In this document: positions 1 to 64,000 of the stretch, piece after piece
How the letters are laid out: every line of letters begins with the position of its first letter
Position numbering within the stretch: the first letter of the stretch is position 1
DNA from: Fidelibacterota bacterium
GTDB taxonomy: Bacteria > Fidelibacterota > UBA8477 > JABMPR01
Direction: 5' to 3'
Length of the DNA: 64,000 nucleotides
Assembly (NCBI GenBank): GCA_018650795.1
Contig: JABIFG010000118.1
Coordinates: forward strand, 81,731 to 145,730
The notes under the pieces: generated by a model
Told to the model about the DNA's origin: nothing
The model's database searches: none
The model's input: the letters and a program-made list of their open reading frames with translations, nothing else
Position numbers and translations under genes: made by a program

Positions 1-630
1 AACCGAGATAAGAGCAGGTGACAGATCCATCCCAAAGCCGAAAACGGAGCGGCCCATGCTGGTTGCGCCCTCTATTGCGGAGTGCCAGAGGGCAAAGCCT
101 TGTTGACCCAGTTTCATGAGTGCCGCAGTTATACTGGCCAGAGTAAGCAAGCGCAAGCCACCCTGCACCTCATCTTCAGCATCACTACTTTTTGCATTAC
201 CTGCTTCCAGAACCGCAGCGGTAGCAATCCCCTCAGGATAAGTCAGTTTTGCTTCAACAATCAGAGCACGTCGTAAAGGGATGGTAAATAAAACACCAAT
301 TAATCCACCCACACTGGCGATTTTGGCAATTTCCATATAATCAAAGGTTTCCCAATATCCCATAAGGAGCAGGGCTGGAATAGTAAAAATGACTCCAGCC
401 GCTAGTGACTCACCAGCAGACGCAGCCGTTTGAACTATATTATCTTCTAGAATGTTGTGTTTTTTGAACAGACTTAGAACACCCATGCTTATTACTGCAG
501 CTGGAATGGAGGCGGAAGCTGTCATGCCTGCAAAGAGACCGAGGTAGGCGTTAGCGCCTGCCAGGATCATAGATAGTAATATACCAAGTATAACAGCTTT
601 AAATGTAATCTCAGGTAATGGCTTACTCAC
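1..630 (-). CDS. OPT family oligopeptide transporter, N-terminal part (3' end off window)
   Basis: Not in the ORF track (GTG start at 630). Reverse strand reads MSKPLPEITFKAVILGILLSMILAGANAYLGLFAGMTASASIPAAVISMGVL..., then EAKLTYPEGIATAAVLEAGNA, typical of OPT transporters. Confidence 0.85.
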   Translation of the reverse strand, partial: MSKPLPEITFKAVILGILLSMILAGANAYLGLFAGMTASASIPAAVISMGVLSLFKKHNILEDNIVQTAASAGESLAAGVIFTIPALLLMGYWETFDYMEIAKIASVGGLIGVLFTIPLRRALIVEAKLTYPEGIATAAVLEAGNAKSSDAEDEVQGGLRLLTLASITAALMKLGQQGFALWHSAIEGATSMGRSVFGFGMDLSPALISV

Positions 631-720
631 GATATCCCTTTCTTAACTTGATGTGACCGCAAAGATAATGGAGATTAAAATGGGGGAAAGCGCAAAATAC
701 CTAGAATCTTTACGGGTAAA

Positions 721-2406
721 TCAGTCTGTATTGCTACTCGATTTTTCAAATTTTGCCTTGAGTGTGTCAAAATAGGTCTGCCATTTTAAGGTGATTTCAT
801 CAGCTGGTAGCTTAAAGCTGTGACGCACACCGCCAACACCAATGGAAACAGCATTAAAATAATCCATAGTAAATATGGTAACATTTGCCAGCGACCAGGA
901 CTGAATCAGAGTCTGTTTATTAGAAAGCACCATCCGTTCACTAGAGAGGATTAAACTCAAGTCATTTCCCTCCAAGACCTCCTCCTCATTATCATATTTC
1001 ACTATTGGGGATTGGAGGTGCACCTTCTCATCAGGCTCAAGAGCAAATGGTGGATCAAGTTCCAGGGGGTATTCCAGAATATCATTTGCGATCTGCTTTA
1101 TCCACTGAATGCTGGTAAGAGAGTCTGATTCACCTCGTGGTGTGAAGCTGTAATTATTGCCTACCTGCCACTCAGTTCCGCAATTTTGGCACCTGATCTT
1201 GTGCCCTGAAGTCACCTCGATTGAATCACGAGTATGACACTTATAGCAAGCCCATAATAAATGTTCCGTTCCATGTGCGATAGCATGGCTCTTTACTTTG
1301 CGGAATGTTTTATCGTTTGCAAAGATTTCCGTTTTGATACGGGTTTCCAAGGCCACCAGATTGTCTTGATCCTCCAGAGGAATCACAGGTTTGAACGAAG
1401 TAGTGACTTTACCACGTCGACGATTATGTGCCCATCTTGGCCATATCTCATATGCACCATCGAGATGAACTGGCAAAATGGGTACTCTGCAGTGCTGAAT
1501 TAATTTTAAAGTTTCCTTCAGAATGGGAAGCGGAGAGCCATCAATGGTTCGACCTCCCTCGGGGAAAATACAAACAACCTGACCTTTGGCTATCATTCTG
1601 ATCATGGTACGGATAGACTTTAAATCCTGACGATGTCTTCGCATGGGGAAACTACCAGTCCCTTTTAGCAGAAACCGCATCAAAGGGGTGGTGAATATAT
1701 CAGCAGTTGTCACAAACTTAATTTCATAAGGTACAAAAATACCAAACAGGAATGGATCCAGATAGCTTTCATGATTGGACACTATGAGAAATGGACGGTT
1801 ATGTGGGATGTTTTCAGAACCTTCGATTTTGATATTATACCAGAAGCGAATGACCAGCATACCAATAAGCCACACAAGCTGTGAACGAAAACCAACTTTG
1901 AGATTATCCTCCAGCTTTATTTTCCAGTACCAGAGAGGCGTATTTTTTTTGTATTGGAGGTAAGAATCACCAAGAGATCGGGAGAGAAAGAACTCCTGGA
2001 TGAGGAGAAGCCACAAGAGGTATATCAAAGAAATGCAGATAGATAGGCCTAATATTAGCCAGCTAAAGCCAAAAAATACCAAAAGAACTCCATACTGATA
2101 GATCGAGAAAAACCAAATAAATGGGTGCCGTGTTCTGGCATATAATCCAACGTCAACCAAGCGCGTGTTTTTGGTTGAGAAGTGGAGTTTTCCATCACCA
2201 AACCGGATAATCAATAAATCTGAGGACATCATGCCATATAGACCGATCAGGATAAACAGGGTGCCGAATATTGTGCTGAGAGGACCTGGCATCTGAGCAA
2301 GAGGCCATTGAGGAGAAATATAAAGGGCGTAGGGAATGATAGACAACTTCAGAGCCAATTCAATAAAGTTACGCAATATTCTGAGTCTGTTTTCCACCGC
2401 AAGCAT
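721..2406 (-). CDS. Multidomain lysophospholipid acyltransferase (PlsC): ICMT/PEMT-like membrane domain + PlsC + zinc ribbon + C-terminal domain
   Basis: 561 aa. TRHPFIWFFSIYQYG (isoprenylcysteine methyltransferase-like), NHESYLDPFLFG...FPEGGRTIDG (PlsC NHX4D and PEG), CYKCHTRDS...CQNCGTEW (zinc ribbon). Confidence 0.8.
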   Translation of the reverse strand: MLAVENRLRILRNFIELALKLSIIPYALYISPQWPLAQMPGPLSTIFGTLFILIGLYGMMSSDLLIIRFGDGKLHFSTKNTRLVDVGLYARTRHPFIWFFSIYQYGVLLVFFGFSWLILGLSICISLIYLLWLLLIQEFFLSRSLGDSYLQYKKNTPLWYWKIKLEDNLKVGFRSQLVWLIGMLVIRFWYNIKIEGSENIPHNRPFLIVSNHESYLDPFLFGIFVPYEIKFVTTADIFTTPLMRFLLKGTGSFPMRRHRQDLKSIRTMIRMIAKGQVVCIFPEGGRTIDGSPLPILKETLKLIQHCRVPILPVHLDGAYEIWPRWAHNRRRGKVTTSFKPVIPLEDQDNLVALETRIKTEIFANDKTFRKVKSHAIAHGTEHLLWACYKCHTRDSIEVTSGHKIRCQNCGTEWQVGNNYSFTPRGESDSLTSIQWIKQIANDILEYPLELDPPFALEPDEKVHLQSPIVKYDNEEEVLEGNDLSLILSSERMVLSNKQTLIQSWSLANVTIFTMDYFNAVSIGVGGVRHSFKLPADEITLKWQTYFDTLKAKFEKSSSNTD

Positions 2407-2610
2407 TTTAAGAGAAATACTAGACCGTTAGTATAGAATAAAGCTTAGAAATTTATTTCAATTGACAGGGTTATGAACTTGCCCCCATATAGTACCTAGA
2501 ATATATTCGACCTTGCGGTAAATGAACTCGGAAATGGTCTCGATGTTTTAGAGACGTCTAATAGAGTGAAAAGCACTAAAATATTTTTGTGCAATTGGGA
2601 ATTCCATCAA

Positions 2611-2946
2611 ATGAAATTTGAGACAGAATTTAAAAATAATACTCTCATTGTGAGAGTTCAGAATACAACATTTGATATTCGCGGCGTAAAGGCTTTTAAG
2701 CGGGATATTTTTATGGCGATCGCTGAAGCGGATTTTAAAAATATTATTATCAATATGGAAAATGTTAGAATGGTTGACAGCACAGGCTTGGGTGGATTAC
2801 TATTCGCTAAACGCCAGGCTACCATTAAAGGCGGTGAATGTTTTCTAGTAAAACCTCAACAAAAAATCGCCTCCATCATCAAAATATCAAAATTAGATGA
2901 TGTATTTATCATCGTTGATGACGAAGAGACTGCTTTAAAAAAATAA
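2611..2946 (+). CDS. STAS-domain anti-sigma factor antagonist
   Basis: MENVRMVDSTGLGGLLFAKRQATIKGGECFLVKPQQKIASIIKISKLDDVF is STAS-like; the track ORF begins at 2566, ATG at 2611 is the more likely start. Confidence 0.85.
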   Translation: MKFETEFKNNTLIVRVQNTTFDIRGVKAFKRDIFMAIAEADFKNIIINMENVRMVDSTGLGGLLFAKRQATIKGGECFLVKPQQKIASIIKISKLDDVFIIVDDEETALKK

Positions 2947-2966
2947 GTAATGAGTTAGTTATTCAA

Positions 2967-2995
2967 TAAAAAAAGCGACCGAGGTCGCTTTTTTT
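2967..2995 (+). terminator. Intrinsic terminator after STAS gene
   Basis: aaaaaaagcgaccgaggtcgcttttttt hairpin with T tract. Confidence 0.8.
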
Positions 2996-3238
2996 ATGGT
3001 TTCTTTTCTGAAAAAGAAACAGGGACAACTAAAATCCGGAAGCGGGGGAATACGACCAGACCGATGTCCCTGTAAAATCATGATAAAAATAGTACTCAAT
3101 GCGTCTCATGTCAATGATTTATATTGAATATTTTGAAGGAAAATTGTCTTTAATACATATAAAAGTCGTGGACTCTTTTATATTGTTCAATTAATAGAAT
3201 CATGCAGACATATGTTGATATAGAATAGGAGATAGGTT

Positions 3239-4519
3239 ATGAGGATGGGGCAGATAATTTACAGACTAGGGGTTTTAGTATTATTGCTGAGCCTGAATTC
3301 TTGTACTTACTTCAGCGAATTTGCTAAACTTGAGCGGGGCGCTCGTGATGCCTATGGTAGGGCCGATTACGATGCCGCTGTATTAATGCTGTCACGGAGT
3401 TTACAGATTAGCCAGGATTATGACAAAAGTCAGATACTTATGGCAGATGCCTTTCTTATGGCGAATCGTGTACATGAAAATAGAATTGCTGAACTTGAAA
3501 GTAGCTCAGATGATTTCAGGTTTGATGGCTTAACCCGTGAATATCGGAGTTTGGTTAACCTCCACGATACAGTCAAAAATTTACCCCCTGTTCGGCATCC
3601 CAAGACAGGTTTACTTCTTGAACTGGAAATTATAGATTATTCCAGCCAACTGCTTGAAGCAAGGCAAATGGCGGCTGAATCTCATTACGTTGCAGGCACG
3701 GAATTATCAACTTCAACAGATTTGTCTCAACAAAAAGCTGCAGCCAAACAGTATAAAAAGGCTTTGAGCTTTGTCGCTGAGTACAAGGATGCTGAAGCGC
3801 GATATCAATCGACACGTAAAGCTGGGGTAAAGAGAGTTGCCGTATTTCCTTTTGAGGATCTAAGCGGTAAGAATAAAAGTTATGGTGCTGTTGAACAATT
3901 GGTTGTGGATGAAATGGTCACATCTGTCATGAGGGATCCATCAGCTACTGAATTTTTAGAACTCATCAGTAGAGATCAACTTGATCGAGTCATTGCTGAG
4001 CAAAAGCTAGGGCTCTCCGGTCTGGTTAATGACGAAACTGCTATCGAGGTGGGTGCTCTCTTGGGAGTCCATGAAATCCTAACGGGTAAGATTACCCAGA
4101 TTATTTATACACCAGTCCAAACAATCCATAGAGAATACAAGGAAGCAAAAAGAGTGGTTGTTAAAACTGAAAAGTACAAAGACAAAGAGGGCAAAACCAA
4201 GACTCGCAAGGTTTACGCTGATGTTGAAGCCAAAGTGAAACATTACACTCGTAGCACCAAGGCAGTGATCAAAGGTTCATACAAAATTGTTGATGTGCGG
4301 ACTTCAAAGGTGATCAGGAGTGAATCTTTTGAGGGGAAATCATCCTTTTCAACTGAGTGGGCTGTGGTTAAAGGGGATACTCGTGCTCTCAAATCACATA
4401 CAGCAAAACTTGCCCGGAAGGGCGAAACCGTGGCACCTGTAGGTGGTGAGATGGTTAGTCAGGCCGCGACGGATCTGGCTAATTCATTGAGCAATTCCCT
4501 TAAGATATATGCTCGTTAA
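3239..4519 (+). CDS. CsgG/HfaB-like outer membrane lipoprotein
   Basis: Lipobox LLLSLNSC; KRVAVFPFEDLSGKNKSYGAVEQLVVDEMVTSVM and LLGVHEILTGKITQI are CsgG-like. Confidence 0.75.
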   Translation: MRMGQIIYRLGVLVLLLSLNSCTYFSEFAKLERGARDAYGRADYDAAVLMLSRSLQISQDYDKSQILMADAFLMANRVHENRIAELESSSDDFRFDGLTREYRSLVNLHDTVKNLPPVRHPKTGLLLELEIIDYSSQLLEARQMAAESHYVAGTELSTSTDLSQQKAAAKQYKKALSFVAEYKDAEARYQSTRKAGVKRVAVFPFEDLSGKNKSYGAVEQLVVDEMVTSVMRDPSATEFLELISRDQLDRVIAEQKLGLSGLVNDETAIEVGALLGVHEILTGKITQIIYTPVQTIHREYKEAKRVVVKTEKYKDKEGKTKTRKVYADVEAKVKHYTRSTKAVIKGSYKIVDVRTSKVIRSESFEGKSSFSTEWAVVKGDTRALKSHTAKLARKGETVAPVGGEMVSQAATDLANSLSNSLKIYAR

Positions 4520-4540
4520 ATATCAGGGTTAAATATTTTC

Positions 4541-5974
4541 TCAAGATTCATCTGGTTTGAGGATTGAAAAGATGTAAACGGCGAGGAAGGCAATGATAAA
4601 TGCTGAAAATCGAGCGCTTACCCATTCACCAAATAAATCAAACACAGTAAACAAAGTCCCTGTTACCATCCCTGCAATAACACCAACCTTGCTGATTCGT
4701 TTCCACCAGAGAGTGAGTAGCAAAGCAGGTCCAAAGGATGCACCTAAACCTCCCCAGGCATAACTAACCATTTCAAATACGAGATCAGTTGACTGCCAGG
4801 CGAGATAAAATGCTAATAAACCGATGAAGATGGTGAGACCTCTTCCAATAGCGAGAATGTCGAAGCGATCTTTCAATCTCTGAAAGTAATTTGCAATCAA
4901 ATCCTCAGTGAGGACGGTGGTGGAGACCAGTAATTGGCTGTCTGCAGTTGACATCATAGCAGCAATCGCTCCTGAAATAAAAATTCCAGCGATCCATGGA
5001 TGGAGTAGGTTTTGAGCCATAATGGGCATCAGTTTTTCAGGATCGCTCAACGAGGCGGCAGATGTCAAGACCTGTCCATCAAAGCTCATGCTGCCGGCTT
5101 GGAGAAGAAAATAGCCTGTGAGACCAATAAACATGCTGCCAAAGAACGCGGGCACCGCCCATGAAATGGCTATGCGCCGGCTGATCTTGATATTTTCAGC
5201 TTTATCGATAGCCATATAGCGTGTGACGAGATGAGGTTGTCCCATGTACCCCAATCCCCAGCTCAGCCCACCGATGGCGGCTGCCAATGCCGCCATGCCC
5301 GCCTTACCGGCGAACAGGCTAGCACCGTCAAATTGAAAATCTACTGCAGGAAGTGCACTAATCTCAATCAGCGCCACCAGAGGTAGTACAATCAGCGTAC
5401 CTAACATGATGATACCCTGTACCAGGTCGGTCCAGGCCACTGCGAGAAAGCCGCCCATCAGTGTGTAAAAAACGATTATCACCGCTCCCAATAGCATACC
5501 CTGCATATGAGTGATGCCAAAGGTGACATTTAAAACTTTGCCTGCACCAGAAAATTGGGCTGCTACATAAAATGTAAAAAAGAAGGTAATGATGAGGGAG
5601 GCGAGAATTCTGAGAATGCCACGGTCATCCTGAAATCTTTTGGCGAACAACTCAGGTATGGTTAAGGCATCAAACTCTTCAGTAGCCTCTCTCAAGCGTC
5701 TGGCGATAAAGAACCAGGAAAATATGATCCCGGAAATACATCCTACCACTGTCCATAGTTCCAATAGACCAGCTAGCAACGCTGCTCCAGGTAAGCCCAG
5801 AATGAGCCAGGCTGATTCGCCTGAGGCTCTTTCAGAAAAGGCTATGACCCAGGGTCCCAACCGTTGGCCACCCAACGCGAAGTCCTTCATGGATTTTGTG
5901 AGGTGTGCGGTATAAAATCCAACCCCTAAAATAAGTGCCAGATATAATAAAAATCCTAAAGTGACGGGGTCCAT
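4541..5974 (-). CDS. putP: Sodium/proline symporter (SSS family)
   Basis: 477 aa; GQRLGPWVIAFSERASGESAWLILGLPGAAL, GGLSWGLGYMGQPHLVTRYMAI, ISGAIAAMMSTADSQLLVSTTVLTEDL are PutP hallmarks. Confidence 0.9.
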   Translation of the reverse strand: MDPVTLGFLLYLALILGVGFYTAHLTKSMKDFALGGQRLGPWVIAFSERASGESAWLILGLPGAALLAGLLELWTVVGCISGIIFSWFFIARRLREATEEFDALTIPELFAKRFQDDRGILRILASLIITFFFTFYVAAQFSGAGKVLNVTFGITHMQGMLLGAVIIVFYTLMGGFLAVAWTDLVQGIIMLGTLIVLPLVALIEISALPAVDFQFDGASLFAGKAGMAALAAAIGGLSWGLGYMGQPHLVTRYMAIDKAENIKISRRIAISWAVPAFFGSMFIGLTGYFLLQAGSMSFDGQVLTSAASLSDPEKLMPIMAQNLLHPWIAGIFISGAIAAMMSTADSQLLVSTTVLTEDLIANYFQRLKDRFDILAIGRGLTIFIGLLAFYLAWQSTDLVFEMVSYAWGGLGASFGPALLLTLWWKRISKVGVIAGMVTGTLFTVFDLFGEWVSARFSAFIIAFLAVYIFSILKPDES

Positions 5975-6148
5975 GCGGGCATTCCTTTAGATAGTGTGTG
6001 GTTTTATTGAGCTACGAGGAGCAAGGTAAAATAAACCGGGAGATGGGGTAACACATTTTATGTTTGTTGCTGGGAAGCGATGAGACAAAGATCAATTGAT
6101 CATAAAAGCATTATTAGCCCCGTGAAAATTGACTAAATTCAGCCCGAA

Positions 6149-6751
6149 ATGAAGAATATAATTTCTAATAAAATGCTACGATGGAGTCTGATTACTCTCA
6201 TCTTTCTACTTACATCTGGATTTGGTCAAATTGATAGTATCCAGGTTTACCCTGAATTTGATAGCCAATTATTGAAGTTGAAAGTGCCTGATGCATTTCA
6301 GAGAAGCAGTCTGAAACTCGAAGTCTTCTCCGATTCCTCCTGGCAGCTTTATCGAGGAAGTAAAGCTTTGGACTTCTCACAGTCTATGCATCTGCTAGGT
6401 CAGGAAAGTGTCATTGCAGAATATGAAGCTCACCTTAGCAAGGAAGCAGGTTTTATTAAGGATTTTCGTTCGCGTCGCGTGTTCTCAATTGTCAGCTCAA
6501 TTGGGGGAGCTACCTACCTCTCATTTATATGGAGCAAGGGTTGGGTCTACCAGATACCTGGTTATGCGGCGATTTTAATAGGTGGTGTCCGCTATTTCGA
6601 GAGTAGACAGTACGAAATAAGGGCTTTGAGAGAACAATATTATCTGCAAACATTGATTAGCCCGGCGCGCGTCCAAATGCTGGTTGATGATTATAATTTC
6701 CAGTTATACCAATATTTATCTACTGCGGGAATACAGTTTAGTGATAGCTAA
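6149..6751 (+). CDS. Hypothetical exported/membrane protein
   Basis: 200 aa with N-terminal signal-like segment LRWSLITLIFLLTSGFG; no recognised family. Confidence 0.6.
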   Translation: MKNIISNKMLRWSLITLIFLLTSGFGQIDSIQVYPEFDSQLLKLKVPDAFQRSSLKLEVFSDSSWQLYRGSKALDFSQSMHLLGQESVIAEYEAHLSKEAGFIKDFRSRRVFSIVSSIGGATYLSFIWSKGWVYQIPGYAAILIGGVRYFESRQYEIRALREQYYLQTLISPARVQMLVDDYNFQLYQYLSTAGIQFSDS

Positions 6752-7466
6752 AAATATTTTAACTGTCATTTTTCTCCTCGGCTGTCTCTCATCAGGTTTC
6801 TCGTTTGAAATCTACCACAATCGACCTGAGCATTTTCTTCAGGGAGTACCCGGCCAACTAGAAGTCATATTGCCCCATTATCTGGATGAACCAGATTTTG
6901 TCTTACTCTACATCAAAGAGCAAGACAGTCAGGTTTTTCAAGAGCTCACTTTTTACGAGGAGAGCGGAGCCTGGTTTTGTGATATTCCTGCCGCATACAT
7001 GAATGGCGATACCCTCTGTTATTATATAGGCGCCTCGTTTGGTCCTGCTGGACTGGCAGCCTATCCTGCTCAGAACCCTGTAGGAAACCCCATAAAAGTT
7101 CCCCTGGTGAAGTTTACAACCAAAAACCGTAAATTTGACCCCGGTTTTATCAAGGATGTTATTGTCACTCATACTGTAACACCCTGGATACCAAAACCAG
7201 CCAGGCGATCAAATAATTTTCCAGTTTTGTATATACCTCGACCGAATCAAGCCTTTATTGAGAGTGGCTATATAAAGATTGTAGGGAATGACCAGGCCAC
7301 GACTGAAGATTTATTGCGATCTATGTTGTATCTTTGCCTTCAGGAGAACGCTGATGCGATCACCAGTCTGAAGTATTCATTGCTCACTTCGAAGGAGGTC
7401 ATGACCAAAGTCGATGGCCATATTGAGTTAGAGGGAGTCTACTTGAGGAGAGCCCCGAGGAAGTGA
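6741..7466 (+). CDS. Hypothetical secreted protein
   Basis: Track ORF from 6684; GTG at 6741 gives signal peptide VIAKNILTVIFLLGCLSSGFS and an 11-nt overlap with the upstream gene. Confidence 0.6.
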   Translation: MIAKNILTVIFLLGCLSSGFSFEIYHNRPEHFLQGVPGQLEVILPHYLDEPDFVLLYIKEQDSQVFQELTFYEESGAWFCDIPAAYMNGDTLCYYIGASFGPAGLAAYPAQNPVGNPIKVPLVKFTTKNRKFDPGFIKDVIVTHTVTPWIPKPARRSNNFPVLYIPRPNQAFIESGYIKIVGNDQATTEDLLRSMLYLCLQENADAITSLKYSLLTSKEVMTKVDGHIELEGVYLRRAPRK

Positions 7467-7584
7467 TCAATTCCAGGCATGTAATAATTGCCTGAGGGGA
7501 GTATTCATTCTAGTTTAGGACCCTACACCGATTAGTAGATTTTGACGTAAAATTTCATTAAGAATATTGTCACAGGAGTGCAGA

Positions 7585-7983
7585 ATGCCGGGAAAAGACG
7601 AAAAACCTAAAGAAACTACCAGTGTCGAAGAACCTGTTGATTTTGATAATTCAGAAAGCCGCATGACTTTTCTGAAAGGTGAGCTAAATGATATGCTGGA
7701 TGGCATCAACAATGTCTATGGACAGGATCTCATGGACGAACTCCTCAAACGCCTCGAGAAAACAATTGAAGATTTCAATGGTGAAGTCAGTGGCTTGATT
7801 GGGAAGCTGAAGGCAGGCAAAATCTTTGACGAGGAAACGCCGGATGAAAGTCCTGCCAGCTCAGAACCAGACGAAGATGAAGCCTCCGAGGGGGAAGAAG
7901 AGCCTGAGAAGTCTTTCGAGGAGCAAGAGGAAGAAGACTCCGATATTATTGCGCGTATGCGAAAACGTATTACCCACGACTAA
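7585..7983 (+). CDS. Hypothetical acidic protein
   Basis: Very acidic C-terminus DEDEASEGEEEPEKSFEEQEEED; alternative start at 7567. Confidence 0.6.
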   Translation: MPGKDEKPKETTSVEEPVDFDNSESRMTFLKGELNDMLDGINNVYGQDLMDELLKRLEKTIEDFNGEVSGLIGKLKAGKIFDEETPDESPASSEPDEDEASEGEEEPEKSFEEQEEEDSDIIARMRKRITHD

Positions 7984-7998
7984 ATTTTAACACCTCAA

Positions 7999-8235
7999 GT
8001 GCCAGCAAAGAATTCAAAGCCCCCATCTCCACAGGACCTTGGGGTTAGAATTGTGCGCAATTTGGAACAAGTTCAGGGCTTTCTCAAAGTGCTTCAAGAG
8101 GAAATCAATGATCCTACCAAGTCTTCTGGAGCTGGCTCCAAGGATGAGTGGCAAAGTCACACTGAAAAACTGGATTCCAGCCTGACTGAATTAAAGAGAA
8201 TCTTAACGGACCGCAATGAGGAGCTGAGCTCTTGA
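7999..8235 (+). CDS. Hypothetical small protein
   Basis: 78 aa ORF with GTG start, overlaps the next ORF by 4 nt; operon-like arrangement. Confidence 0.5.
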   Translation: MPAKNSKPPSPQDLGVRIVRNLEQVQGFLKVLQEEINDPTKSSGAGSKDEWQSHTEKLDSSLTELKRILTDRNEELSS

Positions 8236-8462
8236 CCGAATCTATGCGTGACGTGGCCAGGCTCATCAAATCCTATGATAGAGAGCTTCGAAAAGCATTG
8301 ATGACTTCAAGATCAGGTCTTTTTCGAAATGATAAGGGGGAATTGTTTATCCAGTCAAATGTTCCCATGGGCCAGAGTTATCCAGATGAGGTCATAGGTA
8401 TCTTTGCTGACCCTTCTGATCTAGATTTTTATTACAAGATATACCTTTCTGAAGAAGAGTGA
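8232..8462 (+). CDS. Hypothetical small protein
   Basis: 76 aa ORF with TTG start, 4-nt overlap with the upstream ORF. Confidence 0.5.
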   Translation: MTESMRDVARLIKSYDRELRKALMTSRSGLFRNDKGELFIQSNVPMGQSYPDEVIGIFADPSDLDFYYKIYLSEEE

Positions 8463-8570
8463 TATCGTTCAAATACAGATTGGATTAGAATTTGCATAAC
8501 GGATTTCAGATCAAAATATGTGATCATATTTTGTTAATGTTTAAATGATTATTGAATGAGGAGTTCAAAT

Positions 8571-10202
8571 ATGGCTGATAAAATCGTCCGTGTCCCAAAG
8601 GCAGTAAATGAGCCAATATTAGATTATGCACCAGGATCACCAGAAAAGACAGAATTACTAAATATTCTCAACAAAATGAAATCTGAGATTGTTGAAATTC
8701 CCGTAATCATTGGTGGTAAAGAAATATTCACAGGCGAGACTTCTACAAACGTCATGCCCCACAACCACAAACATGTCCTGGCAAAATACCACATGGCAGG
8801 TTCTGAAGAAATTAAACAGGCGATCGATGCTTCGCAGGAAGCCTGGAAAACCTGGTCGGTTATGCCCTGGGAATCACGGGTTGCCATATTCAAGAAAATG
8901 GCGGTTCTGTTAGCCGGTCCTTACCGGCATATTCTTAATGCAGCTACAATGCTCGGGCAAAGTAAGAATGCATTTCAGGCTGAAATTGATTCTGCCTGTG
9001 AGCTGATTGACTTCTTTAACTTTAATGCAGAATATCTACAGGAAATTTATAGTCAGCAACCAGCTTATTCACCCACAGGTATGTGGAATCAGGTAGAGCA
9101 CCGTTCGTTGGAGGGTTTCGTCTTTGCCGTCACGCCCTTCAATTTTACTTCAATCGCAGGAAATTTGCCCACAGCACCAGCACTAATGGGAAATGTAACG
9201 CTCTGGAAACCAGCCTCTTCATCGGTTTATTCAGGCTATTTCCTCATGAAAATGTTTGAGGAAGCGGGACTGCCAGATGGTGTGATCAACTTCATCCCTG
9301 GCAAGGGTTCTGTTGTCGGTCCTCAAGTGATTGAGAGTGAACATCTCGCAGGTATCCACTTCACTGGTTCCACGGCTGTTTTCCAGAGTATGTGGAAAAC
9401 TATCGGAAATAATATTGCCAAGTACAAAACCTATCCTCGCATCGTAGGGGAGACGGGAGGCAAAGACTTCATTGTTGCTCATGAGTCCACTGAGATGGAG
9501 GTGTTAAGAACCGCCGTGATTCGAGGTTCCTTCGAATATCAGGGACAAAAGTGCTCCGCTGCATCACGTGTTTATGTCCCCCGGTCCATGTGGGCAGAGC
9601 TTAAAGAAAGCTACATCGCAGAAGTGGCCAAGATCAAAGTGGGTGATGTCGAAGACTTTGGGAATTTCATGAATGCGGTGATAGATAGAGGAGCATATAC
9701 TGATATTACTGCTTATATCGACTATGCCAGCTCACATAAGGATGCAGAAATCATTACTGGTGGAAACTATGATGATTCCGTGGGATTTTTTATTGAACCA
9801 ACAACGATAGTCACTACAGATCCGCATTTCAAGACCATGGAAGAGGAAATATTTGGTCCAGTAGTAACCATTTATGTCTATGATGAGAGCTGGGAAGATA
9901 TCCTGGATATTGTGGATGCAACCAGTCCATATGCTCTGACAGGTGCTGTTCTAGCCAAGGACAGAAATGCAGTCCTGCTAGCACTTGAAAAATTGCGTCA
10001 TAGTGCTGGGAATTTTTACATCAATGATAAACCCACAGGGGCCGTGGTTGGACAACAACCTTTTGGTGGAAGTCGAGCTTCGGGAACAAATGATAAAGCG
10101 GGCTCCATCTTTAATCTGATCCGTTGGATATCTCAACGAACTATCAAAGAAAATTTTCTGCCCCCTAGTGAATTTCCTTATCCTTTTATGGATAAAGAGT
10201 AG
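8571..10202 (+). CDS. pruA: L-glutamate gamma-semialdehyde (delta-1-pyrroline-5-carboxylate) dehydrogenase
   Basis: VGETGGKDFIVAHESTEMEVLRTAVIRGSFEYQGQKCSAASRVYVP catalytic region; ATG at 8571 preferred over 8556. Confidence 0.93.
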   Translation: MADKIVRVPKAVNEPILDYAPGSPEKTELLNILNKMKSEIVEIPVIIGGKEIFTGETSTNVMPHNHKHVLAKYHMAGSEEIKQAIDASQEAWKTWSVMPWESRVAIFKKMAVLLAGPYRHILNAATMLGQSKNAFQAEIDSACELIDFFNFNAEYLQEIYSQQPAYSPTGMWNQVEHRSLEGFVFAVTPFNFTSIAGNLPTAPALMGNVTLWKPASSSVYSGYFLMKMFEEAGLPDGVINFIPGKGSVVGPQVIESEHLAGIHFTGSTAVFQSMWKTIGNNIAKYKTYPRIVGETGGKDFIVAHESTEMEVLRTAVIRGSFEYQGQKCSAASRVYVPRSMWAELKESYIAEVAKIKVGDVEDFGNFMNAVIDRGAYTDITAYIDYASSHKDAEIITGGNYDDSVGFFIEPTTIVTTDPHFKTMEEEIFGPVVTIYVYDESWEDILDIVDATSPYALTGAVLAKDRNAVLLALEKLRHSAGNFYINDKPTGAVVGQQPFGGSRASGTNDKAGSIFNLIRWISQRTIKENFLPPSEFPYPFMDKE

Positions 10203-10230
10203 GCAATCGATCCAGATTTGGTAATTAACG

Positions 10231-10263
10231 GCCAAGCGGGGATTAGAATCCCCGCTTGGTCGT
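10231..10263 (+). terminator. Rho-independent-like hairpin after pruA
   Basis: ccaagcggggattagaatccccgcttgg: long perfect stem followed by a short, imperfect T run. Confidence 0.65.
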
Positions 10264-10288
10264 TTCGCAGAAAATAAAGCATAATTAG

Positions 10289-10969
10289 ATGACTAATATT
10301 CAACAACTCAATATAAACGGTAGAAAAATCCTTCAGCGTTCCGCTGCTGAATCATCTAATTCAAAAGGGACACTAGTCATCCTACATGGGTATGGAGCAG
10401 ATGAATATGATCTCATGGGTCTGGCACCATATTTTGACCCTAACCTCCACATCCTAAGTATTCGTGGTCCTGGAACAGTCATGTATGGTGGTGCATCCTG
10501 GTTTGATATTGATATGAATGCTGATGGTAGTCTCAGGTTCAATATTGAGCAAGCTTTGGAAAGTGCAGATGGCGTTATCCAACTGGTCAAGGATCTACAG
10601 GAACAGGGTATCATACCCGACCATAAAATTATTTTGGCAGGCTTTAGTCAGGGGGCAACTATTTCACAGCTGATTACCCTGAAACAGCCCGAATTAATTA
10701 AGGCTTTACTGGTCATGAGTGGTCGTTTGACTGATCAGGTTGAGCAATTACTTGAAAATATTTCAAGCCTGTCTGGCTTACCTGTATTTGCCGGACACGG
10801 AATCCATGACAATGTGATCCCCATTGTTTTTGGTCGCGAGATAGTCACTTTCTGGGAAAAGTTGCCTGTTGAGTTTGAACATCACGAATATCCCATGGGG
10901 CATGAAATATCCCAGACAGAGCTGGAACATATTCAGGGGTGGTTGGAAAGCGTTTTGTCAGGGGTATAA
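10289..10969 (+). CDS. Phospholipase/carboxylesterase (alpha/beta hydrolase)
   Basis: LVILHGYGADEYDLMGLA, ILAGFSQGATIS, VFAGHGIHDNVIPI. Confidence 0.85.
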   Translation: MTNIQQLNINGRKILQRSAAESSNSKGTLVILHGYGADEYDLMGLAPYFDPNLHILSIRGPGTVMYGGASWFDIDMNADGSLRFNIEQALESADGVIQLVKDLQEQGIIPDHKIILAGFSQGATISQLITLKQPELIKALLVMSGRLTDQVEQLLENISSLSGLPVFAGHGIHDNVIPIVFGREIVTFWEKLPVEFEHHEYPMGHEISQTELEHIQGWLESVLSGV

Positions 10970-11146
10970 ATTCCTAAACTGTCTATTGGATGTATGTCGG
11001 CAGGTATTGTGTTTGATAGGTATATGTCATATCATTACTTCGATAAACCATATCACATCAATTTAGTGGTTCCTCAGAAAAAAAATAATTAGTATATATA
11101 TTGTCACCATTGCATATGTGTGGTATCTATAGTTATAGGAGAAAAG

Positions 11147-11848
11147 ATGAAATTTAAAGATATTGGCATATTACTGATTAGTGGAATTTTAATATTTTCC
11201 TGTAATGGCAAATTTGGTGGTTCAGGTGGCGGCCCACCTATAGATGTCTCAGGTAAAGTTCAGGGTGGCTATCGGCATCTTCTTGTGGATATGAATAGCG
11301 ATTCAACAAAGCTGGTGGTCTATCGTGGCGACTATGTAAAGTTTTATCTTGATGATCAGGATAATGTCCAGGTAGAATATCCGCTGAACATCCCTGAATT
11401 AGGTGTGAGTGTTGTGCTTCAAGATAACACTTTGGATCAACCCTTCTTCAAAATGAAAACAACAGGGAGTTACCAATTTAAAATCGGTGACAAAGTAGGT
11501 ATAATCGAGGTCGTCGAGTTACGCCAATCCAATTATAGTGAATTGGGAGCGGAAGAAGCCTGGAAATTGATGTTGAAGAACCCACCTCTGCTTCTGGATG
11601 TTCGCACCAAGGGAGAATTCAGCCAGGGATACATAAAGGGAGCTGTACTGATTCCATTGCAAGAACTTCAGGCCAGATCTGGCGAATTAGAACAGTACCA
11701 GAATCAACCCATCCTGATATACTGTGCCACAGGAAATCGTAGCACTACAGCATCCAAAATTCTTTTAGATCAGGGCTATAAAGATGTGATGAATTTACGC
11801 CTTGGAATAATGGGCTGGGCTAGCAAAGGCTACAACATCCAGTTTTAA
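11147..11848 (+). CDS. Rhodanese-domain lipoprotein
   Basis: Lipobox GILIFSC; C-terminal rhodanese LLLDVRTKGEFSQGYIKGAVLIPL...ILIYCATGNRSTTASKIL. Track ORF begins at 11120. Confidence 0.85.
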   Translation: MKFKDIGILLISGILIFSCNGKFGGSGGGPPIDVSGKVQGGYRHLLVDMNSDSTKLVVYRGDYVKFYLDDQDNVQVEYPLNIPELGVSVVLQDNTLDQPFFKMKTTGSYQFKIGDKVGIIEVVELRQSNYSELGAEEAWKLMLKNPPLLLDVRTKGEFSQGYIKGAVLIPLQELQARSGELEQYQNQPILIYCATGNRSTTASKILLDQGYKDVMNLRLGIMGWASKGYNIQF

Positions 11849-11868
11849 AAAAAAAATACTTGTGGTAC

Positions 11869-11900
11869 AAAAAAAGGAGAGCATTGCTCTCCTTTTTTTA
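11869..11900. terminator. Bidirectional intrinsic terminator
   Basis: aaaaaaaggagagcattgctctccttttttt between convergent genes. Confidence 0.8.
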
Positions 11901-11919
11901 TATCAAATATGGTTTAAAA

Positions 11920-12306
11920 TTAAGAATCTAGACAGCTCTTACAGGTTCCTTCCAGCTCAAGGTTGAAAGACTCAATACGAAAGTCATGTTTTTCTGCGAA
12001 GGATTGAATTATTGATTGATCGATCATCTCCACATCATACCATTTTCCGCAAACGGAGCAGCGAAAATGATCATGTTGTCTAACATTCCCATCATAGCGC
12101 ACCATGGCCTCATCTTTGAGTTTGATAATACGTCCACTCTCAACAAGTTGATTCAAATTCCTATAAACCGTACCGAGACTAATATTAGAAATGATTTTTC
12201 TGGTTTCATTGTAGATCCAATCAGCATTGGGGTGTACCAGCGTACTCTGTACAACCTGAAGAATGGTCTCTCTTTGCTTGCTATATCTTTGTTTAATTGG
12301 TTCCAT
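11920..12306 (-). CDS. Fur-family transcriptional regulator (Fur/PerR/Zur class)
   Basis: NADWIYNETRKIISNISLGTVYRNLNQLVESGRI; HDHFRCSVCGKWYDVE; CKSC C-terminal metal-site cysteines. Confidence 0.9.
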   Translation of the reverse strand: MEPIKQRYSKQRETILQVVQSTLVHPNADWIYNETRKIISNISLGTVYRNLNQLVESGRIIKLKDEAMVRYDGNVRQHDHFRCSVCGKWYDVEMIDQSIIQSFAEKHDFRIESFNLELEGTCKSCLDS

Positions 12307-12344
12307 AGTCAGACAAAGGTAAGCGCAATATGGCCGTTTTCAAG

Positions 12345-12367
12345 ATAATAGTAATAGTTACTGTTAT
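12345..12367. promoter_or_regulatory. Palindromic operator candidate for the Fur-family regulator
   Basis: ataatagtaa-tag-ttactgttat: 9 of 10 arm positions complementary; lies 39-61 nt upstream of the regulator ATG. Confidence 0.55.
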
Positions 12368-12372
12368 GTAAG

Positions 12373-13749
12373 TCATTTAGCATGACGCTGAAGGATACGC
12401 CAGGCTGCAGGGTATTTATTTCGAATTTGACCTGTCTCAAGGACATGCATCCAGCCCAGTCCATATCCATCATGAACAATCAGGTTATATCCCGAAGGAT
12501 ATTCATTCCCTTGACTTTTATGCATATGTGCCAAGTAATCCAAGGCATCATCAGAAGATAGCTCTATAGTTTGAATATTTTTTGAAATGGATTGACTCAG
12601 CGCTAATTCAGGCGAAGGTTTCAGTTGATCATGATAGACTTTCCCCAAGTATAAACCCGAATAAGTAATTCGAAGAGATCGGCTAATTGTGAGATAATCT
12701 TCAAAGATAGTTTTTGGGATAGCGATTCGATGTCGATCTCTGGTCACAAACGTATATCTATTGGGAGAGTGTAGCCATTTCAGGTCGTCTTGCGTAGCTA
12801 ACTCAGGATATCTTTTGTGTGAGGATCTATATATGTGGGATTTTGATGATAACTGATTATCAGCTTTTTTGAAGGCTGAAATGAAGAAGCCTTCACCTCT
12901 GGTATGGTGTGGATAAAACCGATGTCCAGCATTTCCAGGACCACTTCGAATTATTCCCCATGAATCAGGAATATCCAGGGGAATGGGAATCATGCCAGAC
13001 TCCTGCTCCAGCCATTCCATATTGGCTTCATTTTCCGCCTCAGAAAATGTACAAGTACTGTATATCAGAATGCCACCCCCAGCCAGGGAGGGCACTATAT
13101 CTGCCAGGATGCGTTTTTGTCGTCTGGAGCAAAGTGTCACATTGTCCTCAGACCATTCTTGGATTGCCTTGTGATCTTTTCTTATCAATCCTTCCCCTGA
13201 GCAGGGAGCATCTACCAGAATTAGATCGAAGAATTCAGGGAGTTTTTGAAAATGTTTTGGATCACTCTGTGTAACGATGTGATTGTCACCACCCCAACGA
13301 GATAAGTTTTGACGGAGAATCTTGTTCCTCGATCCGATGATCTCATTGGCAACAAGCAGCGAGTCTGGAGTAAGAAGTGATTGGAGGTGGGTGGCTTTCC
13401 CACCTGGAGCTGCGCTAAGATCCAGAACGCGATGATCCTGGTCAAGATCAATCACCCCTGCTACAACATGGGCTAGAAACATGGACGAAGCTTCCTGGAC
13501 ATAGTAGGTACCGGCATGGAATAGGGGATCACCAGTAAATCTGGGTCGCGATTTTAAATATTTGCCATACTCTGCCCAGGGGATATCCTCAGCACTGGAG
13601 TAGTGCTTAGTCGGCTTTCCAGGATTCAATCGTATTGATGTTTGCGGTGGGTTATCCAGAGCAGCCTGAAAAAGCGCGAATTCTTCGCCAAGTTGTTTCC
13701 GAAGACGATTTTCAAGGGCTAGCGGGAGATTGATCGAGGGATGAACCAT
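12373..13749 (-). CDS. RsmB/NOP family RNA 5-methylcytosine methyltransferase (RsmF-like)
   Basis: VLDLSAAPGGKATHLQ, LILVDAPCSGEGLIRKD, LIYSTCTFSEAENE. Confidence 0.9.
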   Translation of the reverse strand: MVHPSINLPLALENRLRKQLGEEFALFQAALDNPPQTSIRLNPGKPTKHYSSAEDIPWAEYGKYLKSRPRFTGDPLFHAGTYYVQEASSMFLAHVVAGVIDLDQDHRVLDLSAAPGGKATHLQSLLTPDSLLVANEIIGSRNKILRQNLSRWGGDNHIVTQSDPKHFQKLPEFFDLILVDAPCSGEGLIRKDHKAIQEWSEDNVTLCSRRQKRILADIVPSLAGGGILIYSTCTFSEAENEANMEWLEQESGMIPIPLDIPDSWGIIRSGPGNAGHRFYPHHTRGEGFFISAFKKADNQLSSKSHIYRSSHKRYPELATQDDLKWLHSPNRYTFVTRDRHRIAIPKTIFEDYLTISRSLRITYSGLYLGKVYHDQLKPSPELALSQSISKNIQTIELSSDDALDYLAHMHKSQGNEYPSGYNLIVHDGYGLGWMHVLETGQIRNKYPAAWRILQRHAK

Positions 13750-13857
13750 TGTAGAAACTAAGAGCAGATTGATAAAAAGAAATCATTAAGGGGAATGGAA
13801 GGCAGGATTCTGTAGTTTGGTTTTAGCAATAAAAATATTTCCGCAATTACTATATGC

Positions 13858-13873
13858 AGGCACTATATTTGCA
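13858..13873 (+). promoter_or_regulatory. Sigma54-like -24/-12 element upstream of citrate synthase
   Basis: AGGCAC-TATAT-TTGCA versus consensus TGGCAC-N5-TTGCA. Confidence 0.45.
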
Positions 13874-13977
13874 GCAGTATTAGCCTAGAGTAATAATTGC
13901 CAAATAGCACCAATCCCCTGAAGAAGCAATTATTTTGAGCATCTTGTTGAGATCAAAAATATTAAGGAGTTTTGAAT

Positions 13978-15276
13978 ATGTCATTATTAAAGAAAAAATT
14001 AGAAGAGATCATTCCTCAATTTCGTGAAGAAGTTGGTGAGATTCGCAAGAATCATGGGGATAAAAAATTATGTGATGTTACTGTTGCTCAGGCATATGGG
14101 GGTATGCGTGGTGTCAAAGTGATGATTACTGAAACCTCTGCATTGGATCCAGATGAAGGTATTCGCTTCCGCGGGTATACCATCCCTGAGCTCCAGGAAA
14201 AATTACCTCACGCTGCTGAAGGGGAAGAGCCTCTACCTGAAGGATTATTCTACCTGTTAATGACTGGCGAGCTCCCGACAGATGAGAATATTGCTGAGAT
14301 TACCAAGGAATGGCAAGCAAGGGGAACCCTTCCTGCGCACGTCTATAAAGCCATCGATGCTCTTCCTAAAGATACGCATCCAATGACACAGTTCTCTGTA
14401 GGTATAGTTGCACAACAAACCGAATCTATCTTCGCCGCAGAATACCGCGAAGGTATTAATAAAGCAGATTACTGGAAGCCAGTCTACGAAGATACGATGA
14501 ACCTGCTTGCTCGTCTCCCAGCTCTGGCAGCGTATATTTATCGTCGTTCCTATAAAGATGGCAAAGTTATTCCTGCAGATCCAACACTCGACTGGGGTGG
14601 CAACTTCGCACACATGATGGGTTTTGATACAAAGATGTTTAGAGAACTTATGAGAATTTATCTAACCATTCATGCTGACCATGAAGGCGGCAACGTGTCA
14701 GCTCACACGACACATCTTGTCGGATCCACTCTCTCAGATGTTTACTATGCCTTATCTGCTGGAATGAATGGTCTGGCAGGTCCACTGCATGGTCTGGCAA
14801 ATCAAGAAGTATTGCGCTGGATTATGGACGTGAAAGATCAGCTTGGTGGTGGAGTTCCAACCATGGAAGAATTGAAGAAATTTGTCTGGGATACACTTGC
14901 GTCTGGGAATGTCGTTCCTGGTTACGGTCATGCAGTACTCCGCAAAACAGACCCCCGTTACTCAGCCCAACGCGAATTTGCTTTAAAGCATATGCCTGAT
15001 GATGAACTCTTCCAGGTCGTGAGTATGCTATATGAAGTTGTTCCACCAATCTTACTGGAACAAGGCAAAGCCAAAAACCCATGGCCAAATGTGGATGCAC
15101 ATTCTGGTGTACTGCTGGTTCACAATGGTATGCATGAATATGATTTTTATACTGTGCTATTTGGTGTATCCCGTGCAATGGGTGTACTGGCTTCCACAAT
15201 CTGGGACAGAGCTATCGGTTTACCCCTGGAACGACCAAAATCACTTACAACTGAATACATTAAATCTATTTTATAA
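13978..15276 (+). CDS. gltA: Citrate synthase, mitochondrial/eukaryote-type
   Basis: GGMRGVKVMITETSALDPDEGIRFRGYTIPE, HSDHEGGNVSAHT-like HADHEGGNVSAHTTHLVGSTLSD, GLAGPLHGLANQEVL, VVPGYGHAVLRKTDPRY. Confidence 0.93.
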   Translation: MSLLKKKLEEIIPQFREEVGEIRKNHGDKKLCDVTVAQAYGGMRGVKVMITETSALDPDEGIRFRGYTIPELQEKLPHAAEGEEPLPEGLFYLLMTGELPTDENIAEITKEWQARGTLPAHVYKAIDALPKDTHPMTQFSVGIVAQQTESIFAAEYREGINKADYWKPVYEDTMNLLARLPALAAYIYRRSYKDGKVIPADPTLDWGGNFAHMMGFDTKMFRELMRIYLTIHADHEGGNVSAHTTHLVGSTLSDVYYALSAGMNGLAGPLHGLANQEVLRWIMDVKDQLGGGVPTMEELKKFVWDTLASGNVVPGYGHAVLRKTDPRYSAQREFALKHMPDDELFQVVSMLYEVVPPILLEQGKAKNPWPNVDAHSGVLLVHNGMHEYDFYTVLFGVSRAMGVLASTIWDRAIGLPLERPKSLTTEYIKSIL

Positions 15277-15296
15277 AAGCGGGGATCAGACCGATA

Positions 15297-15326
15297 CAAA
15301 GCCCTGGGTAACACCGGGGCTTTTGC
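15297..15326 (+). terminator. Intrinsic terminator after citrate synthase
   Basis: aaagccctgggtaacaccggggcttttg. Confidence 0.65.
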
Positions 15327-15464
15327 GTTTAAGCCTAACTCTTTCGAGGAATAATCCTGTAAATATTATTAGGTTGACCACACTCTATTAATAAATTTCA
15401 CGAATAATAGTTTCTTGTTTTTACTATTAAGTTTCATGGGGGCAATTTTGGAAATTAATTACGT

Positions 15465-15917
15465 ATGCAGTTAATAGATACGCGAGTACTCATCGTTGAA
15501 GATGAGATTGTAGTCGCCAGCGAAATTAAACTACGACTTGAGGCCATGGGATTTATGGTAATCGGTATCGTGAACAATGGTCGAGATGCTATAACAGCGG
15601 CTGATGAGCATTATCCAGATGTCATTCTAATGGACATTACTCTTAAAGGGAGCATGGATGGCCTCGAAGCCACTCGCGAGATCAGCCTAAAGTCAGATAT
15701 CCCAGTCATTTTCATTACAGCCCATACTGACACTCCAACACTTGATTCAGCTCGTGAAGCCAGTTCGCACGGAATATTCACGAAACCCTTCAGTGATGAT
15801 GAATTAATGGCGGCCATTCAACAGGCAACCATTTCAAAACTGATGACGACATATCTTGAAGCCGAGGATAAAAAGAAAGACGATGCGGACAATGCGGCAG
15901 GAGAAGCCGAGGACTAA
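15465..15917 (+). CDS. Stand-alone response regulator (receiver domain)
   Basis: RVLIVEDEIVVASEI, VILMDITLKGSMDGLEATREI, PVIFITAHTD, FTKPFSDDEL; no output domain. Confidence 0.9.
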   Translation: MQLIDTRVLIVEDEIVVASEIKLRLEAMGFMVIGIVNNGRDAITAADEHYPDVILMDITLKGSMDGLEATREISLKSDIPVIFITAHTDTPTLDSAREASSHGIFTKPFSDDELMAAIQQATISKLMTTYLEAEDKKKDDADNAAGEAED

Positions 15918-15939
15918 ACCCTCATTCGTCTGTTATTTG

Positions 15940-18900
15940 TTATAAATATTTGACCAAACCCCCCTGGTCTTTTTCGATTGTAAATCCAAATTTGTAGAAA
16001 TATCCAGGATGGAGAAATCCTGTAGTAATCATCTTTTTCTTAGAATTTCTCATCCGATTTACGAATTCATTCAGTAGACCTCTACTGACACCTCCGCCTC
16101 GATGATTATCGGAGACTACAACTTTATCCATATAGACAACATCTTCCCCCTGATCAAGATAGAAAAGACCACCAATAACTCTGTTCTTCTTGTTCAATGC
16201 CACCAGGAATTTATGCTCATGAGTAAAATTGACATCCATACGCGCCTTTACGAAATGCTGTTGCAACTGGATAATTTCTTTCGGATGCATAGCCCTTCGG
16301 ATCCGGAAAGCAGTACCCTTGCTATCGTGCCTGGAGATCATAATTTCTATTTCATCCATGGCAGTTGAGCGTGTGGCAATGAGTTCGATATCTTCACTGG
16401 GTGGTAGCTCAGGGAAAGCCAAGCGTTTGAGAAAAAATGAACTATACTCATCCATTTCATTTGATCCGATATATTGACTGATCTCACTTTGGAGGGTTCC
16501 ACCATCCAAGGAAAGCTGTCGAAGGTTTCGTCCGAGGAGGGTCAGGTATTCCTTCAATTTTGCATCCGTGTCTGAGAATACCGTATTCAAAAACAACTGT
16601 ACGCGTGCATCCGGGTACTCTGGCTCACTATCCTGTATATTGTAATCCCGGTACAAGTCCTTCAAAAAGTGGGCTTTAGCATTCAGTGTGGCCCCCTGGT
16701 TGATAGAGAGCCAACGATGATAGCGACGTATGGCAAAGTAGACAGAATTAGGTTGGTAGCCATCGTCCTCAACGCTATCCAGGAATCTGAGAAGATCCTT
16801 ACGTCGAGCCGATGTAATCTTTTTGTCAGCGAGTATGCCCTTAAAGAAATCTATACTGTGTTTCTGTCCCAAGGCTTCTCTTATGGCGTGGTAAACAATT
16901 TCAGTCCCGACCTTGAGCATGAATGTTGGAAATTCTTTTTCGGTAGCCCTCACAAATAAACTTTCAAGATTCTCCATAAATTCAAGACCTGATGAAACTT
17001 CGGTAATACCGGAGATAGATACCAACCTGCCACCAACATGATAATCATGGATGGGGACCACAATCTTACCAGGGCTGGGATCCGAGATCATTTTCTTAAA
17101 TCGGGTACGTTTCCAGAAGCTTGTATAGGTTAGCACAGCGGTCCATACAAAATGAGGCCAGATATGCTCAGGGGCGGGCATCTCATCAGACGAACCTGCC
17201 CAGACTGCTTGTTTCAAATATTCTCTGACTGTCAGTCCAGAAATAAATTCTTCTGACCATAGATCTTGTTGCGGTTTATAGGATCCCAGAGTTTCAACCA
17301 GTTGATTGAATTGGTTATCAACTTCGCAGGCCATGAGCCAGAATAATTCAGTATAGATCTGTTCTGAACTCAATTCATCATTCAAGTTGAGAACAAACTT
17401 ATATCTGCCTTCAATACTCTGGATGGTTACTCGATATACAGTTTTCCCGTGAGCACTGCCAAGCAAGTTAATCCATATGCCTTGTGGAGGGATACTTCGC
17501 AGAGAAAGCTGTTTGCCCTCAAAAAATAGATAGATCGACTCATTCAGTATTGAGGTATTGATAAAGGCTGAGCTAATACGCTTACGATGCTTTGCTGGGA
17601 CTGGTTTATCAAAGAGTAAAACATCTTCCCAATCCAAAGTCTGCTCGTGGTGGATTTTGGTGGTATCTGGATCCATTTCCTGCATTGATTGTGAAAAACT
17701 ATCATTCAACGCCTCGTAGGAATTCAGGATTTGTTGTGTGATTTTACCTTTTGCGGGAAGATTGACAATAGAGCTAATCATGGCTGATCTAATGGTAGAG
17801 TAATATTGGGGGAATATTTTTGACCATGAAAAAAGAACCCCCAGAACATTTTCAAACAGAATTGATGATTCCTCAGTCCGAGATTCTTGGTATGATAACC
17901 ATTTCAGGTAATTCGATGCAAGTTTGACCTTATGAATATTGATATTTGACCAAGATGAGTTGCCAGAATTAATATTGAATAGTACTTTTCTTCCCAGCGC
18001 ATAGGTGACAATTCGTTCCAGGTCATTGGCGGGGAAGAGTGCAACCACCTGTTCCACGGCGAATTGAGCTTGAACAAGATCATCAGAACGAATGAGACGC
18101 AGGAAGGCATATCGAACAATGTGTCTGATGCTTTCACTCGAATTTGAATAAATTCGGTTCAAGAGGCGGAAAGCAGCTTGAGAAGGATGTAGACTTTGTG
18201 AGTAAACTAATAATATGACCGGTTTCAACGCTTCAATTGAGTAGTCCGAATGGTTCAGGGCTTTTTCAACTTCAGCTTCAGCTTGCTGTTTGTCCTCATC
18301 GGTAATCTCCAGATCAACCCAGGTGCCTGGAAGCAGATCAGGTCTTTTGTTGACAGGCTTTATTCTTAAATGAGCATAGTCCAGAAATTCTTCCAATTCC
18401 CGATTACCAAGACAATAAGCAGGTTGACGAATGAAATCTTCAAACTGGAGAATATTGCCTTCGAATTGATAAAAAAGTGCCCCAATACGGATTTCGTTTT
18501 CCCCGGGCTCAATTCTCAAAGAATGTCGTTTATTCCTATGCTTGAGAATTCGATCTTTTATAACCAGATCATTTTGTGTCCAACCACGCTGAAGAAATAC
18601 CCAATTTGGGATTTGGATCTCCAAGCCTTCCATAAAAAATGATTTGTATGGTCGTTCATAAAGTGACTCTACAGTGGATTTAAAATGTTCCAGAATAGCG
18701 CTACGTTTAAATGTCCCTTTTTCAGTCAGCTCACCTAAATCCTTTTTGAAGTCCCGGTCGACCTGGCGGAAATCAACAATTCTTTCAAACGGAGCTAAAA
18801 ATGAATTTACAGAATGAATGACATTACCAACATAGTCTCGAACTTTTTGTCGATCTGACCAGATGCTCTTAAGATCTTTGTGTTTCTTGTTCAGCCTGAC

Positions 18901-20577
18901 GAGTGCAGTATTATAGGGCATATGATCGCCGACAATAAAGAGCTGATGGATACTCTCAAAATCTCTGAACATATTTTCGATTTTTTGTGGGGCAATAGTT
19001 TGACCCTTAGCATTTTTGTAAATTTCTTTTTTACGATCAATGATTTCGATCTGGCCATTGTCCAGGGACTGGAAGATATCCCCAGTAGTAAACCATCCAT
19101 CCGGACGTTCATCTGGCTCAGTAGGATTCCAGTAACTGCCTGATACATAGGCGCCCCGGATCCATAACTCTCCATCCTCGACCAGTTTTATTTCCATACC
19201 GGGCAGGGGAATACCTACTGAGTTTTCGATATATCCATCGGTGGGCGTCATGGTGATACCACCAGTAGCTTCAGTCATTCCATAACCACTATGCAGGTGT
19301 AAATCATAAGCCTGGAAAAACCGAAATATCTCAGGAGGTAAATATCCTGCTGCAGAGAGTCCCCAACGCAAAGCACCACCGGTCACTTCTTTCACTCCCT
19401 TAGAAATATTAGAGGACTCATCGTTCACGAGATCAACACTTGCACCAATGGTGTCATAGATGTCCTGCCAGCGTTTAGGAATGCTGATCAGCACAGTAGG
19501 TTTGATGGCTTTGAGGTCGCTGAGGAGCGATTGAATTCCTTTTCCGCTGGAGAAAGTATATTCAGCGCCCCAGAATATTGAACCCCACATTTCTAAAAAT
19601 CTACCAAAAGTGTGAAAGAGGGGCAAAAAGCAAAGAAAACGATCTTCAGTGCCCAGGTTCAGTGCCAGGCTTCGGGCAAATCTTTTGGAAATGATATTCT
19701 CATAAGTGAAAACAATACCCTTCGGATACCCTGTTGTGCCTGAAGTATACATGATACTGGCAATATTAGAGAGGGATACAGAAAGTCGTATACCTTCCAA
19801 CCAATCAAGTGCCTCGGCTGAACCACCTTCATCAATCAACCGCTTATATGATTTCACCATCGGGTTGGTCGTAGCAACACTATTGTAGGTAATGATATGC
19901 TTTATCGCTGGTAGCTTGGGAAGGATACTTTCAATGGAACGCAAATGTTGTGAGTCAGAAATGAAAATTCCCTCAATCTCAGCATGGGCGAGGATATACT
20001 CGACTTGAGCCGGGGGAGCAGCTGGTTGGATAGGAACATTCACGAAGCCATACGTTAGACAGGCGATATCTGTAATGGCAACTTCCAGACGGTTTTCAGA
20101 AAGTATGGCAATACGAGGACTGGTACTGCCCATAAGATCAATGAGTGCTGCTGCCAGGTGGTTGGCAGATTGCTGAACGGCTGACCAGGATTGTTGTTGC
20201 CACTGGCGACCCCGCTTGAAATTAAAAAGGGTTTTGTTCCCCAACTGTGCGGCCTTGCGATTAAAGAGATGACCAGGTGTGTATTTGAGTTTCCGCACCA
20301 GCTCCATTTCGAGCTGGAACCATTCATTCTGGATGTTACAGGCTTTGATAAGTGAGGTGAAAGCTGGATTCCAGCCTTGCTCTAAAAGGAAGGTCAGACT
20401 TCTTTGACTTCCAGTTCCAAGAATATGATCAGCATATTTGAGAAGATTGTTGGACCAGGTTTCCAGGTCCTGAGGTGGTTGAACCTCAAAATCTTTGAAA
20501 TATTGGACCAGTGCGGTTTCCTGCTGAACAGGGTCTACATCCACATTATCCAAGAGATCATGTAGTGAATCTTTCAA
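15940..20577 (-). CDS. Giant AMP-binding (long-chain acyl-CoA synthetase-like) protein with C-terminal GNAT domain
   Basis: 1545 aa. IASIMYTSGTTGYPKGIVFTYENI and GYGMTEATGG (ANL motifs); ~700-aa unassigned middle; VVVSDNHRGGGVSRGLLNEFVNRMRNS (GNAT acetyl-CoA-binding region). Confidence 0.8.
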   Translation of the reverse strand: MKDSLHDLLDNVDVDPVQQETALVQYFKDFEVQPPQDLETWSNNLLKYADHILGTGSQRSLTFLLEQGWNPAFTSLIKACNIQNEWFQLEMELVRKLKYTPGHLFNRKAAQLGNKTLFNFKRGRQWQQQSWSAVQQSANHLAAALIDLMGSTSPRIAILSENRLEVAITDIACLTYGFVNVPIQPAAPPAQVEYILAHAEIEGIFISDSQHLRSIESILPKLPAIKHIITYNSVATTNPMVKSYKRLIDEGGSAEALDWLEGIRLSVSLSNIASIMYTSGTTGYPKGIVFTYENIISKRFARSLALNLGTEDRFLCFLPLFHTFGRFLEMWGSIFWGAEYTFSSGKGIQSLLSDLKAIKPTVLISIPKRWQDIYDTIGASVDLVNDESSNISKGVKEVTGGALRWGLSAAGYLPPEIFRFFQAYDLHLHSGYGMTEATGGITMTPTDGYIENSVGIPLPGMEIKLVEDGELWIRGAYVSGSYWNPTEPDERPDGWFTTGDIFQSLDNGQIEIIDRKKEIYKNAKGQTIAPQKIENMFRDFESIHQLFIVGDHMPYNTALVRLNKKHKDLKSIWSDRQKVRDYVGNVIHSVNSFLAPFERIVDFRQVDRDFKKDLGELTEKGTFKRSAILEHFKSTVESLYERPYKSFFMEGLEIQIPNWVFLQRGWTQNDLVIKDRILKHRNKRHSLRIEPGENEIRIGALFYQFEGNILQFEDFIRQPAYCLGNRELEEFLDYAHLRIKPVNKRPDLLPGTWVDLEITDEDKQQAEAEVEKALNHSDYSIEALKPVILLVYSQSLHPSQAAFRLLNRIYSNSSESIRHIVRYAFLRLIRSDDLVQAQFAVEQVVALFPANDLERIVTYALGRKVLFNINSGNSSWSNINIHKVKLASNYLKWLSYQESRTEESSILFENVLGVLFSWSKIFPQYYSTIRSAMISSIVNLPAKGKITQQILNSYEALNDSFSQSMQEMDPDTTKIHHEQTLDWEDVLLFDKPVPAKHRKRISSAFINTSILNESIYLFFEGKQLSLRSIPPQGIWINLLGSAHGKTVYRVTIQSIEGRYKFVLNLNDELSSEQIYTELFWLMACEVDNQFNQLVETLGSYKPQQDLWSEEFISGLTVREYLKQAVWAGSSDEMPAPEHIWPHFVWTAVLTYTSFWKRTRFKKMISDPSPGKIVVPIHDYHVGGRLVSISGITEVSSGLEFMENLESLFVRATEKEFPTFMLKVGTEIVYHAIREALGQKHSIDFFKGILADKKITSARRKDLLRFLDSVEDDGYQPNSVYFAIRRYHRWLSINQGATLNAKAHFLKDLYRDYNIQDSEPEYPDARVQLFLNTVFSDTDAKLKEYLTLLGRNLRQLSLDGGTLQSEISQYIGSNEMDEYSSFFLKRLAFPELPPSEDIELIATRSTAMDEIEIMISRHDSKGTAFRIRRAMHPKEIIQLQQHFVKARMDVNFTHEHKFLVALNKKNRVIGGLFYLDQGEDVVYMDKVVVSDNHRGGGVSRGLLNEFVNRMRNSKKKMITTGFLHPGYFYKFGFTIEKDQGGLVKYL

Positions 20578-20787
20578 CGGTATTTCCTTCTCCTTTAGCC
20601 TTTAACATAGGAACGATAATCTTGACTTCCAAATTAATTGCTAGGAGTCATTTGCTGAAGAAGGCAATAATTTTTAAGTGAGCGAATAATTATGGAAAAT
20701 CATCGCTCCCACCAATAATTGTGATGAATTTTATCCGAAAGAGATTATTATCACAGCATTGTCAATTTTAGTGAATTTGCACGTAAA

Positions 20788-20803
20788 TGGCACAAGATTT
20801 GTC
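20788..20803 (+). promoter_or_regulatory. Sigma54-like element upstream of gdhA
   Basis: TGGCAC-AAGAT-TTGTC; GG and G(T) dinucleotides at 10-nt spacing. Confidence 0.4.
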
Positions 20804-20926
20804 TCGCTTACTAGACAATGAAAAATATGATACAATCATCGGATTATTCAGTGACTGGCGTCTCGTTCGCATTTATTGACATGCGGCATCAGGAGAGCAG
20901 TGGGAGAACTGAGATCCAACTTTTAG

Positions 20927-22276
<1,350 letters not shown>

Positions 22277-22300
22277 GCACTCCAATCCTTAAAAGTTCAC

Positions 22301-22330
22301 AAAAAAAGCGCGGTCCACCGCGCTTTTTTT
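22301..22330. terminator. Intrinsic terminator (gdhA side)
   Basis: aaaaaaagcgcggtccaccgcgcttttttt. Confidence 0.85.
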
Positions 22331-22383
22331 ATACCTATCAAAGAACCAATTGGTTTTCGATACTCTTAACTATTGTCAGCAAT

Positions 22384-22414
22384 AAAAAAAACGCGGCCTA
22401 CACCGCGTTTTTTT
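22384..22414. terminator. Second intrinsic terminator (between convergent genes)
   Basis: aaaaaaacgcggcctacaccgcgttttttt. Confidence 0.85.
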
Positions 22415-22447
22415 ATATATAAATGCTTCTAGTAAATCAGAAGTTTG

Positions 22448-24271
22448 TTAAGCCTCTGTGGGCACTTCCTTGCTGATTTTAGCTTTAAAATTTGTATAAA
22501 TCTCTTCCAAGCGCTGCCCCTGTTTCTCAATCGCTTCACTTAGTGAAGGAAGATTTTCACCAGGGTAGGAATGCCCCTTGGCGATGGTTTTGCAATATTC
22601 AAAACCCCTGGTCATATTGTCATAGAAAGCATGTAGAGAAGGATATTCTTTAGGTCCCATGGTATCTTGAATACGAGTACGAAAGTGATCGACATAGAGC
22701 TGAATTTCTTTAGCAAACATATGCGGACGATCGGAAGAAAGCAATTCTTTACCACGGCCATAGATCTGATCTACCAATTCTTCCAGAGAATAATTCCGGG
22801 TAAACCATGAGAGATTTGGTCCAGGACAAATAGCCTGTGGCGATCGCTTTGCGGGAACGATTCCCAGACTGATGAGAGCTCCATTACCCAGATGCTCACA
22901 TAGACATGTTTTGGCTAATACGTTATTGATCGCTGTTTCTTTTTCAGATCCAGGCTCAATAGTCGATTCAATTTCTGCCAGTTTGTGAGTCATATATTCC
23001 GAAGAGGCTGTACAAATTGGTAGCTCTGTAAACTCAGTATTGGAAACAAGGAATCCCTTGGGGCATGCTGAACCAGGTTTTCCCTGGAGGTACCGTTTCT
23101 TGGACCATTTTTCAGAGCCAGAATCCTTTAAATTGTTGAAAGGAACTCCCAGGGGAGATGCACCACTCAAATAGAGACTGTCATCAGTAGAATTCATGAG
23201 CTGCATACGTGTTACTGTATCAATGGGCGTGGCTTCCGGTACCAACAGAAAAGGACTGGCCCATCCAGTGCGATCCATACCAAAATCTTTTTCTAATCTC
23301 TGGGCCTCACCATTATTACCAATGCCACCCTGAACAGTAATCTCAGGGTGATGTTCAAGGTTCTCCGGGTAGCTCCACCCCATTTTATCGTAGAAGCGTT
23401 TGATAATAGGCTGGAATTGTGTGCCTAATTCAGCACGTTTATCCTTGAAATCCTGGAGTAGGATAGGTAATAAATGACCTGGAGATGCAAAGGCGTGACC
23501 TCCACAATTCAATCCAGATTCAATTCTAAATTCTGATATTTCCAAGCCCTTCTTCGCCATATAGCGACCTTGAATCATGGCGGATCTAAAATCACTGACT
23601 TTCAGGATGATCTTCTTCTTAATCTCACCTTGCTGGTCACGATAAAAATCTTGATACTTTGTCATGTAACCATACAAACTTTGATTGATTCCAGCAGAAA
23701 AAACCATAGCTGAATCAAGCTTGCTTTTCGCAAACCCTCGTAGGGCAGCTTTTGCATCTGAAAAACCTTCACCCATGGGTTTGCCATGTTTATCCATATC
23801 AATACGATCCACTTTGACCATAATATTGACATCGATTCCACCTGGTTGCATTCTATGCGATAACTCTTTGGAAATCTTATCGCGTAATTCGCCTGGTTTT
23901 GTGGCCATGAGATCGTGATAAGCCTTTTTAAGCGTACTTGTATCAGGCAGCAGTTCGAAGTAGCGAGTTTTTTCATTTTTCTCAAAAAATGGGAGAGAAC
24001 GGACGTGATCCATCTTCATCTCAACGATATCATGGACCATGTCCAAATAGGCTGTAATGCGCTTGGCACGACCATCCTCTTCACGGGCAGAGATACGTTC
24101 AAACGGTAAATCATATTTTGAGGTGTAAAATTTCCTTAAACGTTCCAACAAAATATCATCAATAATAGATATGACTGAAGTGATTCCTAAATGGGCCAGG
24201 CGTATAGGTGTGTCGATTGAATGGCCAGTTCCCATTACGGGTATATGAAAATTATGTGTTGTATCTGTCAC
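22448..24271 (-). CDS. Uncharacterised 607-aa protein, possibly TIM-barrel/metal-binding
   Basis: Long ORF; opening IPVMGTGHSIDTPIRLAHLGITSVISIIDD resembles barrel-type oxidoreductase N-termini; Cys motifs SGLNCGGHAFA, GSACPKGF, LPICTASSEY, KTCLCEHLGNGAL, AICPGPN. Confidence 0.6.
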   Translation of the reverse strand: MTDTTHNFHIPVMGTGHSIDTPIRLAHLGITSVISIIDDILLERLRKFYTSKYDLPFERISAREEDGRAKRITAYLDMVHDIVEMKMDHVRSLPFFEKNEKTRYFELLPDTSTLKKAYHDLMATKPGELRDKISKELSHRMQPGGIDVNIMVKVDRIDMDKHGKPMGEGFSDAKAALRGFAKSKLDSAMVFSAGINQSLYGYMTKYQDFYRDQQGEIKKKIILKVSDFRSAMIQGRYMAKKGLEISEFRIESGLNCGGHAFASPGHLLPILLQDFKDKRAELGTQFQPIIKRFYDKMGWSYPENLEHHPEITVQGGIGNNGEAQRLEKDFGMDRTGWASPFLLVPEATPIDTVTRMQLMNSTDDSLYLSGASPLGVPFNNLKDSGSEKWSKKRYLQGKPGSACPKGFLVSNTEFTELPICTASSEYMTHKLAEIESTIEPGSEKETAINNVLAKTCLCEHLGNGALISLGIVPAKRSPQAICPGPNLSWFTRNYSLEELVDQIYGRGKELLSSDRPHMFAKEIQLYVDHFRTRIQDTMGPKEYPSLHAFYDNMTRGFEYCKTIAKGHSYPGENLPSLSEAIEKQGQRLEEIYTNFKAKISKEVPTEA

Positions 24272-24448
24272 TAAAGGACCTCACAAATATGTTTAGCTAA
24301 CTATTTCAGTACCACACCCTTATGGCGAAAAATATACCAGGTATGGGTCTGCTCAATACTAACCACGATATACACGATTTCAATAAAAGAATCCACCGTG
24401 AATCCTAACAATCCGGCAACTCTAAAATCAATTAGAGATGAAGGAAAA

Positions 24449-24480
24449 TAAAAAGCCCTGTTCAAAGAACCGGGCTTTTT
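24449..24480 (-). terminator. Intrinsic terminator for 24503..24955 gene
   Basis: aaaaagccctgttcaaagaaccgggcttttt. Confidence 0.75.
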
Positions 24481-24502
24481 ATTAGAAAAATGCTAATACA
24501 GT

Positions 24503-24955
24503 TTAGAAAAAGTATCTAATTCCGAAGCCACCACCAAAACTAAAACCACCACCGCCAAGGATTTTCAGCGTAGGAGTACTTTCGATGAAAATATCTACAG
24601 GATATGATGAAAGATAGTAACTGATTCCAATCACACCGCGAACACCTAGATCAAACTCTGTCGTTTCTTCAAGATCATCGTTTAAGTCTGTGTGAGTTCC
24701 CAGGGTCATGCCGGCTCCGTAATATACTGGGGTAGCATTGTCTGTGATCTTTAGCAGATCTGGCATATCAAATAAGTAATCGGCCGCCAGTGCGCTTCCA
24801 AAATTCCAATGAACAGCTATGGCATTCGTACCATTCATCCAGTATTTCCCGGTTAGTCCATCAGTCGACAAGCCAATTCCGATACCAGAATTTTGTCCAA
24901 ATGCAGCGGTTGCAATCAGCAAAACAGTGAATAATGAAATAAGACTTTTGCGCAT
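24503..24955 (-). CDS. Small outer-membrane beta-barrel-like protein
   Basis: Signal peptide MRKSLISLFTVLLIATAAFG, repeated Gly/aromatic strands, C-terminal GGFGIRYFF. Track ORF starts at 25075 but would overlap the upstream gene. Confidence 0.65.
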   Translation of the reverse strand: MRKSLISLFTVLLIATAAFGQNSGIGIGLSTDGLTGKYWMNGTNAIAVHWNFGSALAADYLFDMPDLLKITDNATPVYYGAGMTLGTHTDLNDDLEETTEFDLGVRGVIGISYYLSSYPVDIFIESTPTLKILGGGGFSFGGGFGIRYFF

Positions 24956-25022
24956 GTTAACATCTCCTCCTTGGTTGGCTTCAAACATAAAATATTTTAG
25001 AGAATACTCAATGCAGAAGTTA

Positions 25023-27998
25023 TCAACCTTCTGCCTCGGATATACCACAACCAGGTCTCCAGATATGTCCTTCACCCTTCACCCCGTCAACTTGAATAAT
25101 AAAGGGCTGTTCAAAATGAAAGTGTTTGAGGTAGGTCGTTTCGTTAGTGCACTCTTGATTTTTGAACCAATCCAGATTCATATTTTCTTTTAATTGTCGA
25201 GGGGGTATCGTAAAGTAGCTGATCCCCAGAGATGTGATATTTTGAAAAAAGTGGCTTCCAAAGGATGGTTCCACGTATAAATCAGGTAAACCCACCTCCA
25301 CAATGGATCTAGCGTTGGAAATAAAATTCCATGTAACCGGGATTCCCAATAGGGGGTCTGCTGTTCCCCAGCGTCCCGGACCCACTAATAAATAGGGTTT
25401 CTCAGAACTGAATTCCCGATTCATGTCGCGTATTTCCTGAGCGATTTGTTGACTTTTTAAAATGTCAAACTTATCAATGTCGATATACACTAAATCATGA
25501 ATCTCGATATTGTCACCGTTGCCAAGGCAGATCTCACTTTTAAATAGTTCATCCTTTTTCTCAGCATGAGTGACGTCAACCACATGGGGACGTTCAAATG
25601 TGACCATGGGTCTAATCTGTAGAATGGACAATTCAGCTGGATCCCCAGATTTTTTCGGAAGATTTACAGCAAACTCCATTTCCACTTCACAGCCCATACC
25701 TAACTTACCAAATTCCATTAAATCACTGAGCATATCAGCAAGGGGGAAAGATTTCCACTTCAAGATGTTGGAAAAGGTGATAATGCGGGGGCCTTGCTCA
25801 AACAGGGATTCACGAAATCGTCTATCCTGGAATGAATACACGCTAGCTATGTGATCAAGGCTCCCATGCTCCTCAGCAACTTTTAGATCGAGTTGAACCA
25901 GATTCGAACTTTCACCATTCTCCAGAGGTAATTCACAGTGCGTTGTATCCAGGGCGTAAAAGTGATTCTGACTATTCTTAAGAATAGATTTCTCATCAAA
26001 AAATTGGGGAAAAACGTTGGGTCTCCTGGGACTGAATTTAAGTGCTTTTTCACCATTCACGACGGTACGACCCAGACCCAAAGCCATTGTGGCCATACCC
26101 TCTTCTCGTTTCATGGCACCCTGTGGATAGTAGTTAAGAGTTTGCAGCACACCAGAAAAGCTGGGGTAATAATAGTCATCATGCTTGCGACCGCTGAGGT
26201 GTTGAATCACCACGGCCATTTTTTCGTCCTCCGGGCGGTTACCGGTTGATTTAAGGTAGGCGATAGCCTCTCGGTGGAATCCTGAAGCGTAAACAAGTTT
26301 GATAGCTTCCAGAAGTTGAAATACACGTGTGTCCAGGGCCGGAGCACAATTAGGAAGCATATACGTGCTATATATTCCAGCAAAAGGCTGGAAGAGTGAA
26401 TCCTCTAACAAACTTGATGATCTTACCGCCAGGGGACCTGCATGGTGTCCCAGATAGGAATGTAGTTGGTCAGCGAAGTTTCCCGGGAATACAGCTTTTC
26501 GAAATAGTTCATCTATCTCTTCATTGGTTCCAACTTCAAGAGCTTTTACACTCAATTTATTGATATCCAGAAATCGATCGTAAATATCGGTTGCCACGAC
26601 CGCAAATTGTGGGACATCGACCACCAGGTCTGAGTATTTCTGTGAAAAATCAAATCGGCGTTTGTGGGCCGTGAGAAATGCCAGACCTCTTGCTTTGCCA
26701 CCAATTGACCCTCCACCAATACGCACGGCTGCAATCGTCGGGTCGTAGGTGTCGATATCAAAGTATCCAACATTGTCAAAATGCTGAAGGACGAGTTGTC
26801 GTTCGATTGCATCCAGGAGAATCTTGCGAAAGTCTTCAGGGTTTTCAAAATCTTCAATATTAACAGGTTTAAGAAAGTCAGCCAGATCGAAGTAACCGCG
26901 AACTGCCAACCAATTTGAGAAATGATCCCGACGTGCATGATATTCGATACTTTGAATGGGAACTGACTCCAGTGCAGCTTTGAGAGCATTCAAATGACGG
27001 ATTTTTGTTATGGTTTTACCTTCGCGAGTACTGAATACCAGATCACCAAAACCACAATGCTTGATGACAAAATCCTGCAGGCTCTTAAGAAGTTGAGGTG
27101 AGTATTTTGCAATGAAGTAAGCCCCTAATTTCTTGGCAGTTTCTTCATTGCTACCTTCCATGGATTGCATGATAATGGGCATGCTGGGATTTTTTTTCAG
27201 AACAATTTTTATAAACGCGGCTCCGGCCTTAGGATCAAGTTTCCCCTTCCTGGGATATCTCACATCAGAGATTACAGCGAGAAGATTATTTTTGTACAGC
27301 TTGTACAACTCATTGGCTTCCTCAAAAGTGGATGCCAGCAGGATCTTTGGTCTAGAACGCATCCTGAACAGACGAAGCTCATCGGTGTACTCATGCTTCA
27401 TCAATTTCTGAGTGGTATTGATTATCACGCTGTATAACATGGGCAAAAAAATGGAATAATATTTTGGTGAGTCTTCCACCACAATGATGGCTCTGGCGCC
27501 ACCCTTAAGAATGTCTCGTGGTGCATTCATGTGGTCTTCGATATACTTTACAATCGTGGTGAAGATATTCGAGTCCCCATGCCAGATAAAGGTCTTATCA
27601 ATACCGTCAAGGTTAGCAACCCTCTGTGTAGCCCAAGTATATTCGCGACGATTTGAAGCCAGCATAATCACGGGAATGGATTCATGTTTCTTTTTAATCT
27701 TTCGCCCAAGCTCAAAAGGGTTCATATCTGAGATTCGAGTCATGGTTATAACCAGGTCATAATGTCTGGCTCGTAATCTTCTAAGAGCGTGATCGCCAGT
27801 AGACACTCTGGTAATCCGGGGAGCACTACTCAGGTTCATATCCTGGTACTCAGTGAAAATCATTTCACCAATACGCCCATCCTCTTCTAATTTGAAAGCG
27901 TCATAAAGGCTGGAGATCAATAAAATTTCATGAACCCGATGCTGCATCATGTCCCTGAAACCGGGGCGTTGTTTAAGTGTGAGAACCTGTTTAAACAT
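25023..27998 (-). CDS. REC-REC-PPDK_N-like (PEP/pyruvate-binding, ATP-grasp) protein
   Basis: 991 aa. Two receiver-like regions (DLVITMTRISDMNPFELGRKI; LLAVISDVRYPRKGK...PIIMQS), then GGGSIGGKARGLAFL, LAVRSSSLLEDSLFQPFAGIYSTYM (PPDK_N hallmarks), C-terminal YLLVGPGRWGTADPLLGIPV. Confidence 0.8.
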   Translation of the reverse strand: MFKQVLTLKQRPGFRDMMQHRVHEILLISSLYDAFKLEEDGRIGEMIFTEYQDMNLSSAPRITRVSTGDHALRRLRARHYDLVITMTRISDMNPFELGRKIKKKHESIPVIMLASNRREYTWATQRVANLDGIDKTFIWHGDSNIFTTIVKYIEDHMNAPRDILKGGARAIIVVEDSPKYYSIFLPMLYSVIINTTQKLMKHEYTDELRLFRMRSRPKILLASTFEEANELYKLYKNNLLAVISDVRYPRKGKLDPKAGAAFIKIVLKKNPSMPIIMQSMEGSNEETAKKLGAYFIAKYSPQLLKSLQDFVIKHCGFGDLVFSTREGKTITKIRHLNALKAALESVPIQSIEYHARRDHFSNWLAVRGYFDLADFLKPVNIEDFENPEDFRKILLDAIERQLVLQHFDNVGYFDIDTYDPTIAAVRIGGGSIGGKARGLAFLTAHKRRFDFSQKYSDLVVDVPQFAVVATDIYDRFLDINKLSVKALEVGTNEEIDELFRKAVFPGNFADQLHSYLGHHAGPLAVRSSSLLEDSLFQPFAGIYSTYMLPNCAPALDTRVFQLLEAIKLVYASGFHREAIAYLKSTGNRPEDEKMAVVIQHLSGRKHDDYYYPSFSGVLQTLNYYPQGAMKREEGMATMALGLGRTVVNGEKALKFSPRRPNVFPQFFDEKSILKNSQNHFYALDTTHCELPLENGESSNLVQLDLKVAEEHGSLDHIASVYSFQDRRFRESLFEQGPRIITFSNILKWKSFPLADMLSDLMEFGKLGMGCEVEMEFAVNLPKKSGDPAELSILQIRPMVTFERPHVVDVTHAEKKDELFKSEICLGNGDNIEIHDLVYIDIDKFDILKSQQIAQEIRDMNREFSSEKPYLLVGPGRWGTADPLLGIPVTWNFISNARSIVEVGLPDLYVEPSFGSHFFQNITSLGISYFTIPPRQLKENMNLDWFKNQECTNETTYLKHFHFEQPFIIQVDGVKGEGHIWRPGCGISEAEG

Positions 27999-28221
27999 GG
28001 CTTAAAATAGTTGAGATATCCTTATTAAAAATGCTCATTTGAATAATCCTATGCTAGAGATTCATTTTATAGAAGCAATGTGGCTTTCTCATGAGTATGC
28101 TTGTAGTAGGAATTCGACTTGCTCTATCGTAATCTGAACGCGTAAGATTTTCCACAAATAAAGTAATAAACAGATTTGTCCAGGGGAAATAGCAATATCA
28201 ATTTTGTGAGCTAGGGACACT

Positions 28222-28237
28222 TGGCACACTGTTTGTC
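28222..28237 (+). promoter_or_regulatory. Sigma54-like element upstream of ald
   Basis: TGGCAC-ACTGT-TTGTC, ~50 nt before ATG 28286. Confidence 0.4.
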
Positions 28238-28285
28238 TTTATTATTTTGTATCAAAAACATGGGGGTTGGGACTGGGAGTTGGCT

Positions 28286-29380
28286 ATGAATTTTGGGATT
28301 CTGCATGAAAGTCGCTTGAACGAAAAGCGAGTCTGTTTAACACCCAGGGGGGCAACATCTCTTATAAAGAGAGGACATAGTGTCTTTGTTGAATCCGGTG
28401 CTGGTGTAGCAAGTGGCTTCACTGACCAGGCTTATACAAATAAAGGCGCTCAAATTGTATTCAGTTCGGAAGAAATTTACGGTCGGTCTGATATCCTCCT
28501 AAAACTTCTACCAGTGAATGAAGAGTGTCTTGATCAAATGCTTGATGGTCAGACTGTCCTCACCTTCCAGCACCTATCAGTTAGTTCCCCGGGGGTTTTT
28601 AAGAGTTTAACCGAGAAAAAAATCACCTTGATAGGTATGGAAATCATGGAAGAGCAGGATGGCTCAAGGCCAATTTTGACTATCATGAGCGAATTAGCTG
28701 GCCAAATGGCACCTATCATCGCTGGAAACTATCTTGGACGTGACCCCATGGGAAGAGGGGTCCTCCTGGGAAGTGTCCCTGGTGTCGCTCCTGCGTCCGT
28801 TGTCATCATTGGTGCAGGAATGGTGGGCGCCAGTGCCGCTCAGGCTTTTGTTGGTCTGGGAGCACAGGTTCATGTCCTTGATAAGAATATTGATCAATTA
28901 CGCATTGTTAAAAATAGGCTGGGTGAGCGGATTACAACATTATATGCAAACCAAACCGCAGTCGAGAAAATGATTTCTTCAGCTGATGTCGTCGTAACAT
29001 CTATTCTTGAAAGAGGCGCACCAACTCCTCAGATAATCACACGAGCGATGGTTAAAAAAATGAAGCATTTATCTGTTCTCATCGATTATTCCATTGATGA
29101 AGGTGGAGCAAGTGAGACATCGAGACCTACCTTAATTTCGGATCCTGTGTATGTGGATGAAGGCGTTATTCACTATTGTGTTCCCAATATTACATCAGGA
29201 ATCAACAGGACCACTTCCATTGCACTTTCTAATGTTTTATCAAAATATCTGATTCAGATAGCAGAGATGGGCATCCACAGGGCGATGAAAGATTCACATG
29301 TGCTCAAAAAGGGCTTATACACTCTTGAGGGCCGCAATATGCAGCCCGTTCTTAATCGTCAGTTCGGAATAAAGATATAA
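28286..29380 (+). CDS. ald: Alanine dehydrogenase
   Basis: MNFGILHESRLNEKRVCLTPRGATSLIKRGHSVFVESGAG; VVIIGAGMVGASAAQAFVGLGAQVHVLD; VPNITSGINRTTSIALSN. Confidence 0.85.
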   Translation: MNFGILHESRLNEKRVCLTPRGATSLIKRGHSVFVESGAGVASGFTDQAYTNKGAQIVFSSEEIYGRSDILLKLLPVNEECLDQMLDGQTVLTFQHLSVSSPGVFKSLTEKKITLIGMEIMEEQDGSRPILTIMSELAGQMAPIIAGNYLGRDPMGRGVLLGSVPGVAPASVVIIGAGMVGASAAQAFVGLGAQVHVLDKNIDQLRIVKNRLGERITTLYANQTAVEKMISSADVVVTSILERGAPTPQIITRAMVKKMKHLSVLIDYSIDEGGASETSRPTLISDPVYVDEGVIHYCVPNITSGINRTTSIALSNVLSKYLIQIAEMGIHRAMKDSHVLKKGLYTLEGRNMQPVLNRQFGIKI

Positions 29381-30678
29381 TGACCTGGACAGATAATTAT
29401 CGCTCTCGTATAGGAACTCCTGAGGAGGCCATGAGCCTCATCAAATCCAGGGATTCTGTTTATTTGCATGCCGGGGCAGCCACGCCTCAGATTTTTGTAG
29501 ATGCCTTTAGTAAACGTGTGATGGAACTTGAGGATGTAACCATTAGCCACATACTGTCACTCGGTGATGCGAAATATGTTACTCCTGAAATGGAAGGACA
29601 TGTCCGACTTAATTCATTATTTACAGGGACGAATGTAAGAGAAGCAGTTAACGCTGGCAGGGCTGACTGGACACCTATTTTTCTGTCCGAAATACCTGGG
29701 TTGTTTAAAAATGGTCACATCCCTGTGGATGTTGCACTAATTCATGTGAGCCCACCAGACACCCACGGTTTTTGCAGTTTTGGTGTCAGTACGGATACGA
29801 CCATTGCTGCCTGTAAGCGGGCAAAAATTATTGTTGCCATGGTGAACCAACAGATGCCCCGGGTGCATGGCGACAATTTTATCCATGCCTCAAAGCTAGA
29901 TTTTATCGTTGAGGCAAATGAGCCATTATTTCAAGCAGCCAAAGTCGAATTGTCCGACCGGCACATGTTGATAGGGAAATATATTGCCAGTCTTATAGAA
30001 GATGGTTCGACCCTACAAATGGGTATCGGGGCGATTCCGGATGCAACACTCTTTTATCTCAAAGAGAAGCGGAACCTGGGTATTCATACAGAGATGTTCA
30101 GTGATGGTGTTGTAGAGTTGGTTGAATCCGGTGTGATTAATGGTGAAGAAAAAACCCTGCATCCCGGAAAAGTGGTCTCAAGCATCGTTATGGGATCCCA
30201 GCATGTTTACGATTTTATCCACGAGAACCCCTTTATGGAATTTCATCCCACAGATTATGTGAATGATCCTTATATCATCGCCCAGAATAATAAAATGGTG
30301 GCAATTAATTCTTCGATTGAGATTGATTTAACTGGTCAGGTTTGTTCTGATTCCATGGGGCGCACAAATTTTTCAGGAATCGGTGGCCAGGTTGATTTTA
30401 TGCGAGGTGCTTCCCGAAGTGTTGGTGGGAGACCCATTATCGCCATGCCATCAACTGCTAAACAGGGGACACAATCCCGCATTGTCTTGGATTTGAAACC
30501 TGGTGCAGCAGTAACTACCAGCAGGGGAGATGTGCATTATATAGTTACTGAGTTTGGTATTGCCCATCTTCATGGAAAAACACTAAGAGAAAGAGCCAAG
30601 GCTCTGATAGCAATAGCTCATCCAGATTTTCGCGAGGAATTGGAGCGACAATCATTTGAGAGCAAACTTTTACATTGA
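29380..30678 (+). CDS. Acetyl-CoA hydrolase/transferase family (4-hydroxybutyrate CoA-transferase-like)
   Basis: LQMGIGAIPDATLFYL, GLHTEMFSDG-like GIHTEMFSDGVVEL, FSGIGGQVDFMRGASRSVGGRPIIAMPSTAK. Confidence 0.88.
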   Translation: MTWTDNYRSRIGTPEEAMSLIKSRDSVYLHAGAATPQIFVDAFSKRVMELEDVTISHILSLGDAKYVTPEMEGHVRLNSLFTGTNVREAVNAGRADWTPIFLSEIPGLFKNGHIPVDVALIHVSPPDTHGFCSFGVSTDTTIAACKRAKIIVAMVNQQMPRVHGDNFIHASKLDFIVEANEPLFQAAKVELSDRHMLIGKYIASLIEDGSTLQMGIGAIPDATLFYLKEKRNLGIHTEMFSDGVVELVESGVINGEEKTLHPGKVVSSIVMGSQHVYDFIHENPFMEFHPTDYVNDPYIIAQNNKMVAINSSIEIDLTGQVCSDSMGRTNFSGIGGQVDFMRGASRSVGGRPIIAMPSTAKQGTQSRIVLDLKPGAAVTTSRGDVHYIVTEFGIAHLHGKTLRERAKALIAIAHPDFREELERQSFESKLLH

Positions 30679-30706
30679 AAAATATGAATCTTAGGAGGTT
30701 CTGAAT

Positions 30707-31075
30707 ATGGCTAAAGCCCGTGGACTCGTTGCAGTCAACATCGAGGAATGTAAGGGATGCAATCTATGTGTCGTTGCATGTCCAGTTGATGTGCTCCACT
30801 TAGCAGATAGTTTTAATACTCATGGTTATAGTCCGGCCGAATATGATGGGGAAGGCTGTACAGGCTGCGGTGTTTGTTACTATGCCTGTCCAGAGCCTGG
30901 AGCTATTACTGTTTTTAAAAATTGGGCTGAAGCTCAAGAAGCCTATATATGTCAGACTAAAAATGTACCTAGCCGTCTGACAGTTACAGATGCTGTGAAA
31001 GGACTGGCAGAGTGTGAAGCCTGCGGTCAGCAAGTTGTCCTTAGTAATTTTAGAAGCTTAAGTTTTGCGGAGTAG
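30707..31075 (+). CDS. 4Fe-4S ferredoxin subunit of 2-oxoacid:ferredoxin oxidoreductase
   Basis: [12 protein letters not shown] and [12 protein letters not shown]. Confidence 0.88.
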
Positions 31076-31078
31076 AGT

Positions 31079-32137
31079 ATGGCCAAGCAATTTGTAAAAG
31101 GAAATGAAGCGATTGTCAAGGGAGCCATTCTGGCTGGTTGTCGCGCTTATTATGGATATCCAATTACTCCAGCGAGTGAAATTGCCCATGCTGCAGCACA
31201 GTTTATGCCGCTGGTAGGTGGGACCTTTCTTCAAGCTGAGAGCGAAATAGCAGCTATTAACATGGTTTATGGCGCTGCTGGCACAGGAATTCGTGCCATG
31301 ACTGCCAGCTCCAGCCCTGGATTTAGCCTTAAACAGGAGGGCTTGTCGTATCTGGCGGGTGCTGAACTACCCTGTGTAGTAGTGGATATCACACGCGGGG
31401 GTCCCGGTCTTGGAAATATTGCACCAGAACAGGCTGATTATCATCAGGTTGTAAAGGGTGGCGGACATGGAAACTACAAGAATATTGTGTTGGCTCCAAA
31501 TTCTGCTCAGGAAATGTGCGATCTGACCATGCTGGCTTTTGATCTGGCTGACAAGTATCGTAATCCTGCAGTGGTTCTGGCTGATGGGTTCATCGGACAA
31601 ATGATGGAGCCGGTGGATTTTCCCGAACCGGTGACTGAATTTGCCGAAAAGACCTGGGCAGTCAGGGGAGTGGACCGTGACCGTATGAATCTGGTCAGTT
31701 CCATCGAACTTGACCCAGATGACCTGGAGCGTCACAACCAGAAATTGCAGCAAAAATACGAGATCATTACCAATAATGACACCCGCTATGAAGAGTACAA
31801 ACTTGATGATGCTGAGTTTGTCGTCGTTGGTTATGGCATTGTATCCAGATTGGTACACACTGCCGTCAATCAATTGCGGGATGAAGGTGTTAAAGTCGGC
31901 ATGTTACGACCGATTACCTTGATGCCCTATCCGACCAAACGATTAAGTGAATTGGCAGCCCTTGACCGGGTCAAAGCCTTTAGTGTTATCGAATTAAGTA
32001 ATGGACAGATGGTGGATGATGTACGCCTGGCGGTGAATGGTGCTAAGCCAGTAGAATTTTACGGTCGTATGGGTGGAAACGTGCCATCCATTAAAGAATT
32101 GGTTCACGAGATCAAACGGATGATGAGGGTATTATGA
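31079..32137 (+). CDS. 2-oxoacid:ferredoxin oxidoreductase alpha subunit (KorA/VorB-like)
   Basis: [54 protein letters not shown]. Confidence 0.9.
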
Positions 32138-33567
32138 GTGTCAAAATCTTAGGAAAATCAAAAGGCTTTTACGATACCTACGAGCGTCGCCCGGGAAGCA
32201 ATAAGGAACAAACCCACTATTGTCCTGGCTGTGGCCATGGTATCCTGCATAAAATGATCGCCGAAGCCCTGGTAGATTTTGAGGTAGCAGAAAATATGGT
32301 CTTCATCAGCCCAGTAGGCTGCAGTGTGTTTGCTTATTACTATTTTAATGCCGGAAATATTCAGGCTGCTCATGGCCGTGCCCCAGCTGTGGCTACTGGT
32401 GTAAAACGGGCTCTGCCTGAGTCCATCGTCATCTCCTATCAGGGTGATGGTGATCTGGCAGCCATTGGAGGAAATGAGATCCTGCATGCAGCCAACCGGG
32501 GCGAGTCCATGACGGTCTTCTTTGTGAACAATGCCATTTATGGTATGACAGGCGGTCAGATGGCCCCTACGACCCTGATTGGACAAAAGACCACCACAAC
32601 ACCTTATGGCCGGACCCTGCAGAATGAGGGCTATCCCATCAAGATGGCCGAAATTATTGCCAGTTTGGAATCACCTGTTTATGTGGAAAGAGTTATGCTG
32701 GCTGATGTTCGCTCCAAGAACGCTGCTCGCAAAGCCGTACGCAAAGGCATCAGGAATCAGATCGAGAAAAAGGGTTTTTCCTTTATTGAAGTCCTTTCGA
32801 CTTGTCCGACTGGCTGGAAGATGACCGCCCCTCAATCCGAGGAATGGATCAAAACCACCCTGGTTGAGAACTTCCCACTGGGTGTGTATAAGGATATTGC
32901 AGATCAGGTTGAACCGCTGGATCTGAGCTCAAATTTGGCACCCACTGAAAGAGTGCCCAAATTGATCGGCCTGGAGCAGGACAAAATGGAATTTGATACT
33001 GCTGCAATGAAGATTGCTCCGCAGATAGATCAGGAGATCAAGATTGCCGGGTTTGGTGGACAGGGCGTTCTCTCTCTAGGAGTCTGGTTGAGTGAGATCG
33101 GAATGCGTGAGGACCTGCAGGTCAGTTGGATTCCCTCCTATGGACCTGAAATGCGTGGTGGGACGGCAAACTGTCATGTGAAGTTATCCAGAAACAATAT
33201 CGGTTCACCTCTGGTGACCCATCCCACAGTTTTGGTAGCCATGAATCGGCCTTCCCTGGAAAAATTTGAAGGTGATGTGGTGGATGGGGGAGCCATTGTC
33301 TGGGATAGTTCCTTGATCGATGTTGAGCCCCAACGCAAAGATATCAGGAATATTCCTGTACCAGCCACTAAGATCGCGAAGGACCTGGGGAATAGTAGAG
33401 TCTCAAATGTGGTTCTTCTCGGGGTGATGGCAGGCTTCTCCGATTTTCTCGATCCTTTGGTGGTTCAGCGAGTTCTACCGCTTATCTTTAAGAAGAAACA
33501 TCTTTTGGAGATCAACCTGATCGCATTCCAAAAGGGTCTGGAACTGGGGAGGGAACTCTCAGACTGA
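32134..33567 (+). CDS. 2-oxoacid:ferredoxin oxidoreductase beta (TPP) + gamma fusion subunit
   Basis: [18 protein letters not shown]...[21 protein letters not shown] (TPP), then [23 protein letters not shown]...[18 protein letters not shown] (gamma). Confidence 0.92.
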
Positions 33568-33597
33568 TATTCCTCCTCAAAATTTGGAGGTCATAAA

Positions 33598-34059
33598 ATG
33601 AAGTATTCAAAAATTTTAGTGCCAACTGATTTTTCGGAATCTGCGAAATATGCTCTGCCCTTCGCAGTTGATCTGGCACAAAAGTATCAGGCCAGCTTGC
33701 ATGTTTTACACATCGTGGAGCCTATCGTTGCACCTGTTGATTTCGCCTGGGGGACCTATAGTTACCCTGATATCGAAAAGCAGCTGAGTGGATATGTTGA
33801 CGAGTCTCTGACCAAGATAATGGCTGAACAAATTCCTCCCGAAATCAAGAGTAAATCCACAAGCCTGCATGGCAAACCCTGGCGTGAAATAGTCGCTTTC
33901 GCAAAGGCAGAGGGCATGGATCTCATCGTGATGGCTACTCATGGCCTGAGCGGATTCAGTCATGCTATTTATGGTTCTACTGCTGAAAAAGTTGTCCGGA
34001 AAGCCCATTGTCCGGTATTGATAATTCGTCACCCCGATGTAAAATTCGAGATGCCATAG
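33598..34059 (+). CDS. Universal stress protein
   Basis: KILVPTDFSESAKYALPFAVDLA...DLIVMATHGLSGFSHAIYGSTAEKVVRKAHCPVLII. Confidence 0.93.
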   Translation: MKYSKILVPTDFSESAKYALPFAVDLAQKYQASLHVLHIVEPIVAPVDFAWGTYSYPDIEKQLSGYVDESLTKIMAEQIPPEIKSKSTSLHGKPWREIVAFAKAEGMDLIVMATHGLSGFSHAIYGSTAEKVVRKAHCPVLIIRHPDVKFEMP

Positions 34060-34320
34060 ATCGCTCTGACGTCTCGTTGCGAATTGAACGATATTAATCC
34101 ACCTCAACGTCCACTTTAAGTGTGAAACATTGATATTATTACATCAAGGTGCTTGATGAGATACTCTTTAACCGCTGATACATAGATAGTTAGATGCAAT
34201 AGTCTCGATAGTGACCTCCACAATTGGGTACCATATCATACCTAACTAAGAACGTGCCTATGTTTCGATAATTGGCAAATCTTTTAGTATTCACTCCCCT
34301 TTATTCTATCTTCTCAGCTT

Positions 34321-34914
34321 ATGAATGATGCCGACAAAAACGATCAAACATATGATCTGATATCAAGTCTGGAGCATATCTATCAGCTCAAGGCTATTCC
34401 AAGATCGGGATGGTTACAATCTGGAATTGCTGAAAGTGGTGTTGAATCGATTGCTGCCCATAGTTATGGGATGTCAATTCTCATTCTTCACCTTCGAACT
34501 GTTTTACTGTCAAATGGTGTGAATGTTGAAAGAGCATTGAGTATGGCTTTGGTACATGATATTGCAGAGTCCATCGTTGGTGATCTAACTCCACATGATG
34601 GTGTTCCAGAAGCGACAAAATATGCCGCCGAAGCATCTGCAATAAATCAGATTGTGAACGGGGTTCAGGAAGGTGATTACTTCCTTGATCTTTGGGAAGA
34701 TTTTGAGGCTGTTAAATCTCCTGAGGCAAAAGTAGTCAAGCGAATTGACAAATTGGATATGCTGATTCAAGCCTATCTTTATGAAAAGAAATACAAAATG
34801 AGACTCGATTCTTTCTGGGAAAATATGAACGAAATGTTCAAAGGGAGCGAATCAGAGTCGATTTACACATATATACGGACAAATCGATTTGAATTTAAAG
34901 GGAATGAAGCATGA
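34321..34914 (+). CDS. HD-domain phosphohydrolase (YfbR-like)
   Basis: ESIAAHSYGMSIL...ALVHDIAESIVGDLTPHD...IDKLDMLIQAYLY. Confidence 0.8.
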   Translation: MNDADKNDQTYDLISSLEHIYQLKAIPRSGWLQSGIAESGVESIAAHSYGMSILILHLRTVLLSNGVNVERALSMALVHDIAESIVGDLTPHDGVPEATKYAAEASAINQIVNGVQEGDYFLDLWEDFEAVKSPEAKVVKRIDKLDMLIQAYLYEKKYKMRLDSFWENMNEMFKGSESESIYTYIRTNRFEFKGNEA

Positions 34915-36401
34915 GGACGTTTGTTTTTGGAAAACTAATATTATTGGCTCTGTTAATTATCAGTCCGGTGATGGCAGAGGAGCATATCAGCATCAGCGAG
35001 CAGACTGCCAGCGGAGAAATAGTTAGCCATGAAGGTGATATTCATCAGGAGGCTGAAGCTGCACATCATGGTGGTTTGCCACCGGTCTGGTTGGTCGCCC
35101 CATTTATCATTTTATTAATCATGATTGCTACAGGTCCTCTCTTTTATCCCCACTTGTGGGAACATCACTATCCAAAATTTGCCATGGCCCTGGGGGCTTT
35201 TGTGGCCGTCTATTATGGATTTCTGATGGATCATGGGGTACTCAGTCTCATGCATACACTTGAGGAGTACATATCCTTTATCGCTCTGCTAACAGCCCTC
35301 TTTGTGGCTTCAGGTGGGATTCTGGTCAAATTTAATGCTGCAGGGAAGCCCTGGGTGAATGGACTCATTTTATTGGGGGGAGCCATACTCTCCAATTTTA
35401 TCGGTACTACAGGTGCCTCTATGCTGTTAATTCGACCCTTTATGCGTTTGAACGAGGGACGGCTGAAACCATACCACGTCATTTTCTTTATATTTGTTGT
35501 AAGTAATATTGGTGGTGGTCTTACACCGATTGGAGACCCTCCGCTATTCTTAGGTTTTCTTAAGGGTGTGCCCTTCTTCTGGGTGATTGGTCATGTATGG
35601 CATATCTGGCTGGTTACTACTTTGGCCGTGATCGGTGTGTTTATGGCATTTGACATGAGGACCCCTGCCAGCAGTATTGTACCTAAAGAGGGTAGGACAG
35701 TAGAAATTCACGGCAGTAAGAACTTTATCTATCTGGGAATTGTCATCATTTCAGTGTTTATGGATCCAGCGGTGATTAATGGATTCCCAAGCTTACAGAA
35801 AATGTTCCATGTCCCCTTTGGCATTAGAGAAATCATTATGTTTAGCGTCGCTTTCCTTGCTTATAAGACGGGTGACAAAGAAGCTTTAAGGGGGAATGAA
35901 TTCAATTTTGAACCGATTAAGGAAGTTGCCTATCTATTTATCGGTATCTTTGCTACAATGATTCCGGCACTTCAGCTTATTGGGTCTTATGCCAGAGATC
36001 ATGCGGCTGAATTTACAGTATCTCGTTTCTACTGGTTCACAGGGTCACTTTCTGGTGTTTTGGACAATGCACCGACCTATTTGAATTTTCTAGCTGGATC
36101 TCTAGGCAAATTCGGTCTGGATATTGGCTCGATCAACGATGTACAGCATTTTGCAGCAGGTGTTGATTCACCGGTAGCCGGAGATTCGAACTCCATAGTT
36201 TATCTCATGGCCATTTCAGTGGCTGCCGTATTCTTCGGTGCTATGACTTATATTGGGAATGCGCCCAATTTTATGGTGAAAAATATTGCCGAACAGGCTG
36301 GAGTGGATGTGCCCAGTTTCCTGGGATATGTATTCAAATATTCAATACCAATCCTGCTGCCGATCTTTTTTGTCGTTTGGTGGGTCTTTTTTAATCTTTA
36401 A
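34911..36401 (+). CDS. NhaD-type sodium:proton antiporter / citrate-transporter family
   Basis: FIGTTGASMLLIRPFMRLN, VSNIGGGLTPIGDPPLFLGFLKGVPFFW, SGVLDNAPTYLNF; overlaps the upstream stop (ATGA). Confidence 0.88.
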   Translation: MRTFVFGKLILLALLIISPVMAEEHISISEQTASGEIVSHEGDIHQEAEAAHHGGLPPVWLVAPFIILLIMIATGPLFYPHLWEHHYPKFAMALGAFVAVYYGFLMDHGVLSLMHTLEEYISFIALLTALFVASGGILVKFNAAGKPWVNGLILLGGAILSNFIGTTGASMLLIRPFMRLNEGRLKPYHVIFFIFVVSNIGGGLTPIGDPPLFLGFLKGVPFFWVIGHVWHIWLVTTLAVIGVFMAFDMRTPASSIVPKEGRTVEIHGSKNFIYLGIVIISVFMDPAVINGFPSLQKMFHVPFGIREIIMFSVAFLAYKTGDKEALRGNEFNFEPIKEVAYLFIGIFATMIPALQLIGSYARDHAAEFTVSRFYWFTGSLSGVLDNAPTYLNFLAGSLGKFGLDIGSINDVQHFAAGVDSPVAGDSNSIVYLMAISVAAVFFGAMTYIGNAPNFMVKNIAEQAGVDVPSFLGYVFKYSIPILLPIFFVVWWVFFNL

Positions 36402-36424
36402 AAAAAAATAGCAGGAGAAATATA

Positions 36425-36817
36425 ATGAGCAGAACCATAAAACAGGCCATGGACGCTAAGCAAAAGGGCTTCTTAATCAAAAATTCCATCTTTCTTCCAT
36501 TTCATCTGGAACTTTTGAGCGTTTGGATTGGCAAAGATATGTCTCTCGTGTCAAAACCTGATGTAATTACGGATTTTAGTGATAAAAAGGGAGACCTACA
36601 TATCAGGGAAGGTGAGAATTACACAAACCTGATCTTTGTCAACCATAAAGAGCTAAAGCGGGAATATGGGAATTATAAAGGACATATCATTCTTTTTTGC
36701 ACAGAAAAAGGGGATGATATCTTTGATAAGACCCGTCGACATTACATCAAATTATCCTTCCATGATGATACCAATAATGTTTACATGGAGTTAATTGACG
36801 ATCCCTTTGAACTGTAG
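36425..36817 (+). CDS. Hypothetical protein
   Basis: 130 aa ORF in a tight + strand gene series; no family recognised. Confidence 0.55.
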   Translation: MSRTIKQAMDAKQKGFLIKNSIFLPFHLELLSVWIGKDMSLVSKPDVITDFSDKKGDLHIREGENYTNLIFVNHKELKREYGNYKGHIILFCTEKGDDIFDKTRRHYIKLSFHDDTNNVYMELIDDPFEL

Positions 36818-36837
36818 GTAAAGTGTAAATCCAGAAC

Positions 36838-38079
36838 ATGGAGCAAGTTGAAATAATCAGTGCGATGGTAACGGGTTACCTGTTATTATCCGGAATTCTC
36901 CTAAAATATTCAGGAAAATTCATTTCGGCCAGCCGACAACACCAATTAGCATTTGTAACAATCATTTTGCTGGTTGTTGGCCTACTCCCACAGCTAAAGC
37001 TGCCCATGGTTGCCCCTGGGGTTATCTTTCATCTTGGGATGATGCTTTTTGCACTGCACCTGAGTGCTTACTATTCAGGGACTTCAAAAAATTCAGCTCA
37101 CATGTATTCAATAATTCTGTTTTTGGCTGCAGTAGTGTTGGCTCCGCTCTCACATTCATTGTTTCTCGATTGGAGTTTAGCCAGATTTCTGATTATGGGT
37201 GGAAGCATGTTGCTCATACTGGAACTTGAAAGAACTGTCACTGATAACTCATACTCCCTCAGCACGGTAGAGAAAAATCTACTCTGGGTCTGGTTTATCT
37301 CGGCTATTATGGGTCTTTGGGAGCCTCAGGTTCAACTTCTTCCTGATCTATTCTTCCTGGTTATCCTTGTTGTTCATCTTGAAAAACGTTGGCCCCGTTT
37401 AAGTGTTCCTGCGCCCCTTATTGCTCTTTATGGCATGCTCATCGTATGGTATGGTCATTATACATTATCAGGTATTCCAGGGCATATTCTCGATATTTCA
37501 AACGTATTTCCACCTTCACGTACCCAGTTGATGCTCATTCTTGCGACGATGATTGGCTTGTTGGTATTTGGACTCCGTAGCAGGAGTATTACCAAACAAT
37601 TTCTGTATCTATTCCTGGCTCAGGAAACCTTGTTACTGGGAACTGGGTTTGAAAATTTCTTCCTGCCATCTCAAGAGTTGATAGGATTGCAGAGAATTCT
37701 TTTATTCGTCTCCTTAATAGGTCTGTTTGTGATGATTGAATCCAGAGAAAATGAGGGTCTGGACAAAGCGGGTTTAAGTGGACTGGTATTGGAGCGTCCA
37801 CGATTCACAAGTAGTGTTATACTGGTCTCCGTATTTTTTGCGTGCTATCCATTGGTCTATATTGCCGGAGATTCCTGGGTAGTAACTGGTATGCTCATTG
37901 GTATCGTCGTTGCGGGTGTGGGATGGACAGCGAATCTCATACGAATTCTTTTCACAAGAGTAGAGCGTGAGTATCGGATACTCAGACCGTCTCTATCCAT
38001 ATGGTCTACGGTAGTATTCACTATCTTATGGGCAGCGGTTGTCCTGCTGGAAATTGTCAGTAGAAATATTCTCAGCTGA
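36838..38079 (+). CDS. Hypothetical polytopic membrane protein
   Basis: 413 aa, many hydrophobic segments. Confidence 0.6.
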   Translation: MEQVEIISAMVTGYLLLSGILLKYSGKFISASRQHQLAFVTIILLVVGLLPQLKLPMVAPGVIFHLGMMLFALHLSAYYSGTSKNSAHMYSIILFLAAVVLAPLSHSLFLDWSLARFLIMGGSMLLILELERTVTDNSYSLSTVEKNLLWVWFISAIMGLWEPQVQLLPDLFFLVILVVHLEKRWPRLSVPAPLIALYGMLIVWYGHYTLSGIPGHILDISNVFPPSRTQLMLILATMIGLLVFGLRSRSITKQFLYLFLAQETLLLGTGFENFFLPSQELIGLQRILLFVSLIGLFVMIESRENEGLDKAGLSGLVLERPRFTSSVILVSVFFACYPLVYIAGDSWVVTGMLIGIVVAGVGWTANLIRILFTRVEREYRILRPSLSIWSTVVFTILWAAVVLLEIVSRNILS

Positions 38080-38109
38080 CGAATTGAAACAAAATAGGGG
38101 TAATTAAAA

Positions 38110-38661
38110 ATGAGACTCACCAAAATATATACACGCTCAGGTGATCAAGGAAAGACTCGTCTGGCAAATGGAGATGAAGTCTCAAAGGACTCACTGAGAG
38201 TAAGCGCATATGGTGATGTGGATGAACTAAATAGCATCATCGGGCTGGTGCTTACCCAGGATCCAGATATAAAACTTGTCCAGATTCTTTCACATATCCA
38301 ACATACTTTATTTGACCTGGGAGGTGAGCTGGCCTCTGCTGGAATGATTACTGACTTAGTTACACAGCAGCATATTCTTGATCTGGAACAACACATCGAT
38401 GACTTGAATGTTGAACTCCCGGCTCTTGAAGAATTTATCCTACCTGGTGGTACAAAATCCGCAGCAACGCTCCATTTGGCTCGCACGGTATGTCGTAGGG
38501 CTGAACGCGTAATAATTGCACTTGCTCAAAGCGATGATGTTGCGCCTGAAATCATCAAATATATGAACCGTCTCTCTGATTTATTATTTGTTATGGCCCG
38601 TTTTGAAAATCATCGCAGCGGTAACCAGGAAGTCTACTGGAAAAACCCCAAAAAAAAGTAG
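38110..38661 (+). CDS. Cob(I)yrinic acid a,c-diamide adenosyltransferase, PduO type
   Basis: KIYTRSGDQGKTRLANGDEVSKDSLRVSAYGDVDELNSIIG; FILPGGTKSAATLHLARTVCRRAER; YMNRLSDLLFVMAR. Confidence 0.92.
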   Translation: MRLTKIYTRSGDQGKTRLANGDEVSKDSLRVSAYGDVDELNSIIGLVLTQDPDIKLVQILSHIQHTLFDLGGELASAGMITDLVTQQHILDLEQHIDDLNVELPALEEFILPGGTKSAATLHLARTVCRRAERVIIALAQSDDVAPEIIKYMNRLSDLLFVMARFENHRSGNQEVYWKNPKKK

Positions 38662-38717
38662 GGTTAGTCATTCCGTTTGGAAACGACATGTTGAGCATTT
38701 ACTTCGAATCGTGAAAC

Positions 38718-39008
38718 TTAGAGAATTGTTAGCTCAGACTTCAGGATGTAAGCATGACCTATTATTTCATCATCAATAAAATGTGATATCGATTGAAATC
38801 TTGAATCAAGATAGGCTTTGTCTGTAGAGACCATCGCAACAGCTATTGCAGCATGTTGCCATTTATCCAGATAGTCAAACTCTGAAACTGAAACATTATA
38901 GCGGGAACGTAGTCTATCCTTTAAGCTTTTGACCACACTGCGTTTTTGCTTCAAACTCTGTGCAGCCGGCAGGTGTAATTCAATCTGCAATATGCCAGTG
39001 AGTAACAT
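38718..39008 (-). CDS. DUF503 (YlxP-like) protein
   Basis: LLTGILQIELHLPAAQSLKQKRSVVKSLKDRLRSRYNVSVSE. Confidence 0.85.
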   Translation of the reverse strand: MLLTGILQIELHLPAAQSLKQKRSVVKSLKDRLRSRYNVSVSEFDYLDKWQHAAIAVAMVSTDKAYLDSRFQSISHFIDDEIIGHAYILKSELTIL

Positions 39009-39030
39009 CTAAGCGCCTAATCCTGGTTGT

Positions 39031-39840
39031 CTAAAGTCTGTGTTTAAACAGGCTGATTTCCTTAATGATGTGGGGATGAATGCTGGGATTGGCTGCAATG
39101 ATATGTCCTGTAGATAAATCCAGATCCTCTCCCAGAGGTCCTGAAACTAGTCCACCAGCCTCTTTGACCAACAATGCTCCTGCTGCGATATCCCATGGCT
39201 TTAGACTGAATTCCCACAGCCCATCTAATCTACCACAGGCCAGCCAGGCCAGGTCAATGGCAGCTGCCCCAGCCCGTCTCAGTCCCTGAGTTTTACCATA
39301 AATTGAAGCCCATAACTCCATATTAAGTTTGAAATAATCATCATTGAAATATGAGAATCCTGTAGCCATTAAAGATTTGCCCAATTCGTGAGTCTTACTC
39401 ACGGAAATCGGTTCTCCATTCAAAAAAGCACCTCGATCCCTGCCAGCAGTAAAGAGTTCATGGCGGTTTGGATCGAAGACAGCTGCTGCAAAGAGTTCGT
39501 TTTCAAACTGTATTCCGATGGATACGGCAAATACTGGAAATCCATGTACAAAATTGGTGGTTCCATCGAGGGGATCAATAATCCACTTATAGGGGGACTG
39601 GTTTGGGGTAGATGCACCACCTTCTTCAGCCAAAATCTCATGCTCAGGATAGAGTCGATTGATCTCTGATACGATATAGTTTTCTGAAGCTTGATCCACC
39701 TCAGTTACCATATCACGGGCACTCTTATAGGAAATTTGCCTTTCATGAGAGTTCAACTCGAGGATGATCTCACCTGCAGACTTGGCAATAGTGCCTGCGT
39801 CTTTAATGAGTTGGTCTAAATTATTATCCATATCAATCAA
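39031..39840 (-). CDS. Inositol monophosphatase family protein
   Basis: ILAEEGG, WIIDPLDGTTNFVHGFPVFAVSIG, WDIAAGALLVKEAGG. Confidence 0.9.
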   Translation of the reverse strand: MIDMDNNLDQLIKDAGTIAKSAGEIILELNSHERQISYKSARDMVTEVDQASENYIVSEINRLYPEHEILAEEGGASTPNQSPYKWIIDPLDGTTNFVHGFPVFAVSIGIQFENELFAAAVFDPNRHELFTAGRDRGAFLNGEPISVSKTHELGKSLMATGFSYFNDDYFKLNMELWASIYGKTQGLRRAGAAAIDLAWLACGRLDGLWEFSLKPWDIAAGALLVKEAGGLVSGPLGEDLDLSTGHIIAANPSIHPHIIKEISLFKHRL

Positions 39841-39895
39841 AGCACATGAGGTGAAATCAACGCCAGAGGCGGACCATGTCGAAGCCTGGGAAAGG

Positions 39896-39946
39896 AGGAC
39901 ATTTCGAGAGCACTTCGACGGGGCTCAGCAGCCACCTCAATGTCCT
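39896..39946 (-). repeat. REP-like hairpin 3' of the AGCS gene
   Basis: aggacatt ... aatgtcct inverted repeat, 4 nt beyond the stop at 39951. Confidence 0.45.
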
Positions 39947-39950
39947 GAAT

Positions 39951-41549
39951 TTATTTATACGGGACATGCTCTTGATCAAAATATTCATTGGTCATGGTCT
40001 TCAGTTTTCTGGATAAAAGAATAATCGCTAACAGGTTGGGTAGTGTCATGAAGCCCAGAGCTGCATCTCCAAATTTCCAGACTGCATCCAGACCAGCAAT
40101 TCCTCCTAAGAAGACGAAGAAGACATAGACGCTGCGATAGGGTAGAATGGCTTTGGGTCCAAACAGGTATTCTGTAGACCGATCACCATAAAATGACCAA
40201 CTGATGGCTGTCGAAAGTGCAAAGAGCAGGATTGAAATGGTAATAATTTTATCACCCCAACCGATCATCCAGCTCAGGCCTTCTTTAAATGCAAAGGAAG
40301 TTAATAAACTGCTATTTAAGAGCTCACGGCCCTCGAAAACTCCTGAAGCTACAATGGAATCTGCCAGGGTTGCATCTTGAACACTGATTCGGACAAAAAA
40401 TTCAGTGTGTTCCCAGGCGCCGGTGGAGATGATAGCCAGTCCTGTTAAGGTACAGATAAGGATAGTGTCAATAAAAGGCCCTAGCATAGCCACAGCACCC
40501 TCTCGCACCGGTTGATTCGTCTTGGCAGTGGAATGGGCAATAGCTGCACTTCCCTGACCGGCTTCATTGGAGTACAATCCTCTTTTAATACCATGGAGCA
40601 TAACCAAAAGCACACCACCGCCAACACCACCTGCCATAGCCGGTGGATTAATGGCCATTTTGAAGATCAAGCCAAATGAGTTTGCGATTTGATCAAAATG
40701 TGAGAGTAGAATTAGTAGCGCAGCAAAAATATAAACTCCAGCCATAATGGGAGCGAGATATCCAGTCACTTTACCAATACGCTTGATTCCACCGATTATT
40801 ACTAGACCCACCAGCGTGGCCATGATCAAACCGTTAATTATTTGCTGAACGGAAACTTCAAATCCCTCAAAAACTAAATGCTTAAGTGTAAGCCAGTGTG
40901 TTGAACCGACCACTTGTGATACTTCAGAGTAAATCTGATCGGAGACGGTGAATGACTGGATGGCGTTTCCAGTCGCCATGGAACAGATGATGGTGAAGGC
41001 GGCAAATGCCACAGCGAGCCATCTCCAATTTTTACCCAGACCGTTTTCAATCGTATACATGGGACCACCAGCGGTATCTCCATTGATGTCCATCTCTCTA
41101 TACTTTAAAGCAAGCGTACTTTCAGCAAATTTTAAAGTGGTTCCAAAAAAGGCAGTAATCCACATCCAGAGCAGAGCTCCGGGTCCACCATAATAGATGG
41201 CAATCCCCACACCAGCTATATTGCCAATCCCTACTGTGGCTGAAAGGGCAGTTGTTAAGGCGCGGAAATGATTCAAGTCACCTTCATCATCCGGATTATC
41301 ATAGATACCCATGGTGACTTGAACTCCATGCCAGAAGCGTTTGATCTGAGGAAATCCAAGATAAATCGTCACATAAATTCCAGAACCAACCAGAGCCAAG
41401 ACCATAAATGGAACCGCCCGCTCAGAGGGAAAAGACCAGATTGCATCAAAGAAATCAACTCCGAATGCATATAGGAAAAACGTGATTGTTGCGAATGCAA
41501 GAATACCAGCAGTAGATCGTTTCATGAAAAACCCTTCTGTGAATAACAT
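39951..41549 (-). CDS. Sodium:alanine symporter (AGCS family)
   Basis: TTALSATVGIGNIAGVGIAIYYGGPGALLWMW; GLYSNEAGQGSAAIAHSTAKTNQPVREG. Confidence 0.93.
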   Translation of the reverse strand: MLFTEGFFMKRSTAGILAFATITFFLYAFGVDFFDAIWSFPSERAVPFMVLALVGSGIYVTIYLGFPQIKRFWHGVQVTMGIYDNPDDEGDLNHFRALTTALSATVGIGNIAGVGIAIYYGGPGALLWMWITAFFGTTLKFAESTLALKYREMDINGDTAGGPMYTIENGLGKNWRWLAVAFAAFTIICSMATGNAIQSFTVSDQIYSEVSQVVGSTHWLTLKHLVFEGFEVSVQQIINGLIMATLVGLVIIGGIKRIGKVTGYLAPIMAGVYIFAALLILLSHFDQIANSFGLIFKMAINPPAMAGGVGGGVLLVMLHGIKRGLYSNEAGQGSAAIAHSTAKTNQPVREGAVAMLGPFIDTILICTLTGLAIISTGAWEHTEFFVRISVQDATLADSIVASGVFEGRELLNSSLLTSFAFKEGLSWMIGWGDKIITISILLFALSTAISWSFYGDRSTEYLFGPKAILPYRSVYVFFVFLGGIAGLDAVWKFGDAALGFMTLPNLLAIILLSRKLKTMTNEYFDQEHVPYK

Positions 41550-41677
41550 GTGGTGACTATTGGCGGCTTTATTTTAAAGCTGAAGTGGGTTGGGGAAAGG
41601 AAAAATTTATATCAATTGTAGTTCTGAGTTTAGGGTCACTAGAGGCAGAGCCCACCGAAGTCCATGATCTGCGCAAT

Positions 41678-41712
41678 GGTCTGGACATTTCGGTGAACTC
41701 AATGTCCAGACC
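41678..41712 (-). repeat. REP-like hairpin 3' of the BtuG-like gene
   Basis: ggtctggacatt ttcggtgaactc-loop aatgtccagacc: perfect 12-bp stem, 8 nt beyond the stop at 41721. Confidence 0.55.
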
Positions 41713-41720
41713 GGCTGGGA

Positions 41721-43070
41721 CTACTTGATCAAATTAAGTTTAATAACCGATTTGGTTGAACCAGTACTCAAAAATGCAAAGTAGATACCACTGGGAACGC
41801 CTCTTCCAAGATCATTGGTGCCATTCCAGGTCAGTGTATAATTTCCCTGTTCCAGTGCCGAATTCATCAGGGTCGTAACCAATTGCCCCTGCGCATTATA
41901 TAATCTCAAAGTAGTTTGGCCCGCCTCTTCAAGCTGAAAAGGGATACTGGTGCTTGGATTGAAAGGATTGGGGAAGGCATTTCCCAGCGCGTTTGAACTG
42001 GGAAGTTCTGGTGCATCATCCAGGGCAACTACATTCGCATCATAAAACACCACATCATCAGGGAGGGCGCCTACCGTAAAACTTGACAGGCTCTGCCCAT
42101 CCAATGAGTAGATCTCAAGTATATCAGGGGCAACATAATCGCTGGAACCAACAATAATACTGCCATTCTGAACATTAAAGGAGATGAAGTCATCGGTATG
42201 CGCTATGGCCTGATCTGTTACTAAATTTAGATCAGAATCAAGCGGTACGATGGAGCTGGCATAGGTACGATGGGGCACATCATTAATAATTGCGATATCA
42301 ACTCGATCACTATTGTAGGTGCCCTGGTCGACAGCCAGGATAGCTCCTGTTTGTAGATCGATTCTGGAAGTCCCGGTAAAAATCTCCCAGGCATCATTGT
42401 AGTAAACCGAGGTCACATAGAGATTATTGTTGGAGAGAGCCATTGACCCAGGACCAGGAGTTACCTCATATGTCTCAATCACTTCCGGAGTCGGTGAACT
42501 AATATCCAATTGGATTACCCTATTATCTGAGCTATAGTCAGCCTGGATGTTCATGGAAACGAACAATTGATCGCCATCAATCAGCAATTCCTCAGGGAGA
42601 CCAGCCATGAGAAAGGTATCCACCACTGTATTCGTAGTGAGATCAATAATAAGGAGTGCTTCAAGACTCCAACTACTTATGAATCCACGTTCCGGGGATC
42701 TTTGAATTTTCATGTAACGGGGGCTGGCACCGGCGAGATCAATATCTTCTAACTGGCTGGGACCATTTTCTAAATCCAGAACCCGAACTTTATGCGAGTT
42801 ATTCATGATGATGTACAATTTATGATCGTAAAGTGAGAAGGATTGACCCACATCACCCAGGGGATTGCTCCCCGTATCCCAAATCAGGGGGCCATCCAAA
42901 GTCGCAAGAGATTCATCAAGGGACCATAAGGATGAATTTGCTTGCCCGAAGTTGCCTTCACAAAGAACGTAATAATCTCCAGCAATCGAAGGCTTAATGA
43001 TGAGGAATAAGAGGGTAGTAAGAATTAATGATCGTAAGATTGTCTTCACAGTTGTTTCCTTGTCTATCAT
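41721..43070 (-). CDS. BtuG-like/YncE-type beta-propeller with T9SS-type C-terminal sorting domain
   Basis: Signal peptide; YYVLCEGNFGQANSSLWSLDES...GDVGQSFSLYDHKLYIIMNNSHKVRVLDLENG (DUF5074/YncE-like); C-terminus NAFPNPFNPSTSIPFQLEEAGQTTLRLYNAQGQLV...GVPSGIYFAFLS. Confidence 0.78.
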   Translation of the reverse strand: MIDKETTVKTILRSLILTTLLFLIIKPSIAGDYYVLCEGNFGQANSSLWSLDESLATLDGPLIWDTGSNPLGDVGQSFSLYDHKLYIIMNNSHKVRVLDLENGPSQLEDIDLAGASPRYMKIQRSPERGFISSWSLEALLIIDLTTNTVVDTFLMAGLPEELLIDGDQLFVSMNIQADYSSDNRVIQLDISSPTPEVIETYEVTPGPGSMALSNNNLYVTSVYYNDAWEIFTGTSRIDLQTGAILAVDQGTYNSDRVDIAIINDVPHRTYASSIVPLDSDLNLVTDQAIAHTDDFISFNVQNGSIIVGSSDYVAPDILEIYSLDGQSLSSFTVGALPDDVVFYDANVVALDDAPELPSSNALGNAFPNPFNPSTSIPFQLEEAGQTTLRLYNAQGQLVTTLMNSALEQGNYTLTWNGTNDLGRGVPSGIYFAFLSTGSTKSVIKLNLIK

Positions 43071-43113
43071 TTGATGTATTCGTTTATGGAGATACTAAAT
43101 AAAGTCTCTGCTA

Positions 43114-45237
43114 TCATTCAAAATTAAAGGTGGCAGTAACGCGCATTGAGCGTCCGGGTTCAGGATACCCGCGTATGCTTTCATACTGGACATCCAGTAG
43201 ATTATCGCCAGCAATTACCAGGGTAAGCCCTCCAAAAGCGGCACTCCAGGTGTGTGCTACACTTAATGACCATAATTCTGCAGCTTTCAGGATCGTGTCC
43301 AGGGGATAATCATACATGCTGATCCGATCAGATACATAATTATACTGGAGGTTGATTTCAAATTTTGATGGAGACCAGTTTATTCCGAAAGCTGATGTTT
43401 GAGTGGGGGCATAGCGCATGGGTTTCTGACGAATCTCATCAAAGGTATGAATCAGGCTGAGATGAGCAAAAGTCGAGAGCCGCCAAAGGGGCTTGTTCAG
43501 TTGCCAGATAAGCTTGCTGCTCTCCCGATCAGCAGACTGAACATTTTCTGGTTGCCAGTAAGAGTGAACCGGCATCCATTGGATCAAATTGGCACTTTCT
43601 TTCTTTTGCCACTGGAACATGAACTGACCCAGATCGTCGAGGTCAAATTGTATTTGGGCAGTTGTTACCTGAGTCTCCTCTGCTAGGAGATCTGGATTGC
43701 CGCCTGGCCACCAATACAGATCATTAAAACTAGGGTAACGATACATATCTCCCCGGCTGGCAGCAATTTTTGTCAATGGTCCCCACCTAAGTGGAATCTG
43801 AATCTGGAGGTCTGCCAGGACTTGCTCAAATAGACCCGGACTTGCCTGGAATTTCAAAGATGGGACAACCTTAAGGTTTTTGATCAGTTGAAAGCCAGGC
43901 TTAATTGACGCGGCATAGCTCATCCGTTTATGAGCACTTGTTGCGCTACTCTGGATCTCATCCTGACTTAATGCGAGATCAGTGAGCAATTCGATTCCCC
44001 TGGCATAGGATTGCATATTACTGATATTCAAGTGGTAACTGGAGAGCTTATGATCACTATCCAGATTTAATAATGGATTAACATAATTTTCATGAGAATT
44101 ACGTAACGAAAGCTGCAAACGGGTGCTGCCTGAGGGACGAATCCAACTCAGAGCAAACCCAATGAGTTTGAGTTGATCCTCCCGATGGGACAAGGTGTCT
44201 GGTGACCAAACCAGGCCAGCAACTCCACGGGATTGTTGTGACTCAAGAGCAGTCAACTGCCAGAACAGATCTGGACGAAGCATCTTACGTAGTTTTAATG
44301 AGACAAAACGCTGGTCCAGGTCATTATTTTTACGAAAACTGCTTTCGTGATCCCAGAATACTCTGTAGTTGCCTGCTTCACGACGTTGCCCAAATTGAAG
44401 TGAGGTCCAAATACCGGAAATTTGCTTTCTGAGATTAACATCGTATGCCTGATGACCAAAACTACCATTACTGATACTCAAGTGACTCTTTTGCTCCCCG
44501 GATCCCAACTTGACGATCCCATCACTTCCTCCGCTCGTGCTGTGGGAAATATCATAGGGGATGTAACTCATCCTTTCCACAAAGGGGAGTGGGAGTTGTG
44601 AGATGTCAGCTTCTCCATTTTGGGCCGAGGTAATATCGATACCATCGATTAATACTTTTGTGTGAGAACTGGGACCTCCATCCATACTTAGGGTACTGAT
44701 ACCTGCTGGTCCCCCATAACTTTTGATGGAAATTCCTGGAATGCGCCCAAGCATTTTGCTATGATCAATACTGCCAGATCCACTGGATTTAGAAAAGCGG
44801 CTGATTGGGGCTAGAACTGTTCCCGTAGGTGATTTATTCTCAGCCAGGATTTCAATACTCTCCAGGGAGAGAATGACTGGGGAAAGTCTGATGTTACTAT
44901 CTCGGAGAAGTGATTTTATGGAAAAAGTTTGGCTCTCATATCCAATGCGCTGCACCATAACGGAGTCATTTTCTGAGAGTTGAGCTGAGTACCAGAAGTA
45001 ACCATTCTCATCGGATAGAATAAATACGTTTGAGGGTGTAAATATAAGCGATACAAACGGAATAGATTGACTGTCCTGGTCAAGCGTCTGGCCGTAGATT
45101 GTGTGATGAATAGGTAGAGTCGCAGGGGCTGAAAAGGCAGAGAGAAAAGAAAAGTGCAACAATAACAGAGCATAAAAAAAGCCCCGTCTCAAGTTGGGGC
45201 TTTTTTTTGAATGTGTCCTGGTTCTCAGGCGCATCAT
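43114..45237 (-). CDS. TonB-dependent receptor, BtuB-like cobalamin receptor
   Basis: N-terminal carboxypeptidase-regulatory-like domain, plug (IPGISIKSYGGPAGISTLSMDGGPSSHTKVLIDGIDITSAQNGEADISQLP), beta-barrel; C-term ends in F-E; downstream of a cobalamin riboswitch. Confidence 0.87.
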   Translation of the reverse strand: MMRLRTRTHSKKSPNLRRGFFYALLLLHFSFLSAFSAPATLPIHHTIYGQTLDQDSQSIPFVSLIFTPSNVFILSDENGYFWYSAQLSENDSVMVQRIGYESQTFSIKSLLRDSNIRLSPVILSLESIEILAENKSPTGTVLAPISRFSKSSGSGSIDHSKMLGRIPGISIKSYGGPAGISTLSMDGGPSSHTKVLIDGIDITSAQNGEADISQLPLPFVERMSYIPYDISHSTSGGSDGIVKLGSGEQKSHLSISNGSFGHQAYDVNLRKQISGIWTSLQFGQRREAGNYRVFWDHESSFRKNNDLDQRFVSLKLRKMLRPDLFWQLTALESQQSRGVAGLVWSPDTLSHREDQLKLIGFALSWIRPSGSTRLQLSLRNSHENYVNPLLNLDSDHKLSSYHLNISNMQSYARGIELLTDLALSQDEIQSSATSAHKRMSYAASIKPGFQLIKNLKVVPSLKFQASPGLFEQVLADLQIQIPLRWGPLTKIAASRGDMYRYPSFNDLYWWPGGNPDLLAEETQVTTAQIQFDLDDLGQFMFQWQKKESANLIQWMPVHSYWQPENVQSADRESSKLIWQLNKPLWRLSTFAHLSLIHTFDEIRQKPMRYAPTQTSAFGINWSPSKFEINLQYNYVSDRISMYDYPLDTILKAAELWSLSVAHTWSAAFGGLTLVIAGDNLLDVQYESIRGYPEPGRSMRVTATFNFE
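45173..45208 (-). terminator. Intrinsic terminator (riboswitch expression platform) inside the 5' coding region of btuB-like gene
   Basis: Minus strand aaaaaaaagccccaacttgagacggggcttttttt. Confidence 0.7.
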
Positions 45238-45274
45238 GCAGGTCCCTTTTCTCGCGAAGGTTCATGGTAATTCT

Positions 45275-45430
45275 CTTAGACAAGTATCCTGACTTCCAGA
45301 TCATCCTCCGCTGACGCCTTCCCTCAATTTGAAGTGGCCTTTATCAGCATTGTCCCTGGTTACAGTAGCGCGACTGTGCCCGACTTTCACGGGCTTCCTT
45401 GTGCTAGGAGACGTTTACAAAAATCAGTCT
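45275..45430 (-). ncRNA. Cobalamin (AdoCbl-type) riboswitch
   Basis: Minus strand: ...ggaagcccgtgaaagtcgggcacagtcgcgctactgtaacc...gccact...gggaaggcg...ctggaagtcaggatacttgtc; matches the conserved B12-box architecture. Confidence 0.93.
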
Positions 45431-45469
45431 TACGTTATCCGGTGGTGCATGCTTTGTCAATCGATATGT

Positions 45470-46615
45470 TTAATACATCACAAATTTAGCGAGACGTCCA
45501 TCTAAACCGCCATTTCTCAACGGTCGTTTCCATTCAGGGCGCAGGCCAATATTTTTCAAGTATTTCCGTTCACCGAAATAGATATAGACCTCACTTCCTG
45601 TACATTTCTGCTTCATCCAATCGCCCATTTCCTTATACATGGTGGATAAATCTTCACCAGTTTGCAGCCGAATGCCATAAGGTGGATTCATGACCAGAGT
45701 GGCTCCCTGGGGAATTGTAATCTCCTGGTAATCTTTACGATGGGTGTAGATCTCGACTCCACGTGGTAAGTGGGAGAGATTTCGTTTGGCCACTCTCAGG
45801 GCACTGGGGTCCACATCAGATGCTTGAATGGGAATATCCTCGGGGGCATCAAAGGCGCTATCCATCTCTTTGCGTACATGTGTCCAGAGACCCCTGTTGA
45901 AATCGGGCATTTTCATAAACCCAAATCTTTTTCGAAAATAGCCTGAGGGAAGGTTGGTGAGTGACATATAAGCTTCAGCGGGGAGGGTCCCTGAGCCACA
46001 CATAGGATCAATAAATGTGGTCTTACCATCCCATTTGGTCATTTGAATAATGGCTGCGGCCAGAGTTTCCTGCATAGGAGCTTCCACTGTATCCAGACGA
46101 TAACCCCTGCGATGCAATGAGCCTCCACTGGTATCCAGACTGATAACAGCCCGATTGTTCTCAATATGGAGATTGAACCAGATGTCAGGATATTTTGACT
46201 CAACATTGGGTCGACGTTTCGTTTTCTCCCGAAAACGATCTACAATGGCATCCTTCAGCTTGAGTGAAGCATATTGTGAATGAGTGATTGCACTATTACT
46301 GACCTGGGAAAATATGGCAAAGGTCTGATCAGCTCCGAAGAGCTCTTCCCAGGGGATTTCCATGGCGGTCTTGTACAGATATTTTGTGCTGTGACAATCA
46401 AAGGAGATCAGAGGTGCTAATATTCTGGTAAGCAGTCTCGAACCATAATTAATTCTATAAATGGCTTCTGTATCCGCAGTGAACTGTAAACCTCTGAAAC
46501 GTTGATTAACTTTGGAAGCACCGAGATTTTCAATCTCGGAAGCGGCCATTTCTTCGAGACCGTTGGCTACCTGAGCAAAATAGCTATTGGTCTTCTGATA
46601 TTGGAAATTCATCAA
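45470..46615 (-). CDS. THUMP-domain class I SAM RNA methyltransferase (RlmL-like)
   Basis: FAQVANGLEEMAASEIENLG, TTFIDPMCGSGTLPAEAYM, LVMNPPYGIRL. Confidence 0.88.
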   Translation of the reverse strand: MMNFQYQKTNSYFAQVANGLEEMAASEIENLGASKVNQRFRGLQFTADTEAIYRINYGSRLLTRILAPLISFDCHSTKYLYKTAMEIPWEELFGADQTFAIFSQVSNSAITHSQYASLKLKDAIVDRFREKTKRRPNVESKYPDIWFNLHIENNRAVISLDTSGGSLHRRGYRLDTVEAPMQETLAAAIIQMTKWDGKTTFIDPMCGSGTLPAEAYMSLTNLPSGYFRKRFGFMKMPDFNRGLWTHVRKEMDSAFDAPEDIPIQASDVDPSALRVAKRNLSHLPRGVEIYTHRKDYQEITIPQGATLVMNPPYGIRLQTGEDLSTMYKEMGDWMKQKCTGSEVYIYFGERKYLKNIGLRPEWKRPLRNGGLDGRLAKFVMY

Positions 46616-48444
46616 TCGTCAATTCGTTTTTCTTTCCTCATTTGGGAAAGACGTTTTTGTGGATCAAGTTCCATTTTGCGGATACGAATATTGTCTGGAG
46701 TGATCTCGACCAGTTCATTCTCGGAAATAAATTCAATCGACTCATCTAAGGTCATTAAATGTGGTTTTCTAAGCGTCACCGTAGCATCCGCATTAGCACT
46801 ACGCATATTGGTCAGTTTTTTCTCACGTGTTATGTTCACATCCAAGTCTCCAGGACGATTTCGCTCACCAATAACCATTCCACCATAAACATGGGTTCCC
46901 ACTTCAATTTGGAGCTCCCCACGATCTTCCATACTTAGACTTGCATAAGCTGTGACTTTGCCAGGACGATCTGAAACAAGAGCGCCAGTATTTCTTTGGG
47001 GGATAGGTCCAAACCATGGTTCATAACCTTCCATGATGGTATTCATCACACCTGCACCTTTTGTATCGGTCATAAAGGTGGTACGAAAACCAATCAGTCC
47101 TCTGGATGGAATCCTGAATTCCAGGTTCACACGACCACTTCCATGATTGATGATATTGACCATTCGCCCTTTACGGATTGATAGTTTTTCGGACATGACT
47201 CCCACAAAATCTTCAGGAATATCCAGATAAAGCATTTCAACGGGTTCCGAAACCTTCCCATCTATTTCTTTGGTGATAACACGGGGTTTGGAAACCATAA
47301 ACTCATAGCCTTCGCGACGCATGGTCTCGATAAGCACTGCCATTTGCAGCTCACCACGTCCTCTAACTTCAAAGGCATCCGCCCGACCCTTGATCTGCTC
47401 AATTTGTAAGGCCACGTTGAGACGCATTTCCTTATCCAAACGGGCAAGAATGTGTCTGGAAGTCAGGTATTTACCATCCTGGCCTGCAAAGGGGCTTGTG
47501 TTGACATAGAAAATCATCGATACCGTCGGTTCATCTACATGAATACGTGGCAACAATGCTGGATTTTCGATTGAGGTGATCGTATCACCAATTGTAATGC
47601 TATCAATGCCAGCAAAGGCGATGATATCACCTGCTTCAACTTCCTCAACCTGCTGGCGACGAAGTCCCTCAAAAGTATATAGGGCTGAAAATTTTACATT
47701 AGGTGTCTGTTTGTGTTCACCTGCCAGTAGATAGTTGGTACCCATCTTGAGCGCGCCGTTCTTCAGTCGACCGATAGCAATCTGTCCGACATAGGCATCA
47801 TAATCAAGATTGGCAATGAGGAATTGAGGTACATGATCATCGATGGCCTCAGGACCCTGGATATAGTCAATAATGGTATCGAAGAGTGGACGCAGATCAG
47901 TTGAACCATCTTCAAGCTCTGCATGAGCTACACCATCCTTGGCGATTGTATATAATATGGGGAAGTCGATCTGCTCTTCTGTTGCATCCAGATCAATAAA
48001 TAGATCAAAGACTTCATCGATGACTTCAGCAATTCGTGAATCAGCTCGATCAATTTTATTGATGACCAGGATGATACGCAGATCTTTTTCCAGAGCTTTT
48101 TTAACTACAAATCTTGTTTGAGGTAGGGGGCCTTCGCTGGCATCAACCAACAGCATAGCTCCATCCACAAGGTTTAATCCACGCTCAACTTCGCCGCCAA
48201 AATCGGCGTGTCCCGGTGTATCAATGATATTGATTTTTACACCGGAGTATTCAATAGCAGTATTTTTTGCGCTAATGGTAATACCGCGTTCTCGTTCCAG
48301 ATCCATATTGTCCATGACTCTATCCGTGAGCTCCTGATTCTCACGAAAAATTCCGCTCTGTCTTAGCATACCATCAACCAGAGTGGTTTTGCCATGATCA
48401 ACGTGAGCAATGATGGCGATATTTCTAAAATTCTCTTTGCGCAT
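46612..48444 (-). CDS. typA: Translational GTPase TypA/BipA
   Basis: [78 protein letters not shown]. Confidence 0.95.
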
Positions 48445-48666
48445 TTATGTCCTTTCAACGTGGATTTCCCCATCGGAAACACCACAAAATTAAACAGTTA
48501 AAAAAGCGCGTGCAGGATGCATTCTAATGCTGCTGATTACAATGAAAAAATGAATTCGCCTAGTCTTTAAATTGAATTAAAGCAAGCCGTTGGAATGTGT
48601 GAATAGATTAATTACTTTGGTCAAGCTCAATAACATGACCTGGTGTAATTTTGTGGGAGGCTCAGC

Positions 48667-49257
48667 ATGACTGAAATGTATCTCGAAATGGTCGAACTAT
48701 TCTTTATTGTAGGTGCCTTATTTGCACTCGGTATGGGTTCGATTTTATTCTATAAACCGGAACAGATATCCAATTGGTCCACATCAGGTAATAAGTGGTA
48801 TTCAGGAAGAAAAAGCACCAAACCTCTAGATGTTATGCATGAGACAGATTCATTTTACTTCAGTAATCATGTACCCGTAGGTGTGACGATGATGATTGTT
48901 TCTCTGATCGGATTGTTTTTAATCATAACGCGCATGCCCGATGCGAATGAAGTGCTTGCCTCGACCCATGACATTGAAATGGGTATGGGTTTGGGGATAC
49001 TACTGGAATCAATAAAGTGGTTTCTCATCGTTAGCATCATTTTGGGATTCCCCGTCTGGGGATTTCTGGCCTTTAGTCCTGATAAATTGAAACATATCAA
49101 CAAGACGCTTAATAAATGGGTATCAACTCGACTCATCCTACTCCCGCTAGAAAAGATGAACCATGGCTTTGATAATTTTGTGCTACATTACCATCGATTT
49201 TTTGGTGCTATCTTTATCCTTGGAGCAGCATTTATTCTATTCAAATTCCTGGTATGA
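48667..49257 (+). CDS. Hypothetical membrane protein
   Basis: 196 aa with several TM segments, good ATG/RBS (gtgggaggctcagcATG). Confidence 0.6.
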   Translation: MTEMYLEMVELFFIVGALFALGMGSILFYKPEQISNWSTSGNKWYSGRKSTKPLDVMHETDSFYFSNHVPVGVTMMIVSLIGLFLIITRMPDANEVLASTHDIEMGMGLGILLESIKWFLIVSIILGFPVWGFLAFSPDKLKHINKTLNKWVSTRLILLPLEKMNHGFDNFVLHYHRFFGAIFILGAAFILFKFLV

Positions 49258-49306
49258 GTAAAAACACCCAAAACAGACTTCACATCTCGCCTTACTCCAA
49301 GCAAGT

Positions 49307-50029
49307 ATGAGTAAAAAAGTTTATGCTGTATTCCAGGGACATCAACCTGGTCTTTTTGATTCCTGGGATGAAGCTTCTCTCCAGGTAAAAGGATTCAAAG
49401 GCGCAACTTATAAAAGTTTTCCCAGCCAGGCCGCTGCTATTGCATGGCTCCGGGAATGCGTTCTAAATGCAAAAGAACCAGTAGCCCAAATTCTTATTGA
49501 TCTTATCAAGGCACAAACTGACAATGGATCAAACACCTCAAATTTATCCCTCACAAAACCCAACGGGAAAATCATCATTCACACTGATGGCGGAGCGTCT
49601 CCCAACCCGGGGGTAGGGGGCTACGGTGTGGTCCTGCAACAAGGTAAGCGGCGCAAAGAGTTATCTGCAGGATACCAATTAACCACCAATAACCGCATGG
49701 AAATGATGGCCGTAATTGTTGCTTTGCAGTCGCTGAATGGATCCTCTGAAGTTCTTCTGCATACGGATTCAAAATATGTTGTTGATTCCATCACCAAACG
49801 CTGGGTTTATGGCTGGAAACAACGGGGCTGGAAGAAGTCAGACGGTAAGCGCCCTGTAAATGTAGATCTCTGGGAAGTCCTCATCGAATTGCTTGATGGA
49901 CATCAGGTTGAATTCCGTTGGGTCAAGGGTCATGCCGGTAATATTGAAAATGAGCGCTGCGATGCTCTGGTTACTGAGGCTAGAAAAATGAAAAACCTCT
50001 TGGTGGATACTGGTTATAAAGCATTCTGA
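49307..50029 (+). CDS. rnhA: Ribonuclease HI with N-terminal caulimovirus-viroplasmin domain
   Basis: KKVYAVFQGHQPGLFDSWDEASLQVKGFKGATYKSFPSQAAAIAWL; IIIHTDGGASPNPGVGGYGVVL...LHTDSKYVVDSI...VKGHAGNIENERCD. Confidence 0.93.
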   Translation: MSKKVYAVFQGHQPGLFDSWDEASLQVKGFKGATYKSFPSQAAAIAWLRECVLNAKEPVAQILIDLIKAQTDNGSNTSNLSLTKPNGKIIIHTDGGASPNPGVGGYGVVLQQGKRRKELSAGYQLTTNNRMEMMAVIVALQSLNGSSEVLLHTDSKYVVDSITKRWVYGWKQRGWKKSDGKRPVNVDLWEVLIELLDGHQVEFRWVKGHAGNIENERCDALVTEARKMKNLLVDTGYKAF

Positions 50030-50068
50030 AGGGGTACTAACCTTAAGTGGGGAAGGGAGTTTGTATCA

Positions 50069-50302
50069 ATGAAGCATATTCACTTATTATGGATCATACT
50101 CGTTCTAGGTTTTATCCTTTTCAATTGCAGCGGTTCTGAAAATCTAGCTACAAGTGATCAACAGACACTGCGGCTTCCTGGAATGCCTGCTCCAGCGGAT
50201 AGTGCTGAATTTTTAGAACCCGATGGTTTGATTGGGGTTGAGACAGAAGAGTCATCAAAATCCTATAATGTCTTGGATAGCATCCTGGTTGCACCCAACT
50301 AA
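50069..50302 (+). CDS. Small hypothetical lipoprotein
   Basis: Lipobox LGFILFNCSGS. Confidence 0.6.
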   Translation: MKHIHLLWIILVLGFILFNCSGSENLATSDQQTLRLPGMPAPADSAEFLEPDGLIGVETEESSKSYNVLDSILVAPN

Positions 50303-50364
50303 GGCAGGTCAATAGTTACTGCACCAGCTTTTCAGATTTTCTTATAAGATGGAATAAATTGGGT

Positions 50365-50400
50365 AAAAAAAACGCCGGTACTCCTGAGGAGACCGGCGTC
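50365..50400 (-). terminator. Intrinsic terminator for csp gene
   Basis: acgccggtactcctgaggagaccggcgt with A tract on + strand (T tract on -). Confidence 0.75.
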
Positions 50401-50424
50401 TTATAAATTCTTTAATATAAAGAA

Positions 50425-50637
50425 TTATACAGCAGTAACGTTCTCTGCCTGTGGACCTTTTTCGCCCTGTGTGACATTCAAAGTAACGTTTTGTCCTTCT
50501 TTCAATGACACATGTCCTGAACCGTTGATTGCACGATAATGTACAAATACGTCTGGACCGTCTTCCTGCTGAATAAAACCGTAGCCTTTTGAATCGTTAA
50601 ACCATTTGACCACGCCGTTGACTAGTTGATCAGTCAT
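50425..50637 (-). CDS. Cold-shock domain protein
   Basis: [64 protein letters not shown] at 50637 preferred over 50658. Confidence 0.93.
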
Positions 50638-51358
50638 TTTTACCTCTTTCTTAAACATACCACCTTCAGGTGGCTTTTTTTAGTCAGGCTTTTTTTACAT
50701 ACAGCTGCAAAAAGCATTTCCGTCCGATTGGACATTTCTGACCGTCGCAGGGAATATGAACTACAAAAATTGAAAGTAAACAACAATTTATAAATATTAT
50801 TTAATCAATATTCAGACTGATTTACATTTCACTTCGATACCAGACCATCACTATGTTTAGGAGAAGTATGCTTAAATATTCTTAAAAATTGTTTACTACT
50901 CAATGTGCTGCAGAATCACAAATTGATATGAGTAGGGATAATGATAATTGAACATAAACAGCTTTAAAATCGTGTAAAAACACAATATAGATGCACATTG
51001 AGGTTTCTTAACAATTTAGGAATCCATACATTTATGAGATATGCTCCCTTTGTCGATATTGATGAAAAATCTCACATCAATGCATTATTTGTGTCTCTAG
51101 ATTGATTGTGTTGTATCCATGACGAAATGGGTCTCTATACAACTCACGAACCCTGATTAATAAATCATTGAGGAACTACCCGCTCGCATTAATCCGAACT
51201 AACAAAAGATGCGAATCCGACATAACAAATCATTTTACATGTCAATGTCATGTAAATAGTTATTATGTAGCTATGGAAATTCAAATAACAACTTATCCCA
51301 TCAGATACTTCGCACTCTCTCTACAAACTGTGACCATTTACTTAACCAGGGGTATGTA

Positions 51359-52642
51359 ATGGCAAATTTCCCTAAGCTGACTTCAAAGGAATTAATTAAA
51401 CAACATTTTACACCTACCACTAAAATTATAGATTTACGCCCAACAGCCGCTCATAACGGCTGGCCATTACGGGCTGAAAAACGTGGTGGTCATATACCAC
51501 AAGCTATTTCCTTTCCCCTGCGTTGGTTTAGCGAACTTAGCCAAGCTAAAATTTTACTCATTTTACAAAGTAAAGATATCCATTCCTCTACAGACATTAT
51601 TCTTACGGGATATAGTGAGGATGAGACTGAAACTGCTGCACACAAACTACTGTCACTCGGTTTCAACTCACTGTCGATTCATGAGGGTGGCATGCTTGCG
51701 TATCTAGAAGATGAGGAATTGCCCGTTAGAAGCCTCCCACGCTATAAGCACCTGGTACACCCGGAATGGTTAAAACGTATTTTGAGCTCAAATCGTTCAG
51801 AGAAGGATATTGTTCTGGCTCATGTTAGTTTTGATAATTGGGGAGATTATAATGAAGGACATATCCCTGGAGCGATTTGGCTGGATACACTCGCCCTGGA
51901 GGATGAAACGACATGGAATCATCGGACTAACACTGAGCTTGAAGAAGAGTTATGCGCTCATGGAATCAACAAGGATAGTATGGTTATTCTTTATGGCCGT
52001 ACTGCCAACCCAAATATGTCACAGGAGCAACCTGGCCAGCAAGCAGGTCAACTAGCCTCAATGCGCGCTGCTTTGCTACTCATGTTCGCAGGAGTTAGGG
52101 ATGTGTATGTTTTAGATGGTGGTTTGGATGCATGGATTCGTGAAGGTGGTAGTATCACTAGAGATGAAACACTTCCTACGAAAATTGAATCAAGTCGTTT
52201 AATAATTCCTGAGCATCCTGAATACATCACGCTGATTGATAAAGCGAAGCAATATCTCTCTGATCCTCAATCTGAATTGGTTAGTGTCCGAAGCTGGGAA
52301 GAGTTTATTGGTGAGGTGAGTGGCTATCATTATATAGAGAAGAAAGGCCGGATTCCAGGGGCTGTATTCGGAAATTGTGGATCAGATGCTTACCATATGG
52401 AAAATTATCGAAATCATGATGACAGCATGCGTAGTCTCTGTGAAATTGAAGCCATATTATTCGAGTCTGAACTTACTCCTGACAAAAACTTAGCCTTTTA
52501 CTGTGGGACGGGTTGGCGAGCCAGCGAAGCCTGGTTTTGTACCTGGCTCATGGGCTGGGAGCATGTGTCAATTTTTGATGGAGGATGGTTTGAGTGGAGC
52601 AATGATCCCAAAAATCCTTTTGAAATAGGAACACCAGAATGA
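51359..52642 (+). CDS. Triple-rhodanese sulfurtransferase
   Basis: Three rhodanese-like repeats; active Cys only in the third (FYCGTGWRASEAWF...VSIFDGGWFEW). Confidence 0.85.
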   Translation: MANFPKLTSKELIKQHFTPTTKIIDLRPTAAHNGWPLRAEKRGGHIPQAISFPLRWFSELSQAKILLILQSKDIHSSTDIILTGYSEDETETAAHKLLSLGFNSLSIHEGGMLAYLEDEELPVRSLPRYKHLVHPEWLKRILSSNRSEKDIVLAHVSFDNWGDYNEGHIPGAIWLDTLALEDETTWNHRTNTELEEELCAHGINKDSMVILYGRTANPNMSQEQPGQQAGQLASMRAALLLMFAGVRDVYVLDGGLDAWIREGGSITRDETLPTKIESSRLIIPEHPEYITLIDKAKQYLSDPQSELVSVRSWEEFIGEVSGYHYIEKKGRIPGAVFGNCGSDAYHMENYRNHDDSMRSLCEIEAILFESELTPDKNLAFYCGTGWRASEAWFCTWLMGWEHVSIFDGGWFEWSNDPKNPFEIGTPE

Positions 52643-52848
52643 CGATTATCACTCATTCCACAATTACGTGTCCAGAATGTGGATTTGAAAAAAAGGAAGA
52701 AATGCCCACAGACACCTGTCAATTCTTCTATGAATGTGAAAGTTGCAAAACAGTACTGAAACCGAAGCAGGGTGATTGCTGTGTTTATTGCAGTTATGGG
52801 ACCGTTCAATGTCCATCCATGCAGGCTGGAGATGACTGTAACTGCTGA
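52639..52848 (+). CDS. GDCCVxC-domain small Cys-rich protein
   Basis: STITCPECGFEKKEEMPTDTCQFFYECESCKTVLKPKQGDCCVYCSYGTVQCPSMQ; 4-nt overlap with the upstream gene. Confidence 0.85.
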   Translation: MTIITHSTITCPECGFEKKEEMPTDTCQFFYECESCKTVLKPKQGDCCVYCSYGTVQCPSMQAGDDCNC

Positions 52849-52907
52849 TCCAAAAACAATCTAGCTCGCACCAATAATTTCGACGTAAGCAGATTTACAT
52901 GATCAGT

Positions 52908-53085
52908 CTAAACTAAGGCAACATCACTTTCAATTTCTACCAGGGCGGGACCATCTGTTGTAAATAATTCTTGTAATATTCCCTGGAGATGGGCTCTATC
53001 TGTCACTTTATATCCTTTTGCACCAATGGAGGTGGCCAATTCAGCAAAATCGGGGTTAACCAGATCAGTGCCCCAAACCGGAAAT
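52908..53085 (-). pseudogene. C-terminal remnant of a ThDP-dependent enzyme (pyruvate oxidase/acetolactate-synthase-like)
   Basis: Minus strand reads GEFPVWGTDLVNPDFAELATSIGAKGYKVTDRAHLQGILQELFTTDGPALVEIESDVALV*, preceded in frame by a TAA; the rest of the gene is absent. Confidence 0.7.
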
Positions 53086-53262
53086 TCACCGGAGAGTTAC
53101 TCCTTAGAAATCTTGCCTAATTCATTGTTGTTTAAACAACGACTTTTACAGGTAGAAAGTATATAGAATAAACACAGTTATTGCTATGGTGGGGACATAA
53201 AGTGTTGCTCGAAGCTTGTAGGGGATTATCCATTTACATTATAAACATTCAGTATAACTTAT

Positions 53263-56200
53263 GTGCAATACATTCGCATAATTATGAAAAGTAGCCACAT
53301 AAAAGCTGCGTTCTATTTATTACTCTGGGGGATCACACTTTCTCTTCATGCACAATCCAGCTCACCCCGTTTTGAGCATCTTTCTGTAGAACAGGGACTT
53401 TCCCACCACAATGTGTCCTGTATGGTTCAGGATGATCAGGGCTTTCTCTGGTTTGGGACCGTTGACGGTCTTAACCGATATGACGGTCATTCTTTTAAGG
53501 TGTTTCGGAATGATCCATTGGACCCTAACAGTATCAGTAACAACAATATCCAGCAAATTATCAAATCGGAAGCCCGAGGGGAGCAGCTTCTATGGATCGG
53601 CACTCGCTTTGGCCTTAATAAGCTGAATCTTAGAACTGAGCAGTTCACCAGCTATATAGATAGTTCAGGTGAATCTGATATCCGCAGTAAAAATATAATT
53701 AAGGGAAATGTAATTTACGATCTGGCTGAAGATTCATCAGGGAATACCTGGTTGGCGACTGGAAATGGACTAAAGATGTTCAAACCTGAAACGGGGCAGA
53801 TGACACAAATCATCACAGATCGAATACTAAATCAAGTATGCTTTGATCGCAATGGAATGCTATGGATTGGATTAATGGGAAGCCCATCTACCAACTTTAT
53901 TAAATATGATCCAGCTAAGGCTAGCTTTGAGGAAGTACCATACCCTCTGGCTTTCCGCCCAGATATAAGCAATAGTCTTGGTTTTATTTATTGTTCTCCC
54001 AATGAGTCGGAAAATATGCTCTGGTACGATGCTGAGGGCCAATGGCTGACCCATTACAATACAGTTGAGAAAACTCATGTTTCCTATGAATATGTAGAGG
54101 AAGATGAGGAAAGTATCAGTTATGGCTTGACTAATTCAATGATCGAGGATAGCAGAGGCTTTCTCTGGATTGGCACCGGCTCAGGTCTAAATCGATTTGA
54201 CCGGGAGACAGAGAAATTTAAACGCTTCTATATGAAATCAGGGGATAAATCTATTTGGGATTCAAATTGGGTGAACTGTCTATTTTTGGATAATTCAGAT
54301 ATGCTCTGGATCGGTACACCTGATGGGGTTTACAGGTTAAATCTACGCAATAAACCATTTACAAACTATCAACATCATCCAGGTGAGATAAACTCCTTAA
54401 TCTCAAATGTGGTTACTGCAATATATGTTGACTCACGCGATGTGTTGGTGTTAGGGACAAATCTTGACTTGAACCTGATTGATCGCAAAAAGAATAGTAT
54501 TGGTCTCTTTCCCCCGGATAAAGAGGTAGTGGTACTTGTTACGGTTTATGATATCTACAATGGAGCTGACGGTTATCTGTATTTAGCGACTGATCGGGGG
54601 CTTGCCAGGTTTGATTCTACTAAAGCATGGTTTTCTGCTTTTGATCCGTATCGGAATGAAATGGTTAGCTATGCGGATTATCCAGAAGTCTCAGAAGGTC
54701 TCATTGGGATACCTGCTTATGATATCCAGAGTGATGTAGATGGACAGATTTGGTTGGCTACACAGGGTGGTCTGGATCATCTCGATCGCAAGACGGAGTT
54801 ATTTACACACTACTTTCCAGGGGATGCAATAAACATGCTCCTTAATCCAAAGTTAGAATTCTCAAATGAATTGCTATTAGGGACTATATCATCTGGTTTA
54901 ATCAGATTTGACCGTATCCAAAGGGAAGTCATTAGCATTCATAGCAATAATCCCAGTAACCCTAATAGTCTTAGCAACAATCGAGTGAACGATATATTTG
55001 AGGACTCGAAAGGTGACATCTGGATCGCGACCCAATTTGGTCTAAATCTAATGCAGCGAAATCTGAATCCGGATAGTACCTGCTTTATCACTTATACCCA
55101 GGAAGATGGCTTGCCCAGCAATATTATTAAAAGTATTCAGGAGGATACCCGGGGTAATCTCTGGCTGGGTACCGGTGATGGCCTTTCAAAATTCGATCCT
55201 GTAACTAAAACATTCAAAAACTATGATAGCAGGGATGGCTTGCCAGGTAATAGATTTACAGAAAATACGAGTCAGAAAGGACCTGATGGAGAACTGCTTT
55301 TTGGTACTACAGATGGATTGACAACTTTTTTCCCGGATAGTATACCTGATGATGTGCTGGATAATCCCCATATTCCACCCGTTGTACTAACTGATTTTAA
55401 ATTATTTAATAAATCAGTCCTCATAGACCCTGCTGTAACGATAAATACAAACAATACTTTCTCTATTCCCCAAACGATATCCCAGCTTGAGGTTATTGAG
55501 TTGAGTTATGAGCAAAATGTCTTCAGTTTTGAATTTGCAGCCCTGGATTATCAGAAATCCATGAGCAATCAATACGCTTACAAAATGGAAGGGTTTAATC
55601 AGGACTGGATCTATACCGACGCCTCAAACTGCATAGCCAGCTATACCAATCTTGATCCAGGGGATTATGTATTCCGTGTAAAGGGCTCCAATAATGATGG
55701 TGTCTGGAATGAGGAAGGTACATCTCTTAGAATTGTTATCACACCTCCCTGGTGGAAGACCAGTATAGCGTATTTCGTCTATTTTCTGTTGGTTGTGGGT
55801 ACTTTTACCACTTTATACAGGATTAGACTGGCTCGCTTGCGACTCCAGTATCAGGCTGAAATGGATCACCTCGAAGCAGAACGTTTTGCAGAAATGGATC
55901 AGCTTAAATCACGTTTCTTTGCCAATATTTCCCATGAGTTCAGAACGCCTCTGACCCTGATCCTAGGTCCGGTTGCAAAGATGCTGGGACGAGTAAAAGA
56001 TACTGAATCTGAGCGGGATCTAACTCTAATGCAGCGACAAGCCAAACGTCTGCTGGAATTGGTGACTCAACTCCTGGACCTATCCAAACTGGAAGCCGGG
56101 AAGATGAAAATCCAGGTTTCACAGCGCAATATTGTACCATTAATTAAAGGTCTGACTCTATCTTTCGCTTCATTAGCAGAGCGTAATAAAATCACTCTCA

Positions 56201-57486
56201 GTTTTAATAGTGAGTTGGAAGATATCCAGGTCTTTGTTGAAAAGGAAGCTATTACCAAAATTATCAATAATCTGTTATCCAATGCTTTCAAATTCACAGG
56301 AGCAGGGGGTAATATTCAGGTTAATATCAACACTAGAAAGGAATTGGATCTCAGTAATGAAGGAGCGATTTGTTTAGAAATTACAGATAATGGTATCGGT
56401 ATTCCTACAGAACGTCTTGATAAAGTCTTCGACCGTTTCTATCAGGTCGATAATAGTGAAACACGGGAGCAAGAGGGGACAGGTATCGGCCTGGCCCTTA
56501 CCAGGGAGCTAGTGGAATTGCACAAGGGCTCCATAGATGTGATCAGCAAGGAAAGTACTGGAACCACATTTACTATCTGCTTACCTCTGGGACGGGATCA
56601 TCTCTCAAAAGGGGAGATTATTGAACCTAATCAGAATCAACCTTCTGATATACCGACAGATCAGATTCCAGTGGAAAGTGACATGCCATTTGGAACCCTA
56701 TTAGATCAGGAGGATGATTCTCTGCCCATTTTGCTAATCGTTGAAGATAACCTGGATGTGCGCAGCTATATCCGCTCCTATTTGAATGAGCGATACCAGT
56801 GTCATGAAGCAGTTGATGGTGAAGATGGATTAGAGCAATCTCTAAAACTCATTCCTGATATAATAGTTTCTGATGTGATGATGCCAAAAATGGATGGAGT
56901 AGAGTTCTGCCGTCGGATTAAGTTTGATGAACGAACCAGTCATGTCCCGGTTATTCTGTTAACAGCTAAGGCTGATCTGGAGAGCAAGCTTGAAGGTCTT
57001 GAAACCGGTGCTGATGATTATCTTACTAAACCATTTGAAGCGGATGAGCTACTGGTCCGAATCAAGAATCTGATTGACCAGCGCGAACTGCTGAGGCAAC
57101 GGTTTACAAAGGATCTCAGCCTGCTTCCAGAAAACATTAATCTGTCCTCCATGGATGAGCAGTTCCTTGAAAAAGCCACGGTGATAGTGAGGAATTATTT
57201 CATGGATGAAGAATTTAATGTGGATATGTTTTCCAGTAAGATTTTCATGAGCCGCCAGCATTTGAATCGCAAAATTAAAGCCCTGACCGGTCGCACCAGC
57301 ATGGAATTCATTAGATTGATCCGCTTGAAAAGTGCTGCTCAACTGCTCCGCAAACGGCAGGGGACCATCAGTGAGATTGCCTATACGGTCGGCTTTAGCA
57401 ACTCTTCCCATTTTGCAAGATCATTTCAGGATGAGTTTGATCAATCACCCACAGAATTCATGGCGGAGCACAAAACCGTGGATTAG
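53263..57486 (+). CDS. Hybrid two-component system (HTCS): propeller sensor, Y_Y_Y, histidine kinase, receiver, AraC HTH
   Basis: GLSHHNVSCMVQDDQGFLWFGTVDGLNRYDG repeats; FFANISHEFRTPLTLILGP; LLIVEDNLDVRSYI...IIVSDVMMPKMDG; C-term AraC ISEIAYTVGFSNSSHFARSFQDEFDQSPTEFM. Confidence 0.95.
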   Translation: MQYIRIIMKSSHIKAAFYLLLWGITLSLHAQSSSPRFEHLSVEQGLSHHNVSCMVQDDQGFLWFGTVDGLNRYDGHSFKVFRNDPLDPNSISNNNIQQIIKSEARGEQLLWIGTRFGLNKLNLRTEQFTSYIDSSGESDIRSKNIIKGNVIYDLAEDSSGNTWLATGNGLKMFKPETGQMTQIITDRILNQVCFDRNGMLWIGLMGSPSTNFIKYDPAKASFEEVPYPLAFRPDISNSLGFIYCSPNESENMLWYDAEGQWLTHYNTVEKTHVSYEYVEEDEESISYGLTNSMIEDSRGFLWIGTGSGLNRFDRETEKFKRFYMKSGDKSIWDSNWVNCLFLDNSDMLWIGTPDGVYRLNLRNKPFTNYQHHPGEINSLISNVVTAIYVDSRDVLVLGTNLDLNLIDRKKNSIGLFPPDKEVVVLVTVYDIYNGADGYLYLATDRGLARFDSTKAWFSAFDPYRNEMVSYADYPEVSEGLIGIPAYDIQSDVDGQIWLATQGGLDHLDRKTELFTHYFPGDAINMLLNPKLEFSNELLLGTISSGLIRFDRIQREVISIHSNNPSNPNSLSNNRVNDIFEDSKGDIWIATQFGLNLMQRNLNPDSTCFITYTQEDGLPSNIIKSIQEDTRGNLWLGTGDGLSKFDPVTKTFKNYDSRDGLPGNRFTENTSQKGPDGELLFGTTDGLTTFFPDSIPDDVLDNPHIPPVVLTDFKLFNKSVLIDPAVTINTNNTFSIPQTISQLEVIELSYEQNVFSFEFAALDYQKSMSNQYAYKMEGFNQDWIYTDASNCIASYTNLDPGDYVFRVKGSNNDGVWNEEGTSLRIVITPPWWKTSIAYFVYFLLVVGTFTTLYRIRLARLRLQYQAEMDHLEAERFAEMDQLKSRFFANISHEFRTPLTLILGPVAKMLGRVKDTESERDLTLMQRQAKRLLELVTQLLDLSKLEAGKMKIQVSQRNIVPLIKGLTLSFASLAERNKITLSFNSELEDIQVFVEKEAITKIINNLLSNAFKFTGAGGNIQVNINTRKELDLSNEGAICLEITDNGIGIPTERLDKVFDRFYQVDNSETREQEGTGIGLALTRELVELHKGSIDVISKESTGTTFTICLPLGRDHLSKGEIIEPNQNQPSDIPTDQIPVESDMPFGTLLDQEDDSLPILLIVEDNLDVRSYIRSYLNERYQCHEAVDGEDGLEQSLKLIPDIIVSDVMMPKMDGVEFCRRIKFDERTSHVPVILLTAKADLESKLEGLETGADDYLTKPFEADELLVRIKNLIDQRELLRQRFTKDLSLLPENINLSSMDEQFLEKATVIVRNYFMDEEFNVDMFSSKIFMSRQHLNRKIKALTGRTSMEFIRLIRLKSAAQLLRKRQGTISEIAYTVGFSNSSHFARSFQDEFDQSPTEFMAEHKTVD

Positions 57487-57530
57487 GACAGGTTTCCATT
57501 CAGGATAAATCTTTGCATTACACATGTACG

Positions 57531-57548
57531 GGCGCATTGCAATGCGCC
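57531..57548. repeat. Perfect 18-bp palindrome
   Basis: ggcgcattgcaatgcgcc. Confidence 0.6.
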
Positions 57549-57643
57549 ACTTCTACCTGCCATCACCATATTTTTAATTATTAAAAACCCGCCCGATTCC
57601 ATCTAGATACAAATTCTCACAATAATCCCCTAAAACCCCCAAA

Positions 57644-57674
57644 AATGTTCCCTCATGTATTAAGAATGTTCCCT
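57644..57674 (+). promoter_or_regulatory. Direct repeat aatgttccct x2, 21-bp phase; candidate AraC-type (HTCS) operator
   Basis: aatgttccctcatgtattaagaatgttccct upstream of the LVIVD gene. Confidence 0.5.
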
Positions 57675-57757
57675 GTGTGGTATTCAAGCTCCTGATCAAT
57701 CTGTATTTTGGGTCTGATTCTCAGAACTGATTGAAATCTTAGATAAAGGGGAAAATC

Positions 57758-59053
57758 ATGCGTAATCGAAAATACCTAACAGTAGTACCGGTTCTGATCA
57801 TTTTGTGTAGCAATGTATTTGGGCAAGACAACTACAATACAAGCATGATTGGACAGGTGACTATAGTTGGTGCACATGACGTTGCCATCAGCGGTAGTCA
57901 CGCCTACATGGCTGGTGATAGTGGATTACACATCATAGATACCTCCACGCCTTCTTCTCCGCAGGAAGTTGGCTACTTTGAAACGGGTGATCATGCTTAT
58001 GGTGTTACCGTTAGTGGCAGTTACGCATATGTGGCTTGTGGCACCCGGTGGGGTGGAAGTTTAAGCATCATCGATATATCCAACCCTTTCTCACCGCAGG
58101 AAGTGGGCATATATGATGATATTTGGGGTAAGTGTAGTGGTGTTGCTGTCAACGGTAATTATGTCTATGCAGCTGTCACGTGGTCGGATTTGGACGTTTG
58201 GTCTGGTGGGTTGCTAATCATTGATATTTCTGATCCTTCTTCTCCCCAGGAAGTGGGCTTTTTCTTTAATGGCAGCTATACTACTAGTATTGCCGTAAGT
58301 GGGATTTACGCTTATGTAACCAGTCAGCGAGGGTATACGTCTGGTTTATACATCATAGACGTTTCCACCCCTTTCGCACCACAGGAAGTGGGTTCCTTTG
58401 AGATGGCGGGGTTGTGGGAAGGGAGCGTTACCGTCAGTGGCAGTTATGCCTATGTGGGGGGAGTGCGCATTATAGATATATCCAGCCCATCCTCACCGCA
58501 AGAAGTGGGTCTTTTGGGTACGGGTGGTGGCGCAAGGAGTGTTACTGTCAGCGGTAGTTACGTCTATGTGGTCGAAAGGTTGGTTGGTCTACGCATCATT
58601 GATGTCTCCAACCCTTCCTCTCCCCAGGAAGTGGGTTTCTTTGATACGGGTAACGAAGTTTTGGACGTTGCCGTGAGTGGCAATTACGCCTATGTGGCTG
58701 ATAGGGAAGATGGATTGTATATTATACGGAACGATCTGCTTGTTTTGTCCAATGATGAAGAACCGTCAATACCTGAATCATTTACTTTAGAGCAGAACTA
58801 CCCCAACCCCTTCAATCCGACAACCACTATTCAGTATAGCCTGCCTGGGGCAGAACAAGTCAAACTGACCGTATTCGATATTCGGGGGCAGGAGGTCATA
58901 ACGCTCCAGGATGATGTGAAACCTCCTGGTAATTATGAAGTGCAATGGAATGGGAATGATGCTACCGGAAATCCGGTGAGTACAGGAATCTATTTTTGCA
59001 GGATTGTAGCAGGGGAGTATAGTCAGACAATTAAGATGACGTATCTTAGATAA
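57758..59053 (+). CDS. LVIVD-repeat secreted protein with T9SS C-terminal sorting domain
   Basis: ~7 repeats of VSGSYAYVA...LxIIDISNPSSPQEVGxFxTG; tail LEQNYPNPFNPTTTIQYSLP...STGIYFCRIVAGEYSQTIKMTYLR. Confidence 0.9.
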   Translation: MRNRKYLTVVPVLIILCSNVFGQDNYNTSMIGQVTIVGAHDVAISGSHAYMAGDSGLHIIDTSTPSSPQEVGYFETGDHAYGVTVSGSYAYVACGTRWGGSLSIIDISNPFSPQEVGIYDDIWGKCSGVAVNGNYVYAAVTWSDLDVWSGGLLIIDISDPSSPQEVGFFFNGSYTTSIAVSGIYAYVTSQRGYTSGLYIIDVSTPFAPQEVGSFEMAGLWEGSVTVSGSYAYVGGVRIIDISSPSSPQEVGLLGTGGGARSVTVSGSYVYVVERLVGLRIIDVSNPSSPQEVGFFDTGNEVLDVAVSGNYAYVADREDGLYIIRNDLLVLSNDEEPSIPESFTLEQNYPNPFNPTTTIQYSLPGAEQVKLTVFDIRGQEVITLQDDVKPPGNYEVQWNGNDATGNPVSTGIYFCRIVAGEYSQTIKMTYLR

Positions 59054-59098
59054 ATAGAATCAAGAACTGATTAAAATCAATCACTTGAGGGAACAATC

Positions 59099-61687
59099 AT
59101 GAATAAACTCAGAATGCTTTCGCTTGGATTCACAGTGATGTATCTAATATTTATAACCACAAGCAGTTATGGGCAAACAGTTTGGGACAATGATCCACAT
59201 AACCTGCGAGTAGTTTCAGGCACTACCCAATCTGATTTCAATCACATACCCAAACGAATCGGTCATTACACGAGAGAAAACTGGCAGGGTTTCATTGATT
59301 CAACCTGGGGACCAGGATTGCCAACAGCAGAAAAACTAGTGCTGTTTGACGAAGCCTGGAATACGTTTAACGCTGAATATGCTGCATTCCAGAACCTGGA
59401 TGTAAACCTGGACTCCCTCTGGGTTCTCTATCGCCCGGAGATTGAAGCCGGTGTGAGTCGGGGACGATTTGCAGCAATCATGAATCAGCTATCCTTAGCC
59501 TTTAATGAAATGCATACATTCATTATAGATCTATCGGTAAATCAGACGACACCTCTTGAACCAGGTGTCCCCCTGTTTGTTGTAGGGGCGCGAGAAAATG
59601 AATCCCATTTTGGTGCCAGCCTGACCCCCTTACCTGACAGCACATTGCTGGTATATAATGTCCTTCCAGATCACCCCCTAGACCTGATCCCTGGTGATAT
59701 TGTCCTGGGTTATGATGGTATTCTCTGGAAGGTGCTCTATCATGAGTTGCTAGAGGCAGAACTACCTTTGTACAATATTCGGCACTTAAGGTCAACTGAG
59801 AGTGCCAACACCCACGGCTTTTTAATGAGTGCAGGATGGAACTGGCATCTTTTTGATACACTGGATGTAGTTAAGTATGCTACTGGAGATACCATGCATT
59901 ATGCTACTGCTGCTCTGGCTGGACAAAGTGGATTCATCTGGGGTAATGAACAATTACCGATTCCTGGCGTACCCTGGCTGGATATTGGGTCGGGAGAGGA
60001 TATTCAATATGTTTATGAATTGGGTGACTATGTCAGTTGGGGAATCGTTGAAGGGACCCAGATCGGATATATATATGTTGTTAGTTGGAATCCTCCCTGG
60101 CAGGCTGATCTGGAGGCTGAGTTTCTTGATGCGCTTGATAACTTGATGAATATCCATGAGACATCAGGATTGATCCTCGACTATAGACTCAACTATGGTG
60201 GCAAAGTAACCACTGGATATTCAGGCTTAAGCTTGTTGTTTAATTCCAATATTGAAACAATTCGTTATGACCAGCGCTGCGGAGATCCTAATAATCATTT
60301 TGAGATGTGTGACCATCCATTATGGACAGCTGAATACTTGGCTATCCCGGGTGATCCTGGAAGTTTCTATGATAAACCAATTGCTGTGTTAACTGGCCCC
60401 GGAGGAGGATCCATGGGTGATATTAATCCCTTAAGAATGAAATCCCATCCCATGACCAGACTGTTTGGAAAACCGACTGCTGGAGGTTTTAGTGGCATGA
60501 GTAGTACGGTCGGTAATTTGGCTGGAAATTCGGATTGGTTGTATGGGGTCACCCATAGCAACGCCATCTTTGCAGGTGATTCCAATAACTATCTCACACA
60601 CACAGAGTTGGAAATCGATGAGGAGGTCTGGTTTACCCAGGAAGATGTAGCCCAGGGCCATGATACGGTAGTGGAAAGAGCTATCGAGTGGATTCAAAAT
60701 CTGGCGCACGCTCATGATGTTTCTATAGATCCTACTTATGCGTATCCGGGTACGGATATGGTTACTGTGAATGCATCGGTCGAAAACCCTAATAACCATG
60801 AGTTATCAGTATTTGCCCAGATTATGAGTAGCGACAGTAGTCTGATTGATTCAGCTTATCTTTATGATGATGGAAACCATGCTGATAGTTTGGAAAATGA
60901 TGGTTTGTGGGGTGGTGATTGGCAGACAGAGACTGTCGAAGGATTTTATTCAATAGATTTGACCGCGGCTGATCTTACTGAGGGCACCAGTCGTACCATT
61001 CCAGCCGCAGCCAGGTTTACCACTGTGGGGCCATTAGAGATTGAATCTTTGGTACAGCTCCATCCAGCCCAGGGAGCAATAGCTCCTAATACTGCCATTT
61101 ATTTTGACGTTTTTCTTGAGAACCTTGGGGCTATCACTACGGCTGAGGATATTTCTGTTCATATCCAACCTGCTGATACAAATTCGACTCTATTGGGTGG
61201 CTATTCCATAGCAATGTTTGAAAGTATTCCAGCTGGAGAGGTGCGTATGGGTCAGTCATATCTGGCATTAACCACTTCTGCTAATTGCGTAGAAGGGACG
61301 CCGATCCATTTCGATGTGAAGATTAAAAGTCAGGGTATGACCTACTGGGAAGACACCGGTGTATTACTTGGCTACGTTGGGCTTGCTGAGAGCAATTCAC
61401 AGATTCCTCAGAACTATGCTTTGCAGCAGAACTATCCCAACCCCTTCAACCCAGCGACAACTATCAGTTATGCTTTGCCAGAGATGTCGGATGCAACAAT
61501 GACCATATATGGTTTAAATGGCCGGGAGGTGGTCCGTATTGCCAATGGCCAACAAGCTACTGGTTACCATAATGTTCATTGGGGTGGATTGAATAGTCAA
61601 GGGCTTGGGGTAAGTACGGGTGTGTATTTCTGTCGATTAAGTGCGGGATCATATAGTAAAACTATTAAGATGGTATATTTGAGATAA
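59099..61687 (+). CDS. S41-family peptidase-like secreted protein with T9SS C-terminal sorting domain
   Basis: PDHPLDLIPGDIVLGYDG, SGLILDYRLNYGG, PIAVLTGPGGGSMGDINPLRMKSHPMTRLFGKPTAGGFSG (S41-like); tail LQQNYPNPFNPATTISYALP...STGVYFCRLSAGSYSKTIKMVYLR. Confidence 0.85.
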   Translation: MNKLRMLSLGFTVMYLIFITTSSYGQTVWDNDPHNLRVVSGTTQSDFNHIPKRIGHYTRENWQGFIDSTWGPGLPTAEKLVLFDEAWNTFNAEYAAFQNLDVNLDSLWVLYRPEIEAGVSRGRFAAIMNQLSLAFNEMHTFIIDLSVNQTTPLEPGVPLFVVGARENESHFGASLTPLPDSTLLVYNVLPDHPLDLIPGDIVLGYDGILWKVLYHELLEAELPLYNIRHLRSTESANTHGFLMSAGWNWHLFDTLDVVKYATGDTMHYATAALAGQSGFIWGNEQLPIPGVPWLDIGSGEDIQYVYELGDYVSWGIVEGTQIGYIYVVSWNPPWQADLEAEFLDALDNLMNIHETSGLILDYRLNYGGKVTTGYSGLSLLFNSNIETIRYDQRCGDPNNHFEMCDHPLWTAEYLAIPGDPGSFYDKPIAVLTGPGGGSMGDINPLRMKSHPMTRLFGKPTAGGFSGMSSTVGNLAGNSDWLYGVTHSNAIFAGDSNNYLTHTELEIDEEVWFTQEDVAQGHDTVVERAIEWIQNLAHAHDVSIDPTYAYPGTDMVTVNASVENPNNHELSVFAQIMSSDSSLIDSAYLYDDGNHADSLENDGLWGGDWQTETVEGFYSIDLTAADLTEGTSRTIPAAARFTTVGPLEIESLVQLHPAQGAIAPNTAIYFDVFLENLGAITTAEDISVHIQPADTNSTLLGGYSIAMFESIPAGEVRMGQSYLALTTSANCVEGTPIHFDVKIKSQGMTYWEDTGVLLGYVGLAESNSQIPQNYALQQNYPNPFNPATTISYALPEMSDATMTIYGLNGREVVRIANGQQATGYHNVHWGGLNSQGLGVSTGVYFCRLSAGSYSKTIKMVYLR

Positions 61688-61865
61688 GGAATCACAGGAT
61701 CTTGAGTTTTCTGAGTGAAACGAAGAATGTATTGAAAGGTCAGGTAGGCAGGATTGGCTGAACCTCCATCACTATCGTGATTCCGTTCGCCTTCCTACAC
61801 AGATTTACCGCTGGCAACTTTGCTCTGGATCTAACCATTAGGACTCAACTCCAATCTCCAGACAA

Positions 61866-61900
61866 ACAAAAAAGGCCACTCTATTCGAGTGACCTTTTTT
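61866..61900 (-). terminator. Intrinsic terminator next to tRNA fragment
   Basis: aaaaaaaggccactctattcgagtgaccttttttat. Confidence 0.6.
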
Positions 61901-61905
61901 ATTTG

Positions 61906-61952
61906 TAGAGGGAGTAGGATTCGAACCTACGACCTTTGGGTTATGAGCCCAA
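61906..61952 (-). other. Truncated tRNA-Met(CAT) 3' portion (anticodon arm to discriminator); probable att site
   Basis: Minus strand ttgggctcataacccaaaggtcgtaggttcgaatcctactccctcta: anticodon stem ttggg/cccaa with loop ctcataa, T-arm gtagg-ttcgaat-cctac, 3' acceptor strand tccctct. No D-arm or 5' acceptor strand follows. Confidence 0.8.
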
Positions 61953-62127
61953 CAAAAGTACAATAAAATCAATAACTTAGAGAGCTAGTGTGGCGTATAT
62001 GTGTCACCGTTTGCACCGGTGAATGTGCATCTTTACCCATCAAATTATGTATATTGACTAACTAAGCAATGCCTTAAAAAGGGATTCAATTCTATGATCA
62101 TTTACACCAAATAGGAAGGGGGATCAT

Positions 62128-63237
62128 GTGAAAGAAGAGATAATCATTAATAGGACAGTGCTGTATCGACAGGTGTGGTCTTACCCTGTCACTGAGGTGG
62201 CTAAACAGTATGGTATTTCTGATGTTGGTTTAGCAAAGATCTGCAAGAAACTGAATATCCCAAAACCAGGACTTGGTTACTGGGCAAAGAAGCAAAACGG
62301 ACATAAGGTGCAGCAGCTTCCTTTGCCAAAGCTTGGACTCGGTGATACAGCCACCTATACGATTCGGAAGGCAAAATCAGAGCCCATTGAGACCGAAAGT
62401 GAAGATATGCAAAAGGCTAGAGTCTTCGAGTCTAAACCTGAGAATAAGGTTGTGGTCAAATCGACACTTAGAGGCCTGCACCCGCATGTTCAACAAACTA
62501 AAGCAAAGCTAAAAGACCCTCACACTGACCAATACTATCGATGTTCAGGTGGTCTAGGCGCATTTAGGCTAGCTGTATGCAAACCAAGCATTCGCAGGAC
62601 ACTACTCATATTAGATGCATTGATCAAAGCGCTTGAGACAAGAGGTTATTCATCATCACTATCAAGTGAATATGGTGAGAAAACAGCCATATCAATCAAT
62701 AATGAAGAAATTTCATTCACAATCCAGGAATCAGTTCGACAAATTCCCAACCCTACTCCACGTCATACAGGGAGTCTCAGCTTATTGAATAATAAATGGG
62801 ACTATGTACCAACTGGAAAACTGATGCTTAGAATCGATGAATATCTTCCAGGCACTAAAAGCATTCGTGATGGCAAGGTACAGCGAGTGGAGGAGAAGTT
62901 AAATGAGTTCATCTTTTTACTGGTCAAGACTGCTGAGACTAAAAAGGTAAGAGCTCATCAGAACGAAATCAGAAGAAAGGAAGATGAGAAACGCACACGA
63001 ATAGAGCGAGAAGCGCTTCTTAAAAGGGAGAGAGAGAAAGAACTTCTACAGCAACTATTTGCTAATTCAGCCACATGGAATAAATGTGTTCTAGCGCGGA
63101 ATTACATAGCTGCTATTCGGACTCAGGCTGATGAAGAATCCGCTGACAGAGAACTGGATTCATGGGTCCTCTGGGCAACGCAACAGGTGGAAAGAGTAGA
63201 AGCCCAACTGCATCCATCTGTTACCGAGTCACAATAA
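62128..63237 (+). CDS. Accessory hypothetical protein with N-terminal HTH-like region
   Basis: 369 aa; LYRQVWSYPVTEVAKQYGISDVGLAKICKKLNIPKPGLGYWAKKQNG; GTG start. Confidence 0.7.
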   Translation: MKEEIIINRTVLYRQVWSYPVTEVAKQYGISDVGLAKICKKLNIPKPGLGYWAKKQNGHKVQQLPLPKLGLGDTATYTIRKAKSEPIETESEDMQKARVFESKPENKVVVKSTLRGLHPHVQQTKAKLKDPHTDQYYRCSGGLGAFRLAVCKPSIRRTLLILDALIKALETRGYSSSLSSEYGEKTAISINNEEISFTIQESVRQIPNPTPRHTGSLSLLNNKWDYVPTGKLMLRIDEYLPGTKSIRDGKVQRVEEKLNEFIFLLVKTAETKKVRAHQNEIRRKEDEKRTRIEREALLKREREKELLQQLFANSATWNKCVLARNYIAAIRTQADEESADRELDSWVLWATQQVERVEAQLHPSVTESQ

Positions 63238-63505
63238 AGTCAACTGTCAAACTGTAACGAGACTGCAAAATAGTGCTTGAATTATGAGACACCCTTTTTG
63301 AGACAAATATTTGGGCAAAGTCACTCTGAACTAAAAATCCAAGGTTCCGTTGCGGTGCTGTTTTAGTCCGATGAGGGCTTAGCATCATCACTATTACATG
63401 TACGTATGTCACATCATAGTGATTTTGGTTTGTAAGAGAGTAAGTACTTATTGCTTCCTTTGCCAAAGCGATGGGTCAAACTTCTAGCAAAGAAGAAAGA
63501 CTGAA

Positions 63506-63868
63506 TCAAGCACTCATCCCAAGCACAGCACCGTTGATATAGGAAAACATCCATAGAATCCAGACTGTGATGCTAAAACGGTGAAATCGAAGTTTCATCG
63601 ATTCAAGGTTTCTGGCCAATACCACACTCGCCCAGACAGTATGAATAAACATCAGGATGATTCCAGCATATCCGGATAGAGAATGCAAACTAAATGTCTC
63701 AATGGTTGAATTTTGAATCATCAAACCCGTACCACTCGTATCAAATATTAACCCAATCCAAAACAGGACAAGATGGATAGGCTTGAGAATCCCTGACAGT
63801 CGTTCACTCCAGGTCGCGATGGAATAGAATACGAGGGCTGCGGTGATTAGGATTGCTGGTATTGGCAC
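63506..63868 (-). CDS. Small 4-TM membrane protein (HsmA/TIGR03987-like)
   Basis: IPAILITAALVFYSIATWSERLSGILKPIHLVLFWIGLIFDTSGTGLM...HSLSGYAGIILMFIHTVWA. Confidence 0.7.
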   Translation of the reverse strand: MPIPAILITAALVFYSIATWSERLSGILKPIHLVLFWIGLIFDTSGTGLMIQNSTIETFSLHSLSGYAGIILMFIHTVWASVVLARNLESMKLRFHRFSITVWILWMFSYINGAVLGMSA

Positions 63869-63892
63869 ATTCTTCTCCCTTAGTACTTAGAA

Positions 63893-64000
63893 TCAATAAA
63901 TATGTGTATAGAGTATCCTTAATCCAATTCCAAGTAGAATCAGACCACCAAATACCTCAACGCCCTTGCCAATTAGTTTTCCTGCTACCTTTCCAAGTTG
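63893..64000 (-). CDS. mntP: Putative manganese efflux pump MntP, C-terminal end (partial, 5' end off window)
   Basis: Minus strand reads QLGKVAGKLIGKGVEVFGGLILLGIGLRILYTHIY*, matching MntP C-termini. Confidence 0.75.
   Translation of the reverse strand, partial: QLGKVAGKLIGKGVEVFGGLILLGIGLRILYTHIY

Follow-up and report, generated by a model that had tools for sequence, protein, structure and literature searches.

In Bacteroides thetaiotaomicron, BtuG2 is known from experiment to cap the receptor BtuB at the cell surface as a lid (PMC6143338, PMC10404256), and the N-terminal linker of BtuG2 in the BtuB2G2 complex has been proposed as the hinge of this lid (PMC10404256). BtuG, and likewise lipoprotein-capped receptors, were called exclusive to Bacteroidetes (PMC6143338, PMC10404256). 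The DUF4465 protein BtuJ and its relatives are also extracytoplasmic B12 scavengers found beyond gut Bacteroides, but they have a jelly-roll fold unrelated to the propeller and are mostly predicted lipoproteins (PMC13398666).

The locus described here, from a 64,000-nt stretch of DNA (the window), resembles BtuG2/BtuG3 and BtuB of B. thetaiotaomicron in having a seven-bladed propeller beside btuB, in its B12 riboswitch, in the fold and in the ligand-loop residues. Whereas BtuG2 and BtuG3 are lipoproteins with an N-terminal cysteine, the window protein starts with a plain signal peptide and ends in a T9SS tail, and it comes from a different phylum. BtuG1 (BtuGH) of B. thetaiotaomicron is also a BtuG propeller with a C-terminal extension; however, it is a lipoprotein and its extension is a second B12-binding domain, BtuH (PMC10404256, PMC12751083), while that of the window protein is a sorting domain. 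As in T9SS type A cargo, a Sec signal peptide is combined with a TIGR04183 C-terminal domain in a genome that encodes SprA, PorU and PorV. To our knowledge, no described T9SS type A cargo serves a TonB-dependent vitamin receptor as its lid, and no description of a T9SS-tailed BtuG was found in the open-access literature that was searched on BtuG and type IX secretion, on BtuG and Marinimicrobia, and on T9SS and cobalamin.

Organization of the locus

On the minus strand, the riboswitch, the receptor gene and the propeller gene follow one another in the order that the sequence-only reading of this DNA had claimed, and the two reading frames are separated by 43 bp. The features are as follows.

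45262..45433, minus strand: cobalamin riboswitch aptamer (RF00174; 75.4 bits, E 9e-17)
45245..45260, minus strand: putative P13 hairpin, CCTT-CGCGAGAA-AAGG (from the sequence; predicted function)
43114..45237, minus strand: BtuB-like TonB-dependent receptor, 707 aa (TonB plug, BtuB models, PDB match, predicted fold)
41721..43070, minus strand: BtuG-like propeller with T9SS type A tail, whole open reading frame as called (sequence, profile and fold matches)
42981..43049, minus strand: plain Sec signal peptide, from the probable start to ...PSIA, without lipobox cysteine (sequence)
42036..42980, minus strand: seven-bladed beta-propeller, residues 31-345 (predicted fold)
41976..42035, minus strand: flexible linker, residues 346-365 (pLDDT below 50 over residues 350-369)
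41724..41975, minus strand: T9SS type A sorting domain, residues 366-449 (PNPFN...SGIYFAFLS...KLNLIK; TIGR04183, 37.8 bits)
39951..41549, minus strand: sodium:alanine symporter gene (family match)
38110..38661, plus strand: PduO-type cobalamin adenosyltransferase (PduO_Nterm, 214 bits)

The symporter gene is the next one downstream of the propeller, on the same strand after a gap of 171 bp, and its position is kept in the window's genus; it is probably not part of B12 uptake. The PduO-type adenosyltransferase that had been noted near the locus is real, and it is a conserved neighbour in the window's genus, but since it lies on the opposite strand with three other genes between, we place it outside the btuBG operon. 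Scans of the locus for sigma-70 promoters and terminators gave chance-level matches only. The host genome comprises 4.4 Mb in 355 contigs and is about 91% complete.

Riboswitch and receptor

The RF00174 match spans the full model (1-189) above the gathering score of 31.5 bits; it is the sole Rfam match in the window, and no other cobalamin riboswitch was found in the host genome. Downstream of the aptamer, the putative P13 hairpin holds part of the btuB Shine-Dalgarno sequence (AAAGGGA), and its loop, CGCG, is complementary to the aptamer L5 loop, CGCG. Of the 20 loci with a readable L5, 17 have a cognate hairpin, against about 0.7 expected from shuffles, although most of these loci are near-identical close relatives; in other families an L5 of CCCG goes with a hairpin loop of CGGG. 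Because a cognate hairpin lies over the btuB Shine-Dalgarno with a loop complementary to L5, translational control of btuB by the riboswitch is likely.

The receptor consists of a signal peptide, a CarboxypepD_reg-like domain (residues 46-125), a plug (about 158-226) and a barrel. It matches TonB plug and TIGR01779/BtuB models (E 2e-26), below the NCBI full-length cut-offs, and solved BtuB structures in the PDB at E 3e-18. The best 18 structural matches of its predicted model (mean pLDDT 83.9) are all BtuB, followed by PqqU and siderophore receptors. BtuB is thus the nearest solved relative by sequence and by predicted fold, which supports the BtuB-like identity that had been proposed for it.

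The propeller as a BtuG homologue

A single-sequence search of the PDB with the propeller put BtuG entries first (E 2.4e-12), and a profile of 51 propeller relatives reached BtuG at about 1e-33 to 1e-30. When the predicted model (mean pLDDT 90) was compared with solved structures, ranks 1-16 were all BtuG (E 1e-16 to 1e-14); beyond these came one archaeal propeller at 2e-14, and every other structure was at 1e-9 or worse. Structural comparison therefore bore out the suggested likeness to BtuG. DUF5074, which had been named in its description as a YncE/DUF5074-like propeller, was matched only below threshold (18.1 against 27.2).

The open reading frame as called begins at ATG 43070, but its relatives start level with codon 8 of this frame, which makes the GTG at 43049 the probable start and gives 442 aa. 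The plain signal peptide is followed by no lipobox cysteine, in agreement with the claim that its signal peptide is an ordinary one. Because the lipobox is absent here and present in 60 relatives, the window propeller is regarded as a BtuG homologue with another anchor and not as a BtuG lipoprotein.

Identity between BtuG2 and the window protein is 22%. Numbered as in PMC10404256, the BtuG2 ligand loop Asn54-Thr64 aligns with residues 37-47 of the window protein, where E38, G39, N40 and N45 are kept; R133, E180 and Y335 correspond to R118, E160 and Y312. The residues aligned with this loop are kept across tailed and lipid forms, and positions E55, G56, G89, P132, R133, E180, D334 and Y335 are conserved in both forms alike. 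Most ligand-loop and pocket positions are kept in the window protein, while W272 and Y239 could not be aligned with confidence. Two aromatic positions have changed: at W194, 27 of 32 tailed relatives have tryptophan and the window protein has Y179; at Y316, 30 of 32 have tyrosine and the window protein has I296. The loss of these two conserved pocket aromatics, the low identity to BtuG2 and the breadth of the DUF5074 and YncE families could point to a propeller with another role, such as surface adhesion or receptor assembly, which does not bind B12. We consider this very unlikely, given that BtuG is by far the closest relative among solved structures, that the ligand-loop residues are kept across the family, and that a B12 riboswitch precedes the propeller even where BtuB is gone (24 loci).

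Sorting tail and secretion machinery

The claim of a type IX-like sorting tail was substantiated by TIGR04183, which matches propeller residues 366-445 above its curated cut-off of 23; the tail is also at the cut-off of PF18962 (27 bits), though in Pfam FlgD_ig scores better than Por_Secre_tail. The host genome was found to encode all three parts of the machinery that had been raised in the sequence-only reading: SprA, five C25 peptidase stretches, one of them a full-length PorU that scores 660.9 bits (cut-off 420), and at least 16 PorV-family genes over the cut-off, together with about 130 TIGR04183 tail matches. With its C-terminal domain and the genes for translocon, sortase and shuttle, the propeller has, by sequence criteria, the features of a T9SS type A substrate.

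Across the phylum, SprA is present in 233 of 245 genomes, and among those of high quality in 94 of 94. The idea that the tail simply tracks the presence of T9SS was rejected, since SprA is near-universal in the phylum and lipoprotein forms also occur in SprA-positive genomes.

Two anchors across relatives

Nearly all named propeller relatives come from Candidatus Neomarinimicrobiota / Marinimicrobia, and the remainder from Bacteroidota; on this ground the window was assigned to Marinimicrobia. Both ends were read in 100 propellers from this phylum, among them that of the window, and ambiguous cases were decided by visual inspection. With signal peptides and lipoboxes called by simple rules rather than by a trained predictor, 60 propellers have a cysteine after the signal sequence and a polar N-terminal linker without a tail (the lipoprotein form), and 32 have a plain signal peptide, a C-terminal linker and a T9SS tail. 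A dockerin-type C-terminal region occurs in four (in L135, dockerin plus tail), two are cut off, one (L069) has both lipobox and tail, and one (L077) has neither. The linker moves with the anchor: the cysteine lies a median of 13 residues from the propeller in the lipid form, while the tailed form lacks an N-terminal linker and has a median of 22 residues from the propeller end to NPFN. A TIGR04183 scan matched 26 of 51 family members, 27 of which had earlier been classed as tailed, and 0 of 19 lipoprotein forms. Of the three lineages that the sequence-only reading had named for a survey, Marinimicrobia, KSB1 and Calditrichaeota, it is Marinimicrobia to which the window belongs. All 25 Bacteroidota loci that were read encode lipoproteins, and none is tailed.

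Fisher's test of the exclusion between lipobox and tail gave 2e-19, but the sequences are related and the tree is for this reason the better test. A quick tree, with SH-aLRT as its only branch support, required about eight anchor switches, at least five of them forced by well-supported branches. The two forms coexist in the same phylum and even in the same genus, for the window's genus holds 13 tailed propellers and two lipoproteins (L054 and L057) on one branch. These two are the same propeller in the same place behind btuB, but differ from the window's in having a lipobox cysteine and linker and no tail; the lipobox of L054 (FFQRC) is not canonical. In L069 of family f31, a lipoprotein N-terminus of the kind seen in L073 and L076 is combined with a tail resembling that of L064, and the frame of L077 stops at the propeller, directly adjoining the sequence that comes after the tail in L064 and L069. 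The T9SS tail behaves as a cassette, a reading that calls for caution in metagenome-assembled genomes such as these. Judged from these sequences, BtuG-type capture proteins occur beyond Bacteroidota and their anchor has been swapped repeatedly.

The better score of FlgD_ig, and the existence of a relative (L077) that has lost the tail and has no lipobox, would suit a FlgD-like tail that is only a structural add-on, not read as a T9SS signal, on a periplasmic protein. This is the least probable of the explanations considered and we give it hardly any weight, in view of the score above the cut-off of the curated T9SS model, the presence of SprA, PorU and the PorV family, and the mutual exclusion of tail and lipobox.

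Riboswitch partners and B12 economy

The order riboswitch, btuB and propeller on the same strand was found in 57 loci, and in 24 further loci the riboswitch is followed by the propeller alone. No BtuB was found in the 24 genomes with a lone propeller at a threshold of 1e-10, which more distant receptors could have escaped. Several families have the riboswitch and BtuB without a recognisable propeller. Three more distant groups have divergent partners: a T9SS-tailed propeller (L275) and a lipoprotein propeller (L278) each lie behind a divergent receptor, and another lipoprotein propeller (L277) stands alone. Riboswitches also precede genes whose sequences resemble a methionine synthase independent of B12 (L279) and a ribonucleotide reductase that starts with an ATP cone (L280), an arrangement that would be expected for B12 control.

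Six matches to B12-binding domains indicate that the host probably uses vitamin B12. The ABC importer BtuFCD, also raised in the sequence-only reading, did not turn up: a search of the host genome for FecCD (BtuC) gave no match, and among the 94 high-quality genomes of the phylum 12 had FecCD matches, which were mostly weak. This leaves a gap in the pathway at the inner membrane. A 413-aa membrane protein at 36838-38079 on the plus strand, which adjoins the adenosyltransferase, was considered as the inner-membrane importer and dropped, as it matches no family; it occurs only in the window's genus plus one weak same-family match, and also in genomes where btuG was not found.

Proposed mechanism

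The interpretation given in the sequence-only reading is supported. We regard the locus as probably a BtuBG system under riboswitch control, with a lid that has changed its anchor, being exported by T9SS, tethered to the surface and capturing B12 on BtuB. Under B12 scarcity, the riboswitch would permit translation of btuB, and the propeller gene that follows would be co-expressed. The propeller would exit the cytoplasm via Sec with its ordinary signal peptide and fold in the periplasm, from where the C-terminal domain would carry it through the SprA translocon with PorV. PorU would then cut off the C-terminal domain, and the propeller would stay on surface LPS via the C-terminal linker of about 20 residues. 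Tethered in this way, it would capture corrinoids and act as a lid on BtuB, which would import them with TonB. We infer B12 binding, docking on BtuB, T9SS export, cleavage of the C-terminal domain, LPS attachment and equivalence of the hinge.

Some T9SS substrates are released after removal of the C-terminal domain. Since such proteins may be released rather than attached, and the linker is long and disordered, the tailed propeller might be exported by T9SS as a soluble B12 scavenger that returns its cargo to BtuB. We think this unlikely, if less so than the other alternatives, because one receptor and one propeller stand side by side under one riboswitch in the 57 loci, the tail alternates with a lipid anchor which holds the protein on the surface, and a released scavenger would give the vitamin to neighbours.

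For the tethered lid, the geometry of the propeller may matter. The two termini of a propeller normally meet in one blade, so that moving the tether from end to end could keep the hinge, and this would explain the repeated anchor swaps. We lean slightly towards a receptor lid that can be tethered at either end, by an N-terminal lipid or by C-terminal LPS via T9SS, in which lineages have swapped the anchor several times while receptor, riboswitch and locus stayed, and of which the family also has a receptor-less form with another partner.

The finding extends BtuG-type vitamin capture beyond the gut and Bacteroidota to a widespread ocean phylum, against the published exclusivity (PMC6143338, PMC10404256). 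The natural anchor swaps in one protein family, even in one genus, offer a testbed for whether the lid needs a particular tether, and T9SS gains a likely role in vitamin uptake.

BtuC distribution and a neighbouring membrane protein

BtuB and the cobalamin riboswitch are widespread in Marinimicrobia, in contrast to the inner-membrane B12 importer component BtuC (FecCD family), which is missing from most of the phylum and was matched, mostly weakly, in 12 of its 94 high-quality genomes. A membrane protein gene lies 31 bp upstream of the PduO-type adenosyltransferase gene of the window:

36838-38079 (+), polytopic membrane protein of 413 aa

This protein gave no family matches, and its distribution is essentially confined to the genus of the window.

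Variation of the propeller C-terminus and anchor

A second T9SS-tailed case, more distant from that of the window, is found in a genome of a different family within the same order:

L275, 2358-3665 (-), riboswitch, divergent TonB receptor and YncE-like propeller with a T9SS tail

In the BtuG-type propellers of L098, L099 and L105, a C-terminal dockerin type I region replaces the tail or lipobox, and the L135 propeller carries both dockerin and T9SS tail. The propellers of L069, L077, L064 and L073 are close relatives differing in lipobox and tail make-up, and the two elements appear to have been recombined or cleanly excised in this group.

Orphan riboswitch-propeller loci

A lone BtuG-type lipoprotein was located immediately 3' of a cobalamin riboswitch in 24 loci, including:

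L109, L111-L119, L121, L128, L130, L131, L133, L134, L136 and L137

No BtuB match was obtained in the genomes of these 24 loci at a threshold of 1e-10, and several of the loci occupy the syntenic position held by btuB-btuG in relatives. In L113 (64-2720), a TonB receptor gene followed by the gene for a 172-aa lipoprotein lies 1.8-4.4 kb upstream of the orphan riboswitch-propeller. The top-scoring models of the receptor were those for heme, with B12 next, and the lipoprotein was assigned to no known family; this pair is a possible alternative partner of the orphan propeller.
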